DNA of 64,000 bases. Origin: Thermocoleostomius sinensis A174. GTDB taxonomy: Bacteria > Cyanobacteriota > Cyanobacteriia > Elainellales > Elainellaceae. The notes beneath the pieces were generated by a model. That model saw nothing but the letters and a program-made list of their open reading frames with translations, was not told the DNA's origin and made no database searches. Every line of letters begins with the position of its first letter. Positions within the stretch are counted from its first letter, which is position 1. Positions 1-64,000 of this stretch are shown here, piece after piece. The translations under genes were made by a program, and so were the position numbers. The stretch is from the NCBI RefSeq assembly GCF_026802175.1, contig NZ_CP113797.1, positions 2,581,026 to 2,645,025 on the forward strand. The letters are read 5' to 3'.

Positions 1-678
1 ACTGTAGAGAACAACCGCGATCGCCATCTGTGGCTCTGCTTGTGTATTGTCGATTGCTAGCGCTTCCTGCCAGCGTTCGAGCGCGCCAGCCACATCTCCT
101 TGTTCGTATAACACCAAGCCAATGTTGTTAACAGCCGGCCAAAATTGCGGATCGAGGTCCATAGCCTTTTGATATTCAGCAATGGCCTTGTCGTATTGTT
201 CTAGCTTATAGAAGGCGTTCCCTAAATCAAACAAAGCACCCACGTTATCGGGCTTCAGCCGCAAGCCTGCCTGAATATACTGCACGGCCGAGTCATAGTT
301 TCCCTTTTGAAAATAAGCCGTCCCCAGTGCAAACAACACCGCTGAATTGCTGCGATCGAGCGATCGAGCTTTTAACAAGGCTTCAATAGCAGGATCGGTT
401 TCGCCTAGCTGTAGCTGCAAACTCCCCAACAAGGCCCACACGTCAGCATTATCAGGCAGTAACTGAGAGGCAAGCTGTGCTCTTGTGAGCGCCAATCCAT
501 ATTGCTGGAACTGAGCTAACTGTGCCGCTTCTTGGGCTAGGCTCAATCCCTGTTGTTCCAACTGCTCAGCGTCTAACTGGGGGAGGTAGGGAACCAACGC
601 TTGAGCATTGACCGGTTGAGTCAGGCTCCACAGGCTAGTCGCTATTAAAAGGAAAAGGAAAGAAGTTCGCTTGGGCAC
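1..678 (-). CDS. TPR-repeat protein, secreted or membrane-anchored (3' part cut by window edge)
   Basis: The reading frame is open from a GTG at 678 down to base 1 (226 codons) and continues outside the window. The N-terminus reads as a signal peptide (PKRTSFLFLLIATSLWSL, cleavage near the AQA at about residue 28). It is followed by at least four tetratricopeptide repeats, recognisable from motifs such as ALGTAYFQKGNYDSAVQYI, DLGNAFYKLEQYDKAIAEY and NIGLVLYEQGDVAGALERW. TPRs mediate protein-protein contacts, so the partner and the exact role cannot be read from the sequence. The gene is transcribed away from another, much larger TPR gene at 1028. The start is the first plausible initiator; no ATG precedes the hydrophobic stretch. 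Family-level confidence is high, function unknown. Confidence 0.8.
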   Translation of the reverse strand, partial: MPKRTSFLFLLIATSLWSLTQPVNAQALVPYLPQLDAEQLEQQGLSLAQEAAQLAQFQQYGLALTRAQLASQLLPDNADVWALLGSLQLQLGETDPAIEALLKARSLDRSNSAVLFALGTAYFQKGNYDSAVQYIQAGLRLKPDNVGALFDLGNAFYKLEQYDKAIAEYQKAMDLDPQFWPAVNNIGLVLYEQGDVAGALERWQEALAIDNTQAEPQMAIAVVLYS

Positions 679-1027
679 AGTCCTTTACCAACAACAAATA
701 CGGGGTTTCCTCAGCTAGCTTAAATCATTTGCATTCTATCGTTGCAAAAATCTTTGGAATTCAGCGGAATTCCGATCGTTTGATTTCTATCTAAGTGACT
801 GTGTCGCTTGTGTTGCAATTCTAGCTAGAAGGAAGCTTTCGTTATCTACCAATGTGTACCTGTCAACTTCAGTGTAAAACCTGGCTTCACTTCCTCAAGC
901 GCTGGAATTTTGTTTACCCTTGATAAGATAGGCGATCGCGGTCTATCTGGTAGTCTTATGCCTGTAGCCTCAGCCTACGGGTTAGAACGATTCGTCTAAA
1001 TTCCATCAGTAAATTGGGGAGATCCTG
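679..1027. other. Divergent intergenic region between two TPR genes
   Basis: These 349 bases lie between divergently transcribed TPR genes and must hold both promoters. No coding frame is evident. Two small structures are visible: paired GGAATTC copies around 754-771, and an inverted repeat with arms AGATAG (926-931) and CTATCT (943-948) around a HIP1 octamer, about 80 bases before the start at 1028. A regulatory role for either is speculation. Confidence 0.4.
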
Positions 1028-3949
1028 ATGAAGCGCAACAAGCTGGAAGTCTTCTCGTGGTTCCAAAGCAGTCTTTTGCTGTCTGTGTTGTTGGGGATAG
1101 CCAGCATTGAAGCCCCCCCAACGTTCGCGATTGAGCCAAATCCGGGAACTGAGCAAACCGGGGCGCAAACGCTGATTGCGCAAACGGGATCACCCAGCGG
1201 TGCTTTGTCTCCAGCAGAACAAGAAGAATTGGCCCGGCTGCGGGAATTAAACCGAACCACCACCTTGTTTAACATCATGCTGGGCGTGCTGGGCTTGTTG
1301 CTGCTGACGGCGATTGTAGGACTCTATTTGCTGCGGCGATCGGTGATTCGAGAAGTGACGGCAATTGTACAGGCTCACTTGAAGGAACTTGGCAACCTAG
1401 AAGGTGAAATTGTTCATGCCAAAGCAGAAGTGAAAAAGCTGCTTCAGGAGTATGAAGATTACGCGGCTGAACTGGGAGATGATGCCGATCGGTTTCAGCA
1501 AGACATCGAGGCAAACCGCGAGAATTTGGCGCAACTGGTGACAGACATTGCCAAGCGCAAACAAGACACGGCGATAGAACTAGAAACGCAACTGACGGCA
1601 GCTAAGCAACGGCTAGATACGTTGGAATCAGAGTTTACTGCCAAACTTTCGGAACTGCGTCTGCTGACAGAAACGCGCCAAGCTGAAACGCTGCAAACCT
1701 TAGCGGATTCAGAAGCGGTGTTTTACGATCGCCTCACGGAACTACAAACCAGCACACAACAGCAGAAAGAGCAAACCTTCGATCGGCTCCAGCAACTTGA
1801 AGCAGAACTATCTCCCTATCTTGCTGAATTGCAGCAAGCTGCCCAAACCGAGCTTCAGCAGCATCAACAGACAATTGGGGAACAGTTTAGACGCCTCGAA
1901 GCAGAATTTGATACACAGTTGACCCAATTCCGCACCGAGGCCAATCGTAAGCGCGAGGAGGTATTTGAAGGGCTAGAGCGGCTACGGGTGGAACTGACGG
2001 CGCAGTTGGCGCAGTTGCAACTAGATGTGCATACCCAACAGGACAGTGTACGTCAGAGCCTCGATCAACTATCGGCTGAGTTTGCCACAGGACGATCGGA
2101 GTTGCGATCGGACGTACAAGCCCAAAAGGATGCAATACGGCGCGATTTGGAACTGCTGGGAACAGAGTTTGCCGCTAAGCGCGACGAGTTGCAAACCACG
2201 ACGCAAACGCAACGCGAGCAGGTGCGCCGCCATTTAGAGCAGCTAGAGAGCGAGTTTTCCATGCGGCTGTCGCAACTACAATCGGATACCCAACGGCAGC
2301 GGGAAGCTATTCAGCAAAACTTAAATCGCCTAGACGGAGAATTCGCCAGACAGCAAGCCGAGTTACAAGCCGCCGCTCAAGCGAAAAAAGCGCAACTAAT
2401 TCGCCTACTGGAACAGTTAGAGAGCGAGTGTGCTCTGCAAAAATCGAACTTCCAAGTTGATGCCAAGGCCAAGCAAGAGGAACTGCGACAAGCGTTGGAT
2501 CAAATTGAGGCAGATTTTGCGAACCAACGATCGGAGTTGCAGATGAATGTGCAAACCAAACAAGAAGACTTGCGGCAAATCCTTCAGCAATTAGAAGATG
2601 AAGTGGAATCGCAGCGGGTGGAACTGCAAGTGGCAGCCAGAGAACGGCGCGATCAACTGCTGAAGAACCTGGAGCGATCGGAAAGCGAGTTAGTTCATCA
2701 ATTCTCGACGCTCAAGTCAGATATCCAAGCTCAGCGCGACAAGATTCGCCAAAACCTCGAGAAGCTAGAGGCACGATTTACTGCACAACTAACTGATTTG
2801 CAAGCAGAAGTTGAAGGTGAAAAAACGGCGATCGTCGAAAACCTGCGGCAACTGCAATCCGACGTCGCTGCTCAGCTTGCCGCGTTGCAAACCGAAGCCC
2901 AAGGGCAGAAGGACGAAATCCTCAAGCACCTATCAGAAGTCTCGCCTCAATACATTGCCGATACGTTTGTCAGGGATGTGCAGCAGCGTTTAGAAACCCT
3001 GATGCAGCAAATGGAGATCCTGAAGTCCAGTCAGCCGGAGTTGTTCATGACGCCGGATGATTACATACGACAGGGGGATATGCTATTTGCTCAAGGGCAA
3101 TACGACGCGGCGATCGCCCAGTTTGACAAAGCGTTGGCTGCGTCCCCCGATCAGGTTCAAGTGTGGATTAGCCGAGGGCTGGCGTTAGAGGAACTGAAAC
3201 GCTATGACGAAGCAGTGTCAACCTACGATCGGGCCCTGAAACTGCAACCGTTAAACGGTACGGTTTGGTATCATCAAGGGCTTGTGCTGAAGGAACTCCG
3301 ACAATACGATGCAGCGTTAGCAGCCTTCGATCGCGCCGTAGACTATCAACCAGATGACGCCAAAGCTTGGCTGAATCGCGGCATTACGTTAGGGCGGTTG
3401 AAACGCTATGAAGAGGCCCTAACGGCTCTCGACAAAGCACTGGAATTGAAACCCGATTACCCCGAGGCATGGGTCAATAAAGGGGTGATGCTAGGGTCGC
3501 TGCAACGTTCGGAAGAGGCATTTACAGCTTTCGATCGGGCCGCACAAGCTGAACCAGGCAATGCCGTAGCTTGGCTGAACCGGGGTCTGTCACTGATTGA
3601 ACTGAACCGCTATTCAGAAGCGGTCGAATCCTTAGAGAAAGCCACTGATCTCAATCCAGATTCTCATAAAGCCTGGGATAGTCGCGGCTATGCGTTGATT
3701 CAGTCCGGACGCGACAAAGAGGCGATCGCCAGCTTCAACCGTGCTATCAAAATCAAACCGGATTATGCCAGCGCCTACTACAACAAAGCCACCTGCTATG
3801 CAATCCAGGGCGAAGCCGATTTAGCTCTGGAAAATTTGGAAAAAGCGATCGAATTAAATCCTCGCTATAGCCGCGAAGCCAAAGGTGATCCAACGTTTAA
3901 GGAACTATCGCGGGACACTTGGTTTCGTGAACTGACGGATGGACGATGA
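1028..3949 (+). CDS. Membrane-anchored coiled-coil/TPR protein with twelve 29-residue repeats
   Basis: A 973-residue protein. Residues about 13-34 form a signal-peptide-like stretch, and residues 79-102 a strong transmembrane helix followed by RR, which by the positive-inside rule places the remainder in the cytoplasm. Residues about 105-640 are an uninterrupted, Gln/Glu/Arg-rich coiled coil. From residue 287 to 634 it is built of twelve back-to-back units of exactly 29 residues, each opening with an L-x-x-L-x-x-E/D pattern. Residues about 675-960 hold eight tetratricopeptide repeats (signatures such as AWLNRG and AWVNKG). The architecture suggests a scaffold: membrane anchor, long rod and a protein-binding TPR head. 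ATG at 1028 follows GGGGAG at 1016-1021. I do not recognise a named family; the function is unknown. Confidence 0.85.
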   Translation: MKRNKLEVFSWFQSSLLLSVLLGIASIEAPPTFAIEPNPGTEQTGAQTLIAQTGSPSGALSPAEQEELARLRELNRTTTLFNIMLGVLGLLLLTAIVGLYLLRRSVIREVTAIVQAHLKELGNLEGEIVHAKAEVKKLLQEYEDYAAELGDDADRFQQDIEANRENLAQLVTDIAKRKQDTAIELETQLTAAKQRLDTLESEFTAKLSELRLLTETRQAETLQTLADSEAVFYDRLTELQTSTQQQKEQTFDRLQQLEAELSPYLAELQQAAQTELQQHQQTIGEQFRRLEAEFDTQLTQFRTEANRKREEVFEGLERLRVELTAQLAQLQLDVHTQQDSVRQSLDQLSAEFATGRSELRSDVQAQKDAIRRDLELLGTEFAAKRDELQTTTQTQREQVRRHLEQLESEFSMRLSQLQSDTQRQREAIQQNLNRLDGEFARQQAELQAAAQAKKAQLIRLLEQLESECALQKSNFQVDAKAKQEELRQALDQIEADFANQRSELQMNVQTKQEDLRQILQQLEDEVESQRVELQVAARERRDQLLKNLERSESELVHQFSTLKSDIQAQRDKIRQNLEKLEARFTAQLTDLQAEVEGEKTAIVENLRQLQSDVAAQLAALQTEAQGQKDEILKHLSEVSPQYIADTFVRDVQQRLETLMQQMEILKSSQPELFMTPDDYIRQGDMLFAQGQYDAAIAQFDKALAASPDQVQVWISRGLALEELKRYDEAVSTYDRALKLQPLNGTVWYHQGLVLKELRQYDAALAAFDRAVDYQPDDAKAWLNRGITLGRLKRYEEALTALDKALELKPDYPEAWVNKGVMLGSLQRSEEAFTAFDRAAQAEPGNAVAWLNRGLSLIELNRYSEAVESLEKATDLNPDSHKAWDSRGYALIQSGRDKEAIASFNRAIKIKPDYASAYYNKATCYAIQGEADLALENLEKAIELNPRYSREAKGDPTFKELSRDTWFRELTDGR
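1886..2929 (+). repeat. Twelve tandem 29-codon repeats encoding a coiled-coil rod
   Basis: Protein residues 287-634 of the gene starting at 1028 divide without gaps into 12 x 29 residues. Each unit starts with a hydrophobic residue, usually Leu, followed by x-x-L/I-x-x-E/D-F/V/L. It has a conserved Q/E-L near unit positions 14-15, and charged or Gln-rich positions elsewhere. Upstream blocks of 40, 18 and 33 residues share the same opening but not the length. The DNA copies have diverged, so the repeat is old and held at protein level rather than being a recent duplication. Twenty-nine is 11+11+7, a hendecad/heptad mix. Confidence 0.8.
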
Positions 3950-4076
3950 TAGGGAGTTGGGGGTCGGGAGTCGGGAGTCGGCGTTAACAATCGCCTTGGG
4001 ACTAGTCTACGGTTATATGCTTGGCTGGATTGGCTGTACTGCGCCGTTGAGAGCTAGTTTTAATGGCTGCGCTTCT

Positions 4077-4115
4077 ACAGAAACTATAGACAGAAACTAT
4101 AGACAGAAACTATAG
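4077..4115. repeat. Three tandem copies of a 13-bp unit
   Basis: The unit ACAGAAACTATAG is repeated three times without a gap in the spacer before the membrane-protein gene at 4156. A separate G-rich stretch of GGGAGTC-type repeats lies at 3953-3985. Short tandem repeats of this kind are common in cyanobacterial spacers and probably arise by slippage. No function is inferred. Confidence 0.75.
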
Positions 4116-4155
4116 AAGGCTAACTCAACGGTCTGGGGGTGGACGGAGTGGACGG

Positions 4156-4788
4156 TTGCAATTACCAACTTCAATGTTTTGGCGGCAATGGATGATCGTG
4201 GGCTTGGTAGCTGGGGCGATCGCTGGCATTCTGCTGCTGGTGATCTGGATGGCACTGCCTTTGTTTCGGCTGACTGTTCCTAATTGGACAAGTTGGTTCT
4301 ACAACAATCCGCAAGACGACGGAGTAGTTACTAGCGGGTCAGTGCAATTTTTCATATTCATGACTCCAGTACAGTTTGCCGTGTTCATGTTCAGCTTCAT
4401 TATGCCCGGTGGGCTTTATGGCTTGTGTCAAAGCTTTGTTTGCTGGTTGACTCTGCAAGAACAGACACCTAGGCTACGACGATCGCTACAAGCTCATTTT
4501 GTGGCAACGCTGGTTGGGACAATTGTGCTGGGTGTGCTTTTGTTTGGGTTAATTGTCATCGGGCTAGCGGGTTTTCTCCGCAATTTAGGGCTACTAGACT
4601 GGCAAATTTTGGTGCTTTGTGTCTTGATCGCTGGTGGGGTTGGCGGCATTGCCCAAGCGATCGTGCAGCGGTTCTTGCTCAACACCACCACGCAAGGCGG
4701 TTATTGGCAATGGATCGTTCCGTTGGGTCTGTTGGGACATGTCAGCGGCGGGATTGTGGGACTCATTGCCGTACTTCTAATTCCGTAG
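4156..4788 (+). CDS. Small polytopic membrane protein of unknown function
   Basis: A 210-residue, strongly hydrophobic protein with about five predicted membrane helices. Segments are roughly at residues 12-36, 70-97, 114-142, 149-172 and 183-208. No enzymatic or transport motif is visible and I do not recognise the family. The start is ambiguous: TTG at 4156 has GGAG seven bases upstream, while ATG at 4174 (MFWRQW) has no clear ribosome site; both precede the first helix. It stands alone between the TPR gene and fumC. The direction is the same as fumC but the 93-base gap gives no evidence of co-transcription. Confidence 0.7.
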   Translation: MQLPTSMFWRQWMIVGLVAGAIAGILLLVIWMALPLFRLTVPNWTSWFYNNPQDDGVVTSGSVQFFIFMTPVQFAVFMFSFIMPGGLYGLCQSFVCWLTLQEQTPRLRRSLQAHFVATLVGTIVLGVLLFGLIVIGLAGFLRNLGLLDWQILVLCVLIAGGVGGIAQAIVQRFLLNTTTQGGYWQWIVPLGLLGHVSGGIVGLIAVLLIP

Positions 4789-4881
4789 CAGAACCACGCC
4801 TCGGAATTTGATAGAAATCTGATAATTTAAATGAATTTCTGCTCTCTACCGTTTTCAGCAAGTGCTCAAGGAGCGTGACGG

Positions 4882-6324
4882 ATGCAATCTCCCCTCGATT
4901 CTGACTTTGATTCTGGTACGGCGGATTTGGGGGCAACCCTGGGAGCCACCATGCGCACCGAAACTGACAGCATGGGAGCCATCGATGTTCCAGCCGATCG
5001 CTACTGGGGAGCGCAAACCCAACGATCGCTGCGTTACTTCGCAATTGGGAGCGATCTCATGCCCAGAGAAATGATTCGAGCCATTGGCATCCTCAAAAAA
5101 GCGGCGGCAATTGTCAATCAGCAGTTAGGAAAATTACCAGTTGAAATAAGTGATCTGATTGTGCAGGCGGCCAATGAGGTAATTGACGGCAAATTAGACG
5201 ATCACTTTCCCCTGCGCATTTGGCAAACAGGCAGCGGTACTCAAACCAACATGAATGCCAATGAGGTAATTGCCAATCGAGCAATCGAATTAGCAGGCGG
5301 GGTGCTGGGCAGCAAAGATCCGGTGCACCCTAATGATCACGTCAACATGTCGCAATCCTCCAACGATACCTTTCCCACAGCGATGCACATTGCGGCGATC
5401 GAGGAAATTCATCACCAGCTATTGCCCAGAGTAGAGGCGTTGAAACAGGCACTGGCTGCTAAGCAACATGCCTTTGCCTCCATCATCAAAATTGGCCGCA
5501 CTCATTTGATGGATGCCGTACCGCTAACGTTGGGGCAAGAATTTTCTGCCTACGTTTCGCAGCTAGAGAAAGACATTGACCGCATTCAAGCGACATTGCC
5601 CGATTTGTACGAATTGGCGATCGGGGGCACAGCGGTGGGCACGGGACTGAATACCCACCCGGAGTTTGCCGAGCGAGTGGCCCAGGAAATTGCGGATCTG
5701 ACTGGATTACCATTTGTCACCGCTCCTAACAAATTCGCTGCATTAGCCGCCCACGATGCAATTGCCATGACCAGTGGAGCCTTGAAAACATTAGCAGGGT
5801 CATTAATGAAAATTGCCAACGATCTGCGTTGGATGGGGTCAGGCCCACGCTGCGGCTTAGGAGAACTGCTGTTGCCTGCTAATGAACCCGGCTCGTCGAT
5901 TATGCCCGGCAAGGTCAATCCCACCCAGTGTGAAGCAATGACGATGGTATGTGTACAGGTGTTGGGCAACGATACGGCGATCGGCATTGCCGCCACTCAA
6001 GGCAACTTTGAGTTGAACGTATTCAAACCGCTGATGATTTTCAATTTGCTGAACTCAATTCGGCTCTTAGCTGATGCTTGCGCCACGTTCACGGATTATT
6101 TGGTGGTCGGAATTCAGCCCAATCTTCAGCAAATTCAGTCCTTTTTAACCAACTCTCTGATGTTAGTAACGGCGCTCAATCCTCACATCGGCTATGACAA
6201 TGCTGCCCAAGTAGCTAAAAAAGCCTATGCCGAACATAAAACCCTGCGGGAAGCGTGTGTGGAACTGGGTTTCTTAAGCGGAGAAGACTTCGATCGGCTG
6301 GTGCGACCTGAAGAAATGATTTAG
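4882..6324 (+). CDS. fumC: Fumarate hydratase class II
   Basis: Converts fumarate and L-malate reversibly in the cytoplasm, part of the (branched) TCA cycle of cyanobacteria, and recycles fumarate from purine and arginine synthesis. The family signature [10 protein letters not shown] sits near residue 337, with SSNDTFPT and [12 protein letters not shown] earlier, all typical of the fumarase/aspartase superfamily. Two starts are possible. ATG 4882 has a good AAGGAG eight bases upstream and adds 23 residues. ATG 4951 ([11 protein letters not shown]) is where FumC proteins normally begin and has GGGAG five bases upstream. The long form is 480 residues, the short 457, and usual FumC is about 460-467. 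The catalytic core looks intact. Confidence 0.95.
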
Positions 6325-6412
6325 CTTGCACAGTAAATTTTGGCAACTGCGTGTAAATATCCCGGAGAACGCTACGATAGGTTGGAAGTTACTCTAGCGA
6401 TCGGGTCAATGT

Positions 6413-7660
6413 ATGGAATTGACGGTGGGAACGACCCTGCAAGGCAACAAGTATGTGGTTCAGGAAGTTTTGAACCAAACCGAGCAGGAGATAACTTGTA
6501 AAGCAACTCACATCTACCTCGAGCAAGCAGTCATTCTGCAAACGTTCAACCCAGCTTTGCAGCAACAAGAAACCTTCGCCCCCCTGAAGCAACAGTTTAT
6601 GGCCGGCGTGCGGTCAATTGCTAAACAAGCCCGTCCTCCGCTCCAAGTTCTAGACTATTTTGAAGAAAATGGGCTACCGTTTGTTGTCGTCCCTTTGTCG
6701 TCCTCGCCACCGACCCTCGACAACTGGTTGAAGGCGCCAACTCCCCCCACTGATCTCGCAGTAATGCCCAATACTGGAAGCGAGCGATCGGTCGAACTGA
6801 CAGCTACCTTGCCGTCGTCATCCACTTCATCATCCACTTCAATGACTGTGGCTCCTATCGTGGAATCTGGTGCTGTTACTAATGCGAGGGCAGTTGTTCA
6901 CCAACCTGTAGCAACCGAAACCGCGCAGTTCAACGACGGGGATACAGCGCTGAACTCCTCGACGCGCAGCCACACCTACGAACCCATCATCTTTCATCCA
7001 ACACCTCGTTCTAATACGGCAACTCAGGTGATTGCCACGAAGACGGAGGACAACACTGGGCGTCCTCGATCGCTGTCAAGCCAACCTAAAAGTAAGTTTC
7101 CAATCCTGCTGATGGTGATTGCCGTCACCAGTGGACTAGTCGGAGTAGGCACTGGCTTCGCCTTGCGGTTTGCGCCAGCTATGCAGAATCCTGGCAAGAC
7201 CCCGCGTCTTGGCTTTTTGCAGCGCCAGCAATCCTTTCCCGCCGAAGGCAGTTGGCCCATTCAAAGACGACCGGTTTATACAGTGCCAGAGCCAACGCTC
7301 GAGCAGCCGCTCTATCGAGCCGCCCCCCCCACTGACTACCGTGATCCCACCTTCATGCCCTCACCCTCGTTCGACAGCGTGCCCGATTCTGAACCAGCGG
7401 TGGAAGAACCACCCTCGCTGCCGGCTCCTCAATCGGCTGACAATCTAAACGCTTCACCTCCCCTTAAAACAGAATCTAAACCGTCCTTGGAACTGGCTCC
7501 TTTACCGGAAGTCAATCCAGATCCTTATACCTTGCCTCCAGAGGTAGAGTCACCTCCGCTGATCACCGACCCCCCCACGCCAATCCTACCTGAGCCGAAT
7601 TCTGACAATCCTGCTCCAAAACCACTGTTTGGCAATTCATCTCGCATCGTTACGCAGTAA
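6413..7660 (+). CDS. Membrane protein with degenerate Ser/Thr-kinase N-lobe and proline-rich tail
   Basis: A 415-residue protein in three parts. Residues 1-95 resemble the small lobe of a Hanks-type kinase (G-x-x-L-x-x-x-K-Y-x-V at the start, then an A-t-h-i...vil strand and a Y-F-E-E-N-G-L-P-F-V-V-V hinge). However, the lysine of the VAIK motif is replaced by Gln, the Gly-rich loop is absent and there is no catalytic lobe. Residues about 227-250 form one transmembrane helix (FPILLMVIAVTSGLVGVGTG), and the remainder is Pro/Ser-rich and low in complexity. It therefore cannot be an active kinase. It may be a pseudokinase-like sensor or scaffold, probably with the Pro-rich part in the periplasm. 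This reading rests on fold resemblance only. Confidence 0.6.
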   Translation: MELTVGTTLQGNKYVVQEVLNQTEQEITCKATHIYLEQAVILQTFNPALQQQETFAPLKQQFMAGVRSIAKQARPPLQVLDYFEENGLPFVVVPLSSSPPTLDNWLKAPTPPTDLAVMPNTGSERSVELTATLPSSSTSSSTSMTVAPIVESGAVTNARAVVHQPVATETAQFNDGDTALNSSTRSHTYEPIIFHPTPRSNTATQVIATKTEDNTGRPRSLSSQPKSKFPILLMVIAVTSGLVGVGTGFALRFAPAMQNPGKTPRLGFLQRQQSFPAEGSWPIQRRPVYTVPEPTLEQPLYRAAPPTDYRDPTFMPSPSFDSVPDSEPAVEEPPSLPAPQSADNLNASPPLKTESKPSLELAPLPEVNPDPYTLPPEVESPPLITDPPTPILPEPNSDNPAPKPLFGNSSRIVTQ

Positions 7661-7689
7661 CGGGGTTAGAGCAGAGTGGGCTAGAATCA

Positions 7690-8136
7690 ATGCTATTGGG
7701 TTCAGCCCATTCGCCCCACCTTCTTAATTCCTCAATGGCAGCTTCCGATTTCTCTCATTCTCACCTCAACGCCTATGGGCAGGCTCAGACGGATCAGACA
7801 GGTCCGCCTCATTCCGCCGATCGCGAGCCAAATCAGCCCAATGAATTGGTACATGCTCATCCCCATGTTCACAGCGAAGAATCTCTGCGGCGCATTGTTA
7901 ATCGGCTTTCGCGGATTGAAGGGCATATTCGTGGCATCAAAATGATGGTCCAGGAAAGTCGTGCGTGCCCGGATGTCTTGATTCAGTTAGCTGCCGTGCG
8001 TGGGGCCCTCGATCGCGTATCTCGTATGATCCTAGATGAACATCTGACAGAGTGTGTAGCGCGGGCAGCCCGTGAAGGCAAGATTGAAGAAGAGATCGAA
8101 GAACTAAAAGCAGCGCTCGATCGATTTTTGCCATGA
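7690..8136 (+). CDS. CsoR/RcnR-family metal-sensing repressor, InrS-like
   Basis: A 148-residue all-helical repressor of the CsoR/RcnR (DUF156) family. The core from about residue 55 (EESLRRIVNRLSRIEGHIRGI) is classical. It keeps a histidine pair (HVH) before the first helix, a Cys in ACPDV and the H...C pair in DEHLTEC. This is the ligand set H-C-H-C described for the nickel sensor InrS of Synechocystis, where apo-protein represses the nrsD nickel exporter. The first 50 residues are His-rich, again fitting nickel. No exporter gene is adjacent, so the target lies elsewhere. M16 at 7735 is an alternative start. Family certain, metal inferred. Confidence 0.85.
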   Translation: MLLGSAHSPHLLNSSMAASDFSHSHLNAYGQAQTDQTGPPHSADREPNQPNELVHAHPHVHSEESLRRIVNRLSRIEGHIRGIKMMVQESRACPDVLIQLAAVRGALDRVSRMILDEHLTECVARAAREGKIEEEIEELKAALDRFLP

Positions 8137-8284
8137 TAGAAATTGCTGTGTCGATCGGCTTGGCAGACAATGACCCCTGCTGTAACCAGACAGGGGCCAA
8201 TGATTGGGTGAAAACCACCACAAGACGAGCGCACCGTATGAAACCCTCAGCTTTTTACAATTAAACTTGATCTACAACAAAGGC

Positions 8285-9913
8285 ATGGTGACAGAAATCC
8301 AGACTGATTTAGCAACAGAAGTAGAGAAGCGGCGCAACTTTGCCATCATTTCTCATCCAGACGCTGGAAAAACAACCCTCACGGAAAAACTGTTGCTGTA
8401 CGGGGGGGCAATTCACGAAGCAGGGGCCGTCAAAGCCCGTCGAGCACAACGGCATGCTACCTCTGACTGGATGGCAATGGAACAACAGCGGGGCATTTCC
8501 ATTACGTCCACTGTGCTGCAATTTGAGTATGATAATTGCTGGATTAATCTTCTAGACACACCTGGACACCAGGACTTTAGTGAAGACACCTATCGTACTC
8601 TGGCGGCAGCCGATAATGCCGTCATGCTTGAAGATGCCGCTAAAGGCTTAGAGCCGCAAACTCGTAAACTGTTTGAAGTTTGCCGAATGCGATCGATCCC
8701 GATTTTCACGTTTTTCAACAAGCTCGATCGACCAGGACGCGATCCGTTTGAGTTGTTGGATGAAATTGAACAGGAGTTGGGGCTACAAACCTACGCCGTC
8801 AATTGGCCCATCGGGATGGGTGATCGGTTCAAGGGAGTGTTCGATCGGCGACAGCGCCAAATTCATCTATTTGAACGCACAGCCCATGGTAGTCGCGCCG
8901 CCACTGACACGATCGTGGAATTGGGCGATCCCCGGATTGAGGAGTTGTTAGAACAGGATTTGTACTACAAACTCAAAGAAGATCTAGAAGTTCTAGACGC
9001 AGTTGGAGCCGAGTTTGATCTAGAGAAAATTCATCAAGGCCAATTAACGCCTGTGTTCTTTGGTAGCGCCATGACCAACTTTGGCGTTAAATTATTTCTT
9101 GAATCTTTCTTGGATTATGCGCTGAAGCCTAGCCCCCGCCGCAGCACCCTAGGGGAAGTGCAGCCAACCGATCCAGAATTTTCCGGGTTTGTGTTTAAGC
9201 TACAAGCCAACATGGATCCGAAGCACCGCGATCGTATTGCCTTTATTCGCATCTGTTCGGGTAAGTTTGAAAAAGACATGGTGGTGAATCACGCTCGATC
9301 GGGTAAAACCGTTCGTCTGTCACACCCGCAACGGTTGTTTGGACAAGAGCGCGAATCCTTGGTAGAAGCGTATGCTGGGGATGTCATTGGACTTAACAAT
9401 CCGGGAGTGTTTGCGATCGGCGATACTATCTACAGCGGCAAAAAACTGGAATTTGAGGGCATTCCCATGTTCTCGCCAGAGCTATTTGCCTATTTGAAGA
9501 ATCCCAACCCCTCTAAGTTTAAGCAATTTCGCAAAGGTGTCAGCGAACTACGAGAGGAAGGAGCGGTACAAATTATGTATTCGGTTGACGAAGCCAAGCG
9601 CGATCCCATTCTGGCTGCTGTGGGACAGTTGCAGTTTGAGGTGGTGCAGTTTCGACTGCTGAGTGAATATGGCGTCGAAACCCGGGTTGATCCACTGCCG
9701 TTCAGCGTAGCTCGCTGGGTTGGCGGTGGCTGGGAAGCGCTGGAGAGAGTGGGACGGTTGTTTAACACAGTTACCGTGAAAGATAGCTGGGGTCGCCCTG
9801 TTTTGCTGTTCCGCAACGAATGGAACTGTCAACAGGTGGAAGGTGAACATCCCGAACTGAACCTGAAATCATCGGCTCCTGTGGTGTCTGGGCAGGAACC
9901 CGAATCGTTGTAG
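8285..9913 (+). CDS. prfC: Peptide chain release factor 3
   Basis: Translational GTPase that removes RF1/RF2 from the ribosome after termination. The GTPase motifs are visible: [15 protein letters not shown] (P-loop), DTPGHQDF (G3) and NKLDRPGRD (G4), together with the RF3-typical [12 protein letters not shown] and [11 protein letters not shown]. The start at 8285 (MVTEIQTDL) gives 542 residues, in the usual range. An in-frame ATG at 8204 would add 27 residues with no family support. The gene converges with ntcA, leaving only 21 bases between the stop codons. No defects seen. Confidence 0.95.
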
Positions 9914-9934
9914 TTTATCCTAAGTAACTTTATC

Positions 9935-10609
9935 TTAAGTAAACTGTTGGCTTAAGGTCACTGGGTTATGAACGGTAATTCGCTTTTTGTGAATTGAGAT
10001 CATCTTGTCTTGCTTCAAGTCGCCCAACAGCCGCGTCACCGTTACGCGAGTAGAGCCGATCGCCTCAGCAATGGCTTGATGGGATAATTTCAGGTCGATC
10101 GTGATTCCATCCGGGCTAGGAATCCCAAAATCGCGGCAGAGAATTAGCAAGAAGCTGACTAAGCGCGATCCCATATCGCGGTGTGCCAGGGTTTCAATCA
10201 TCATCTCGGTTTGCAAAATTCGAGAAGAAAGCCCTTGTAGCATAATCATGGATAAATCTGGATTTTCCTTCAGCGCCTTTTCAACTTGCTCAATTGGCAC
10301 AGATAGTAACTCCACGGGCGTAAAGGCAACAGCATGATAAAAGCGATCGGCCTTTTGCCCAGTGATGAGCGACAACACACCAAACACGCTGTTCTCGCGC
10401 AACAACGCTACCGTAATTTCTTCGCCCGCTTCATACACCCGCGACAGTTTAACAGCCCCTCGCAGCAAAAAGTAGACGCGCTCAGCCGGATCACCAGGAA
10501 AGAAAATCGTTTTGCCGCGTTCGTAGGTTTCCACAACTGGTGGAAAGGCACTACCACTAAGTTGACGGAATACATTTGCCAGCGACGGCTTATCTTGTGC
10601 CACTACCAT
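9935..10609 (-). CDS. ntcA: Global nitrogen regulator NtcA
   Basis: CRP-family transcription factor controlling nitrogen assimilation, activated by 2-oxoglutarate and helped by PipX. The 224-residue protein shows the cyclic-nucleotide-fold effector domain ([21 protein letters not shown]) and a C-terminal helix-turn-helix with [20 protein letters not shown], the hallmark recognition helix of NtcA. It starts at an ATG ([17 protein letters not shown]) as in other cyanobacteria. A perfect GTA-N8-TAC box lies 212 bases upstream, consistent with the autoregulation reported for ntcA in several species. It is monocistronic and convergent with prfC. Confidence 0.97.
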
Positions 10610-10820
10610 GCCCTTCTTCCTAGCCAGTGCCTAAAAAACCTTGCTCAAAAACCCTGAATGGTTATTCTAGTCAGTTTATCGGCAAAATCACCGCTCATGC
10701 TTCATGACAATGCTTAATACTTTGCCGAACGCATATTGTTGAACATCATATTAACGCGATCTAGCCCTGTGATAAAACTCTGACTTTAAAACACTAAACT
10801 TAACTTTGCCAGAGTTTTTT

Positions 10821-10834
10821 GTAGCATCAGCTAC
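10821..10834 (-). promoter_or_regulatory. NtcA-binding box (GTA-N8-TAC)
   Basis: GTAGCATCAGCTAC matches the NtcA consensus exactly and its ends are palindromic. Read towards ntcA, TTTAGT follows after 22 bases, the expected place of a -10 element in NtcA-activated promoters (usual form TAN3T, so the fit is partial). The box would give ntcA a leader of about 180 bases. It lies 178 bases before the flavoprotein gene at 11013 on the other strand, where no matching -10 is seen at that spacing. Confidence 0.75.
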
Positions 10835-11012
10835 ATAAACCCGATTGATTGCCAATTGAAGCCCGAAAAAATGGAATTTGTCCAGTAAATTCTTGGTTTT
10901 CTCCTATTACGATTCATTGCATTTTGAGCTAAATCTTGGCCATTTAGGTATTGATTGAAGCGATCGATAATAGAAGTGGATATGCAAAGCGGTGGATAAA
11001 GATCTTTAACAC

Positions 11013-12026
11013 ATGAAGCTTTCTAGAAAAAACTTAAACGAGCGGCTAAACCATCTCTATGACGTGATCATCGTTGGCGGCGGTGCAGGTGGGCTATCAG
11101 CCGCTATCTACCTTCAACGCTACAATCTCTCTTGCCTAGTGGTCGAGAAAGGCAGAGGGCGATCGTTCTGGATGCAAGAATTGCGCAATTATTTAGGTTT
11201 GCCAGCCGACACACCAGGGCGAGAACTATTGCAACGGGGGCAAGAGCATGCGCTTTCTCTAGGAGCCGATTATTTGCGCGGCTATGTTGAAGCCGTCACT
11301 GAAGAAACCACTGAAGCCGGAAAGAGTTTTGCTGTCAGGGTCAAAATTGGCAAAACCGACAGCATCTACCCTGTGTTTCGATCGAAATATGTGATTGCTG
11401 CCAGCGGACTGATTGACTATCTGCCCCGTTTAGACAACATGCAGAACGTCTACGACTACGCTGGGTATAACCTGCACGTTTGCATGATTTGCGATGGCTA
11501 TGACATGAATGACAAGCTGTGTGGGCTATTTGTCGGCTCAGAAGCATCGATTAACACAGCCTTTGTTCTCAATTGGTTTACGCCCTACATCACCGTGTTT
11601 ACCAATGGCCAGGTCGAGGTGGGAAGCGAGATGCGGCAAAAGCTACAGGACCATGGGTTTCCACTCGTTGAAACCCCCATTCAGCAATTTCTAGGTGAAA
11701 ACCACCAGATGACTGGCGTGGAGCTAGTCGATGGTTCCACCGTAAAATTAGAAACTGGTTTAGTTGCGATGGGGTCGCGCTATCATAGCGAGTATTTAAA
11801 AGGACTCGACCTGGAGTGGAAGGGTGGCAATTTAGTGACAGACTCAATGTGCCGCACCTCACATCCTCGCATCTTCGCTGTCGGAGATTTGAAAGAGGGG
11901 CTGAATCAAGTGTCTGTGGCTGTAGCGGATGGCACGCTGGCAGCTACTGCCATTTGGCGAGACATTCGCCGATCGTCTCCTCCACGCCGGTGGGAACAAA
12001 ATCTTTCGATTGGAGCAGTATCGTGA
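11013..12026 (+). CDS. Thioredoxin-reductase-like FAD disulfide oxidoreductase with altered NAD(P)H domain
   Basis: A 337-residue flavoprotein. The FAD domain is intact (DVIIVGGGAGGLSAAIYL near residue 17, and RIFAVGDL near the C-terminus), and a redox-active CxxC reads C-M-I-C-D-G-Y, aligned with the CATCDG of thioredoxin reductases. The second nucleotide-binding motif is degenerate: where NADPH-dependent enzymes have GGGDSA and later HRR, this has VGSEASI and no Arg pair. That resembles TrxR relatives that do not use NAD(P)H, such as ferredoxin-linked or DDOR-type enzymes known from clostridia and some cyanobacteria. The true electron donor is unknown. The downstream coiled-coil gene overlaps its stop by four bases (GTGA), so the two are probably translationally coupled. 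Confidence 0.75.
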   Translation: MKLSRKNLNERLNHLYDVIIVGGGAGGLSAAIYLQRYNLSCLVVEKGRGRSFWMQELRNYLGLPADTPGRELLQRGQEHALSLGADYLRGYVEAVTEETTEAGKSFAVRVKIGKTDSIYPVFRSKYVIAASGLIDYLPRLDNMQNVYDYAGYNLHVCMICDGYDMNDKLCGLFVGSEASINTAFVLNWFTPYITVFTNGQVEVGSEMRQKLQDHGFPLVETPIQQFLGENHQMTGVELVDGSTVKLETGLVAMGSRYHSEYLKGLDLEWKGGNLVTDSMCRTSHPRIFAVGDLKEGLNQVSVAVADGTLAATAIWRDIRRSSPPRRWEQNLSIGAVS

Positions 12027-12622
12027 CTCAGATGCCAACCCAGATGCCAACTCAGATGCCAACCCAAGCACCCATTCAAACACCACCCATGACGCTGATG
12101 GAACTGCAAGCCGAAGTCACTCACCTTCGAGAAGAGCTAAGCCTGCGAGATCAATTGGTGCAGCAGTTGTCCCAGGAGCTATTTCGGCTAGTTAAGAGCA
12201 ACAGCAAGCTTGTGCCCACGCCTGAGCGTTCGGAACGTCAGCAGGCGGAAAACCAAGCCCTGCGTGAGCAACTGCGTGGAGTGGAAAGCCAAGTAGCGTT
12301 TTATCAAGAGCAGCTATCCACTAAAGATGGTGAGATTTACCAATTGCGGCAATCGGTACACGAATTGACCGATCGATCGCGCATGTTAGAGCAAGTTGTT
12401 GAAGAACTGCCGCGGGTATACAAGGAAAAATTTGATCAGCGATTGGCTCCTCTCAAGGAAAAAATTGCCCAAATTCAGCGCGAAAACCGTCAGCTTCATG
12501 CCGAATTGCAGAGCGTTAGTTATCGGTTGGCGGTGCGCAATCGCCGGGTGTCACAGCTTGATCTGCCCTCGTTTCCACGCATTGGCGGTGGTCCCATTTC
12601 AATTCCCTCATTTGGAGGCTAG
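12023..12622 (+). CDS. Conserved cyanobacterial coiled-coil protein (Npun_F5560-like)
   Basis: About 200 residues, starting at a GTG that overlaps the TGA of the upstream flavoprotein gene (GTGA) and preceded by GGAG at 12012-12015. The first residues are a microrepeat of Gln-Met-Pro-Thr coded by three 12-base units. From about residue 25 the protein is a continuous coiled coil (LRDQLVQQLSQELFRLV, LREQLRGVESQVAFYQEQL), ending in a Gly/Pro/Ile tail. I believe it belongs to the uncharacterised cyanobacterial family labelled Npun_F5560, from memory of the QELFRLVK and HAELQSVSYRLAVR patterns. The role is unknown. An intrinsic terminator follows at 12644. Confidence 0.75.
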   Translation: MTQMPTQMPTQMPTQAPIQTPPMTLMELQAEVTHLREELSLRDQLVQQLSQELFRLVKSNSKLVPTPERSERQQAENQALREQLRGVESQVAFYQEQLSTKDGEIYQLRQSVHELTDRSRMLEQVVEELPRVYKEKFDQRLAPLKEKIAQIQRENRQLHAELQSVSYRLAVRNRRVSQLDLPSFPRIGGGPISIPSFGG

Positions 12623-12643
12623 TAGCTCAAACATGAGAACGGT

Positions 12644-12673
12644 AGGGGTAGCTTTGAGGCTGCCCCTGTTTTT
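12644..12673 (+). terminator. Intrinsic terminator after the flavoprotein/coiled-coil pair
   Basis: A nine-base-pair stem (AGGGGTAGC with GCTGCCCCT, one G-U pair) with a six-base loop is followed by TGTTTTT. It lies 22 bases after the coiled-coil gene and closes the two-gene unit. Confidence 0.75.
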
Positions 12674-12784
12674 CGTTAGGATTTAATACTCCTAAAAAGC
12701 TCTCAGCAAGCGCGATTGACAGTATTGCCAAATGTGAGTCAAGATGATGAGAGGAGTCGTAAAACTTTGTAAAGGCTGTATTCC

Positions 12785-13420
12785 ATGTCCCTTGAACTGG
12801 TGTCGATCGAAACAATTCAGGAGATTGCTCACGAATACGGCTATTGGACGGTTTTCCTGGGAATCATGCTGGAGAACGCGGGAGTTCCCATTCCAGGTGA
12901 AACCATTACCCTTGTTGGTGGTTTTCTAGCAGGCAGCGGAGAACTGAGCTACTGGGTTGTCCTGCTGAGTGCGATCGGTGGTGCAGTGCTGGGTGACAAT
13001 TTTGGCTATTGGATTGGGTATTACGGCGGTTGGACGGTTTTAACACGCTTAGGGCGACTGTTTCGCATTCAGGAAGAACAACTGATCACCGTGCGCGATC
13101 GGTTTGCGGAGAATGCGGCCAAGGCAGTGTTTCTAGGGCGGTTTGTGGCACTGCTGCGAATTTTTGCGGGGCCGTTAGCTGGTACTGCCAAAATGCCCTA
13201 CCTCTACTTCTTAGCTTGCAACACCGCAGGTGCAACCGTGTGGGCTACGGCGATGGTCAGCTTGGCCTATTTCGTCGGGCGTTTGGTTCCCCTAGAGCAG
13301 TTAATTGCCTGGGTTGCTCAGTTTGCGATCGTAGCCTTAGTTTTGGTAATTGGATGGGTCGTGCTTTCAGTCTGGTTAGAGCAGCGACGCACCAAGCGCC
13401 TAGAAAGCAAGGCTCAATAG
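12785..13420 (+). CDS. DedA family membrane protein
   Basis: A 211-residue polytopic inner-membrane protein of the DedA (SNARE-associated/VTT) family. Members in other bacteria act in lipid-carrier recycling such as undecaprenyl-phosphate flipping and in envelope stress. The family motif E-N-A-G-V-P-I-P-G-E appears near residue 30 and the second motif G-R-F-V-A-L-L-R near residue 120, as in DedA proteins. About five membrane segments are visible. The ATG start is near the usual N-terminus. The precise substrate cannot be told, and no neighbour suggests one. Confidence 0.9.
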   Translation: MSLELVSIETIQEIAHEYGYWTVFLGIMLENAGVPIPGETITLVGGFLAGSGELSYWVVLLSAIGGAVLGDNFGYWIGYYGGWTVLTRLGRLFRIQEEQLITVRDRFAENAAKAVFLGRFVALLRIFAGPLAGTAKMPYLYFLACNTAGATVWATAMVSLAYFVGRLVPLEQLIAWVAQFAIVALVLVIGWVVLSVWLEQRRTKRLESKAQ

Positions 13421-13531
13421 CTCATATCCCTTTTCTACTGCTCTACCCATGAAATTTGTAGGTGAGTGTGGTTCAGCTTACTCTGAATCATCTGCGCCAA
13501 ACCCAGTCATTGCACCAATGCCAGATAAATT

Positions 13532-13554
13532 TTAATGATATTTAATCTCATTAA
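13532..13554. promoter_or_regulatory. AT-rich inverted repeat upstream of AraC-type regulator (candidate Fur operator)
   Basis: Perfect 7-bp arms TTAATGA and TCATTAA separated by nine AT-rich bases, 74-96 bases upstream of the regulator start at 13628. Composition and context (iron island) make Fur a reasonable candidate, but it is not a textbook Fur box and the regulator itself could bind here. Confidence 0.45.
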
Positions 13555-13627
13555 GTCGTATAGGATAAATAACGTTACTGCGATGGCACCTCCATGAATA
13601 CCCTCACTGCATTCGACATATGAAATC

Positions 13628-14659
13628 ATGCAAGGCATCAACGTTTTAGCTGAACAGGAGTTTTCTGAACTACGAAAACACAATTTAAGTCAAGGTACGG
13701 TACTAGAACACTGGAATGGATTCGATCGCATTGAAAACCGCGAAAATCCAGTTTCCAAGGAGCATTGTTGGACGATTTCTTTCCGCCCGGAACTCTGCCT
13801 GGAGATGATTGATGAATACTATTATGTCGATGTGAATCAACATAGCGATCACTCCGATTACCGGGTTCTGGTGTCTAAGTTTTATTTAGATGGCTGTCAT
13901 CGAGTATTAACGCCCGATGTTCCTGGCATTCCTGAAGAGTATCTGGAACAGGCAGGGTATAACTATCTATTTTTTCTCCCTGATATTCAAGAAACAGAAC
14001 AGTTTTTTGCCCATCAACGCCTGCATCTGATTCGGCTAGAAGTTGATCCGAGTTTATTCATCACCTTTGACGCAGACAACAGCCCTTTGCCCTTACCGCT
14101 TCAGCGTTTACTGGAAGGGAAGGAAGACGATCGGTTTCACCAGGCAATCGGGCGGATTACACCTGCCATGCAAACTGCATTGCAACACATTTTAGCTTGT
14201 CCCTATCAGGGAGCGATGAAACGGCTTTATCTGGAAAGCAAAGTTCTAGAACTGCTGGCGTTACAGATTTATCAGTGGGCGGAAGATCAAACTCGTTCAA
14301 CGAAGGGAATGGCTCGTCCACTGCGTCCAGATGACATTGAACGATTACACCATGCAAGAGAAGTCTTGATGCAAAATCTGGCGCATCCTCCCTCGCTAAT
14401 AGATTTAGCGCGACAGGTAGGGCTAAACGATTACAAGCTCAAACAAGGGTTTCGTCAGGTCTTTGGAACGACCGTATTCGGCTATTTGCAGATGCACCGC
14501 ATGAACCAGGCAAAGCAACTCCTGGCAGATTCCACTCTGAGCGTGGCGGGGGTAGCACAGAAGGTGGGCTACACCAGCCAGAGCCGCTTTTGTGATGCCT
14601 TTAAGCGTCAGTTCAACATCAGCCCCAAAGCCTATCGGATGAGTTTGAAGCGGGCGTGA
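13628..14659 (+). CDS. AraC-family regulator, PchR-like (siderophore uptake control)
   Basis: A 343-residue protein with a C-terminal AraC DNA-binding domain from about residue 240. The first HTH is seen at PSLIDLARQVGLNDYKLKQGFRQVFG and the second at SVAGVAQKVGYTSQSRFCDAFKRQF, ending GISPKAYR-like (NISPKAYRMSL). The N-terminal 200 residues are the variable sensing domain seen in PchR-type regulators, which sense ferri-siderophores and activate the cognate receptor gene. It lies directly upstream of a TonB-dependent receptor on the same strand, with a pair of direct repeats and a Fur-like box in the 143-base gap. This makes it the likely local activator. Confidence 0.85.
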   Translation: MQGINVLAEQEFSELRKHNLSQGTVLEHWNGFDRIENRENPVSKEHCWTISFRPELCLEMIDEYYYVDVNQHSDHSDYRVLVSKFYLDGCHRVLTPDVPGIPEEYLEQAGYNYLFFLPDIQETEQFFAHQRLHLIRLEVDPSLFITFDADNSPLPLPLQRLLEGKEDDRFHQAIGRITPAMQTALQHILACPYQGAMKRLYLESKVLELLALQIYQWAEDQTRSTKGMARPLRPDDIERLHHAREVLMQNLAHPPSLIDLARQVGLNDYKLKQGFRQVFGTTVFGYLQMHRMNQAKQLLADSTLSVAGVAQKVGYTSQSRFCDAFKRQFNISPKAYRMSLKRA

Positions 14660-14663
14660 TCCC

Positions 14664-14700
14664 TTTCAGGCAAATAAAAATCCGTTTCGGGCAAAATCCG
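14664..14700 (+). promoter_or_regulatory. Direct repeats 21 bp apart, candidate AraC/PchR-type operator
   Basis: TTTCAGGCAAA at 14664 and TTTCGGGCAAA at 14685 are direct repeats whose starts are exactly 21 bases apart, two helical turns. Each is followed by an A-rich run and ATCCG. AraC-family dimers typically bind such same-face direct repeats. The site sits between the PchR-like regulator and the receptor gene, just upstream of the Fur-like box. The assignment is inference from geometry and context. Confidence 0.5.
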
Positions 14701-14726
14701 ATCGCCCTGATCCCCTATTCTCATCA

Positions 14727-14745
14727 AATGAGAGTAATTCTTATT
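14727..14745 (+). promoter_or_regulatory. Candidate Fur box upstream of the TonB-dependent receptor
   Basis: AATGAGAGTAATTCTTATT is a 19-bp imperfect palindrome (seven of nine positions complementary between halves) with the A/T-rich ATGA/TCAT character of Fur boxes. It lies 58 bases before the receptor ATG, where Fur binding would block transcription under iron sufficiency. Confidence 0.6.
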
Positions 14746-14802
14746 TATGAGCCGCCTGCTTTTGCAGGATGAGGTGGCTTGAAAGGGGACGTGTGAGGAA
14801 GT

Positions 14803-17382
14803 ATGGGAAAGACAACAAAACTGCTAATGGGCTTGTGGATTGCGGGATTAGTTGTGCCGATCGCTGTTCCGGTTTGGGCAGGGGAAACCAGTTCAGGCGA
14901 TGGCAGTTCAACCCGTTCTACTGCATCTGAGTTGCAACAAACTGTTGCACCAGAGAAACTACCGAGTGGGGCAATCCCCCGGCTCCAGGAACGAGAACCG
15001 GATGCCTCTACGGTTGAGGAATGGCTGGCTCAGTCCACCGTTCAGATTACGGGCATTCAACTGAATCCGATCGGGGATAGTTTAGAAATCGTGCTGGAAA
15101 CCACTGGGGAGTTGGCTGCGGTGACAACTTCGATCGTCGGGAATGCGCTGATTGCGGATATTCCCAATGTGGTGCTGGCTCTTCCTGAGGGAGATTCCTT
15201 TCAGGCTGCAAATCCCACAGAGGCGATCGCTTTAATAACAGTGAGTCCTCGTGGAGATGGGGTTCGGGTTGCCATTACCGGAACAGAGGCTCCCCCATTG
15301 GCTCAGGTGAATGCAAGTTCGCAAACAATTGTATTGAGTATCACACCAGGAACGACAACCGCCAGCACCGCAGAGGAAGCCATTCAGATTATTGCCACCG
15401 GAGAGCAGGATGAGGGCTACAATCCCTCAACGGCAAGCACCGGAACCCGCATTGAGGCTCCCCTACGGGATGTTCCCCTGACGCTTCAGGTAATTCCGCG
15501 TCAAGTGATTGAAGATCGGCAAATTGTCCGGTTAACTGAACTGGCGGATAATGTTCCTGGTGTGGAACCCTATTCGGGGTATGGTGGTTTGCCATCGAAT
15601 GACTATTACATTCGGGGGTTTAATACGGGAGAAAGTTTTCGCAATGGCTTTCGGGACTTCACGTTCATCAGCCCCCGTGATCCTGCCAATGTGGAGCGCG
15701 TGGAGTTCCTCAGAGGGCCGGCTTCTGTGTTGTATGGGGGAGGGTTTAACCTGAGTGGAGCCGTGAATACGGTTACAGAACGCCCCCTGGCGGAACCGCG
15801 CTATGAAGTTGATGGCACGATCGGCAATTATGGATTTTACCGCTCTACGGTTGATCTGACCGGGCCTCTCACCCAAGATGACTTCCTATTGTATCGGCTC
15901 AATTTCGCCTATACCAATGCCGATAGTTTCCGCGACTTCAACGAAAGTCAGAGTGTCTTTGTGGCTCCGGTGCTGACCTGGAATATTGGGCCACGCACCA
16001 CCCTCATTACAGAATTTGAATATCAAAACTATGATTATGTATTCGATCGCGGCTTTCCTCCCGGAGAGGTGTTTTTAAGCTTGCCGCGCGATCGGTTTTT
16101 GTTTGAACCTGACCTGAACCGGGCGCAGTTTGATTCATACTACTTTGGCTATAACTTTGAGCATGAATTCAACGATCAGTGGAGAATTCGACAGGGATTT
16201 GGGGGATTAGTGGTTCAAGGAAACACAGAAGCGGCTGTCCTTACCAATTTTTCTCCACCCTTTGTGGATGCGGATGGGCGAACATTACAGCGAGAGGCTC
16301 AGAGAACAGACGAGTTACAGGAAAATTTTTCTGTCCAAACAGAAGTCATTGGTGAATTTAATACAGGTTCTATCAACCACAATTTATTGTTTGGGGTTGA
16401 ATATGCTCGCTATAAGTTTGCTTACGATTTCTTCAGTGCCTCGTTAGGGTCGATCGATATTGTTGATTCAGAATATGGGGATGAACCCGGAGAATATTCC
16501 CCCAGTTTTTTTGAGGAATATGGCACCCGCAATGTCGGAATTTACTTGCAGGATTTAGTTTATCTAACCCCCAATTTGATTGTGCTGGCGGGCGGACGAC
16601 TGGATTTCAATAACACCTTTTACCGAGACACCCTCAACAACTCCACCTTTAGTGAAGGCTCAGAAACCGCATTCTCACCTCGCTTGGGACTGGTCTATCA
16701 ACCCGGTGAAGATACATCGCTTTATTTTAATTGGGCGAATGCTTTTACTCCCACAATTTTTGGCGGTAGAACTCGCACTGGAGAAGCCTTTGAACCCGAA
16801 CGCGGAGAACAATTTGAAATTGGAGTCAGACAGGAGTTTTTCGGCGATCGCCTGGCCGCTAACCTCGCCCTTTACCATCTCGCCCGTCGCAATGTTGCCA
16901 CTCCTGACCCGCAAGATCCGAATTTTAGTATTCAAACCGGAGCGCAAACCAGTCGAGGCATTGAACTAGACGTGACGGGTGAAATCCTGCCAGGTTGGAA
17001 TGTGATTGCCACCTACGCTTATACGGATGCTTTTGTCAGCGAAGATAACGATATCCCAGAAGGCGATCGTTTGGCGGGAATTCCTAGAAACACGGCTAGT
17101 TTATGGACAACTTACGAAATTCAAGGGGGTGATTTGCAAGGGTTAGGGTTTGGGTTGGGTTTAGTATATGTCGATGAACGCGAAGCCCAATTACCGAATA
17201 CAGATGTGCAACTAAATTCCTATTTCCGTACTGATGCCCGCCTATTCTACCGACGCAATAATTGGCAAGCTGCGGTGAATATCAAAAACCTTTTTGATGT
17301 TGAGTATTACAACACCCAAGGATTTTTTATTACTCCGCAAGCTCCTTTTACGGTATTAGCAAACATCTCTGTACAGTTTTGA
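14803..17382 (+). CDS. TonB-dependent siderophore receptor with N-terminal AMIN domain
   Basis: An 859-residue outer-membrane receptor. After a signal peptide (LLMGLWIAGLVVPIAVPVWA) comes an AMIN domain at about residues 75-190 (VQITGIQLNPIGDSLEIVLE), which in cyanobacteria is often fused to such receptors and may bind cell wall. Then follow the plug domain (VIPRQVIEDRQIVRLTELA, YYIRGFNTG, VERVEFLRGPASVLYGG) and a 22-strand barrel ending in the typical aromatic-terminated strand ISVQF. It imports ferric siderophores using TonB energy. It lies between the PchR-like regulator and a siderophore-binding lipoprotein, with candidate Fur and AraC-type sites upstream. The gene is full length. Confidence 0.93.
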   Translation: MGKTTKLLMGLWIAGLVVPIAVPVWAGETSSGDGSSTRSTASELQQTVAPEKLPSGAIPRLQEREPDASTVEEWLAQSTVQITGIQLNPIGDSLEIVLETTGELAAVTTSIVGNALIADIPNVVLALPEGDSFQAANPTEAIALITVSPRGDGVRVAITGTEAPPLAQVNASSQTIVLSITPGTTTASTAEEAIQIIATGEQDEGYNPSTASTGTRIEAPLRDVPLTLQVIPRQVIEDRQIVRLTELADNVPGVEPYSGYGGLPSNDYYIRGFNTGESFRNGFRDFTFISPRDPANVERVEFLRGPASVLYGGGFNLSGAVNTVTERPLAEPRYEVDGTIGNYGFYRSTVDLTGPLTQDDFLLYRLNFAYTNADSFRDFNESQSVFVAPVLTWNIGPRTTLITEFEYQNYDYVFDRGFPPGEVFLSLPRDRFLFEPDLNRAQFDSYYFGYNFEHEFNDQWRIRQGFGGLVVQGNTEAAVLTNFSPPFVDADGRTLQREAQRTDELQENFSVQTEVIGEFNTGSINHNLLFGVEYARYKFAYDFFSASLGSIDIVDSEYGDEPGEYSPSFFEEYGTRNVGIYLQDLVYLTPNLIVLAGGRLDFNNTFYRDTLNNSTFSEGSETAFSPRLGLVYQPGEDTSLYFNWANAFTPTIFGGRTRTGEAFEPERGEQFEIGVRQEFFGDRLAANLALYHLARRNVATPDPQDPNFSIQTGAQTSRGIELDVTGEILPGWNVIATYAYTDAFVSEDNDIPEGDRLAGIPRNTASLWTTYEIQGGDLQGLGFGLGLVYVDEREAQLPNTDVQLNSYFRTDARLFYRRNNWQAAVNIKNLFDVEYYNTQGFFITPQAPFTVLANISVQF

Positions 17383-17407
17383 TTTGATTCAGCACTATAC
17401 CATCCCA

Positions 17408-18352
17408 ATGAATATTCTTCGTCAGGCTCGATTCGTCTTTCTGGTTATGCTGGCTTGCGGAATTGTATCAGCTTGTAGTAGTCGATCGGTTCAAACTGCT
17501 CCCTCTTCTGAGCCTACTAATTGTCATATCGTCCAGCATGCTTTGGGAGAAACCTGTGTTCCCAATCAGCCTCAACGAGTAATTGCCTTGAGCGTTCCTA
17601 CTCTAGGTGATGCGCTGGCACTGGGCGTGAAGCCGATCGCCTCTATCGTCTACTTTGACGATCCGCCTCCTTATCTGGCAGAGCATCTAGAATCGATCGA
17701 GGTTCTGGGTCAAGAGGAACAGCCTAATCTGGAAAAAGTGCTGGCATTAAAACCGGATCTAATCATTGGCATCAAATATTCCACTGAAGCGATCTACACT
17801 CAACTTTCGCAAATTGCACCCACCGTAGTGGATGATTGGGAAGGGTATCCATCTTGGCGAGATCATTTTGATTTTGTGGCTGAAGTCTTGGGTAAGACAG
17901 AAGCAGCAGAACAGGTTTGGGCAAATTATCACCAACGGATTGAGTCTCTAAAAGCGGATTTGGGCGATTGGGTTCAAGACCTGGAAATTTCCTTTGTACA
18001 TATTTGCTGCGGTACGATCGACATTGACTTAAAGAATTCGTTTAATGGCAGCATTTTAGAGGATGTTGGATTACGCCGTCCTCCTGCCCAGGCTGTCCCT
18101 GTTGAAGGAGGAATTACGCTGCTCTCAGAAGAACGATTAATGGATATTGACGGGGATGTGCTGTTTGTTGCAACAGACGGCAATGAATCTGCACGTAAAC
18201 TGGCAGAGTTGAAGCAAAACCCATTGTGGAATCAATTAAGAGCCGTTCAGCAAGATCGGGTATATCCGGTGAACTATCCGACCTGGAGGGGTGGAAATCC
18301 CCTTGCAGCGGATGCAGTCATTGATGACTTGTTCAAACATTTGGTGAATTAG
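17408..18352 (+). CDS. Iron-siderophore ABC transporter substrate-binding lipoprotein
   Basis: A FecB/FhuD-type periplasmic binding protein of about 314 residues. From ATG 17408 (MNILRQARF) the N-terminus is a lipoprotein signal with a lipobox ending VSAC. TTG at 17384 would add eight residues before it. The mature part has the class III binding-protein pattern: QRVIALS near the start, LEKVLALKPDLIIG, and two lobes joined by a long helix. It receives ferric siderophore from the outer-membrane receptor encoded just upstream (26-base gap to this start). No permease or ATPase genes follow; the next intact gene is an MFS carrier. Confidence 0.9.
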   Translation: MNILRQARFVFLVMLACGIVSACSSRSVQTAPSSEPTNCHIVQHALGETCVPNQPQRVIALSVPTLGDALALGVKPIASIVYFDDPPPYLAEHLESIEVLGQEEQPNLEKVLALKPDLIIGIKYSTEAIYTQLSQIAPTVVDDWEGYPSWRDHFDFVAEVLGKTEAAEQVWANYHQRIESLKADLGDWVQDLEISFVHICCGTIDIDLKNSFNGSILEDVGLRRPPAQAVPVEGGITLLSEERLMDIDGDVLFVATDGNESARKLAELKQNPLWNQLRAVQQDRVYPVNYPTWRGGNPLAADAVIDDLFKHLVN

Positions 18353-18358
18353 GAGGGT

Positions 18359-18673
18359 TCAGCCCTCTTCCGTTACTGCTTCAGAGCCTTCAGCCACTTG
18401 CTGCACTGCTGCCAGATCCAACTGTAGCTGTTCAGCAATTTGTTCCACCGTCAACCCCATCTTCAACAACAGCGGTACTACCTCCAGCTTGCCTTCTTGG
18501 CGACCTTCTTCTAGAGCATCTTGATAAACCCTGGTTTGCTTCAAATCATCCAATCTCAACATGGCTGCAATTTCCTCCCGGCTCAACTCAGAAAATTTGT
18601 AAACCAAGATTGTCTCTATTAATTCTATGAACTTTTCCTGTATTTCAGCATCATTAATCTTTTTTCTATGCAT
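18359..18673 (-). pseudogene. C-terminal remnant of a Rpn/DUF2887-type transposase-like nuclease
   Basis: A 104-residue frame on the opposite strand, wedged between the siderophore-binding and MFS genes. The text F-I-E-L-I-E-T-I-L-V-Y-K-F-S-E-L-S-R-E-E-I then L-K-Q-T-R-V-Y and E-E-G-R-Q-E-G is the usual tail of cyanobacterial Rpn (recombination-promoting nuclease) family proteins. The PD-(D/E)XK catalytic part that should precede it is absent, so it is presumably inactive. Its first codon overlaps the first codons of the MFS gene (ATGCAT). This suggests an insertion that decayed and trimmed the MFS 5' end. Recognition is from memory of the family pattern. Confidence 0.65.
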
Positions 18674-19951
18674 ACTTTCATCGTTATTTGGTTAGGGCAA
18701 CTGGTATCCACAGTGGGCAGTTATATGACCAGCTTCGCCCTAACTTTGTGGGCATGGGAAATTACCGGATCGGCAACGGCATTAGCATTGGTAGGATTCT
18801 TTTCCCAATTGCCGCGTGTGTTCGTCATCCTCTTTTCGGGCGTGATTGTCGATTGCCTCAATCGCAAACATTTAATGATCCTGGCAGATGCGATCGCCGT
18901 TCTTTCCAGCGTGTTTATTCTAATTCTGTATTTCATTCACGCCTTGCAAATTTGGCATCTTTACCTGATTGGAGCCATCAACAGCAGTTTTGGTCAAATG
19001 CAACAGCTTGCCTACACTACATCCCTGACGCTATTAGTCCCACCCCAACAATATACACGGGTCAGCAGTATGGGATCGGCTCTCAACTATGGCCCTGCTA
19101 TTTTCGCTCCAGCTTTAGCAGGAAGTTTGTATCCCGTGATTGGATTGGGCGGTGTTTTGCTGATTGATATTCTTACCTTTTTTGCAGCATTTGCAACTTT
19201 AATTGCAGTTCAAATTCCTCAACCAATACAAAAAACAATGCAGAAAGACGATCGCATTTGTCTTAAAACCATTTGTCAGGATATTCTCTTTAGCTTTCAA
19301 TATGTTTTTAAGCAGGCGAACCTGCGGATGTTGTTGCTGTTCACCAGTGCCTTTTGGATGATGCATGATCTGGGTGAGGCCATTTATGTTCCGATGATTC
19401 TGGCGCGTACAGATGGCAGTGCGGCTGTTCTTGCCAGTGCTTCAGTTGCGGCGGGAATGGGCGGGGTGACGGGGGCAGTAGTTGTCAGCGTTTGGGGGGG
19501 AACCAAGCGGCGCATCCGGGGATTACTGAATGGCATGATCGGAGCCGGAATCAGCAAAACGATGTTTGGCTTGGGACGGATTCCGGCAGTGTGGGTGACG
19601 GCTCAGACTTGCTCCTCACTCAACTTTCCCCTCCTCAGCAGTTCGGAAGATGCCCTCTGGTTCGCCAACGTGACACCAGAAATTCAGGGACGAGTGTTTG
19701 CTGCCAGTACTCTGATTTTGCAAGGGTGTTCTGCGATCGCCACCCTGATTGCCGAACTTTTAGCCGATCGCGTCTTTGAACCAATGATGCAGTCCAACAG
19801 TCAGGTTGCGGATCTCTTTGGCCCGATCGTCGGCACAGGCGCAGGGGCAGGTATCGCTTTGTTGTATATCCTCACCTCGATTGGCTTATTGAGTGTGGGA
19901 ATTAGCGGGTATCGAATTCCTCAATTGTGGGCACTAGAGAAAACGGATTGA
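18668..19951 (+). CDS. Major facilitator superfamily transporter (siderophore-island type)
   Basis: A 427-residue MFS carrier with about ten to twelve membrane helices. It begins TFIVIWLGQLVSTVGSYMTSFALTLWAWE and has the loop 2-3 motif G-V-I-V-D-C-L-N-R-K. Such proteins near cyanobacterial siderophore genes are thought to export siderophores or handle the ferric complex at the inner membrane; the substrate here is unproven. Relatives usually have a few more residues before the first helix. The start at 18668 abuts an antisense gene remnant, so the N-terminus may be slightly truncated and no good ribosome site is visible. The remainder looks intact. Confidence 0.85.
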   Translation: MHTFIVIWLGQLVSTVGSYMTSFALTLWAWEITGSATALALVGFFSQLPRVFVILFSGVIVDCLNRKHLMILADAIAVLSSVFILILYFIHALQIWHLYLIGAINSSFGQMQQLAYTTSLTLLVPPQQYTRVSSMGSALNYGPAIFAPALAGSLYPVIGLGGVLLIDILTFFAAFATLIAVQIPQPIQKTMQKDDRICLKTICQDILFSFQYVFKQANLRMLLLFTSAFWMMHDLGEAIYVPMILARTDGSAAVLASASVAAGMGGVTGAVVVSVWGGTKRRIRGLLNGMIGAGISKTMFGLGRIPAVWVTAQTCSSLNFPLLSSSEDALWFANVTPEIQGRVFAASTLILQGCSAIATLIAELLADRVFEPMMQSNSQVADLFGPIVGTGAGAGIALLYILTSIGLLSVGISGYRIPQLWALEKTD

Positions 19952-20070
19952 CTTTCTCCTCAGCCGTTCAGGGAAGCTAAGAGTTAAATCAGATAATCCG
20001 TAGCGCAGGCATCTTGTCTGTCAGAGTGACAATCGCCCAATCGCCTATATTCTTTAACTAAAAATATTCT

Positions 20071-20250
20071 CTAGCTAGAAAAGTCTCGGTAAGGATTGTA
20101 AAACCCGGAGCAGGAGCAGGACGATTTTTTTAGCTGTAGCATGGCGTGATATCGCCGCTCAAATTCTGGGCGAGTCAGGCGATCGCCACTTTCCAGCGGA
20201 GGTAGATGGTTTGCAGAACTAGATTGGGGGTTGGGGAATGGTCTGACCAT
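20071..20250 (-). pseudogene. N-terminal remnant of a Uma2-family (DUF820) gene
   Basis: A 59-codon frame on the minus strand reads HLPPLESGDRLTRPEFERRY then HAMLQLKK, the characteristic N-terminus of cyanobacterial Uma2 endonuclease-fold proteins. Homology stops abruptly after LKK, where the family continues AELIEG, and a stop follows about 20 codons later. The catalytic D-ExK part is missing. The remainder of the 19952-20444 spacer shows no other gene. Confidence 0.65.
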
Positions 20251-20392
20251 TAGGCTGTCTGGAAAACTGCTAGATACCGCTCACTGTAGCCACTCTCTAG
20301 CAGGAGTCATGCGTCATGCTTGGAGGAAAGATGAGTGTGCAGATTCCCTCTGTTGTCTTATGCAGCAGAGATTTTTTCACACATAAAGACTT

Positions 20393-20418
20393 GGTAAGGG
20401 CCATTCGTGACCCTTACC
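20393..20418 (-). terminator. Hairpin downstream of groEL
   Basis: Perfect 8-bp stem GGTAAGGG/CCCTTACC with a 10-base loop, 27 bases after the groEL stop codon. A run of T follows only after a gap of about 15 bases on the minus strand, so termination is likely but not textbook. Confidence 0.55.
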
Positions 20419-20444
20419 GCTGGCGGAAAAGAGGACTTAGCGGC

Positions 20445-22148
<1,704 letters not shown>

Positions 22149-22175
22149 TTAGCACTCTAATTTAGCGAGTGCTAA
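22149..22175 (-). promoter_or_regulatory. CIRCE operator (HrcA binding site)
   Basis: TTAGCACTC - nine bases - GAGTGCTAA, an exact match to the CIRCE consensus, placed 34 bases before the groEL ATG. HrcA represses heat-shock chaperonin genes through this inverted repeat. Confidence 0.95.
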
Positions 22176-22247
22176 AACTTTAGTGGAGGGAATGCCGTAC
22201 TTAGACAGCACAGAACTTTTTTTAATCACAAAAAATGCTAGCTGCGA

Positions 22248-22269
22248 GGGCTTGAAATCCAGAAAGCCC
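22248..22269 (-). terminator. Hairpin after the peptidoglycan-binding gene
   Basis: Six-base-pair stem GGGCTT/AAGCCC with a 10-base loop lies 29 bases beyond the stop at 22298. On the minus strand a T-run (ATTTTTTGTG) occurs about 12 bases later. A weak candidate terminator. Confidence 0.4.
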
Positions 22270-22297
22270 GATCGTCTAGCTAACATTCAAGGGTCAG

Positions 22298-23653
22298 TTA
22301 GTTGGAGGCAGTGTCTAGCAGATCGCTTGGACTTAACCCATGTTTGCGCTGGGCCGCCACGATTGCCGCTTGAGTCTCGGCAGTCATCATGCCACTAATC
22401 TCTCCAGAGTACAATCCTTCATCTCGCAAACGGCGCTGCAATTCAGCGACACTATATCGCCCTTCATCTAGATTTTGATTGAGGACTAATTGCGCCTGTT
22501 GGGTCTCTAGTTGGGGTTGCGGCGGTTGGAGTCCTGGCTGCGGATTGGTGGGAATCGGCATGGTGGGAACAGTAGGCACAACTGAAGTAGGCATAGCCAC
22601 AACATTGGGAACAGTAGTGCCTGGAATGGTGGCATTCGGATCAGGTAACGGCGTCGTAATTGGGTCCGTCGAGGTTGGGGTCATTGCCACAACATTGTTG
22701 GGATTGTAGAGGTTGGGATTGTAGAGGGCTGAATTGACTTGTGGCCCGGCAATGCCATCGATCGTTAATCCTTGTGCCTGTTGAAACGCAATGACAGCCG
22801 CAGTAGTTGTCGCATCATAGGTTCCCGTTACTGCACCTTGATAATATCCAAGGGCTTGCAAGCGAGTTTGCAGTTCACTCACAGCTTGTCCACTGTCACC
22901 TATGCGCAGCAGATTGCCCTGCGCCACCGTCTCGCCGCTTGAAAAAGTTGAATGGCTAGCTTGAGGATCGGTCGGTTCACGAGTCGCTTCCGAGGGAGCG
23001 ATCGGCTGCTGTATTTCTTCACTGGGGCGGCGCAACGTGTCTTCAGTGCTTGGGCCCACAATGCCATCTGCTTCTAGCCCATTGTTGCGCTGAAACTGCA
23101 TGACGGCTGCTTCTGTCGCATAGTCAAAAACTCCAGAGAAATCGCCGTTATAGTATCCCAATTCAGCCAACCGTTGCTGTAGTTCTGCAACCTGTTCGCC
23201 TTCATCATTAAGTTGAATGGTGTTTTGCGCAACCGATCGATTGGTGATAGGCTCACCACCACTTGGTTCATCGATCGATCGAGGAGATCCGCCCCATTCG
23301 GCTAGCGCTCGAGCCGTTGCCGGACCCACAATGCCATCTGGCTCTAGTCCCATATCTTGCTGAAATCGAATAACAGCGTCGTGGGTTTGCGGCCCATAGT
23401 ATCCAGAAATTTCGCCGTTGTAATACCCCAATTCGGAGAGACGACGCTGAAGGTTGATTGTTGGCTCGCCACCGTATCCCACTTCTCGTTGGGGTGGATA
23501 GGGCCCCGTTTGAGCCTGTACCCCATCGGACATCGTGAAACTAGCAGCACAGACAACCATAAACGCGCCTAACATCAGGACATAATCAAACCCACACCCC
23601 AATCGGAATGAGGGCTGACACTTCGATTGATACAAAGAAGGGACAAGGATCAT
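22298..23653 (-). CDS. Secreted protein with three to four peptidoglycan-binding (PGB1) repeats
   Basis: The ATG at 23653 is preceded by AAGGAG ten bases upstream, giving 451 residues. A hydrophobic export segment (YVLMLGAFMVVCAASF) ends near VQAQ. Three canonical PG_binding_1 domains follow (LQRRLSELGYYNGEISGYYG, LQQRLAELGYYNGDFSGVFD, LQTRLQALGYYQGAVTGTYD), each ending with a GIVGP/GIAGP motif. A Pro/Thr-rich linker and a fourth divergent copy (LQRRLRDEGLYSGEISGMM) complete it. These domains bind cell-wall peptidoglycan. No catalytic domain is fused, so it is probably a wall-anchoring or structural protein. It neighbours groEL by chance. Confidence 0.85.
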   Translation of the reverse strand: MILVPSLYQSKCQPSFRLGCGFDYVLMLGAFMVVCAASFTMSDGVQAQTGPYPPQREVGYGGEPTINLQRRLSELGYYNGEISGYYGPQTHDAVIRFQQDMGLEPDGIVGPATARALAEWGGSPRSIDEPSGGEPITNRSVAQNTIQLNDEGEQVAELQQRLAELGYYNGDFSGVFDYATEAAVMQFQRNNGLEADGIVGPSTEDTLRRPSEEIQQPIAPSEATREPTDPQASHSTFSSGETVAQGNLLRIGDSGQAVSELQTRLQALGYYQGAVTGTYDATTTAAVIAFQQAQGLTIDGIAGPQVNSALYNPNLYNPNNVVAMTPTSTDPITTPLPDPNATIPGTTVPNVVAMPTSVVPTVPTMPIPTNPQPGLQPPQPQLETQQAQLVLNQNLDEGRYSVAELQRRLRDEGLYSGEISGMMTAETQAAIVAAQRKHGLSPSDLLDTASN

Positions 23654-24277
23654 GCTTGGAAAACTCCTTAAAATATCTGACTGACTATACTCACTAATGA
23701 AACGATCGGCTGACATCCCAATTCCGTGGCTTTCGGTAGCTTGAACGATTGCTTTGGTGATTCATCAACGGCTGTCACAAACTTGGGTGCATTGCTTGAA
23801 CAACGTTGTTTGCTCTTTTTCCACTGATAGCGTATTAACCACCTCAAAAACTGAAGAAAACTCCAAATATGGAGTCACCATTGTTATACAACCAAACTCA
23901 TTTTTTGAGCAGTAATTTTAAGCCACTTCTACAAATTTGGTACAACTGGCTTTCAAGAAGTTAGATAGAGAAGCTGAATTCAGTAGACTGGAGTCAGGAT
24001 CTGTGAGATCAAACTCTTCAGGACCTAGTGTGCATTGCTGGCACTTTTAAGCGGGTATCGTCGTCGTTTGAGATGGCTAGGTGTTTTGACAACTCCACTG
24101 TTCATCGTGAAACTCGCTCGACCTACTGACCATCTTTACCAAATGGCTCGATCGAGCACTTGGTTCGAACATTGCCCTTCAAAATTGCGGACAGATTTGC
24201 AACCGTAATTTGGTACAGTCATTAACTGTAAAAATTAGTAAAAAATCGTTGCTTTTGCTCTCCAGGGACACTTTGTT
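23654..24277. other. Divergent spacer between the peptidoglycan-binding and DUF2808 genes
   Basis: About 620 bases of AT-rich sequence without a convincing gene. The first 60 bases are the upstream region of the minus-strand gene. A small palindrome CTCCAAATATGGAG lies near 23861-23874. The last 60 bases before 24278 are AT-rich and presumably hold the promoter of the DUF2808 gene. Nothing else is supported. Confidence 0.4.
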
Positions 24278-24820
24278 ATGGCACACCGAATGCGTTTAAT
24301 GTCTTCTCTGTTGTCTATTGCCGCAATCGCGGGATATGGGGTTGCCATCTCTCCGCTGCCATCTCAGGCCCAAGGCACACCCGGATTAACCATTTTTAGT
24401 GGGGTTGAACGCGAAAATCAGTTGGGCTATCGGATGGATTTTTTTGGGCGACCCGGAGCACGCGATCGCTATCGTCTACGAATTCCCCGTGACAAGATGA
24501 CGGTGGCGGTTTCAGAATTTTTTGTAGACTATCCTGAAACCTATCGTGGTCGCTTTGACCCCAATGCTGTGCGCTTACAGGTGAATGGAGATCCTGTGGA
24601 TCTCGATGAAGTGATTTGGGATGCTGAAAATCGAGTGATTAGCATTTATCCTACGGAACCTGTACCAGCTAATACTCGCATCGAAATTGTGCTCTCGAAT
24701 GTGCGAAACCCAAATCGGGTAGGAACCCATTACTTCAATGCACTGGTGGTTGCTGCTGGAGATATTCCAGTTCGGCAATACCTTGGGACTTGGATTTTGT
24801 CGATTGGCCCTAATGATTAG
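24278..24820 (+). CDS. Secreted DUF2808 protein
   Basis: A 180-residue exported protein. The signal peptide (LMSSLLSIAAIAGYGVAISPLPSQAQ) is followed by a beta-rich domain matching the cyanobacterial DUF2808 family (YRLRIPRDKMTVAVSEFFVDYPE, then FDPNAVRL and VIWDAENRVISI). The function of the family is unknown. The location is the periplasm or cell surface. The last 12 codons and the stop lie in the first copy of a 45-bp perfect tandem duplication. It precedes rpmH on the same strand but is separated by about 180 bases. Confidence 0.85.
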   Translation: MAHRMRLMSSLLSIAAIAGYGVAISPLPSQAQGTPGLTIFSGVERENQLGYRMDFFGRPGARDRYRLRIPRDKMTVAVSEFFVDYPETYRGRFDPNAVRLQVNGDPVDLDEVIWDAENRVISIYPTEPVPANTRIEIVLSNVRNPNRVGTHYFNALVVAAGDIPVRQYLGTWILSIGPND

Positions 24821-24874
24821 GCAATCGGTGGGACTTGGATTTTGTCGATTGGCCCTAATGATTAGGCAATCGGT
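24785..24874 (+). repeat. Perfect 45-bp tandem duplication spanning a stop codon
   Basis: Bases 24785-24829 are repeated exactly at 24830-24874. Copy one holds the last 12 codons and TAG of the DUF2808 gene plus nine bases. Copy two is non-coding. Each copy contains a small palindrome, CCTAATGATTAGG. The absence of any mismatch indicates a very recent event. Confidence 0.95.
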
Positions 24875-24999
24875 TTGACTCCAACTCTAGGCGTCTCGAT
24901 CGGAGAATGATATCATGATAGACTGTGGCTTTTTGAAGCGAAATGCTTAAAAGCTGGATTTTTAGAGCACAAATAAACCCGGAGTTGGAGTAAACACCT

Positions 25000-25137
25000 A
25001 TGACGAAGCGGACTTTAGAGGGAACCTGTCGCAAGCGCAAAAGAACATCAGGGTTTCGAGCACGGATGCGAACTAAGACAGGACAACGGGTTATCAAGGC
25101 TCGCCGTCGTAAGGGGCGGGCACGGTTAGCTGTTTAA
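25000..25137 (+). CDS. rpmH: 50S ribosomal protein L34
   Basis: A 45-residue, very basic protein [19 protein letters not shown]... with the L34 signature ([14 protein letters not shown] and RRRKGRARL). It is a component of the large ribosomal subunit. The ATG at 25000 follows GGAGTTGGAG within 20 bases. It is followed 41 bases later by rnpA, the classical bacterial order. Confidence 0.97.
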
Positions 25138-25178
25138 CTATTGGAACCAGTGTCAGAACATCTCTGATTTAGTGGATT

Positions 25179-25595
25179 GTGACTTTACCCAACGTTCATC
25201 GCCTGCGACATCGACAAGATTTCAATACGGTTTATCAGTTGGGAATGAAGCGAACAACGCCCCATTTGATTTTGAGGGCGCTGCCACCAATCATTCAAAA
25301 CCCCGACGCAGCATCAGATTTATCGCAATCAGATGAATTCGAGCCGCCGACTCGAATCGGCATTTCGGTTAGCCAAAAGGTCAGCAAACGCGCCGTTGTG
25401 CGTAATCGCATTAAGCGACAACTTCGGGCTGCCTTACGCCGATTGCTACCTGGGCTAATTCCTGGTTGGCAGCTAGTGATCATTGCAAAGCCGAATGCAA
25501 GCGAGTGCGATTATGAAGAATTTCTGCGAGAATTAGAGGAGTTATTGATAAACACTGAGGTATTCAATGGCCATTCGGGAAGAAGTCTACTATGA
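25179..25595 (+). CDS. rnpA: Ribonuclease P protein component
   Basis: Basic protein subunit that assists the catalytic RNA in tRNA 5' maturation. 138 residues from a GTG at 25179 (TLPNVHRLRHRQDFNTVYQLG, the usual N-terminus). The RNR signature is present as KRAVVRNRIKRQLRAALRR, and the family tail LVIIAKPNA follows. An Asp/Ser-rich insertion after the first strand pair (about residues 45-62) is slightly unusual. The 3' end overlaps the next gene by 29 bases, so the two are probably translationally coupled. Confidence 0.93.
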   Translation: MTLPNVHRLRHRQDFNTVYQLGMKRTTPHLILRALPPIIQNPDAASDLSQSDEFEPPTRIGISVSQKVSKRAVVRNRIKRQLRAALRRLLPGLIPGWQLVIIAKPNASECDYEEFLRELEELLINTEVFNGHSGRSLL

Positions 25596-25968
25596 TGGCG
25601 GCCCTCATATTGGGGATCTCATTATTAATTTATTAGTAGGACTAACAATCGTTGGATTGCCTTTAACCATTGGTGCAGTGGTTCGGGCCCTTTGGCTGCG
25701 CTATCGCATTACCGATCGGCGAATTTCAGTGACAGGAGGGTGGATGGGACGCGATCGCAGTGACATCATTTACTCGGAAATTGTGAAGGTGGTGACAGTT
25801 CCTCGCGGATTAGGAACTTGGGGCGATATGGTGCTCACCCTCAGAGATGGCAGTCGATTGGAGCTTAGAGCCGTCCCTAAATTCCGCGAAGTCTATGAAT
25901 ACATTAATCAAAAACTTTCAGCAAAGGCTCAGAAGGTAAGTGGGCCACTGGGACGACAAGATAGCTAG
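25567..25968 (+). CDS. PH domain-containing membrane protein
   Basis: A 133-residue protein with a membrane segment at about residues 15-40 (DLIINLLVGLTIVGLPLTIGAVVRAL). It is followed by a bacterial PH-like (DUF304/bPH) domain: YRITDRRISVTGGWMGRDRSDIIYSEI and VLTLRDGSRLELRAVP. It sits between rnpA (29-base overlap) and yidC, a conserved cyanobacterial arrangement that suggests a link with membrane protein insertion. The function is not established. Confidence 0.85.
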   Translation: MAIREEVYYDGGPHIGDLIINLLVGLTIVGLPLTIGAVVRALWLRYRITDRRISVTGGWMGRDRSDIIYSEIVKVVTVPRGLGTWGDMVLTLRDGSRLELRAVPKFREVYEYINQKLSAKAQKVSGPLGRQDS

Positions 25969-26134
25969 ACTGGAAGCGATCGCCGCCATCCGTTATAAAC
26001 CCATCCAGTGTTTGCGGCGGCTATTTTGCCCGCCTGCTTAGGTTCTGGAAAGAGCCAGATGGATGCAGTTTGCGATCGGCAACCTTTAGAATCGAATTTA
26101 GATAAATTTTCAGAGTCGTAGGTAGACACATCGC

Positions 26135-27382
26135 ATGGATTTTGGCGTCGGATTTCTTTCTAATAATGTAATGTTGCCAATCCTGGACTTTTTCTACGGG
26201 ATTGTGCCTAGCTATGGTCTGGCTATCGTGGCTCTGACATTGGTTATCCGCTTTGCTCTCTATCCTCTGAGTGCAAAGTCCATTCGCAACATGCGGCAGA
26301 TGAAAGTCGCTCAACCTGTGATGCAGAAGCGAATGAAGGAGGTGCAGGAGCGGTACAAAGATGATCCAGCAAAGCAGCAAGAGGAAATCAGCAAAATCTA
26401 CAAGGAGTTAGGCAATCCCTTAGCTGGGTGCTTGCCGGTTCTTGTGCAGATGCCAATTCTATTTGCGCTATTTGCAACTCTCCGAGGATCGCCGTTCTCA
26501 GATGTGAATTACACAGTGAATGTTCAGATTCTTCCACGGGAACAAATTACGCAAATTCAGCCACAAGCGTTTGTTAGTAACCCTCAAAATATTTATGTGT
26601 CCGATGGAGTGCATGTGCCGATTGCGGCAGTCATTCCCGGCGGAAATCGTCTGGTGGTGGGTGAAAAAACTGACATTCAGTTCCAGTCTACGAACGGTAC
26701 ACCGCTCAATGAATTGCTAGAGCAATACCCTGAAACAGAAATTATTCCTTCGTGGAAGATTGTTAAGGGTGAAGAGTTAGTACAGTTTGACGAAAATGGC
26801 AACCTTGAAGCTTTGGCTCCTGGCGAAGTCACCTTGCAAGGAACGGTTCCAGGCTTGGCAGCAAACAAGGGCTTCTTGTTCATCAAAGCCTTGGGACGGG
26901 TAGGAGCGTTCGACCAGAATGGCAACATCAACTGGGACATTTTGGCAATGGTGCTGTTTTTCGGGGTCAGCCTTTATATTAATCAGTTACTATCTGGGCA
27001 AGGCTCAGCCGGAGCTAATCCTCAACAGGCGGCGGTGAATCGCTACACACCCATCATTTTTTCTGGGATGTTCTTATTCTTCCCCTTGCCGGCGGGTGTG
27101 TTGATGTACATGTCGATCGCCAACATTTTCCAGACGCTGCAAACTTACATTCTCTCTAGAGAACCGTTGCCAGAGCATTTGCAGAAAATCGTGGACGCAG
27201 AGGAAAAGAAAGGCGACGATCGATCGGCGTTACCCTTTGAACCAACTCGCAAAAAAGAGACCGACGCAGCGAAAGCAGAGGCGAAAAAGCCTTCTACGTC
27301 TGCCGCTAAGAAGGAAACAGCAACAACCGCTCCCAAGAAAGAGCCGAAGAAAGATTCTGGACGCTCTAAGAAGAAGGGTTAG
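26135..27382 (+). CDS. yidC: Membrane protein insertase YidC/Oxa1/Alb3
   Basis: Inserts proteins into the plasma and thylakoid membranes, alone or with SecYEG. 415 residues. The first helices ([19 protein letters not shown]), the cytoplasmic amphipathic region with [20 protein letters not shown] and the following [16 protein letters not shown] are classic. Between helices two and three lies a non-cytoplasmic insertion of about 130 residues. The final helices include [19 protein letters not shown]. The C-terminal tail of about 55 residues is Lys-rich, as in forms that bind ribosomes. It belongs to the rpmH-rnpA-PH-yidC-jag-yceD cluster. Confidence 0.95.
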
Positions 27383-27389
27383 GTGAGTG

Positions 27390-27875
27390 ATGGATGATGA
27401 ACAAATTCAACACGGACGCCAATGGCTGGAAACCTTGTTAGCGCTAGCTGGTTTGAATTCTCAAGTTCATGTGGATGCTGACAAGCTCCTCACCGAGGGA
27501 AGCTGTTGGCTCACAATTGATGATACAGCCCTCTCATCGGCTCAAATTAATGCCTTGACAGGTGAGGGGGGCATGGCCCTGGATGCCATTCAATACCTTG
27601 CTAACACGACGCTGAACTTGGGACGGCCCGAGGAATCACAAACAGCATACACCATCGAGTTGTCAGGCTACCGGGTGCGGCGTCAAGCAGAATTACAAGC
27701 GTTGGCCGAACAGGCGGTACAACATGTGCGTGACACAGGTGAGGAATACGAGATGGTAGCACTATCAGCAGCAGAACGGCGTCAAGTGCACACTTATCTG
27801 AAAGGATTTGACGATCTAGAAACATTTAGTCGTGGCAAAGAGCCCGATCGCCGCTTGGTGGTGCGTCCAGTTTAA
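27390..27875 (+). CDS. Jag/KhpB-like RNA-binding protein (KH and R3H domains)
   Basis: A 161-residue protein. The middle fits a KH-II-like domain (LTGEGGMALDAIQYLANTTL, then YTIELSGYRVRRQAELQALAEQA). The C-terminus is an R3H domain: L-S-A-A-E-R-R-Q-V-H and G-K-E-P-D-R-R-L-V-V-R-P. It is the single-strand RNA/DNA-binding partner encoded after yidC in many bacteria (Jag, SpoIIIJ-associated, EloR/KhpB). ATG 27390 is used; GTG 27387 directly before it is equally possible. It is seven bases from yidC and 19 from yceD, so surely the same operon. Confidence 0.9.
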   Translation: MDDEQIQHGRQWLETLLALAGLNSQVHVDADKLLTEGSCWLTIDDTALSSAQINALTGEGGMALDAIQYLANTTLNLGRPEESQTAYTIELSGYRVRRQAELQALAEQAVQHVRDTGEEYEMVALSAAERRQVHTYLKGFDDLETFSRGKEPDRRLVVRPV

Positions 27876-27894
27876 ACAATGGAGGAAAGCAGGG

Positions 27895-28407
27895 ATGGAG
27901 GCGATCTATATTCCTCAATTGGCTAGAGCACCGCAGCAGACTGAGATCCTTCAGCTTCGTGACTATTTACCCGGTTTGGACACGTTAACGCCAGTCCAAG
28001 GAAGAATGACGGTGCGGCATTGTGGCAATTATTTAGAGATTATGGCCCAAGCCGAGGCAATCATGACCCTTACTTGCGATCGCTGTCTACAGCAATATAA
28101 CTGTCGTGTGGCGGTTGATACATCTGAACTGATCTGGCTTCAAGAGGAACCTGAGTTTACTGAAGAAGACGATTTAGAGCGGGAAGTCGCGTTTGATGAT
28201 TTGGTAGAATCGCTGCCTCCCCAAGGTCACTTTAAACCCGACGAATGGCTTTATGAGCAGTTTTGTTTGGCCCTGCCGCAACGACAACTTTGTGATCCAT
28301 CGTGTCCTGGCATTCCGTCCAACTCTGCGGCTGAACCTACCTCGGTCGATCGCCGCTGGGCTTCGCTAGAAACCCTGAAAAATTATTTGCCGAACGAACA
28401 GAATTAA
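27895..28407 (+). CDS. YceD family protein (DUF177)
   Basis: A 170-residue protein from ATG 27895, with GGAGG nine bases upstream. It carries the YceD/DUF177 core: R-M-T-V-R-H-C-G-N-Y-L-E-I, then the metal-binding-like C-D-R-C-L-Q-Q-Y and a second pair C-D-P-S-C-P-G near the C-terminus. Members are linked to 23S rRNA accumulation and often sit beside rpmF; here the gene ends the yidC-jag set. The molecular function is unknown. Confidence 0.88.
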   Translation: MEAIYIPQLARAPQQTEILQLRDYLPGLDTLTPVQGRMTVRHCGNYLEIMAQAEAIMTLTCDRCLQQYNCRVAVDTSELIWLQEEPEFTEEDDLEREVAFDDLVESLPPQGHFKPDEWLYEQFCLALPQRQLCDPSCPGIPSNSAAEPTSVDRRWASLETLKNYLPNEQN

Positions 28408-28547
28408 TGATGAGTAAGTCTTAAGGGTAAGATTTGACGTTGCGAATTAATCGATGATAGGTAATAGAAACTGGAGATAATGGTTGCAGGAGTTGGAGAA
28501 ATTTTGCGTCGTTGCTCCTGTTGCTCTGTCCTCTCGTATGCACGCTC

Positions 28548-30068
28548 ATGGCCTTTAACGACGATTTTGAACTTCTACTGCGGGCGCGTTATCCGCTGAT
28601 CTACATTCCAACTCGTGAGGAAGAACGAGTGGAAGCTGCCATTGCTCAGTCTGCTAGACAACTGGGCGATCGAAGTTTCTATATTTGGGACTTTGTCGAT
28701 GGCTATCAGGGCAATCTGAACGATGCCGGGTTTGGGCGGCGCAACCCCCTGCAAGCATTGGAGTTTGTTGAAAAACTGCCAGCCTCTGTCGCGGCTGTGT
28801 TGGTACTACGGGATTTTCATCGGTTCTTGGATGATGTATCGGTCGCACGTAAGCTGCGCAATTTGGCACGGTTGTTGAAGTCTCAACCTAAAAATCTTGT
28901 GATTCTCGCCCCGCAAGTTGCGATTCCAGAAGATCTCAGTGAGGTCCTTACTGTTCTAGAATTTCCGTTACCTCATCGGGATGAAATCCGGGCTGAACTA
29001 GAGCGACTGCTGTCGGCAACCCGGCAGTCTTCGTTAGAACCCAGAGTGTTAGATGAACTCGTGCGTTCTTGCCAGGGATTATCAATGGAGCGCATTCGCC
29101 GAGTGTTGGCAAAAGCCATTGCTACACACGGCAACATAGAAGCAGATGATGTCGATCTAATTTTGGAAGAGAAACGGCAGAGCATTCGACAAACTCAGAT
29201 TTTGGACTTCTATCCGGCAACCGAACGCATTTCCGATATTGGCGGATTAGATAACCTCAAAGATTGGTTGTTGCGACGGGGCGGAGCTTTCTCGGAACGA
29301 GCGCGGCAGTATGGCTTGCCCTATCCACGGGGCTTGCTGCTGGTGGGAATTCAGGGAACGGGGAAATCTCTAACGGCAAAGGCGATCGCGCATCATTGGC
29401 ACTTACCGTTACTGCGACTTGATGTGGGTCGATTATTTGCAGGATTGGTTGGAGAGTCGGAATCGCGCACTCGGCAGATGATCCAACTAGCTGAAGCGTT
29501 AGCCCCCTGTGTTTTATGGATTGACGAAATTGATAAAGCCTTCGCTGGCATTGACGGAAAGGGTGATTCCGGCACTACTAGCCGCGTTTTTGGTACATTT
29601 ATTACCTGGCTCGCCGAGAAAACCTCACCAGTGTTTGTGGTGGCAACCGCCAATAATATTCAGGCACTTCCTCCAGAAATGCTGCGGCGAGGTCGATTTG
29701 ATGAAATCTTTTTTGTGGGGCTACCCAGTCAGGAGGAACGGCGATCGATTTTTGCAGTACATTTATCACGGCTGCGAGCACATAATTTGCAAAGCTATGA
29801 CCTCGATCGATTGGCTTACGAAACTCCTGATTTTTCGGGAGCAGAAATTGAACAAATTTTGATTGAAGCGATGCACATTGGCTTTAGCCAGAATCGTGAC
29901 TTTACCACCGACGATATTTTGGAAGCGGCGAGTCAAATTATCCCGCTAGCGCGAACGGCGCAAGATCAGATCCAACTGCTGCAAAACTGGGCCGCTACAG
30001 GTCGGGTGCGTTTGGCTTCCAGACAAGCAGGATTAAGTAGTCGAATTCAGCACCAATCTCTACAATAG
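28548..30068 (+). CDS. ycf46: Ycf46-type AAA+ ATPase
   Basis: A 506-residue AAA protein from ATG 28548 (MAFNDDFELLLRARYPLIY), the usual start. An in-frame codon at 28512 would add 12 hydrophobic residues and lacks support. Walker A is GIQGTGKS near residue 268, Walker B VLWIDEID near 322, followed by an Arg-rich sensor region (MLRRGRFDEIF). The N-terminal half is the family-specific domain. Ycf46 is conserved in cyanobacteria and algal plastids and has been implicated in inorganic-carbon use and photosynthesis regulation. It follows yceD by 140 bases, so it may have its own promoter. Confidence 0.93.
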   Translation: MAFNDDFELLLRARYPLIYIPTREEERVEAAIAQSARQLGDRSFYIWDFVDGYQGNLNDAGFGRRNPLQALEFVEKLPASVAAVLVLRDFHRFLDDVSVARKLRNLARLLKSQPKNLVILAPQVAIPEDLSEVLTVLEFPLPHRDEIRAELERLLSATRQSSLEPRVLDELVRSCQGLSMERIRRVLAKAIATHGNIEADDVDLILEEKRQSIRQTQILDFYPATERISDIGGLDNLKDWLLRRGGAFSERARQYGLPYPRGLLLVGIQGTGKSLTAKAIAHHWHLPLLRLDVGRLFAGLVGESESRTRQMIQLAEALAPCVLWIDEIDKAFAGIDGKGDSGTTSRVFGTFITWLAEKTSPVFVVATANNIQALPPEMLRRGRFDEIFFVGLPSQEERRSIFAVHLSRLRAHNLQSYDLDRLAYETPDFSGAEIEQILIEAMHIGFSQNRDFTTDDILEAASQIIPLARTAQDQIQLLQNWAATGRVRLASRQAGLSSRIQHQSLQ

Positions 30069-30112
30069 TCCTTACAATAAGGAATCCCTGAGACGTGTAT
30101 AAATCTGTGTCA

Positions 30113-30568
30113 ATGACTTGGTCTGGATTCAGTAAGTTAATTCTTGGCGTACTGTTGGCGATCGGAATTTTGTTTGGAACCGGAGTCAGCCTCACCCGCT
30201 ACCTCATCGGACGGTTAGCCACCCCACCCCCAAGACCAGTATTCGCTAATGATCCCTCCCCTGTGGTCAGCCCTGTGACCACCGCTACAGAAGCCCCACC
30301 CCCTGAAGAACCGCCTTTGCCAGAGGAAGCTGCTCCGGTCAGTCCTTCTCCTGTCGCTGAGGAGGGTTATACAGCGCGGGTAATTCAGCCGATCGGGTTG
30401 ATCTTGCGGGATCAACCCAGTCGCGATGCCGTTCAAGTGGGAGGCATTGAATTTAATCGAGAATTAACCGTGCTTGAGACTAGCTCGGACGGCGAATGGC
30501 AACGGGTTCGCCTAGGTAATGGTGCAGAAGGGTGGGTGAGAGCCGGCAACACAGAGCGGTTGAACTAA
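30113..30568 (+). CDS. Membrane-anchored bacterial SH3-domain protein
   Basis: About 151 residues from ATG 30113 (MTWSGFSKLI); a GTG at 30095 would add six. One N-terminal transmembrane helix (LILGVLLAIGILFGTGVSL) is followed by a Pro/Glu-rich linker. The C-terminal SH3-like domain (ILRDQPSRDAVQVGGIEFN, LTVLETSSDGEWQRVRL, EGWVRAGN) is of the kind that binds cell-wall peptides. It is probably anchored in the membrane with the SH3 domain in the periplasm. It follows ycf46 by 44 bases and converges with the glycosyltransferase at 30601. Confidence 0.8.
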   Translation: MTWSGFSKLILGVLLAIGILFGTGVSLTRYLIGRLATPPPRPVFANDPSPVVSPVTTATEAPPPEEPPLPEEAAPVSPSPVAEEGYTARVIQPIGLILRDQPSRDAVQVGGIEFNRELTVLETSSDGEWQRVRLGNGAEGWVRAGNTERLN

Positions 30569-30600
30569 GAATGAGGTAAAGATCTAGGTAAAGACGAGGG

Positions 30601-31587
30601 CTATTTGTACTCGATCAGTTGATTGGTTTGTCCTCGCCAGCGATTCCAATGAAACTTCAGTTGTCCTACCACATTGGGAAATTTCCCGCCCACACAGGAA
30701 ACAGCATATAAGATCGCATCACGATCGTCTAAACCACGCTGTTTACCATAGCGGTAGACGCGATAAGTGCTGAGAGGATAAGCCGCCAGCAAGCCTAAGC
30801 TCCAACCATGAGTGGGGATTGCTAAGCTGAGAGCACTCACGGGGAGGACGAGTCCCCATAGCCAGATACTGCGACTCTCTTTTACCCAGTGTCGTTCTGG
30901 GCTGTTTCCGTGTAGGAAAGCACCTTCTGCATAAGCATGTCCAGCCCGCAGAAACCGCTTCCACCATTGCTCGAAGCGAAACATTTGGGCATCATGCAAG
31001 GTCATCTCAGCATCTAGGCGAAAAATCTTCCAGCCCAACTGCCGTAACCGCACGCACAGTTCTGGTTCCTCTCCGGCAATTAATGTGGGGTTAAATCCAC
31101 CCGCTTGCTGAATTGCTACCACTCGCATCATGGCATCACCACCACAGGCTTTAGTCTCTCCGATGGGAGTATCCCATTCCAGATCGCAAAGTCGGTTATA
31201 TACAGATTTTTCGGGATAACGTTCTCGCCGTCGCCCACAAACAACTGCCACCTCTGGATGAGCAATCAATTCGGTACAGGCACGATCGAGCCAACCAGCT
31301 ACAAGCTCACAATCGCCATCGACAAATTGAACAAATTCTAGAGCGGGTTGGAGTTGTACGAGTCGATCGAAACCTGCATTGCGAGCGCGGGCAGCGGTAA
31401 ATGGAATCGACAAGTCAAGCTCAACTACGTCTACACCCAGGGATCGGGCGAGTTCAACGCTGCCATCGGTAGAGCCGGAATCAACATAAACAACTTGAGC
31501 CACTTGTTGCGCGATGGCAGAGGTTAAACATTGCCGTAGTCGTTCTCCTTCATTGCGTCCGATCGCAACGACACCCACTTGCTTCAA
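30601..31587 (-). CDS. Glycosyltransferase family 2
   Basis: A 328-residue GT-A fold enzyme, the last gene of the rhamnose/polysaccharide run. The N-terminus VGVVAIGRNEGERLRQCL, the VYVDSGSTDGS stretch and VDGDCELV (DxD, metal and sugar-nucleotide binding) are typical. GEEPELCVRLRQLGWKI is the acceptor-side motif and two hydrophobic segments follow around 245-275. The initiator is a TTG at 31587 with a strong AAGGAGG about seven bases upstream. The donor sugar is unknown; dTDP-rhamnose is a reasonable guess given the neighbours. It lies 48 bases after the predicted glycosidase gene. Confidence 0.88.
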   Translation of the reverse strand: MKQVGVVAIGRNEGERLRQCLTSAIAQQVAQVVYVDSGSTDGSVELARSLGVDVVELDLSIPFTAARARNAGFDRLVQLQPALEFVQFVDGDCELVAGWLDRACTELIAHPEVAVVCGRRRERYPEKSVYNRLCDLEWDTPIGETKACGGDAMMRVVAIQQAGGFNPTLIAGEEPELCVRLRQLGWKIFRLDAEMTLHDAQMFRFEQWWKRFLRAGHAYAEGAFLHGNSPERHWVKESRSIWLWGLVLPVSALSLAIPTHGWSLGLLAAYPLSTYRVYRYGKQRGLDDRDAILYAVSCVGGKFPNVVGQLKFHWNRWRGQTNQLIEYK

Positions 31588-31635
31588 GGTTCTCCTCCTT
31601 GAGAATTGGAATCTAGACGTAGATTGTTTAAGTGT

Positions 31636-33411
31636 TTAAGAGTTTTGATCAATGAAATCAATCAGCGCATCGTATTTAGGCGAACCGGGTTGCTCCAAAT
31701 ATTCCAGGGCACCCCAGCTTCCCCAACGTCCAGGTCTGGCGATATCCGAGAAGTGCATGAACAACGTACCACCCGCATCTTTCCAGCGGTTGAGCAGTTG
31801 GGTGTAGATATCGTACATTTCTGGCTGACGATTGAGATTCACGAAAAACTCGGTGATTTTCTCGTCTCCCGCTTGCACCAGATGTTGTCCTCCTTCATAG
31901 GCAACCAACCGCAATCCTTTATCTTGGGCCACCTGCTGGTGGTATTGAAACAGATCAGAGAGCCCTAGAAGGGTATCGTCCGTATTATTGTCGTCCAAAA
32001 CACTGCCCTGCTTCAATTGAGTAAATGCTTTGCTGAAGCCGCCATCTGCTTCGTTCATCCAGGATGCGATCGTCGTTTTGTTCGCATCATCCGATAAGCG
32101 CCCACTAAAGTAGCCCGTGATGGCATAGGCATCAAAACCATGCTGGTAGCAAGGTCGATTGCCCTCGGCAGCCCACAAAGAGCAGTCTAAGGCACTGGTT
32201 TCTAGACCTTTCCACGCTGTTTGAGTCGATAAAATGGTGGCAACGCGATCGCGTTGATCGCCAAATACCTGCTTCCAAATATCCGACATTTGAGCCGATC
32301 GCATTCCATACCACTGCATATGGGCATCGCCCTTATCCTCTCCCCAACGAGATTTTCCCTGTTGCAAAGCATAGTGAGCTTGCTGGAATTGCCAATTCCA
32401 AACTTCATTAGAAAACTCAACGTAGGCCCGCAATCGGGGATCAAGGCAGGTTTTGACTTGGGTCGCAAAATTAGTAATGTACTCATCAGTGGACTGGTGG
32501 GGCATTGTAAACCAGGGATGCGCTCCCAAACGATTAGCCAACGCCAGCATGATTTCCAGAGGAACCCCTTTGCCACGGCTGTAGAAAGCATCATTGACCT
32601 TGGGGCGATCGGCCCACTCACCCTGCTCAGAATTATTAGTAGCCATCCAGTCCATGAAGCGGATGACTTTAAACTTTCTGATTTTGTCTAGAAAAACTGG
32701 GTTAAAGATATCCGTTTGAAAAGTCTGCTCGTAATCGATCGGCACAACGTGAATGTCGCGAATATAGTTTCCAGTTCTGTTGGGATCGGTGGCTGTAATT
32801 TGTAGCCAGATGCCTCGTCCAGAAGGAGTCACGTTGATAACATCGCGACCGGGTGCTGAAAGCGACTCGTCTTTTTCAGCATCATAACGATACTCGATTG
32901 TCCCCTCGCCTTGATAGAGCACAACATATTGTCCACCTGGATAGCGGCCGTCAATTTCGCGAAACAGCAGCGTTCCGACCCGCGTATATTCTGGTGGATC
33001 ATTGGGCGCAGGTAATGACTTCACCCAGCCAAACTCATCGAGATCTAACTGTGCCGCTTCGTCAGTGGCCCACCCACCACTACAGCCTGGTTCATCAGAA
33101 TCGCATTGAGTAATCCACGGTCTACCCGATTTAAATGCATCCAAAAAGGGCAGTTGTGTTGACCAGTCGGCAATACCCGATAGGTTGGTGCCCAATGCTA
33201 AATCATCCAGCGATAGGGAACTGACCGTTGCCGCCCTGGCTGAAGTACCTTCAAAGCAGTCGATGGTTGCCCCAAGTTGAGCAGAATTTTGAGAGTCAGA
33301 CGGTCTAGACGAGAGCACAATGAAGCATAACGCCGCCCCAAACAGAGCCGCCAACCCCAGAAACTTGCTTCGAGTTCTGCCACTGAACAAATTGAGGATA
33401 TTGAAAGCCAT
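31636..33411 (-). CDS. Predicted secreted GH-A-clan-like glycosidase in the rhamnose operon
   Basis: A 591-residue protein with an N-terminal membrane/signal segment (KFLGLAALFGAALCFIVLS). A beta-sandwich-like region precedes a barrel domain that carries E-F-S-N-E-V-W-N-W (the Asn-Glu of a clan GH-A acid/base) and later V-A-Y-E-G-G-Q-H (a candidate nucleophile Glu). Similar proteins are sometimes annotated as cellulose-binding. The combination predicts a retaining endo-glycosidase acting on polysaccharide at the cell surface, perhaps trimming the polymer made by its operon neighbours. GGAGG precedes the ATG at 33411. The family is not recognised with certainty, and the substrate is unknown. 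Confidence 0.7.
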   Translation of the reverse strand: MAFNILNLFSGRTRSKFLGLAALFGAALCFIVLSSRPSDSQNSAQLGATIDCFEGTSARAATVSSLSLDDLALGTNLSGIADWSTQLPFLDAFKSGRPWITQCDSDEPGCSGGWATDEAAQLDLDEFGWVKSLPAPNDPPEYTRVGTLLFREIDGRYPGGQYVVLYQGEGTIEYRYDAEKDESLSAPGRDVINVTPSGRGIWLQITATDPNRTGNYIRDIHVVPIDYEQTFQTDIFNPVFLDKIRKFKVIRFMDWMATNNSEQGEWADRPKVNDAFYSRGKGVPLEIMLALANRLGAHPWFTMPHQSTDEYITNFATQVKTCLDPRLRAYVEFSNEVWNWQFQQAHYALQQGKSRWGEDKGDAHMQWYGMRSAQMSDIWKQVFGDQRDRVATILSTQTAWKGLETSALDCSLWAAEGNRPCYQHGFDAYAITGYFSGRLSDDANKTTIASWMNEADGGFSKAFTQLKQGSVLDDNNTDDTLLGLSDLFQYHQQVAQDKGLRLVAYEGGQHLVQAGDEKITEFFVNLNRQPEMYDIYTQLLNRWKDAGGTLFMHFSDIARPGRWGSWGALEYLEQPGSPKYDALIDFIDQNS

Positions 33412-33454
33412 TGCCTTCCTCCATGTAGCAACTTGAGCGACAGTGACGTATTCG

Positions 33455-34579
33455 TTAAGCGTAGACTTTACGGTAATAGTCCTGGTATTCCTGTGACAGC
33501 AGCGGTTTCCACCACTCTTCGTGCGTCAGATACCACTGTACTGTGCGGCGCAATCCCTCTTCCACTGTGACAGAAGGAGTCCAGCCCAGTTCCGTGCGAA
33601 TTTTAGTAGCGTCGATCGCATAGCGTCGATCGTGTCCGGGGCGATCCTTGACAAAGGTGATCAGGCTCTCTGCAGGGCGGACTGGCAAATCGGGGGCCAA
33701 TTCGTCCATGAGGGTGCAAAGTTGTCGCACCAGGTCGATATTCTTCACCTCGTTGTTGCCACCAATGTTGTAGGTTTCGCCCGGCGTACCGCGATGAATC
33801 ACCACATCAAGCGCACGACAATGATCGCCCACATAAAGCCAGTCACGCACATTCTGTCCATCTCCGTAAACCGGCAACGGTTTGCCTAACAAAATGTTGA
33901 TACACATGAGGGGAATCAACTTTTCGGGGAAGTGATATGGCCCATAATTATTGGAACAATTGGTGATCAGCGTTGGTAACCCATAGGTGTGGTGATAAGC
34001 CCGCACCAAATGATCGCTACCCGCTTTAGAGGCGGAATAGGGACTGTTGGGGGCATAGGGCGTCGTTTCTGAGAAGGCTGGGTCAGTTGGTTCTAAGCTG
34101 CCATACACCTCATCAGTCGAGACATGGTGAAAGCGGTAGTGAGCCGGCTGATCGCTTGCCTGCCAATAGTGTCGAAATGCTTCTAGTAGTGTAAACGTCC
34201 CTACCACATTGGTACGCACAAACTCACCCGGGCCCAAAATCGATCGATCAACATGGGACTCGGCGGCAAAATGGGCAATGGTGTCAATCTGCTCTTCTTG
34301 CAGCAACCGATCGATCAGGGAACGATCACAAATATCGCCCTGAACGAACCGCAGATTAGCGCTGCCTTCTAGGGTCGCTAAGGTATTGCGGTTGCCAGCG
34401 TAGGTGAGCGCATCCAAGACAACAACGCGATCGCCTGGATAGTGCTGACACCAGTGATGGACAAAGTTGGAACCGATGAAGCCTGCCCCTCCAGTAATCA
34501 AAACTGTGCGGGGCGCTCTAGATAGCTCCTCCGACTGACTTGGGCTGTGCTTAACTTGCTCGTGCTCAGGGAATACCAT
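33455..34579 (-). CDS. rfbB: dTDP-glucose 4,6-dehydratase
   Basis: Second step of dTDP-L-rhamnose synthesis. A short-chain dehydrogenase/reductase of the extended type: [15 protein letters not shown] binds NAD near the N-terminus, and the catalytic Y-S-A-S-K is in [21 protein letters not shown]. The dehydratase pair D-E sits in VSTDEVYG. Unusually there are about 27 residues before the dinucleotide fold. ATG 34579 is used; TTG at 34591 adds four. The four rml genes are consecutive here, order C-D-A-B, which fixes the pathway. Confidence 0.95.
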
Positions 34580-34656
34580 AGGGTTTGTCAAAACAATAAA
34601 AATTGGTCAGTGCAGTTCGTCAGCATGCTACTTCGGTTGAAAGTCACTTGAAAGGC

Positions 34657-35733
34657 TTAAGCCAATTCAATTTGGCAATCATCGCCAATCATGAACCGTA
34701 GCGCTTTTGGTCGCTTAGGCGCTTCTTTTAGCTGTGCCCGTTGACCGATCAAGCTATCTACAACACGATGATGAATGCCTTCAACTTTTGCGCCTTGCAG
34801 CAATACGCTGTGCTCTAGATCAGTTTCAATCATCGTCACATCGTCAGCAATGCTGGTATAAGGCCCGACAAAGCAGTTTTCAATGTGGCAATTGTCACCA
34901 ATGACCACAGGGCCTCGAATCGTCGAGTTAATAACTTTGGTTCCGGTACCTACTTGTACACGCCCAATGATTTTACTGTTGGCATCAATCTCACCATTGA
35001 GCGCTGGATGCAGGCAACAGTTATCCAGAATGACCCGATTAGCCTCTAATAAATCGTCCTTTTTACCCGTATCTAGCCACCAGCCGCGAATTTGTCGGGC
35101 TTCAACCGCTTTTTGTTGGTCAATTAGTGTTTGGATGGCATCGGTAATTTCCAATTCTCCTCGAGCAGAAGGTTGAATCGCAGCGATCGCATTGTGGATA
35201 GCGTTAGAGAAGATATACACTCCCACTAGGGCTAGGTTAGACGGCGGCACCTTAGGCTTTTCCACCAACCGCAGCAATCGTCCTTTTTCGTCTACTTCAG
35301 CCACCCCAAAAGCACTGGGATTTTCAACAGGGCAGAGCAGCGTCAGCGCATCAAGGTTATTGCTGTGGAAATGCTCTAGAAACAAGGTCAACTCGCTTTG
35401 CACTAAATTGTCTCCCAAATACATGACAAAGGGAGATTGTCCTAGGAATGGTTGAGCTACTTTAACAGCATGAGCCAGTCCGGCGGGCTGGTCTTGTCGA
35501 ATGTAGGTGATGCTGGCTCCAAAGCGGCTGCCGTCTCCCGTTTTGGCTTTAACTTCTTCGCCTGTTTCTGGGCTGATGATAATCCCGATCTCTGTAATTC
35601 CCGCTTCTACGATCGCTTCAATGCCGTACCAGAGAATAGGTTTATTGGCGACTGGCACCAATTGTTTAGCTCCAGTATGCGTTAATGGACGCAGACGGGT
35701 TCCTTTACCGCCGGAGAGAATAATTGCTTTCAT
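34657..35733 (-). CDS. rfbA: Glucose-1-phosphate thymidylyltransferase, long form
   Basis: Makes dTDP-glucose from glucose-1-phosphate and dTTP, first step of the rhamnose pathway. The nucleotidyltransferase signature LSGGKGTRLRPLT...KQLVPVANKP opens the protein. This is the long variant (358 residues) with a left-handed beta-helix C-terminal domain (VINSTIRGPVVIGDNCHIEN), unlike the 290-residue enterobacterial RmlA. Long forms are frequent in cyanobacteria and actinobacteria. Its start overlaps the end of rfbD by 29 bases. Confidence 0.93.
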   Translation of the reverse strand: MKAIILSGGKGTRLRPLTHTGAKQLVPVANKPILWYGIEAIVEAGITEIGIIISPETGEEVKAKTGDGSRFGASITYIRQDQPAGLAHAVKVAQPFLGQSPFVMYLGDNLVQSELTLFLEHFHSNNLDALTLLCPVENPSAFGVAEVDEKGRLLRLVEKPKVPPSNLALVGVYIFSNAIHNAIAAIQPSARGELEITDAIQTLIDQQKAVEARQIRGWWLDTGKKDDLLEANRVILDNCCLHPALNGEIDANSKIIGRVQVGTGTKVINSTIRGPVVIGDNCHIENCFVGPYTSIADDVTMIETDLEHSVLLQGAKVEGIHHRVVDSLIGQRAQLKEAPKRPKALRFMIGDDCQIELA

Positions 35734-36658
35734 AGGTTTGTGTGTAAAGTTGAGTCAGCATTTGTCGTAAACCCTGCCGCCAATGAGGAGGAGGAGAGTT
35801 TAAGATAGCGGCAATCTTTTGCCAAGCCAAAGCAGAATAGGCAGGGCGTTGAGTCGGAGTGGGATACTCAGCCGTTGTAATCGGCACAACTCGCTGAAGT
35901 TTGAGCGGAAAGCCGATCGCCGCTGCTTCCTCAAAAATGGCAACCGCAAAGTCATACCAACTGGTGACGCCACTGTTTGTGAAATGGTAGATGCCGCTGG
36001 TCACTCGATCGGTTGTAGGATCTTCCGCCTCAATTGATAGCCAATGGGATGACAGGACGGTAATTGCTTTGGCGATATCAGCCGCCCACGTCGGGGTTCC
36101 CACCTGATCGGACACAACGCGCACCTCCTCTCGATCGCTCCCTAAGCGCAGCATGGTCTTAACAAAATTGCTTTTTCCTAGCGCGCCATAGACCCAGGCG
36201 GTACGCAGAATCACATACCGAAACTCCGGAACGGTTGCATGAACTTGTTGAATTCCCTGCTCACCCAATAGCTTAGACTTTCCATAAGCGCCAATCGGGT
36301 TTGGACGATCGGTTTCGGTATAGGGTGTATTCTTACTGCCATCAAACACATAGTCTGTGGAGATGTGAATTAGGGCTGCGCCCATTTGGGCCGCTTCTTC
36401 GGCCATGACCGTTGGGGCATCGCTATTGATTACTGTCGCTAGCTCTGGTTCTGATTCAGCCCGATCGACGGCTGTATAAGCCGCTGCATTAATGATGAGA
36501 TGAGGGCATGTTTTTTGAATTGTTTCGCGTACCCGATCAAGCTGCGTCAAATCCAACGATTCACGAGGAATTGGAATCACTTGAGCGATCGAGGACAGCG
36601 TTGATTGCAGTTCTTGCCCGACCTGCCCACCACTCCCAATTAGTAGCACCGTTTTCAT
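35705..36658 (-). CDS. rfbD: dTDP-4-dehydrorhamnose reductase
   Basis: Last step of dTDP-L-rhamnose synthesis, NAD(P)H-dependent. 317 residues with the Rossmann motif LLIGSGGQVGQELQ at the N-terminus and the catalytic Y-G-K-S-K. The ATG overlaps the rfbC stop by four bases (ATGA), and its 3' end overlaps rfbA by 29 bases. The three genes are therefore tightly coupled. Confidence 0.95.
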   Translation of the reverse strand: MKTVLLIGSGGQVGQELQSTLSSIAQVIPIPRESLDLTQLDRVRETIQKTCPHLIINAAAYTAVDRAESEPELATVINSDAPTVMAEEAAQMGAALIHISTDYVFDGSKNTPYTETDRPNPIGAYGKSKLLGEQGIQQVHATVPEFRYVILRTAWVYGALGKSNFVKTMLRLGSDREEVRVVSDQVGTPTWAADIAKAITVLSSHWLSIEAEDPTTDRVTSGIYHFTNSGVTSWYDFAVAIFEEAAAIGFPLKLQRVVPITTAEYPTPTQRPAYSALAWQKIAAILNSPPPHWRQGLRQMLTQLYTQTYESNYSLRR

Positions 36659-37200
36659 AGGTATACCTCAGCAGCTTTGAAAGGCGTTCCAACTTGGTCT
36701 TTGGTAGAAACAATCGGTTCAGCACTCAAGGGCCAGTCGATTGCCAAGTCTGGATCATTCCAGAGAATCGTGCGCTCATAGGCAGGAGCATAATAGTCCG
36801 TTGTTTTGTACAGCACTTCCGTTCCTTCTTCCAAGGCTAGAAAGCCGTGGGCAAAACCTGCTGGAACCCAGAGTTCGAGCTTGTTTGCAGCCGACAGTTC
36901 ACAACTGACCCACTGACCAAAGGTCGGCGAGTTTTTGCGAATATCCACTGCCACATCAAAGATAGAACCTGCAATAACACGGACAAGTTTGCCTTGAGCT
37001 TGTTGGATTTGATAGTGCAACCCACGTAATACATTCTTGACTGAGCGGGAATGATTATCCTGAACAAATCGAACTTCTAGACCTGTTTTGTCAATGAACG
37101 TTTTTTCATTGAAGCTTTCCAAGAAAAAGCCACGATCATCGCCAAAAACCCGTGGTTCAATCATTAAAACCTCAGGAATTTCAGTTGGAATTACTTGCAT
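36655..37200 (-). CDS. rfbC: dTDP-4-dehydrorhamnose 3,5-epimerase
   Basis: Third step of dTDP-rhamnose synthesis. A 181-residue cupin: VFGDDRGFFLESFNEK, the catalytic-His region VLRGLHYQIQQAQGKLVRV and FAHGFLALEEGTEVLYKTT are all present. ATG 37200 (MQVIPTEIPEV) is used; a TTG two codons upstream is an alternative. It is the first gene of the rfbC-D-A-B-glycosidase-GT run and is preceded by a 565-base spacer. Confidence 0.95.
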   Translation of the reverse strand: MQVIPTEIPEVLMIEPRVFGDDRGFFLESFNEKTFIDKTGLEVRFVQDNHSRSVKNVLRGLHYQIQQAQGKLVRVIAGSIFDVAVDIRKNSPTFGQWVSCELSAANKLELWVPAGFAHGFLALEEGTEVLYKTTDYYAPAYERTILWNDPDLAIDWPLSAEPIVSTKDQVGTPFKAAEVYL

Positions 37201-37206
37201 CAGCAA

Positions 37207-37771
37207 CTCTCATCTATTACCAACAACACTTGAAACTTAAACTCCTTCGGTACCCATTTGTAAAGGTTTACCAGCCAGCCGAGCCAACTACTTAACTTCT
37301 TGGGAACGCTTAACCCATTCAATGAATAACCAATTAATGAGGTATTCATTGTGATTGCAATCGCAACTCTACTGTTTCATAAGACTAAATTGAGCGAAAT
37401 TGAGTGAACAGGAAACCCATAAAATTATCTAGAATCTACTAGTTCGTTGATTGTTAGTATTGTGAGGGTCTCAGTAGGTCTCAAATATCGTAGCGAATTG
37501 AGCAATTGAATCGTAATAGTTGAGTTTTCCCTTCACCTTCTCTTTATGATTATTTTCCCCTCGTTATAGAGGGGATAAAGGTTTAGTTGTGACAAAAATC
37601 AGCATTGGCTGACAACAGAAAATTACGCGAATTTACAGAGCAAAAGCAACAATACCTTCACTTTTGCCGCCCCATTTCTAGAGATACAGTTGTATGCTGC
37701 AACTCTATCCGGTTTCAGGTTTTATTCACCTGAGATTGGCTTAAACCGAATTATCCTTTGCTGTGTAAGAG
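37207..37771. other. Leader/spacer upstream of the rhamnose operon
   Basis: About 565 bases of AT-rich sequence between two minus-strand genes, long enough for the operon promoter and a leader. A clean hairpin, CCCCTC-N6-GAGGGG, lies at 37557-37574, 198 bases after the upstream glycosyltransferase ends. It may be that gene's terminator or part of a leader, but no T-run follows directly. No reading frame is convincing. Confidence 0.4.
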
Positions 37772-38998
37772 CTAGTTCTGTGAACTTGAAGACTTAACTG
37801 GATCGCGAGCAGTACGAATCCATTCTGTTTGCGGACGAACGAGAAAAGCAAAATATAGTGGAATTTTCCATAGCAGGTAGAGTGGGGCAGCTAAGAGCGC
37901 CTGTGCTGGTAATTCTGTCCGTCCAAACCCAAGCCATGCCATCAGGATAGCTGTGATAATTAATCCACCTTCGATCGCCATTAGTAGCCCCGGCAACCAA
38001 GATAGCCCTACAAGCCCTATTAAGAGAGAAAGCCCTGTCATCACCATCCAAAGCAACACTAATAGTGACAGAGGGGGTATGGACAGATCAAACGCAATAG
38101 CAAACAAATCGAAGCGCCGTTGGCTGAGGGCGGCTTGCAGCAGTTTAGGGACTTGCGTCAGAATTGTTTGCAGATGCCCATGTTCCCAGCGGGTGCGTTG
38201 CTTTTTAGCCGCCTGGTCTTGTTGGGGCAGTAGTCCAGTCACACGGGTGTGATCGCAAAACATTGGAGGATAGCCAGCGATCGCCAAATCAACGCCAAGC
38301 TGCATGTCTTCGACAATATTGCCACTAGCCAGCTTTGCCGATTGAATGACAGTCCAGGGAAAAGCCATACCCGTTCCCGTCAAACTACAGGGAATCTGAA
38401 GCCGAGCTAACCCTCGAGGACGCACCCAATTTTTCACCAAGAATGCCAATGCCGAGACGGCATCTCTTGGTTTTGGCTGAATAGGCTGTTCCATCAGGTA
38501 AATAGCTTGAACAGGACGACCCGTTTTGGCCGCTTGCTCAACAATTCGCGGCAAGGTTCCTGGTTGCAGAATACAGTCAGCATCAACTACTACCACCACC
38601 TCAGGAACCTCACCATTGGGTTGATTCGCCAAAAATCGGACTCCAAAGTCCAAGGCATATCCCTTGCCGCGACGGGTCGCATCTTGTCGTTCAATCACTG
38701 TGACGCCGAGTGATCGAGCCATGTTGGCTGTTTCGTCGGTGCAGTTGTCAGCAATAACCACCAGTTGATGGCAATCGGATAGCTGGGGAGCCAGGTCTTC
38801 TAAAACTCGTTGAATGCCACTCGCTTCATTGTGGGCTGGAATTAAGATTGCTGTCTTAATTGGGGAGGAATAAGCCGATTTAGTGACGGTATGTGTAGGG
38901 AAAAAGGCTGCAACGCATTCGAGCCAAAAGACGGTAATGGGAATAGCCAGTAACGCTGCAAGTGCCAGCAGTATCCAGATCAATACAGATAAAATCAT
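37772..38998 (-). CDS. Membrane-bound family 2 glycosyltransferase (polysaccharide-synthase type)
   Basis: A 408-residue processive-type GT2. An N-terminal helix (LIWILLALAALLAIPITVFW) precedes the catalytic domain. That domain shows A-I-L-I-P-A-H-N-E-A, V-V-V-D-A-D-C (DxD), V-E-D-M-Q-L-G (the catalytic-base region) and the Q-R-T-R-W motif, as in synthases related to hyaluronan/cellulose/PNAG enzymes. Three C-terminal membrane segments follow. It probably elongates or transfers sugars at the inner membrane. It is separated from the rfb genes by 565 bases but lies on the same strand. Confidence 0.88.
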   Translation of the reverse strand: MILSVLIWILLALAALLAIPITVFWLECVAAFFPTHTVTKSAYSSPIKTAILIPAHNEASGIQRVLEDLAPQLSDCHQLVVIADNCTDETANMARSLGVTVIERQDATRRGKGYALDFGVRFLANQPNGEVPEVVVVVDADCILQPGTLPRIVEQAAKTGRPVQAIYLMEQPIQPKPRDAVSALAFLVKNWVRPRGLARLQIPCSLTGTGMAFPWTVIQSAKLASGNIVEDMQLGVDLAIAGYPPMFCDHTRVTGLLPQQDQAAKKQRTRWEHGHLQTILTQVPKLLQAALSQRRFDLFAIAFDLSIPPLSLLVLLWMVMTGLSLLIGLVGLSWLPGLLMAIEGGLIITAILMAWLGFGRTELPAQALLAAPLYLLWKIPLYFAFLVRPQTEWIRTARDPVKSSSSQN

Positions 38999-39185
38999 GG
39001 CGGATGAATCGCGGTCGCCGATCGGACATCTATTTAAGCTTTGTCTAGTTCAATCTAACATTCTCTGGGTTTGGGCTTAATGTAGTTCAGTCTACGCAAC
39101 ATGAAAACTTCGCAAAGTGGTTGTAGGAACCGTACGAAAAGCGTGTTGATGCAGTCAAACTAGTAGAAGTTCCCTAAAAACCCAT

Positions 39186-39217
39186 AAAAAAAGACCCAGC
39201 AGCCCCCCTGCTAGGTC
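39186..39217 (-). terminator. Intrinsic terminator of carB
   Basis: Stem GACCCAGCAG/CTGCTAGGTC (nine of ten paired) with a five-C loop, flanked on the plus strand by seven A, which is a T7 tract after the stem on the minus strand. It lies 176 bases downstream of carB. Confidence 0.85.
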
Positions 39218-39392
39218 AATTCCATGAACGTCACTTATCTTGTACTTAATGTATCGAGCTAGCCCCGCTTCCAGCCTCGTCTATTTGGTTCGCCTGAATG
39301 GGTGATTCAAGAAAAAATCGTATTAGTGGGGAAGGGGGAAATGGTGATGGGTGATGACTTTAGATGTCACTATTCCCCATTCTCCCTAAAAT

Positions 39393-42677
<3,285 letters not shown>

Positions 42678-43094
42678 AGGGTCAAAGCCAATGTCAGGGT
42701 CTAAATCCAACTTATTTTAGAGGGTATTTTGTCGATCGTTCTGAATCGCCTGATTCAAGTTTGTGACGAATCCTCTGCGAAGATAGAGAATTTTGCCCTC
42801 AGCACCGCCTCTCTGTATCGCCTTCAGTATTGCCTCGCCTTTGCGGGTTGAGGATGCTTTGCTTCGCGCCTCAGCAAGTTCGCTATAGTGGTACCGATCG
42901 CCTCGTGGCAATGGGAAAGCCTATTAGAATTAATTATTAGCACGCGAACCATAACGATGCTTACCATTCCACTTACAAGCGTTTTTACAATAGCTACTCT
43001 CACATAAACGCTATGTGCGGCTTTTCTAAAGTGCCATGTCGAGTCTGCGCAGTCGCACAGTGTGTCCTATATAAATTAATCTTTAATTATTCCA
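42678..43094. other. Spacer upstream of carB with a doubtful short frame
   Basis: This divergent region holds the promoters of carB (minus) and the MarR gene (plus). A 64-codon minus frame at 42717-42911 (MPRGDRYHYSELAEARSKAS...) ends just before the carB start. It has no ribosome site and no recognised family. Its DNA carries the kind of sequence seen in dispersed cyanobacterial repeats (for example GATGCTTTGCTTCGCGCC). I do not count it as a gene. The 100 bases before 43095 are AT-rich and probably promoter. Confidence 0.35.
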
Positions 43095-43571
43095 ATGAGT
43101 TCTACGTTGTCCAACCACGAGTCTTTTAATCATCACAGTTCACACTGGCAGGCTAAAGCTCCTCAAAGCATTGGCTACCGCATCAAGCTCTTATCCCAAC
43201 TGTTGACTCGTCAGTTTCAAGACACCCTAGAACCCCACGGACTCACACCGTTTCACTGGGTGGTGCTGTGCTGCTTATGGGAACAAGACGGTTTAGCAAC
43301 TTCTGATATTGGCGATCGGCTATGTCAAGTGGGCGGTACCCTCACCGGGGTGATCGATCGCATGGAAGAACGGGGATTAGTCCGGCGAGAAAGAGACCAA
43401 CGCGATCGACGAATTTGGCGAATTTGGCTCACCGAAGCAGGACGCAGCCTGGAAGAGATTTTGCCACCCCTAGCATTGAACCTGTGCGATCGAACCTTAC
43501 AAGGTTTATCTAGCGAAGAACGACAGCAGTTATCCCACTATATTGATGTGATGATTGCCAACCTATCTTGA
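43095..43571 (+). CDS. MarR-family transcriptional regulator
   Basis: A 158-residue winged-helix dimer. Helices at about 25-60 lead to the HTH (L-A-T-S-D-I-G-D-R-L-C-Q-V-G-G-T-L-T-G-V-I-D-R-M-E-E-R-G-L-V) and the wing R-D-Q-R-D-R-R-I-W, all typical of MarR. The ligand and targets are unknown. It stands alone, diverging from carB and facing the VOC gene. Confidence 0.9.
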   Translation: MSSTLSNHESFNHHSSHWQAKAPQSIGYRIKLLSQLLTRQFQDTLEPHGLTPFHWVVLCCLWEQDGLATSDIGDRLCQVGGTLTGVIDRMEERGLVRRERDQRDRRIWRIWLTEAGRSLEEILPPLALNLCDRTLQGLSSEERQQLSHYIDVMIANLS

Positions 43572-43737
43572 GAGAACGGACAAATGGTAAAGCAGCCAAT
43601 TTCAGCAGAATCAATTTCAGCACCGCTTGGTCAAACGATCTATCCAGAACTTCGCTACATCCCAATCCCCCTTTCGGCGGCGCTGCCACTGGCAAATCGC
43701 CCTAGCGATTCTGGCTATCGGTGACAACATAGACCTT

Positions 43738-44211
43738 TTATGCGGGGTCACAGCGAATTTCAACAAGAAATCCATCGGGGTCATAAAAGTAAATGCCGCG
43801 CCCGGTGGGGCGAGTCACTGGACCATGATCAATTGTCACTTGATGATGGTTCAAAACCTCGACAGCATGATCAAACAAGTCTGGAGCAATATCAAAGGCA
43901 AGATGACCTGCACGGGTAAATTCACGGGTAGGGTTTGGATCGGGAGGTGTTAAGTTGGGTTTCCAGAAGAGATCAATCACAGTGCCATCAGGAGTGACAA
44001 AGTTGGCGGCTTCACCTGCTTCAAATAAAGTTTTCAGCGTTTCTGGTACTTCATCGCCTTGCAGTTCTCGCAAACCCAAAATGCTGCCATAGAAATGTCG
44101 AGACGCCTGCATATCTCGCACATTTAGCGCAATGTGATGTACCCGCCGCAGCATGGTTGGCAATAGGGCGGGAAAACTGGGTTGAGAGGTCGATTGCGAC
44201 AGGTGAGACAT
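43738..44211 (-). CDS. VOC superfamily (glyoxalase/dioxygenase-fold) protein
   Basis: A 157-residue single VOC module: RRVHHIALNVRDMQASRHFYGSILGL starts the fold, GHLAFDI gives a second metal-ligand histidine, and F-Y-D-P-D-G-F-L-V-E-I the C-terminal Glu. Metal-dependent glyoxalase, fosfomycin-resistance and dioxygenase enzymes share this fold, so the reaction cannot be told. ATG 44154 (MLRRVHHIAL) is a possible shorter start. It is convergent with the MarR gene. Confidence 0.85.
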   Translation of the reverse strand: MSHLSQSTSQPSFPALLPTMLRRVHHIALNVRDMQASRHFYGSILGLRELQGDEVPETLKTLFEAGEAANFVTPDGTVIDLFWKPNLTPPDPNPTREFTRAGHLAFDIAPDLFDHAVEVLNHHQVTIDHGPVTRPTGRGIYFYDPDGFLVEIRCDPA

Positions 44212-44392
44212 TGGGCAGAGGTGGATTATAAATTTTTACCAAATCTTAACCAAATCTTACGGACGTGAAACGATTTGGAGAACAATCATTAACCTCACGT
44301 TAATCTAGAAACGGTGCATCTGCTGGTTAAGCCAGATTTTTTAAGTCGGTGAATTGGTGTTGATTAAAGGATAGTGAACGGTAGGGCAACTT

Positions 44393-45037
44393 ATGCGAGC
44401 AATTCTATCAAGTATCCGAGCAGCTTTTTCCAATGTCTACAGCGGTTGGATTTTATGGAATTTGTTTCTTGCCTTCATTCCCCTGGCGCTCAGCTTTTGG
44501 CTCTATCGACAAAAAACGGAATCGCGATCGTTGCTGTGGTGGCTTGGTTTTTTGGTTTATGCAGCATTTTTGCCCAATGCACCCTATGTCCTCACCGATA
44601 TCATTCACCTAATTCGCGGTACTCCCTATGTGTCAACCTGGTTGATTGCATTAGTCTTTTTACCGATTCATGCCTTTGCCATTCTGCTTGGCTTTGAAGC
44701 CTATGTGGTTGCACTAATTAATCAAGGCTACTACTTGAAGCAACAGGGAGCCAAACAGTTTATTCTACCTGCTGAGTTATTGACCCATGTCCTCTGTGCC
44801 ATCGGCATTTACATGGGGCGCTTTCGGCGGTTTAATAGCTGGGATTTGGTGACTGATCCGGATAATGTGCTGATTACAACACTGGATGATTTAACCAGCA
44901 AATGGCCTTTAGCTGTCATCGTTACCACCTTTGTGATTCTCACCGTCCTGTACTGGCTTCTGAAGCAGATTACCCTTGGATTGGTGTTGCGGGTACAGTA
45001 TGCTCGCCTGGGCAAAGATGTGTTGGATGAAATTTAG
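44393..45037 (+). CDS. DUF1361 membrane protein
   Basis: A 214-residue protein with about six membrane helices and the DUF1361 hallmark F-L-P-N-A-P-Y-V-L-T-D-I-I-H-L. A second block is G-I-Y-M-G-R-F-R-R-F-N-S-W-D. The function is unknown. The last 68 bases overlap, in antisense, the 3' end of dusB. The start fits the first helix. Confidence 0.85.
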   Translation: MRAILSSIRAAFSNVYSGWILWNLFLAFIPLALSFWLYRQKTESRSLLWWLGFLVYAAFLPNAPYVLTDIIHLIRGTPYVSTWLIALVFLPIHAFAILLGFEAYVVALINQGYYLKQQGAKQFILPAELLTHVLCAIGIYMGRFRRFNSWDLVTDPDNVLITTLDDLTSKWPLAVIVTTFVILTVLYWLLKQITLGLVLRVQYARLGKDVLDEI

Positions 45038-46043
45038 CCATCAACCGATCGATCGCTACATCTAGGAGGGCTGTCCCTTGTTCGACAGTCTCGATCGCTG
45101 TCAGGTGAGTGCGCAACTCAGCGGCTCCATCAAAGTCCTTGACATACCAGGTCATGTGCTTGCGGGCTTGGCGAATACCGCGAGCGCCTTTATAGTCCCA
45201 CAGCATGATTAAATGTTCGCGGGCACACTGAAGCCGTTGAATTGGTGTCGCTGGTGAGGGGGACTCTCCTGTTTTTAGAAATCGATCGATTTCACCGACC
45301 AAAAACGGGTAGCCCAACGTGCCGCGTGAACACATTACCCCATCAGCACGGGTCAGTTCTAAACAGCGGATGGCCGACTCCACCGACACAATATCACCAT
45401 TGGCAATCACTGGAATTGACAACGCCGCCTTAACGCGAGCAATCCACTCCCAGCGGGCTGCCCCAGTATAGCCTTGTGCCCGTGTGCGACCGTGCAACGT
45501 CAGCATTTGTGCCCCAGCCGCTTCCATGCGTTGGGCAAATTCTATAGCGTTAATTTCCTCATCTGACCAGCCAATGCGAGTTTTCACGGTGACTGGAATC
45601 TGAACGGCTGCCACAACCGATCGCACAATTTCTTCAGCTAATTCGGGTTGCCGCAGCAGGGAAGACCCCCCACCTTTGCGCGTAATTTTGTTCACCGGAC
45701 AGCCCATGTTAAGGTCGATTGTATCGGCTCCTTCGGCTTCGGCTTTCTGGGCTGCTTCGGCTAAAAAGTCGGGACGACAATCAAATAACTGAATGCTAAT
45801 CGGCCGCTCGTTTGGATCAATTTCCATAATTGACGGGCGTGGCGATCGATAGTGCAATTCTCCGGCATGAACCATTTCGGTGTACATCATCGAATCGGGG
45901 GCATAGCGGCGCACTAAGCGACGAAATACCAAATCTGTTACACCAGAAAGCGGCGATTGCAGCACCCGACTGTTGATCCTGAGGTTGCCAATGTGCAACG
46001 GGGTAGACCAAAGCGCTTGTAAGGAGGAAGAAAGCGTCACCAT
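44970..46043 (-). CDS. dusB: tRNA-dihydrouridine synthase (DusB type)
   Basis: FMN enzyme reducing uridines in tRNA D-loops. A 357-residue TIM barrel beginning at the family-typical IGNLRINSRVLQSPLSGVTD. The active-site Cys is in DLNMGCPVNKITRKGGGSSLL, and FMN phosphate-binding residues lie in IANGDI and GVMCSRGTLG. Its 3' end overlaps the converging DUF1361 gene by 68 bases. Confidence 0.93.
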   Translation of the reverse strand: MVTLSSSLQALWSTPLHIGNLRINSRVLQSPLSGVTDLVFRRLVRRYAPDSMMYTEMVHAGELHYRSPRPSIMEIDPNERPISIQLFDCRPDFLAEAAQKAEAEGADTIDLNMGCPVNKITRKGGGSSLLRQPELAEEIVRSVVAAVQIPVTVKTRIGWSDEEINAIEFAQRMEAAGAQMLTLHGRTRAQGYTGAARWEWIARVKAALSIPVIANGDIVSVESAIRCLELTRADGVMCSRGTLGYPFLVGEIDRFLKTGESPSPATPIQRLQCAREHLIMLWDYKGARGIRQARKHMTWYVKDFDGAAELRTHLTAIETVEQGTALLDVAIDRLMAKFHPTHLCPGEHTVPATPIQG

Positions 46044-46155
46044 AAACGAACCGTTATCATCTGGGATATAGAATCGATCGCTTTTTGATTCTACGCAATT
46101 AGAGGGTTTTCATCTCCCCAGTCCCTTATCCACTCATCTCCCGTTCGGCTAACGC

Positions 46156-46464
46156 TCACGGCGAAGCCCATCTCCCATTCCCGATTACCCATTGCCCAAC
46201 TCCACCAACCGCTCCTGCAACAACATTATGCACAAACCGATACTGCCCCCCAATGCGCTGGAGAAGGAGCCGTTCTGTGCAATAGTTGAGGAAGCGGGCA
46301 TCGTTCCAGGGGATGGAGCGATCGTGCCAGAGGACAAGACGTATGCAGCATGGTTTGGATGTCGGCATCCAACAACCCAGACTGGGAAGCGGCATGATTT
46401 TGCGACTACATGCCTCTAGCATTGCGGAAGCTGGTTCATGGTCACGCTTGCTGCCCACTGGCAA
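46156..46464 (-). pseudogene. C-terminal remnant of a NACHT-type (or similar) large protein
   Basis: The minus frame reads I-P-W-N-D-A-R-F-L-N-Y-C-T-E-R-L-L-L-Q-R-I-G-G-Q-Y-R-F-V-H. This matches the closing segment of large cyanobacterial NACHT/AAA signalling proteins, then runs into spacer-like sequence. The upstream part is out of frame or unrelated, and the whole protein would be ten times longer. A decayed fragment is the best reading. The flanking 46090-46200 is C-rich filler repeat (CCCATTGCCC-type) common in such genomes. Confidence 0.55.
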
Positions 46465-46649
46465 TCCGGGAGAAGTGATCAGTACGTTGTTGTGGTATCG
46501 ATCGACTCGGTGAGTTTGGGAATTGGGGGTTGGAGACTAGGGTGTAGAGGGAGAGGTCTGAGGTTTTGGATGATTCTAATAATCGCGTTTAGAGTGTGAA
46601 TGTTGTGCCTCTGAGGGGGAAGCTTGGAGTTGAGAGAGCGATCGCCCCT

Positions 46650-47996
46650 TCAAAAGATAAACCCCAACTGTACGTCCCACTCACTGTCGTGACGCACGAT
46701 CGCAATTTCACGAATGAATTCACGAAAATAGAAGCGCCGCTCGGTTTCTGATAGATCTAACCAGAATTGGGGAATGGAAACGACCTGAGCGATCGTTTTC
46801 AAGTTCACAGGCGGCAGTTGCGCCAGTTGAGTTTGCAGAGCGGCCATTTCGGTACGAAGTTTGTACGATCGCAACTCGGCAGTATCAGGATCGAGAATTC
46901 CAGTTGTCACCAAATCCGGGAGTTGGTCTAGAATTGCTTGCTTGGCGCTGAGTTGGGCTGTTAAACCTTGTTTGATTCGATCGATATCCGGTAGCGCTGC
47001 CGCGGATACGGCAGGCGGCAGGTCTTGACAAATGCATTGGATCGTGCGCTTCAACACCTGATCATAGGGAATCGATCGACACTTGGGCTGACGTAAACAG
47101 GCCGTCGGCGTTAGGTAGAGATACTCTTTGCCCGGTTGGCTACTCCGTCGGGCAGCAACACGACTGACTTTCATAGACGATTGGCACGCGCCACATTTGA
47201 CTAATCCCGATAGCGAACGAGGGGCGCTGGCCGTGCGGGGAGGCATCCGTCGATTTCGTCGCAACAATCGATCGACTTGGGCAGCTTCGTCGCGCGAAAT
47301 GATCGCCGCATGGGTATTTTGCACCACATCGCCGGTTTGGTACACCAAATCCCCTCGATACACTGGGCTAGTGAGCCATCGTTTACCCGTAGATGCCGAG
47401 ATTTTCTTGTTGTACTTTTTCTGTAAAAACCGCACACTTCCCCGTAATGAGCCATAGAGCAAAAAATGTTCGACAAACTCTTTGACGATAGGGGCGGTGG
47501 TGCGATCGATCGTATACCGCTCTTTACCACGTTTGTAGCCATAGGGCGCTTTACCGGGTGGAGGCAGTGCTTTGATGCGATTGCGGGCATGACCTTGGCG
47601 CAGGCGACGACGCTGTTGACTCGTTTGAATGTTTGCTAGCAAGTAGAACAAGTCCGATCGCTGGATTGAGTGATCCCCGGCTCCGATGGTTTCATCTAAG
47701 GCAATCAGATTAATGTTAAGACGCTCTAACGTTGCTAAGCAGTCACTCACGGCTTGAATCGAATCGCCCAGTTCTTCTAAGCGTCGCACCACCAAGTAAG
47801 CCACCGTTTCGGTTTCACAATCGTTCAACAATTGCTGTAACTGCTGACGACTGCCAAGGTCTTGATAAATCCGATCGATCGATCGATTGACTCCCTCCCA
47901 GATTGATACATCCGGTACAGACTCTAGCCACGGATCGGAGTATGAATAAGCAAATGTCTGTCCATTAGCAGTAGACACCTGTTCAGCAGTAGACAT
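46650..47996 (-). CDS. Large serine recombinase homologue with degenerate catalytic domain
   Basis: A 448-residue protein from ATG 47996 (MSTAEQVSTANGQTFAYSY). The middle matches the Recombinase domain of large serine recombinases such as XisF (PPPGKAPYGYKRGKERYTID, SVRFLQKKYNKKI, TGKRWLTSPVYRGDLV). A zinc-ribbon block (C-G-A-C-Q...C-L-R-Q-P-K-C) follows, then a coiled coil. In the N-terminal resolvase domain the expected Y-x-R-V-S reads Y-S-Y-S-D, and the L-D-R-L-x-R motif reads L-E-E-L-G-D. The nucleophile Ser and three key Arg/Asp residues are therefore not where they should be. It probably binds DNA without cutting. An element end or att site is not visible nearby. Confidence 0.75.
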   Translation of the reverse strand: MSTAEQVSTANGQTFAYSYSDPWLESVPDVSIWEGVNRSIDRIYQDLGSRQQLQQLLNDCETETVAYLVVRRLEELGDSIQAVSDCLATLERLNINLIALDETIGAGDHSIQRSDLFYLLANIQTSQQRRRLRQGHARNRIKALPPPGKAPYGYKRGKERYTIDRTTAPIVKEFVEHFLLYGSLRGSVRFLQKKYNKKISASTGKRWLTSPVYRGDLVYQTGDVVQNTHAAIISRDEAAQVDRLLRRNRRMPPRTASAPRSLSGLVKCGACQSSMKVSRVAARRSSQPGKEYLYLTPTACLRQPKCRSIPYDQVLKRTIQCICQDLPPAVSAAALPDIDRIKQGLTAQLSAKQAILDQLPDLVTTGILDPDTAELRSYKLRTEMAALQTQLAQLPPVNLKTIAQVVSIPQFWLDLSETERRFYFREFIREIAIVRHDSEWDVQLGFIF

Positions 47997-48065
47997 AAGT
48001 GGTCTGAGGTTGTAGGCAACACGGTACAGTATTGATGATGCGAATTTGAAACAATTTATTAGCAA

Positions 48066-48430
48066 TGACTTGCGGGTGTCTAAGGTTTGCGCGGTTCTGA
48101 TTCAACACCAGTCGGCGCTTAATGACTCTTCACGTCAGCATTGAAAAAATGTAGCAATCCATACAAAACCATGACTGAAAACCTGAAATCCTTACAAAAC
48201 CGTGCACCGCGCTTCATCATTCATGTTCGAGTTTACAAAGATTCCGCTGTCAGGTTGTTTAGTTAAGACTTGCTTTTGCTGAACTCCAAACCGCTAAGGT
48301 TAGATCCAACTGAAGTTTGTTTAGCCTCGTTGTCTCGTTGTTGGCGCAATTGCTTCGATTCGTCCCAATTCTATAGATTTGCTCTTACAAAACCCATAAA
48401 ATTTACCCAAACCATCCTGCGATCAAGACT
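48066..48430. other. Spacer between recombinase homologue and ppc
   Basis: About 365 bases between divergent genes, holding the upstream regions of both. Short direct echoes such as GAAAACCTGAAATCC are seen, but no gene, terminator or clear operator. No inverted repeat of recombination-site type was found. Confidence 0.35.
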
Positions 48431-51400
48431 ATGAGTTCAACTCTTCAATTTTCGGATGATGCTTTTCGTTCTGGAACCACCACCGAGGAGAAAATCAATC
48501 AGGAGTTTACCCCAGACTCGGCCCCGGATCTGTTTTTGCGCTATCGTCTCAAGATTGTAGAGGATCTATGGGAAGAAGTGCTTCAGCAGGAATGTGGACT
48601 GCCATTAGTCAATCTGCTGAGACAGTTGCGATCGCTCTATTCTCCGGAAGGGGAACTCTCTGAAATCAAGGAAATTGAAGCCGTCAAGATGGTGGAAAAC
48701 CTCGATCTCAATGAGGCAATTCGGGCGGCTCGAGCCTTTGCACTTTACTTTCAATTAATCAACATCGTTGAACAGCATTACGAACAGCGGGGGCAACAGC
48801 AGCAATATCGCGCTGCCTACGATCAGCCTACCCCCACTAATTTCCTGGATGAAGATCATCTACCCGATGCATCTGATCCAGAAGCAAAGGGCAGTACGCT
48901 TCATGCCAATTTTCTAGAAAAGAGCTTGGCTCCGTCTCCGCGCCGAGAAGCTGGAACGTTTCAATCGCTGTTTCCTAAGCTGCATCGCTTGAATGTGCCG
49001 CCGCGAGCCATTCAAACGCTGATTGATCAGCTAGATGTGCGCTTGGTGTTCACGGCCCATCCCACCGAAATTGTGCGCCATACTATTCGCGATAAACAGC
49101 GCCGCATTGCCAAAATTCTGCGTCAACTCGATCGCATCGATGAAGGACAGTTGTCATCCTGGGAGGCTGAGGAACTGCGGGCCCAACTCACCGAGGAAAT
49201 TCGCTTGTGGTGGCGTACCGATGAACTGCACCAATTTAAGCCCACGGTGTTAGATGAAGTAGATTTCACGCTGCACTATTTTCAAGAAGTACTATTTGAT
49301 ACAATTCCCCAACTGTATCATCGCTTTTGCCGCGCCCTCAGCACTACGTTTCCACGGCTGCACCCACCCAAACACAATTTCTGTAAGTTTGGCTCTTGGG
49401 TGGGTTCCGATCGTGACGGTAACCCCTCTGTGACTCCTGAAGTCACCTGGAAAACGGCTTGCTATCAGCGCAATCTGGTTTTAGGTAAATACATTCAATC
49501 CATTAAAAATCTGACAAATTTGCTGAGTCTATCGCTGCACTGGAGTGATGTGTTACCAGAATTGCTGGAATCACTGGAACACGATCAGGCCCAACTGCCA
49601 GATGTATATGAAAAGCTGGCAATTCGCTATCGTCAAGAACCCTATCGCCTGAAATTAGCCTATATTCAAAAGCGCCTAGAGAACACCCACGATCGCAGCC
49701 TACAGCTCTACAACGGTGATTATTCGCAAATTGATCTGATTGATACTAACCCAGCGGCCATTTACCGCTCAGGTGATGAGTTTTTGGCAGAATTGAACTT
49801 GATTCGCCGCAACTTGGAAGAAACCGGACTCAGTTGCCGCGATTTGGATAACCTGATCTGTCAAGCAGAAATTTATGGTTTTAACCTAGCCCATCTTGAT
49901 ATTCGTCAAGAGAGTTCGCGTCACTCGGATACTTTGACTGAGATCAGCGACTATTTGCAAATCTTGCCGACGCCGTACAACGATCTCTCCGAAGAACAAA
50001 AGGTGCTGTGGCTGGCGACAGAACTGCAAACGCGGCGGCCGCTGATTCCCACTGAACTCTTTTTCTCAGATAAAGCCAACGAGACGATTCAAACCTTTCG
50101 CATGGTGCGTAAGCTTCAGCAAGAGTTTGGTGTGGAAATTTGCCAAACCTATATCATTAGCATGAGCCACCATGTCAGCGATCTGCTAGAAGTGCTGCTG
50201 CTCGCCAAAGAAGCAGGACTCTATGACCCTGCTACGGGTATTAGCACGATTCAAGTAGTGCCGCTGTTTGAAACCGTAGAAGATTTGCAGCGAGCGCCGT
50301 CTGTAATGCAGTCGCTGTTTGATTTGCCCCTTTACCACACATTGCTCAGGGGCGGGTTTGCGGCCCAGAACACTGGGAACTTTGCGCCGCCGCTTCAGGA
50401 AGTCATGCTGGGCTATTCTGATAGCAACAAGGATTCGGGCTTCCTCAGCAGCAATTGGGAAATTCACAAAGCTCAACAGTCGCTGCAAGCCATTTCCGAA
50501 AAAACGGGCATTGCCATTCGCATCTTTCACGGGCGCGGTGGGTCGGTCGGTCGGGGCGGTGGCCCTGCCTATGATGCCATCTTGGCTCAACCTGGACGCA
50601 GCATTGACGGGCGCATTAAAATCACCGAGCAGGGAGAAGTGTTGGCATCTAAGTACAATTTGCCAGAACTCGCACTCTATAACCTGGAAACGATCGCCAC
50701 GGCCGTGTTACAGGCCAGCCTGTTACGCAGCGGGTTTGATGATATTCAACCGTGGCGCGAAATCATGGAAGAATTGGCCGCTCGATCGCGATCGCACTAT
50801 CGCAATTTAATCTACGAGCAGCCGGATTTCCTCGACTTTTTCCTGAATGTGACGCCGATCGAAGAAATCAGCCAACTGCAAATTAGTTCTCGTCCGGCTC
50901 GACGTAGCGGCGGCAAGAAAGATCTCTCCAGTCTCCGAGCCATTCCTTGGGTGTTTAGCTGGACGCAAATTCGCGTACTACTGCCATCCTGGTATGGTGT
51001 CGGCACAGCGCTAAAGAGCTTTTTGGATGAAGAACCCGAAGAAAACCTGAAGCTATTGCGTTGTTTCTACTATAAGTGGCCGTTCTTCAAGATGGTGATC
51101 TCGAAGTGCGAAATGACTCTCTCGAAAGTAGACTTGAACATCGCTCACCACTATGTAGAAGAGTTGACTCATCCGGACGATCGTGATCGGTTCGAGCGAG
51201 TCTTTCAGCAAATTGTCAATGAATACTACCTCACTCGCGAATTAGTCTTGCGCATTACTGGACACGAGCGGTTACTAGATGGCGATCCTGACTTACAGCG
51301 CTCGGTGCAACTGCGCAACAGTACAATTGTGCCGCTGGGCTTTCTGCAAGTTTCCTTAGTGAAACGATTACGCCAACATAAAGCCAGTGCCAGTGCTGGA

Positions 51401-51493
51401 GCTATTCGATCGCGCTATAGCCGGGGTGAACTGTTGCGTGGGGCCCTGCTCACCATTAACGGCATTGCGGCTGGAATGCGGAATACTGGCTGA
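48431..51493 (+). CDS. ppc: Phosphoenolpyruvate carboxylase
   Basis: Fixes bicarbonate onto PEP to give oxaloacetate, anaplerotic and part of C4-type flux in cyanobacteria. A 1020-residue cyanobacterial-type enzyme. The catalytic signatures are intact: [13 protein letters not shown] (catalytic His), [17 protein letters not shown] and [14 protein letters not shown]. The C-terminus ends RNTG as usual. An N-terminal extension of about 190 residues before the LVFTAHPTE region is normal for the cyanobacterial group. No neighbour suggests regulation; the recombinase homologue is divergent. Confidence 0.97.
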
Positions 51494-51530
51494 TTAGAAT
51501 GGAAAAGGCTAATAAAGGGGCTAAAGACTG

Positions 51531-51600
51531 AAGGCTACTAGCTCAACCAAAACTTCAGCTTTTACCTTTAAAGCTTTAGCATCTATCTTCTAGCCTTTTT
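51531..51600 (+). terminator. Possible terminator after ppc
   Basis: AAGGCTA at 51531 and TAGCCTT at 51591 can pair, and TTTT follows the second arm. The loop is 53 bases, unusually large, so this is a weak call. Confidence 0.3.
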
Positions 51601-51618
51601 CCTACCAGAGGTAGATCC

Positions 51619-52224
51619 ATGAGTAGCCAGGATGAAATGAAGGGCATTGCCCAGGAAATTCAAGCGCAAGTGTTAATCCTGGGCACGTTTGTGGGTGTTA
51701 TGTGGGTGCTAGAACTCATCGACATTCCGCTGGGCGGCACGCGGGGGTTCTGTAACGGGCTGAATCAATTTGGCATTTTTCCCCGCCAACTTTCTGGACT
51801 GCGCGGCATTTTGTTTGCGCCATTTCTACACGGCGGCTTTGGACATCTCATTGCCAATACCATTCCGTTTGTGACGCTGGGTTGGCTAGTGATGCTGCGC
51901 CGCACAATCGACTTCTTTTGGGTAACGGCGATTGCCATGTTTGTCGGTGGTATGGGAACGTGGCTATTGGGTGCACCCGGCTGTCATATTGGTGCGAGCG
52001 GGGTCATTTTTGGTTACTTGGGCTATCTCATTGCTCGCGGCTACTTCGAGCGCAAACTTCTATCGCTGTTGTTTTCGCTGATTGTGCTTGTGATGTATGG
52101 TGGTTTGCTGTGGGGAATTCTGCCCGTCCGCATTGGCATTTCCTGGGAGGGGCATTTGTTTGGTTTTCTAGGTGGAGTGGTTGCCGCCAAGCTGCTGGCT
52201 ACCCCTCGGCGATCGTATAACTAA
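51619..52224 (+). CDS. Rhomboid family intramembrane serine protease
   Basis: A 201-residue membrane protein with six helices. The rhomboid features are present: an [11 protein letters not shown] block in helix 2, the nucleophile in G-A-S-G-V-I-F-G-Y, and the His in [11 protein letters not shown]. It cleaves substrate transmembrane helices; substrates are unknown. ATG 51619 is preceded by AGAGGT. It is followed 29 bases later by rimM. Confidence 0.9.
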
Positions 52225-52253
52225 CCGTAGCTTGCCTCATCCTTGATCTGCTT

Positions 52254-52787
52254 ATGTCTGAGTGGTTAGAAATTGGCAAAATTGTGGGAGTTCAAGGGGT
52301 AAAGGGAGAAGTACGCATTTATCCCAATACCGATTTTCCAGAACGATTTGAGCAATCTGGAACTCGCTGGTTGCTGCGTCCTGGTAAAGCCGACCCAGAA
52401 CCGATCGATCTACTCAGTGGGCGTTATCTACCTAATAAGGGACTCTATGTCGTGTCCTTTGCCGGTATTACCGATCGCAACCAAGCCGAACAACTGCGCG
52501 ATTGCCGCCTGCTAGTGCCAGAAGCCGATCGACCCAAACTAGATGAGGATGAGTATCACGTGCTAGATTTGCTCAACCTGACAGTTTTTGATCAAGCCAC
52601 CCAAACTTCGATTGGAACGGTGACAGATGTGATTGCAGCAGGAAATGATCTGCTGGAAGTCAAGCTGCATGTCGCAAACACCTCGGCTACCGTATTAATT
52701 CCCTTTGTAAAAGCGATCGTTCCCGTGGTGGACTTGGTGCAAAAGCGCATCGAGATTACACCACCCCCTGGCTTAATTGAGTTGTAG
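52254..52787 (+). CDS. rimM: Ribosome maturation factor RimM
   Basis: Assists 30S assembly near the S19/16S head. 177 residues: an N-terminal RimM domain ([19 protein letters not shown], usual start) and a C-terminal PRC-barrel ([53 protein letters not shown]). ATG at 52254, 29 bases after the rhomboid gene; probably co-transcribed. Confidence 0.95.
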
Positions 52788-53008
52788 CGATAGACTGAGG
52801 CGGCTAAACTCTGGTTGGGAAAGTATGTAGAACCTAGCTCCGACATAGCTCACTCTGTGTTTCGTCAGCCTCCTGTCCAGGCGGCTTGCTTTCTCTTAAA
52901 AGATCCTCAAATGGGTTCTATAAAACTTGCCTCTGTCGCTGAGATATTCTACTGTCGCTAAGATAGCCTAAGCTAAGTAAAGACACTTAATTATTCATTC
53001 CAACCATC

Positions 53009-53203
53009 ATGATTCTTCCAGGCTCAGCAGTCCGTGTCATCAACATCAATGATATTTATTACGGTTATCAAGGGCTAGTTCAACGAATTAGTGCCGACCA
53101 AGTCGCGGTATTATTTGAAGGCGGAAATTGGGATAAGTTGGTTAGTTTTAAACTATCTGAACTCGAAGCTGTTGACGCAACGGCAGGTCGTGGTAAGAAG
53201 TAA
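53009..53203 (+). CDS. ndhS: NAD(P)H dehydrogenase (NDH-1) subunit S
   Basis: A 64-residue SH3-like protein matching NdhS (I-L-P-G-S-A-V-R-V near the start, [10 protein letters not shown] and [12 protein letters not shown]). It belongs to photosynthetic NDH-1 and helps form the ferredoxin docking site for cyclic electron flow. It is followed by 170 bases of spacer and preceded by 220 bases in which I see no gene. Confidence 0.9.
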
Positions 53204-53374
53204 TTTGAGCGGTTAGAAATCAGGGGTCAGGGGTTAAGAAAAGAGCGATATTTTGATTTGAGCTAGGTGTCGCAATGAAGGCGGCCACTAAATTCGCAGC
53301 CATCCTAATCCTTAGTCCCCAATCCCCAACTCTCAACCTTCAATTTCCACCCCCTGATTCTCCAATTCCATCTC

Positions 53375-54100
53375 ATGCGCTTATCTCTGCCTCAATTTGC
53401 TACTGCCGATCGCCGACCGGGTCATATTGCCGAGGTGATTGAAACCTCGACCACCGAATTTTTAGCTCAATGTCTAGAGCCAGAAGACTTGAGCTTTGCC
53501 GTGATGCCGCCGTTTGGCAGTTGGGTAAAGGCGATCGATGAGGAATCAGGGAATCAAATCTACGCGGTGGTCTATCATGCCACCACGAGTCCGATTGATT
53601 CGGTGCATCGAGCTAGAGCTTTAGGTCTATCGTTACAAGAACTGCGGGAACAGCAACCGCAGATTTTTGCCATGCTGAAAACCGAGTTTCGAGCCGCGAT
53701 CGTCGGATTTCAGCTTTCCGCTCCGACTCAGAATGGAGCGCAGCATCGATCGAATGGAACGAATGGAGCTACTAACAAAGCCACCAGGAGTACGACACCC
53801 GTTGGTAGTGACAGCCTATATCAACACTTGCCGCCTCGTCCACCCCAGGTGCACCAAGCGGTATTTCGCTGTGCCTCGGACGAAGTAGTGCAGTTTAGCG
53901 ATCGACTCGATTTTTTGCGAACCTTGTTGCAACTCAGCAGTGCACCTGTGGATGCATTGGTAGCCGCCACCCTACGAGAAGTGTATCAACTGCGACAAGC
54001 CGATCGTCGCTGGCTGGTCGAGGCTGGCCGATCGCTCAGCGTTCTGCTAAAAGATGACTACGATCGATTGCGAATTATTTTGCAGCAAGTGCATGTATAG
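53375..54100 (+). CDS. HAS-barrel domain protein
   Basis: A 241-residue protein. Residues 14-80 fit a HAS-barrel (HerA-ATP synthase N-terminal) domain: IAEVIETSTTEFLAQCL, PPFGSWVKA and IYAVVYHATTSPID. A low-complexity Asn/Thr linker follows at about 118-145, then a helical C-terminal half (FSDRLDFLRTLLQL, LRIILQQV). HAS-barrels assemble oligomeric ATPases, but no ATPase domain is fused or adjacent. Conserved in cyanobacteria from memory; role unknown. Confidence 0.75.
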   Translation: MRLSLPQFATADRRPGHIAEVIETSTTEFLAQCLEPEDLSFAVMPPFGSWVKAIDEESGNQIYAVVYHATTSPIDSVHRARALGLSLQELREQQPQIFAMLKTEFRAAIVGFQLSAPTQNGAQHRSNGTNGATNKATRSTTPVGSDSLYQHLPPRPPQVHQAVFRCASDEVVQFSDRLDFLRTLLQLSSAPVDALVAATLREVYQLRQADRRWLVEAGRSLSVLLKDDYDRLRIILQQVHV

Positions 54101-54184
54101 AGTCATGCATGGATCGCAAGGGCTTGGCCGAGGGTCTAGCGTGTCCTGTAAACAAATAAATATAGGTGCCCGCCCTTCTCTTTC

Positions 54185-54850
54185 CTATTTCTGCCGCAGC
54201 GCCAACATCAATCCATCGGCGATCGGCACCAAACTAGGAATCACCCGATCGTCGTCGCGAATTTTTTGATTGAGGTTCCGAATAGCATTCGTGCGGCTAT
54301 CCTGCACCGTTGGGTCAGCAACTTTTCCAGACCACAGCACATTATCAATTGCAATCAGTCCTCCGACGCGCACCAATTGCAGCGTCCGTTCGTAATAGGC
54401 ATCATAGCTACTTTTGTCGGCATCAATGAACGCAAAGTCGAAGCTGTTGGCCTGTCCTTCAGCTAACAGTCGATCGAGTGTGTCAAGGGCTGGAGCTAAG
54501 TATAGTTTAATTTTGTCTGTCACTCCGGCCAATTGCCAATAGCGTTGAGCAATTTTCGTGTATTCGTCGCTGACATCGCAGGCAATCATCTGACCATCTG
54601 CAGGTAAAGCTAAGGCAACGCACAGCGAACTATAGCCCGTAAATACGCCTATTTCTAGGGTTTTTTTGGCTGCCATGAGTCGCACCAACAGCGCCATGAA
54701 CTGACCCTGTTCAGGTGAAATTTGCATTTGACTCATAGGATGCTCGGCGGTTTCTTGTCGCAGTTTTTGTAACACCTCGGGTTCCCGCAAGGAAGATGAG
54801 AGTAAATATGTGTACTGTTCATCAGTTAAGCCCAGCGATTGTTTGGTCAT
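54185..54850 (-). CDS. SAM-dependent O-methyltransferase (caffeoyl-CoA OMT-like)
   Basis: A 221-residue class I methyltransferase: T-L-E-I-G-V-F-T-G-Y-S-S-L (SAM site), M-I-A-C-D-V-S-D-E, F-D-F-A-F-I-D-A-D-K (metal-binding Asp) and G-G-L-I-A-I-D-N-V-L-W. The bacterial relatives methylate catechols or coenzyme-A esters. Substrate unknown. It lies convergent with the HAS-barrel gene. Confidence 0.9.
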   Translation of the reverse strand: MTKQSLGLTDEQYTYLLSSSLREPEVLQKLRQETAEHPMSQMQISPEQGQFMALLVRLMAAKKTLEIGVFTGYSSLCVALALPADGQMIACDVSDEYTKIAQRYWQLAGVTDKIKLYLAPALDTLDRLLAEGQANSFDFAFIDADKSSYDAYYERTLQLVRVGGLIAIDNVLWSGKVADPTVQDSRTNAIRNLNQKIRDDDRVIPSLVPIADGLMLALRQK

Positions 54851-54990
54851 GGCAAATCATCCGATCGGGTGACACGAAAGTATGAGGTGAGGCTGATGTT
54901 GGTTTGTCTAAATAGAAGGACGATTGAACCACCAAGGAACTATCGCCGTATGAATACAACGTAGACTCTACCCCTTAAGGACATCCTTTC

Positions 54991-55191
54991 ATGAAAACTG
55001 CGTCTCGAAAAGCTCGTTTAATTCGGTTTTTACAAGAAGAGTTGCGCATTCCAGCCGACTCGATTCAGGTGGCATTGCGGCATCATCAAGAATCGTTACC
55101 AAACTTATTGCCAATGGTGTTGTGGCAGTATGGACTTGTGAGCTTAGAGCAACTAGACCAAATCTTTGATTGGCTGGAAACAGCCCAATGA
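54991..55191 (+). CDS. DUF2949 protein
   Basis: A 66-residue helical protein (RLIRFLQEELRIPADSI, LPMVLWQYGLVSLEQLDQIFDWLE) of the cyanobacterial DUF2949 family, function unknown. AAGGA lies about 10 bases before the ATG. It is monocistronic. Confidence 0.85.
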   Translation: MKTASRKARLIRFLQEELRIPADSIQVALRHHQESLPNLLPMVLWQYGLVSLEQLDQIFDWLETAQ

Positions 55192-55383
55192 TCGAGGTGA
55201 CGCAGCCAGGGTAAGAAACTGGGAGTTGGTCTGCGATCGAGCGGGTAGTCAGATCAACGCATCAATCAACGCAATAATAAAACACTCTATTAAAGTGTCG
55301 AAATTCTTAAGTTTTTAAGCTTAGTCAAGCCATTTCTCAGATTCATTCTGAACGATAGACCCCTTCAATCAGTGATTCGATCG

Positions 55384-55853
55384 CAACAATCAGATCGACG
55401 TCGTGCCACTGGAGGAACAGGATTAGGGCTAGCGATTGCCAAAATGTTAGTGGAAAGTCTGGGTGGCGAAATCACCGTTTGATCTGAACCTGAACAAGGC
55501 AGTATGTTTACAAAGCTCCTGTCATTTTTTTGACTGCTAAAGATGAAGTAACTGATCGCATTGAAGGATTGGATGCGGGAGCAGATGACTATATGGTGAA
55601 GCCGTTCAGTCTTGAGGAATTGCTGGTACGGGTGCGGGCCCATTTGCGACGCACACAGGAACCCAACGTGGATCTATTGCAGTTTGAAGATTTGACCCTG
55701 AATCGTAAAACTCGTGAAATTTTTCGGGGAAAACGAGCGATCGAACTCACGGCTTCATACTGTACGCAGTGTTGGTTACGTGTTGCGAGAATAGGAGTCT
55801 GTGTAACTTGTCTATGGCGATTGATGAGTCTCACTACCTTGGGTAGAGCTTAG
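55384..55853 (+). pseudogene. Decayed two-component fusion (histidine kinase tail plus response regulator middle)
   Basis: From 55399 a frame reads R-R-A-T-G-G-T-G-L-G-L-A-I-A-K-M-L-V-E-S-L-G-G-E-I, the G-box of a histidine kinase ATPase, broken by TGA at 55480. Forty bases later another frame reads [10 protein letters not shown] and [10 protein letters not shown] (REC domain end), then an OmpR-type linker to E-L-T-A, where the DNA-binding domain is lost. The phospho-acceptor Asp is also missing. Two parts of different genes are joined, presumably by a deletion. Confidence 0.7.
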
Positions 55854-56055
55854 CGCTGTACCATTAATTACCGATGAGTATACCGATGGAATGATTAAAG
55901 TGTAACTAGAAGTATAAAATAAAAAGCGGATAATTGTATCATCAGCTTGGGCAAGTTTGCAGAGCATAAATCTATATTTTAAGTAAGGTAAATTAACCTT
56001 TGAAAGATACAGATTGTTGCAGAGGCGATCGAACGATCGCCCCCACAAACAGAGA

Positions 56056-57873
56056 CTATGCCAGCAATTCACCTGTTTCTTGCAGCGTATGCAAGCGGTG
56101 GTAAATGCCCCCTCGCGTCAGCAGTTGCTCGTGGCTTCCCACTTCAAGGATTCGACCCTGATCAAGTACCACAATTTTGTCGGCTTCCCGCACAGTACTG
56201 AGTCGGTGAGCAATGATGATCGTGGTACGAGTGCCGAGAATGCTGCGCATGGCCAACTGAATCGATCGCTCGGATTCGTAGTCTAGGCTGGAGGTAGCTT
56301 CATCAAACACCAGCACATCCGGATTCATGAGCAACGCTCGTGCAATGCCCAATCGCTGCCGCTGTCCACCTGATAAGCGCACACCCCGCTCACCCACAAC
56401 CGTGTAGTATCCATTGGGTAGAAGGTGAATGAACTCATCGACTCTGGCAATTTGACACGCTTTCTCGATTTCCTCAAACGTAACCAAGGGATTGCCGTAT
56501 TTGAGGTTATCTAACAATGTGCCGTTGAAGACATCTACTTCTTGGTGAACGATCGCCAGTCGTCGTCGATAGCCAGTGATGTCCAAACTGCGCGTATCTT
56601 GCCCGTCAATCAGAATCCGACCCTGTTGAGGATCAAAGTACCGAAACAGCAGCTTCACCATGGTTGACTTTCCTGAACCCGATCGGCCCACCAAGGCCAC
56701 CGTTTGGTACGGTTCGATCAGCAAGTTGATGTCTTGCAACACCGGGCGATCGGCATCATAGCCAAAGTAGATGCGATCGAAATGTACCTTTCCTGTGAAC
56801 CGATAATGACGCACGGCTTCGGGTGGGTCAGCCAAATTAGCGGAATCGTCGCCAACGGGAAGCTTCATGAACTGATGCAATCGCTGCATGGACGCATAGC
56901 GACGGGCAAACACTTCGGCTAAGCCGCTAATCGGTTCAAGTTCTGCATAAGCCATGCTTGAAACCGTTAACGTGGTGATGAAATGTCCCAGCGAAATCTG
57001 TCCTTGCAGCGTGGCCCATAGCGTCAGCGCCAATACCACAAATACCGAAGTTTGAATCACGAATCGCTGCCAGGTAAACAGAATTGTGTACCCTTTGTGA
57101 ATCCGCAAGCTGACAATCTTGAACTGTCGTTGCAGCCGCTCTTGCTGTCGTTGCAGTTCTTTGGCTTCGGTGGCAAATGCCTTCACCGTTTTGATGTTAG
57201 TAATGATCTCAGATGTCCGGCTTTCGGTGTTCTCTTCATAGCGATCGAGAACCTCTTCTTTCGTAATTAACTGTTTTAGCGTCTTCCAAGTGAACCAAAG
57301 AATGACTACGAATGATAACAGAAAAAGGATTGCGATTCGCCAATCAATCACTAAAATTAGAACAAAAATGCCCACTACTCGCAGAATCTTCGGAATCATT
57401 TGACCCGAAATTTCGGGATATGTCCAAGTATGATTGGATAATCCTCTAGCGACTCGTCCGGCAATCCGTCCAGCGTTGTTTTCGTCGTAGAACTCCAATG
57501 GCAAAGTGAGAATTTTGGCGATTGTGCGCCCAGTGTGATCTCGGCGCGATCGTAGGGCAATATCCCAGTGAAACCAGTGGCTTAGCCAGGGTTGCAGCGG
57601 CGCACGCACCACTGTTACGACAAAAATAATCCCGAGCAGTACCGCAACAGACAAGGATTGGCTGGGCGGCTGTTGGGCCAGTGTAGCAATTTGATTGGTA
57701 AACAATTGCAGCGGCGCATCGATCGCCTGATTCGACAGAACATTTAGCAGTTGACCAATTGTGTAAGGCACAACCAGATCAATAATTTCAAACAGGCTGC
57801 TCATCGCAATACTGAAGATTGCGAGCGACCAATACGATCGGAAGTAGCGCACAAGATCTAAGAAATTTGCCAT
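56056..57873 (-). CDS. ABC transporter, fused permease and ATPase (exporter type)
   Basis: A 605-residue half-transporter. Six membrane helices lie in residues about 15-320, and an ATPase domain follows with G-R-S-G-S-G-K-S-T (Walker A), L-S-G-G-Q-R-Q-R-L-G-I-A-R-A-L-L (signature) and V-L-V-F-D-E-A-T-S-S-L-D (Walker B). It would work as a dimer exporting lipid, peptide or drug. No partner or accessory gene is adjacent. The start MANFLDLVRYFRSYW fits the fold. Confidence 0.92.
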   Translation of the reverse strand: MANFLDLVRYFRSYWSLAIFSIAMSSLFEIIDLVVPYTIGQLLNVLSNQAIDAPLQLFTNQIATLAQQPPSQSLSVAVLLGIIFVVTVVRAPLQPWLSHWFHWDIALRSRRDHTGRTIAKILTLPLEFYDENNAGRIAGRVARGLSNHTWTYPEISGQMIPKILRVVGIFVLILVIDWRIAILFLLSFVVILWFTWKTLKQLITKEEVLDRYEENTESRTSEIITNIKTVKAFATEAKELQRQQERLQRQFKIVSLRIHKGYTILFTWQRFVIQTSVFVVLALTLWATLQGQISLGHFITTLTVSSMAYAELEPISGLAEVFARRYASMQRLHQFMKLPVGDDSANLADPPEAVRHYRFTGKVHFDRIYFGYDADRPVLQDINLLIEPYQTVALVGRSGSGKSTMVKLLFRYFDPQQGRILIDGQDTRSLDITGYRRRLAIVHQEVDVFNGTLLDNLKYGNPLVTFEEIEKACQIARVDEFIHLLPNGYYTVVGERGVRLSGGQRQRLGIARALLMNPDVLVFDEATSSLDYESERSIQLAMRSILGTRTTIIIAHRLSTVREADKIVVLDQGRILEVGSHEQLLTRGGIYHRLHTLQETGELLA

Positions 57874-58350
57874 AGGTGATGCGCCTCACTAATAAAAATC
57901 AGACAGACTTAGGGGTGATGTTAGTGAACAGTCAGCCCGCAACAAGAAACATCAGCATAAACAATTGACAGCAAAGGTTCGCGGAATTGAAATCACAATC
58001 CTAGAAGGATGGATGCGATGAAACCATGGACAATGACAGGATTTTTTAGAAGAAGTCGGTAATCCTCAATAAGAACAGATATGAATAAACATAATCAGAT
58101 TGGAATTACTCTAAAGGAGAAATCGAAATGATGGTCCTTAGAACAAAAATATAAGGACAATAGAATAAAACTGAACCCGTGTAGCAACGATAAAGCTATA
58201 CTACAGATTGTGTTACAAGGTTTCCAGAAAACAGATTGAACCTGTACAGTAGTTTCGATCGACAATGCGTTTTGTAGAGTAGGCAGTGCCCCTCTATCTA
58301 GGCTGCACCAAGCTCGATGCAGGTTAATGGTTGGCTTTCGGTTATTAAAT

Positions 58351-58378
58351 ACAGTTGCATTGCTACAGTTGCATTGCT
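58351..58378. repeat. 14-bp perfect tandem duplication
   Basis: ACAGTTGCATTGCT is present twice, back to back. It is non-coding and mutation-free, hence recent. Confidence 0.9.
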
Positions 58379-58473
58379 TACGAAACGTTGAAGGATGTCT
58401 GACTACTCATTGTAACACATATGTAGTATATGCTGGCAAGCGCTAGCCCTAAGAAACCTATTGTGCTTTGACG

Positions 58474-58501
58474 ATTCTATTAGGGCAATTCTATTAGGGC
58501 G
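58474..58501. repeat. 14-bp tandem duplication
   Basis: ATTCTATTAGGGCA is followed directly by ATTCTATTAGGGCG, one mismatch at the end. Second case of a 14-base period in this spacer. Confidence 0.85.
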
Positions 58502-58624
58502 ATCGATTGCCCCTTCTCCTGGTAATGAAGCATACTCAGCAAAAAGGGCAGTACCGAGACTGCCCGCATTCATCAATGTTACCAACCAAAATTAGCAAAT
58601 TTAAGCAATTCTAAATGGGGAAGG

Positions 58625-58765
58625 TTAGTTAAAGGCATAGGCCGATTGCAACGCCCATACAACTAGAAAGGCGATCGAGCCTAGAATGAGCAGCGCCGAA
58701 AGCGTCACAGCAAAGGTGCTGTCTGCTCCCTTAAATTTCATAATTCCCCGATTCATGTCTGTCAT
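58625..58765 (-). CDS. Single-helix small membrane protein, unidentified
   Basis: A 46-residue protein from ATG 58765 (MTDMNRGIMKFKGADSTF), with GGAGAAG about 10 bases upstream. One membrane helix of about 25 residues (AVTLSALLILGSIAFLVVWAL) is followed by QSAYAFN. The size and form recall small subunits of photosystems, cytochrome b6f or NDH-1, but it does not match those I know (PsbM, PsbX, Psb30, PetN, PsaM, PsaX were considered). A longer frame to 58825 has no support. Confidence 0.6.
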   Translation of the reverse strand: MTDMNRGIMKFKGADSTFAVTLSALLILGSIAFLVVWALQSAYAFN

Positions 58766-59152
58766 AGTATGCGTCTTCTCCCTACAAAGCTGGGGTCGTT
58801 CAGGCTTGCACAGAGCCACGTACACAGTTGATAACCTGGCAAGACAAGGGCAATAACTTGTACCTATCTTCCTCCATTATTTTAGCCAGCCTCCCTGCAA
58901 GTCCAGCGTCAAGCCGCACACTTTAACGTTTTTTTCTCAATTTGTTGAACAATTCGTTGAAATGGCCGTTGTTCACGGGAACTTTTTTTAGACATTGTAG
59001 TCTAGGCAACTTGCTCATTAAACCAATAGCTCTTTAACAAACTAAAGTCGTGTATTAATCATTCACTGTTGCAACTCGGTGATTGAGTTTTGTCTACTGA
59101 ATCACAGATTGCTTAATCTACAGGTGTGCAAAGCACATAAGGATATTTATCT

Positions 59153-59725
59153 ATGAAAACCGTCAATATTGGTGTGTTATTGCTTCCAGTTGCACTAGCA
59201 ACAATTCCCCTCTCTGCCGAGGCGCAAGTATCTAGAACGACGTATGTCTATCAATGTGACGAAGGGGGCACTTTTAAGGCAGAGTTTGTTCCAGAAGGAG
59301 CCGTTGTTTACTTGGGTAACGAAACGCTGACCTTGGAACAGATTCCAGCGGCTTCTGGGGCACGCTACTCAGATGGCTCCACTACGCTTTATACCAAGGA
59401 AAACGAAGCGTTTGTCGAGGTGGATGGTGAAACGGTGCTAAACAACTGCACCGTTCAGCTAGACTCGATCGAAGGTTCTACTGAAGCAGAAACAACGATC
59501 GATGGATCAGTGACAGAGGAATCGGTGGAGGGCGAAACGACCACCCTAGAGGAGTCTGCCACCGTAGAAAGCACCAGGCTAGAGGGCACAACGACCACTG
59601 AACAAACCACAATTCAACGGACTGAAACCACCCAGCAAACTACTACTCCAGCGCCTGCCCAAACGACCCCGGCTCCGGCTCCCAGTCCTGCCGCTAGCCC
59701 AGCCCCCGTGCGGGCTCTGTGGTAA
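59153..59725 (+). CDS. Secreted MliC/PliC-like protein with Thr-rich tail
   Basis: A 190-residue exported protein: signal peptide to about A24, then a domain of about 75 residues with Y-V-Y-Q-C, G-N-E-T-L-T-L-E-Q, S-G-A-R-Y and Y-T-K-E-N-E-A-F-V-E. This is the pattern of MliC-type C-type-lysozyme inhibitors. The last 80 residues are Thr/Glu then Pro/Ala-rich low complexity. It may protect the wall from lysozyme-like hydrolases. The two cysteines (C35 and C99) could form the family disulfide. An intrinsic terminator follows 168 bases later. Confidence 0.7.
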   Translation: MKTVNIGVLLLPVALATIPLSAEAQVSRTTYVYQCDEGGTFKAEFVPEGAVVYLGNETLTLEQIPAASGARYSDGSTTLYTKENEAFVEVDGETVLNNCTVQLDSIEGSTEAETTIDGSVTEESVEGETTTLEESATVESTRLEGTTTTEQTTIQRTETTQQTTTPAPAQTTPAPAPSPAASPAPVRALW

Positions 59726-59866
59726 TGCCCGTTCTCTAATACCCATTCTCTATTCAGTTGCACCGGATGCCAACCCTTCCCACCCTCCCTTTTTGGCAAG
59801 GAGGAGGAGCCACCAGCGGTGGGGTGAATGCGATGCCGCATGCCAACGAATGGGGATGAACACGAT

Positions 59867-59894
59867 TACATGTTGTGAGATACATGTTGTGAGG
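59867..59894. repeat. 14-bp tandem duplication before a terminator
   Basis: TACATGTTGTGAGA then TACATGTTGTGAGG, back to back, one mismatch. Immediately upstream of the hairpin at 59893. Confidence 0.85.
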
Positions 59895-59920
59895 GCGATC
59901 GATGGATCGCCCTTTCTTTT
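59893..59920 (+). terminator. Intrinsic terminator
   Basis: Perfect 8-bp stem GGGCGATC/GATCGCCC with a four-base loop, followed by TTTCTTTT. It lies 168 bases after the MliC-like gene. The remaining spacer up to 60166 holds no supported gene. Confidence 0.85.
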
Positions 59921-60166
59921 GTAGGCAGCTACTGTAAGTGGCTGCAAAGAGACTGGGTACTATTAACCGATGGGGCGTTGCTGAATTTAAGTTGGATTTG
60001 CCGATTTGCCCTTATCTTCACCCCTGCTTCCGGAGAGAGAAGAGCGTCGGAACACTCGTTCCCTCTCCCAACGGAGCAAGGGTGAGGGTGAGGCAGCCTA
60101 GAGTCAGATCTCGATTCAGCCATGCCACCGATGGTTTAGCTTGAGTTCAACCCATCGGAGAACGCT

Positions 60167-61126
60167 GTGAAAGTTGCATTTCTAATTTTGGTTGGCATTG
60201 TTGGGTTATTGAGCATCGTTGAGGTAGGCTTGCGATCGGGGTTTGGCTTTGGTCAGCCGTTGTTGTACCTACCTGATGCCCACATGGGGTATCTGTTGGC
60301 TCCCAATCAACGCACGCGCCGCTTCGGAAATCGGATTGAAATTAATCAGTATTCCATGCGAGGAGCCGCGATTACTGCCACTCGTCCTCCACAAACGTTG
60401 CGAGTGCTGTTAATTGGGGATTCGATCGTCAATGGCGGCTGGTGGACGGATCAAAACCAGACCCTGTCCGCCCTATTACAACAGTATCTCTACACTCAAC
60501 CGACCGGCTATCAACACGTCGAAATCTTAAATGCCTCTGCTAACTCATGGGGGCCGCGCAACGAACTGGCATATCTACAGCACTTCGGCGGTTTCGAGGC
60601 GCAAGTGATTGTGTTGCTCATCAACACTGACGATCTGTTTGCTACAACGCCAACCTCGGTACAAGTGGGGCGCGATCGCAACTACCCTAACCGCAAACCG
60701 CCGCTGGCGCTGATTGAAGTGATCCACCGCTACCTCACCAAACCCCAACCCATTCCAGAACTGGAAGCTGTTCAACGAGAAGGGGGCGATCGAGTGGGAG
60801 CCAATTTGGCAGCGATTGAGGCTATACAAACAATCGCGGCTCAGTCTAATGCACAATTCCTGTTGGGGATAACGCCACTGCTGCGAGAAGTAGGAGGTTC
60901 TGGCCCTCGTGATTACGAGAAAACGGCCCGGCAGCGCCTCACCCATTTCACCCAACAACAGCAAATTCCCTTCATCGATTTTCTGCCCATGTTCAATGCC
61001 GCCGCCAATCCCAATTCCTTTTACCGAGATTCCATTCACCTTAACTCGATCGGCAATCAGCAGGTGGTAGAACAAATTGGCAAGAAAATTCAAGCAAGTT
61101 TCGCATCACGCAATCACAGAAAATAA
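60167..61126 (+). CDS. SGNH/GDSL-family hydrolase, membrane-anchored
   Basis: A 319-residue protein from a GTG at 60167 (KVAFLILVGIVGLLSIVEVGL, an N-terminal signal-anchor). The SGNH blocks are visible: L-L-I-G-D-S-I-V-N (nucleophile Ser), N-A-S-A-N-S-W-G (block II/III) and R-D-S-I-H-L-N-S-I-G (catalytic Asp-x-x-His). Such enzymes deacetylate or de-esterify cell-surface glycans or lipids. The substrate is not known; no polysaccharide gene is adjacent. Confidence 0.85.
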   Translation: MKVAFLILVGIVGLLSIVEVGLRSGFGFGQPLLYLPDAHMGYLLAPNQRTRRFGNRIEINQYSMRGAAITATRPPQTLRVLLIGDSIVNGGWWTDQNQTLSALLQQYLYTQPTGYQHVEILNASANSWGPRNELAYLQHFGGFEAQVIVLLINTDDLFATTPTSVQVGRDRNYPNRKPPLALIEVIHRYLTKPQPIPELEAVQREGGDRVGANLAAIEAIQTIAAQSNAQFLLGITPLLREVGGSGPRDYEKTARQRLTHFTQQQQIPFIDFLPMFNAAANPNSFYRDSIHLNSIGNQQVVEQIGKKIQASFASRNHRK

Positions 61127-61265
61127 TTAGAATCCAGCAGGTTTCACTTGTTCCCACAGCGATCGATGTCTGCTTCAGCAAAAGACACTGCCTGCGCTGT
61201 TGCAACTCAGTCAAGTAATCTTAGACTAATAGCCCTAATAGCCAACAACGCCTCAAACTAGGCAC

Positions 61266-62609
61266 ATGAAACCCGCTTATCTCGGTATTGACTTTGGAAC
61301 CTCTGGCGCACGGGCGATCGTCATTGACGCCGATCGGCAAATCCAAGCCCAAACTAGTATCAAGTTTGCCGCCTCGATTGCCGCAGCCGATTTAGCAGAG
61401 AGTTGGCGAACCACCTTATTTCAGCTAATTGCGCAATTGCCAGCAGAACTACGTTCACAACTTCAGTCGATCGCCATCAATGGGACTTCTTCCACCGTGC
61501 TCATTTGTGATTGTCAAGGGCAGCCAATTGCCCCACCTCTGCTCTACAACGATGCGCGAGGAGCCACTGCGTTAGATCAGGTGAAAGCGATTGCCCCACC
61601 CAATCACACGGTTGTCAGCGCCACATCTAGCTTGGCAAAACTGCTGTGGTTGGCGGAAGAGAGGGAACAGGGAACAGGGAGGAGGGAACAGGAGGAGGAT
61701 TCTCGGTCTAGGAACTTGTCCACTTACCCCGCTCCCCACTTTCTTCACCAAGCTGACTGGCTCTCTTTCCTGCTGCATGGCAAGTTGGGAATTAGCGACT
61801 ATCACAATGCGCTGAAGTTGGGCTATGACGTGGGGGAGTTGCGCTATCCTGGCTGGTTGCAGCGTGCGTCAATTCCGTTTCAACTACCAATCGTTGTGGC
61901 ACCGGGAACGCCGATCGCTCCTGTGCAGGTAGACCTATCCGAGCGGTTTGGTTTGCCGACTGACTGTATGGTCTGTGCGGGAACAACCGACAGCATTGCC
62001 GCTTTTCTTGCCAGTGGTGCAGCGTCACCCGGTGAAGCGGTGACATCGTTAGGCTCAACGTTAGTCCTCAAATTATTGAGCGAAGCCCGCGTTGATGATA
62101 GTCACTACGGCATTTACAGCCATCGATTGGGGAATTTATGGCTAGTGGGTGGTGCATCAAACACCGGAGGAGCCGTGTTGCAACAGTTTTTTACAGCCGA
62201 AGAGCTACAATCTCTGAGCCAACAGATTCAGCCCGATCGCCCCAGTCCCTTCAACTATTACCCTTTACCCAAACCCGGCGAACGCTTCCCGATCAATGAT
62301 CCCGCCTTGTCACCTCGCCTAGAACCCCGTCCAAATAATCCTGTCGAATTTCTGCATGGTTTATTAGAAAGCATAGCCCGCATCGAAGCAGAAGGATACC
62401 AACGCTTGCAACAACTAGGAGCCACGGCTCTGACTCAGGTCTACACGGCTGGCGGCGGAGCCAAAAATGCTGCATGGACAATGATTCGATCGCGCCACTT
62501 ACACGTCCCAGTCCTTCCATCTGCGCAAACCGAAGCCGCCTATGGTACGGCTTTACTAGCAAGGAAAGGAAGGGAGGAACAAGGAACGATGAGGAAGGAA
62601 AAAATGTAA
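61266..62609 (+). CDS. FGGY carbohydrate kinase, D-ribulose kinase-like, with an internal repeat-derived insertion
   Basis: A 447-residue kinase of the FGGY fold, like the cyanobacterial/plant XK1 enzymes shown to phosphorylate D-ribulose. The N-terminal ATP-binding G-I-D-F-G-T-S-G-A-R, the catalytic Asp in C-A-G-T-T-D-S-I-A-A-F and the second phosphate motif T-A-G-G-G-A-K-N are intact. Between about residues 132 and 158 lies an Arg/Glu/Gln-rich stretch coded by GGGAACAGG-type repeats, followed by normal sequence (FLHQADWLSFLLHG). The last 15 codons (RKGREEQGTMRKEKM) look similarly repeat-derived. Frame is kept, so the enzyme may still work. Confidence 0.85.
   Translation: MKPAYLGIDFGTSGARAIVIDADRQIQAQTSIKFAASIAAADLAESWRTTLFQLIAQLPAELRSQLQSIAINGTSSTVLICDCQGQPIAPPLLYNDARGATALDQVKAIAPPNHTVVSATSSLAKLLWLAEEREQGTGRREQEEDSRSRNLSTYPAPHFLHQADWLSFLLHGKLGISDYHNALKLGYDVGELRYPGWLQRASIPFQLPIVVAPGTPIAPVQVDLSERFGLPTDCMVCAGTTDSIAAFLASGAASPGEAVTSLGSTLVLKLLSEARVDDSHYGIYSHRLGNLWLVGGASNTGGAVLQQFFTAEELQSLSQQIQPDRPSPFNYYPLPKPGERFPINDPALSPRLEPRPNNPVEFLHGLLESIARIEAEGYQRLQQLGATALTQVYTAGGGAKNAAWTMIRSRHLHVPVLPSAQTEAAYGTALLARKGREEQGTMRKEKM
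61659..61740 (+). repeat. In-frame filler-repeat insertion inside the kinase gene
   Basis: A purine-rich run with GGGAACAGG repeated about three times is followed by a C-rich run, the composition of typical cyanobacterial intergenic filler. It is translated as a charged loop of about 27 residues that relatives lack. Length is a multiple of three. Confidence 0.6.
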
Positions 62610-62810
62610 GGGCAGTACCTATGTGTCTGCCCAGATAAGGATGAAGGATGAGAGATGAAGGCTAAACTCAACCCCTATTCTCTACTCCCTATTCTCAACC
62701 CTCTCCATCGGTTCTCTCTCCTGAAACAGATCGGCTTTCTTACCCTTAAGACACTTCAACAACCGCAGGCAACTTGTCAGAATTAAGGGGTAGTTGAGAG
62801 GAGACCCATA

Positions 62811-63116
62811 ATGAATCCTATTCAAGCTGTCTATGACTGGTATCGCAATACGCTTCGTAATCCCAAATACCGTTGGTGGCTAATTGGTGGCTCGCTACTG
62901 TATTTGCTCAGCCCGATCGACATTGCTCCAGATTTTATTCCTGTCATTGGACAAATTGATGATGTTTTGTTGATGACGCTGTTGGTATCGGAAGTATCAC
63001 AATTGTTGATCGATCGGGTTAAAAAGAATAAAAGCGGCGGCACTCCTGAAGTGGTGGCAGATGCTCAACCAGCAACAAAAACGCCAGTGGATGTTAATGC
63101 GGTTCAGGTTGACTAG
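62811..63116 (+). CDS. DUF1232/YkvA family small membrane protein
   Basis: A 101-residue protein with the family motif Y-L-L-S-P-I-D-I-A-P-D-F-I-P-V-I-G-Q-I-D-D-V, membrane-associated. The function is not established. The 62610-62810 spacer is pyrimidine-rich filler with no gene. A strong terminator follows. Confidence 0.9.
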   Translation: MNPIQAVYDWYRNTLRNPKYRWWLIGGSLLYLLSPIDIAPDFIPVIGQIDDVLLMTLLVSEVSQLLIDRVKKNKSGGTPEVVADAQPATKTPVDVNAVQVD

Positions 63117-63157
63117 TCTCAATTTCGAGTTTCAAAATTCTGGGTTTCAATGGAGTA

Positions 63158-63185
63158 GGGGGACGATCGATCGTCTCCCTTCTTT
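63158..63185 (+). terminator. Intrinsic terminator after the DUF1232 gene
   Basis: Ten-base-pair stem GGGGGACGAT/ATCGTCTCCC (one G-U pair) with a two-base loop, followed by TTCTTT. It separates DUF1232 from ureG. Confidence 0.8.
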
Positions 63186-63237
63186 GTATTTGTACGTATA
63201 AATTTTTTATAAAACCATCGATCGCGACGCGGTGACC

Positions 63238-63260
63238 TCGTTTTATCATGATCAAAACGA
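63238..63260 (+). promoter_or_regulatory. Operator-like inverted repeat just before ureG
   Basis: Arms TCGTTTT and AAAACGA flank a nine-base centre containing the palindrome ATCATGAT, a 23-bp dyad ending 12 bases before the ureG ATG. It overlaps the likely leader, suggesting a repressor or RNA hairpin. No factor is identified. Confidence 0.45.
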
Positions 63261-63272
63261 TTTGGAGGGCAG

Positions 63273-63899
63273 ATGCACACGCTGCGAGTTGGAATTGCTG
63301 GCCCCGTTGGCTCTGGAAAAACGGCCTTGGTGGATGCTTTGTGCAAAGCCATGCGAGATCACTTCAATATTGCCGTTGTTACCAATGACATCTATACCCA
63401 AGAAGATGCCCAGTTTTTGGTGCGCAGTCAGGCCCTAGAGCGCGATCGGATTATTGGCGTGGAAACGGGTGGCTGTCCTCATACAGCGATTCGGGAGGAT
63501 GCTTCGATTAATTTAGTGGCGATCGAACAACTAGAGCGCAGCTTCAACCAACTTGATTTAGTTTTCGTTGAAAGCGGCGGCGATAATCTGGCGTCTACCT
63601 TCAGTCCAGAACTGGTCGATCTAACCATTTATGTGATTGATGTAGCGGCTGGTGACAAAATTCCGCGCAAAGGTGGGCCGGGGATCACTCGATCTGACCT
63701 GCTGGTAATTAACAAAATTGATCTTGCTCCGCTGGTTGGAGCCAATTTAGAGGTAATGGAGCGCGACGCTCGCAAAATGCGAGGGGAAAAGCCATTTGTA
63801 TTCACAAATCTTAAAACTAAGCAAGGGTTAGAAGTAGTTATTGATTTAATTACGCTTCACCTGGAAAAACAGGATCGGGCTAGCAATATAGCAACTTAG
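63273..63899 (+). CDS. ureG: Urease accessory GTPase UreG
   Basis: SIMIBI-class GTPase that drives nickel insertion into urease with UreD, UreF and UreE. A 208-residue protein: [14 protein letters not shown] (P-loop), the Cys-Pro-His metal site in [18 protein letters not shown] and N-K-I-D-L. The ATG at 63273 has GGAGGG just upstream. No other urease gene is in the window on the left side; genes beyond base 64000 are unseen. Confidence 0.97.
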
Positions 63900-64000
63900 T
63901 CAGTTTTAACCATCCCTCCAAAGCGGGTTTTATTTTTATAAGGCTTGGGTTCTGTAGTTTAGAATACAATTCCTTGTCGATCGCAGCCATACTATCGCTG
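63900..64000. other. Window end after ureG
   Basis: The last 101 bases show no gene. A weak AACC/GGTT pairing followed by a T-rich stretch (TTTTATTTTTA) could act as a terminator for ureG. Confidence 0.3.

Follow-up and report, generated by a model that had tools for sequence, protein, structure and literature searches.

In large serine recombinases, the enzyme juxtaposes two sites on DNA. Among them, the phage-type integrases YokA, phiC31, Bxb1 and A118 are active enzymes, TnpX is an active transposon resolvase, and XisF is the recombinase for excision of the fdxN element in cyanobacteria. The element-borne xis genes of heterocyst formers have been surveyed (PMC4874684), and the passages of that survey consulted make no mention of a protein of the type described here. 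Similarly, the open-access literature searched contained no report of a serine recombinase that is inactive and yet conserved among cyanobacteria. Here, we present an analysis of P0001, a homologue of these enzymes encoded on a 64-kb stretch of DNA from Thermocoleostomius sinensis A174 (hereafter, the window, meaning all 64,000 nucleotides that were analyzed), and of its orthologues across the phylum.

Domain layout of P0001 and loss of the active site

P0001 is encoded by a minus-strand ORF of 448 codons, with an ATG at 47996 and a stop at 46650, and the frame extends open in the 5' direction as far as a TTG at 48065 (Table 1). The Pfam domains Resolvase N, Recombinase (residues 166-248) and Zn_ribbon_recom (residues 262-316) were found in this order, each above its cut-off. 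Based on these three domains, P0001 is by sequence a member of the large serine recombinase family, and the recombinase and zinc-ribbon parts claimed by an earlier sequence-only reading of this DNA are present. The Resolvase N match, however, aligns only residues 48-140 of P0001 with positions 47-140 of the profile and leaves the part with the nucleophile unaligned. The top NCBIfam match was XisF (NF041201) with 152.2 bits over residues 49-433; the cut-off for this equivalog is 375 bits, and P0001 does not reach it.

Searching solved structures by sequence gave weak matches, with E values from 4e-4 to 0.04, among them YokA (E 0.03) and the integrase of A118 (E 4e-4). A structure model built on P0001 together with four relatives was of low confidence (pLDDT 63, pTM 0.35), with residues 41-100 at 77-86 per ten-residue block. 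Its strands and helices are those that a serine recombinase should have, and its top Foldseek match was 9dxd (E 4.5e-13), with whole-chain TM-scores of only ~0.2. In this low-confidence model, the predicted fold is serine-integrase-like. By family likeness, residues 113-140 would form the dimer helix, and the two helices predicted between residues 338 and 393 probably correspond to the coiled coil that large serine recombinases possess. Rfam and tRNA scans over the 64-kb window gave no matches; a promoter scan returned 3 sites compared with 2.9 in shuffles, and a terminator scan 0 compared with 2.8.

Table 1. Position and basis of the features of the P0001 locus (coordinates of the window)
Feature	Position	Strand	Basis
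P0001, large serine recombinase homologue without catalytic residues	46650..47996	-	ORF, Pfam, homologue search
Former catalytic core, residues 13-112, resolvase-like fold predicted	47661..47960	-	Pfam, model, Foldseek, charge
Y-S-Y-S-D in place of Y-x-R-V-S, residues 17-21	47934..47948	-	Translation and alignment
L-E-E-L-G-D in place of L-D-R-L-x-R, residues 73-78	47763..47780	-	Translation and alignment
Long helix, putative helix E equivalent, residues 113-140	47577..47660	-	Predicted helix 113-142
Recombinase DNA-binding domain (PF07508), residues 166-248	47253..47501	-	Pfam; lowest column entropy among the regions compared
Recombinase zinc ribbon (PF13408), residues 262-316	47049..47213	-	Pfam; conserved Cys
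Two predicted long helices, residues 338-393	46818..46985	-	Predicted helices 338-364 and 370-393
Conserved C-terminal tail, residues 399-448	46653..46802	-	Conservation
ppc (PEP carboxylase), divergent neighbor in the window, not a fixed partner	48431..51493	+	Neighbor count

The sequence-only reading held that two catalytic motifs are replaced in P0001 and that the nucleophile and several essential Arg are missing. Translation of 46650-47996 confirmed both replacements. To see whether orthologues share them, we aligned 122 orthologues (118 from a phylum genome search and four named records) with 13 cyanobacterial proteins of the XisF type. The 13 derive from 16 loci and are those with an ORF matching P0001 by blastp at E<1e-5, which biases the set towards similar proteins; two of them are fragments and were omitted from the tree and the charge comparison (n = 11). 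L005 did not qualify as a relative at E 1e-10 and was excluded from the 122, while L113, L116, L119 and L122, which have truncated, split or odd frames, were included in the residue counts and excluded from the conservation, tree and charge analyses. Residues are named according to gamma-delta resolvase numbering.

Y6, R8, S10, D36, R45, D67 and R68 are each present in all 13 XisF-type proteins and R71 in 12, and 12 of the 13 have all eight residues intact. Among the 122 orthologues, Y6, D36 and R45 are retained (in 120, 121 and 116, respectively), whereas R8 (0), S10 (4), D67 (11), R68 (1) and R71 (0) are not. R8 is replaced by Tyr in 115 orthologues, R68 by Glu or Asp in 115, and R71 by Asp or Glu in 102. 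No orthologue has the nucleophilic Ser together with R8, R68 and R71, and 117 have none of these four. The changes are, therefore, common to the orthologues, and catalytic residues are lost throughout the sampled clade.

An alternative alignment restoring Ser and Arg was looked for and not found. Between residues 13 and 140, Ser occurs in at least 50 of the 122 rows only at columns 79, 84, 106 and 129, arguing that a conserved nucleophile close to the N-terminus is not recovered in any register. Four orthologues of family f2 (L079, L091, L097 and L116) read Y-S-Y-R-L-S by way of a short insert, which puts a Ser in the nucleophile column; this looks like a superficial return of R-x-S shifted by one. 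Two others, L105 and L119, have a Ser in the nucleophile position in the ungapped register, and L119 lacks a real N-domain. None of these six Ser-bearing rows has an Arg at the R8, R68 or R71 column. By sequence, the orthologues lack the residue set of an active serine recombinase, and DNA recombination by P0001 through the known serine chemistry is very unlikely. The long-branch orthologue L123 (G241, family f17) reads W-D-R-L-G-D, retaining D67 and R68; it looks like an intermediate stage of active-site loss, as expected of descent from an active enzyme.

Distribution, descent and constraint

We searched 386 cyanobacterial genomes with P0001, counting E<=1e-20 as a match and scoring up to four candidates per genome. 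The gene was found in 118 genomes from 70 of 143 genera, at a single locus in each; the two matches in each of G066 and G229 are adjoining pieces of one locus. PsaA/PsaB, used as a marker of photosynthesis (photosystem I), matched in 183 of the 386 genomes. All 118 P0001-positive genomes are among these 183, where they cover 27 out of 29 families. Family f19 accounts for 57 of the 65 photosynthetic genomes that lack a match (0/57 positive); its genomes are small, and by their size it may be the Prochlorococcus/Synechococcus family. Outside f19, the gene is present in 118 of 126 PsaA/PsaB-positive genomes, the eight exceptions being all three f26 genomes, G326 and G374 (f11, present in 4/6), G085 (f17, 1/2), and G048 and G103 (f6, 40/42).

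A profile search was used as a loss check in 26 gene-negative genomes (the 8 photosynthetic non-f19 genomes, 3 from f5 without PsaA/PsaB, 9 from f19 and 6 outside the class), and nothing matched in 18 of them. G326 has a 49-residue piece close to a contig start; G013, G342 and G201 gave weak partial matches; and the matches in G048, like the principal match in G103, were to their own XisF-type genes. In G103 (L149), there is a deletion at the site that is occupied in its relative G064, with ~106 nt left as an N-terminal remnant. In G147 and G268 (L143 and L147), neither of which has PsaA/PsaB, decayed pieces with stops lie at the syntenic site of their congener G143. The deletion and the decayed pieces demonstrate that the gene can be lost. 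Two of the genomes with a match, G066 and G159, have a broken frame. The best match is free of internal stops in 116 of the 118; G195 and G159 have one stop each, and in G195 a frame of 427 amino acids is open.

No copy on a mobile element was seen among the plasmid, phage and viral contig records searched. Three of 72,556 plasmid records matched P0001, all partially and none over more than 80% of the query. Among 50,697 phages, 19 matched, nine of them covering at least 80% of the query, and the 12 matches listed had identities of 21.5-24.6%, as ordinary integrases would. Viral contigs gave 104 pattern matches, none of which was confirmed.

The tree was built with a quick method and a plain model and came with long-branch warnings. 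In this tree, the orthologues and the 11 XisF-type rows are separated with an SH-aLRT support of 100. With 28 groups as labels (26 families, the four named rows and XisF), 30 changes are required on the tree, compared with a minimum of 27 and a mean of 85.5 in shuffles; the 26 family labels by themselves require 27. None of the families f1, f2, f5, f6, f8 and f18 can be cut off from the rest of the tree at a single branch. Going by the near-minimal number of label changes and the six split families, the gene has descended mostly along family lines, if not perfectly so. Close orthologue pairs are under purifying selection: from 143 such pairs, 28 disjoint ones were picked, and dN/dS stayed below 0.35 in every one of them for all three regions compared.

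Conservation is unevenly spread over the protein. Mean column entropy was 0.91 in the Recombinase domain, 0.95 in the linker, 1.45 in the zinc ribbon, 1.55 in the tail and 1.86 in the N-domain, which is thus the least conserved region and yet is retained in nearly all orthologues. The zinc ligands Cys 268, 271 and 300 are present in 118/118 orthologues and Cys 306 in 116/118. Between the 118 orthologues and the 11 XisF-type proteins, mean net charge differs in opposite directions in two regions: it is -9.0 vs +0.5 in the N-core (residues 13-112) and +10.2 vs +4.0 in the Recombinase domain. One orthologue (positions 4941-5966 of locus L119, from G014) starts past the N-domain, and no N-domain was found in the frames just upstream; this absence concerns one of the five genomes of the genus. 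The remainder of L119 is 54-55% identical to three congeners, among which L099 is 95% identical to L100 and 56% to L110. Because dS is saturated, this similarity shows only that L119 has drifted no further than the full-length L110.

Neighborhood and upstream regions

The sequence-only reading raised the possibility that the gene is fixed next to ppc. We counted neighbors at 121 of the 122 loci (L120 was not assigned to the target cluster), using mechanical ORFs and, for L006-L035, flanks of ~1.5 kb at most. ppc is the divergent neighbor at only six loci (L001-L004, the window locus L006, and L074), which form one group in the tree with a support of 79. The gene is not fixed next to ppc, and on this count we reject a ppc-linked role.

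The commonest neighbor, at 51 of the 121 loci and in 13 of 27 families, is a small gene of the VOC family (glyoxalase fold) that lies upstream in the same orientation. It adjoins the P0001 gene in 45 cases and lies one mechanical ORF further in six. The gap is within 20 nt in 21 of the 51 cases, including eight 4-nt overlaps, and exceeds 100 nt in 15; with such mixed lengths, only some of these pairs are likely to form an operon. In the window's genome, the best match to the upstream VOC gene (55% identity) is located elsewhere. The window also has a VOC/glyoxalase-family gene at 43738-44211 (minus strand), beyond the dus gene, which is a weaker relative of the common VOC neighbor. No neighbor gene is common to all lineages in the 121 loci. 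The P0001 gene itself is flanked by ppc and the Dus gene, and among the neighboring genes inspected, none was seen to be interrupted. It is the sole PF07508 match and the sole PF00239 match in the window's genome. The Synechococcus elongatus genome, used as a control, has a PF07508 match too, which may be the orthologue.

Gapped 4+4-mer counts in the regions upstream of the 122 orthologues returned mostly A+T-rich words and GCGATCGC, and no convincing candidate binding site. The best word counted 29 against 15 in shuffles, which did not keep the kinship of these related sequences. GCGATCGC, the HIP1 palindrome, occurs upstream of 29 of the 122 orthologues.

Possible functions and comparison with known systems

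P0001 is probably a domesticated, non-recombining large serine recombinase that most likely still binds DNA. The DNA-binding parts are conserved and charge is up there and down in the N-domain, arguing that the protein is retained for DNA binding. The sequence-only reading proposed a repurposed DNA-binding protein, and this part of it is favored by the replacements common to the orthologues and by the better conservation of the DNA-binding part (0.91 vs 1.86). From such features, we infer DNA binding, dimerization, targets and a biological role as follows: the Recombinase domain and zinc ribbon would probably hold the protein on a specific site, subunits would probably pair through the long helix and coiled-coil region, and the former catalytic domain, now acidic, would probably serve as a dimerization or protein-contact module. 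P0001 would then be a chromosomal DNA-binding factor, either a regulator or a nucleoid factor, with no part in a mobile element. The single chromosomal gene in most photosynthetic non-f19 genomes suggests that the conversion to a DNA-binding protein happened long ago. A more specific version is that the enzyme was disarmed early in photosynthetic cyanobacteria and then became a site-specific, chromosome-bound regulator or nucleoid factor. In this version, to which we give an even chance, the active site was charge-reversed, the catalytic domain acidified and the DNA-binding domain reinforced, and near-core inheritance followed.

The copy in G014, which lacks the N-domain and is otherwise 54-55% identical to its congeners, also counts for DNA binding. 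Several observations count against it. The gene is lost or broken in G103, G147, G268, G066 and G159, and none of the 57 PsaA/PsaB-positive f19 genomes has a match. Y6, D36 and R45 are still conserved, which DNA binding alone would not necessarily demand, and even the least conserved N-domain is kept in nearly all orthologues. Finally, the structure model is weak and the upstream search gave no convincing site.

Alternatively, as the sequence-only reading also allowed with its chromosome-organizing factor, P0001 may be no site-specific regulator and instead a structural chromosome factor whose coiled-coil region bridges or loops DNA. The two-site bridging by large serine recombinases and the long helices predicted at residues 338-393 are in line with this, as is the lack of a neighbor common to all lineages, so that targets may be elsewhere. 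However, the gene can be lost, and we consider a structural role unlikely. Changed chemistry in the N-domain seems less probable still: either the acids around the former active site (21, 46, 75 and 78) would bind metal and make the domain a nuclease, or a new nucleophile would be provided by Tyr 17 or 19. Tyr17 is present in 120/122 rows, a Tyr at column 19 in 115/122, and the four acids in 94, 118, 112 and 100 of 118 rows, respectively. On the other hand, the acids occur jointly in only 77/118, Tyr17 and Asp46 are likewise retained in the 13 XisF-type proteins, DNA contact is not what an acidic domain should favor, and the whole N-domain is lost in one genome (G014).

We also consider it highly improbable that P0001 assists an active recombinase as an accessory or directionality factor, binding att-like sites or pairing with an active relative and thereby modulating excision. 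The layout of a large serine recombinase is preserved, and eight of the ten genomes with XisF-type genes (E<=1e-60) match the P0001 family, G014 by its N-terminally truncated form. However, XisF-type genes, which were the partners surveyed across the phylum (as opposed to tyrosine recombinases, XisH/XisI or other active large serine recombinases), occur in only 10 of 146 genomes sampled, and two of the ten (G048 and G103) have no intact P0001 gene. The window's genome, moreover, offers no second serine recombinase as a partner. For these reasons, the excision regulator put forward by the sequence-only reading is not our lead reading. Lastly, a decaying pseudogene or old mobile-element remnant, which the five lost or broken genes might suggest, is rejected in view of the open frames (stop-free in 116/118, and open over 427 amino acids in G195), the purifying selection in 28/28 pairs and the descent largely by family.

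On the reading of P0001 as a non-recombining DNA-binding protein, much of a bacterial phylum has apparently retained a site-specific recombinase for the sake of its DNA-binding part. Should the targets of P0001 be found, the protein would be an example of a mobile-element enzyme that became a housekeeping chromosome factor; and if the disarmed-regulator version is true, the clade would represent a recombinase-derived class of bacterial DNA-binding factor. The protein is widespread in cyanobacteria and testable in model strains.

Among the known systems, the TnpX large resolvase (2mhc) is a weak fold match to the catalytic domain of P0001 (E 0.025). The top Foldseek matches of the P0001 model are the phage-type serine integrases 9dxd and 9dxh (YokA), 9rah (phiC31), 9iu2 (Bxb1) and 4kis (A118); identities in these alignments are only 13-18%, and P0001, unlike these integrases, lacks the nucleophile and most catalytic Arg. 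XisF resembles P0001 in domain layout, in being from the same phylum and as its best NCBIfam match. In contrast to XisF, P0001 scores far below the 375-bit cut-off, has lost the catalytic residues and stands apart in the tree with full support (100). For the P0001 clade, the labels "recombinase" or "XisF" would, therefore, mislead.
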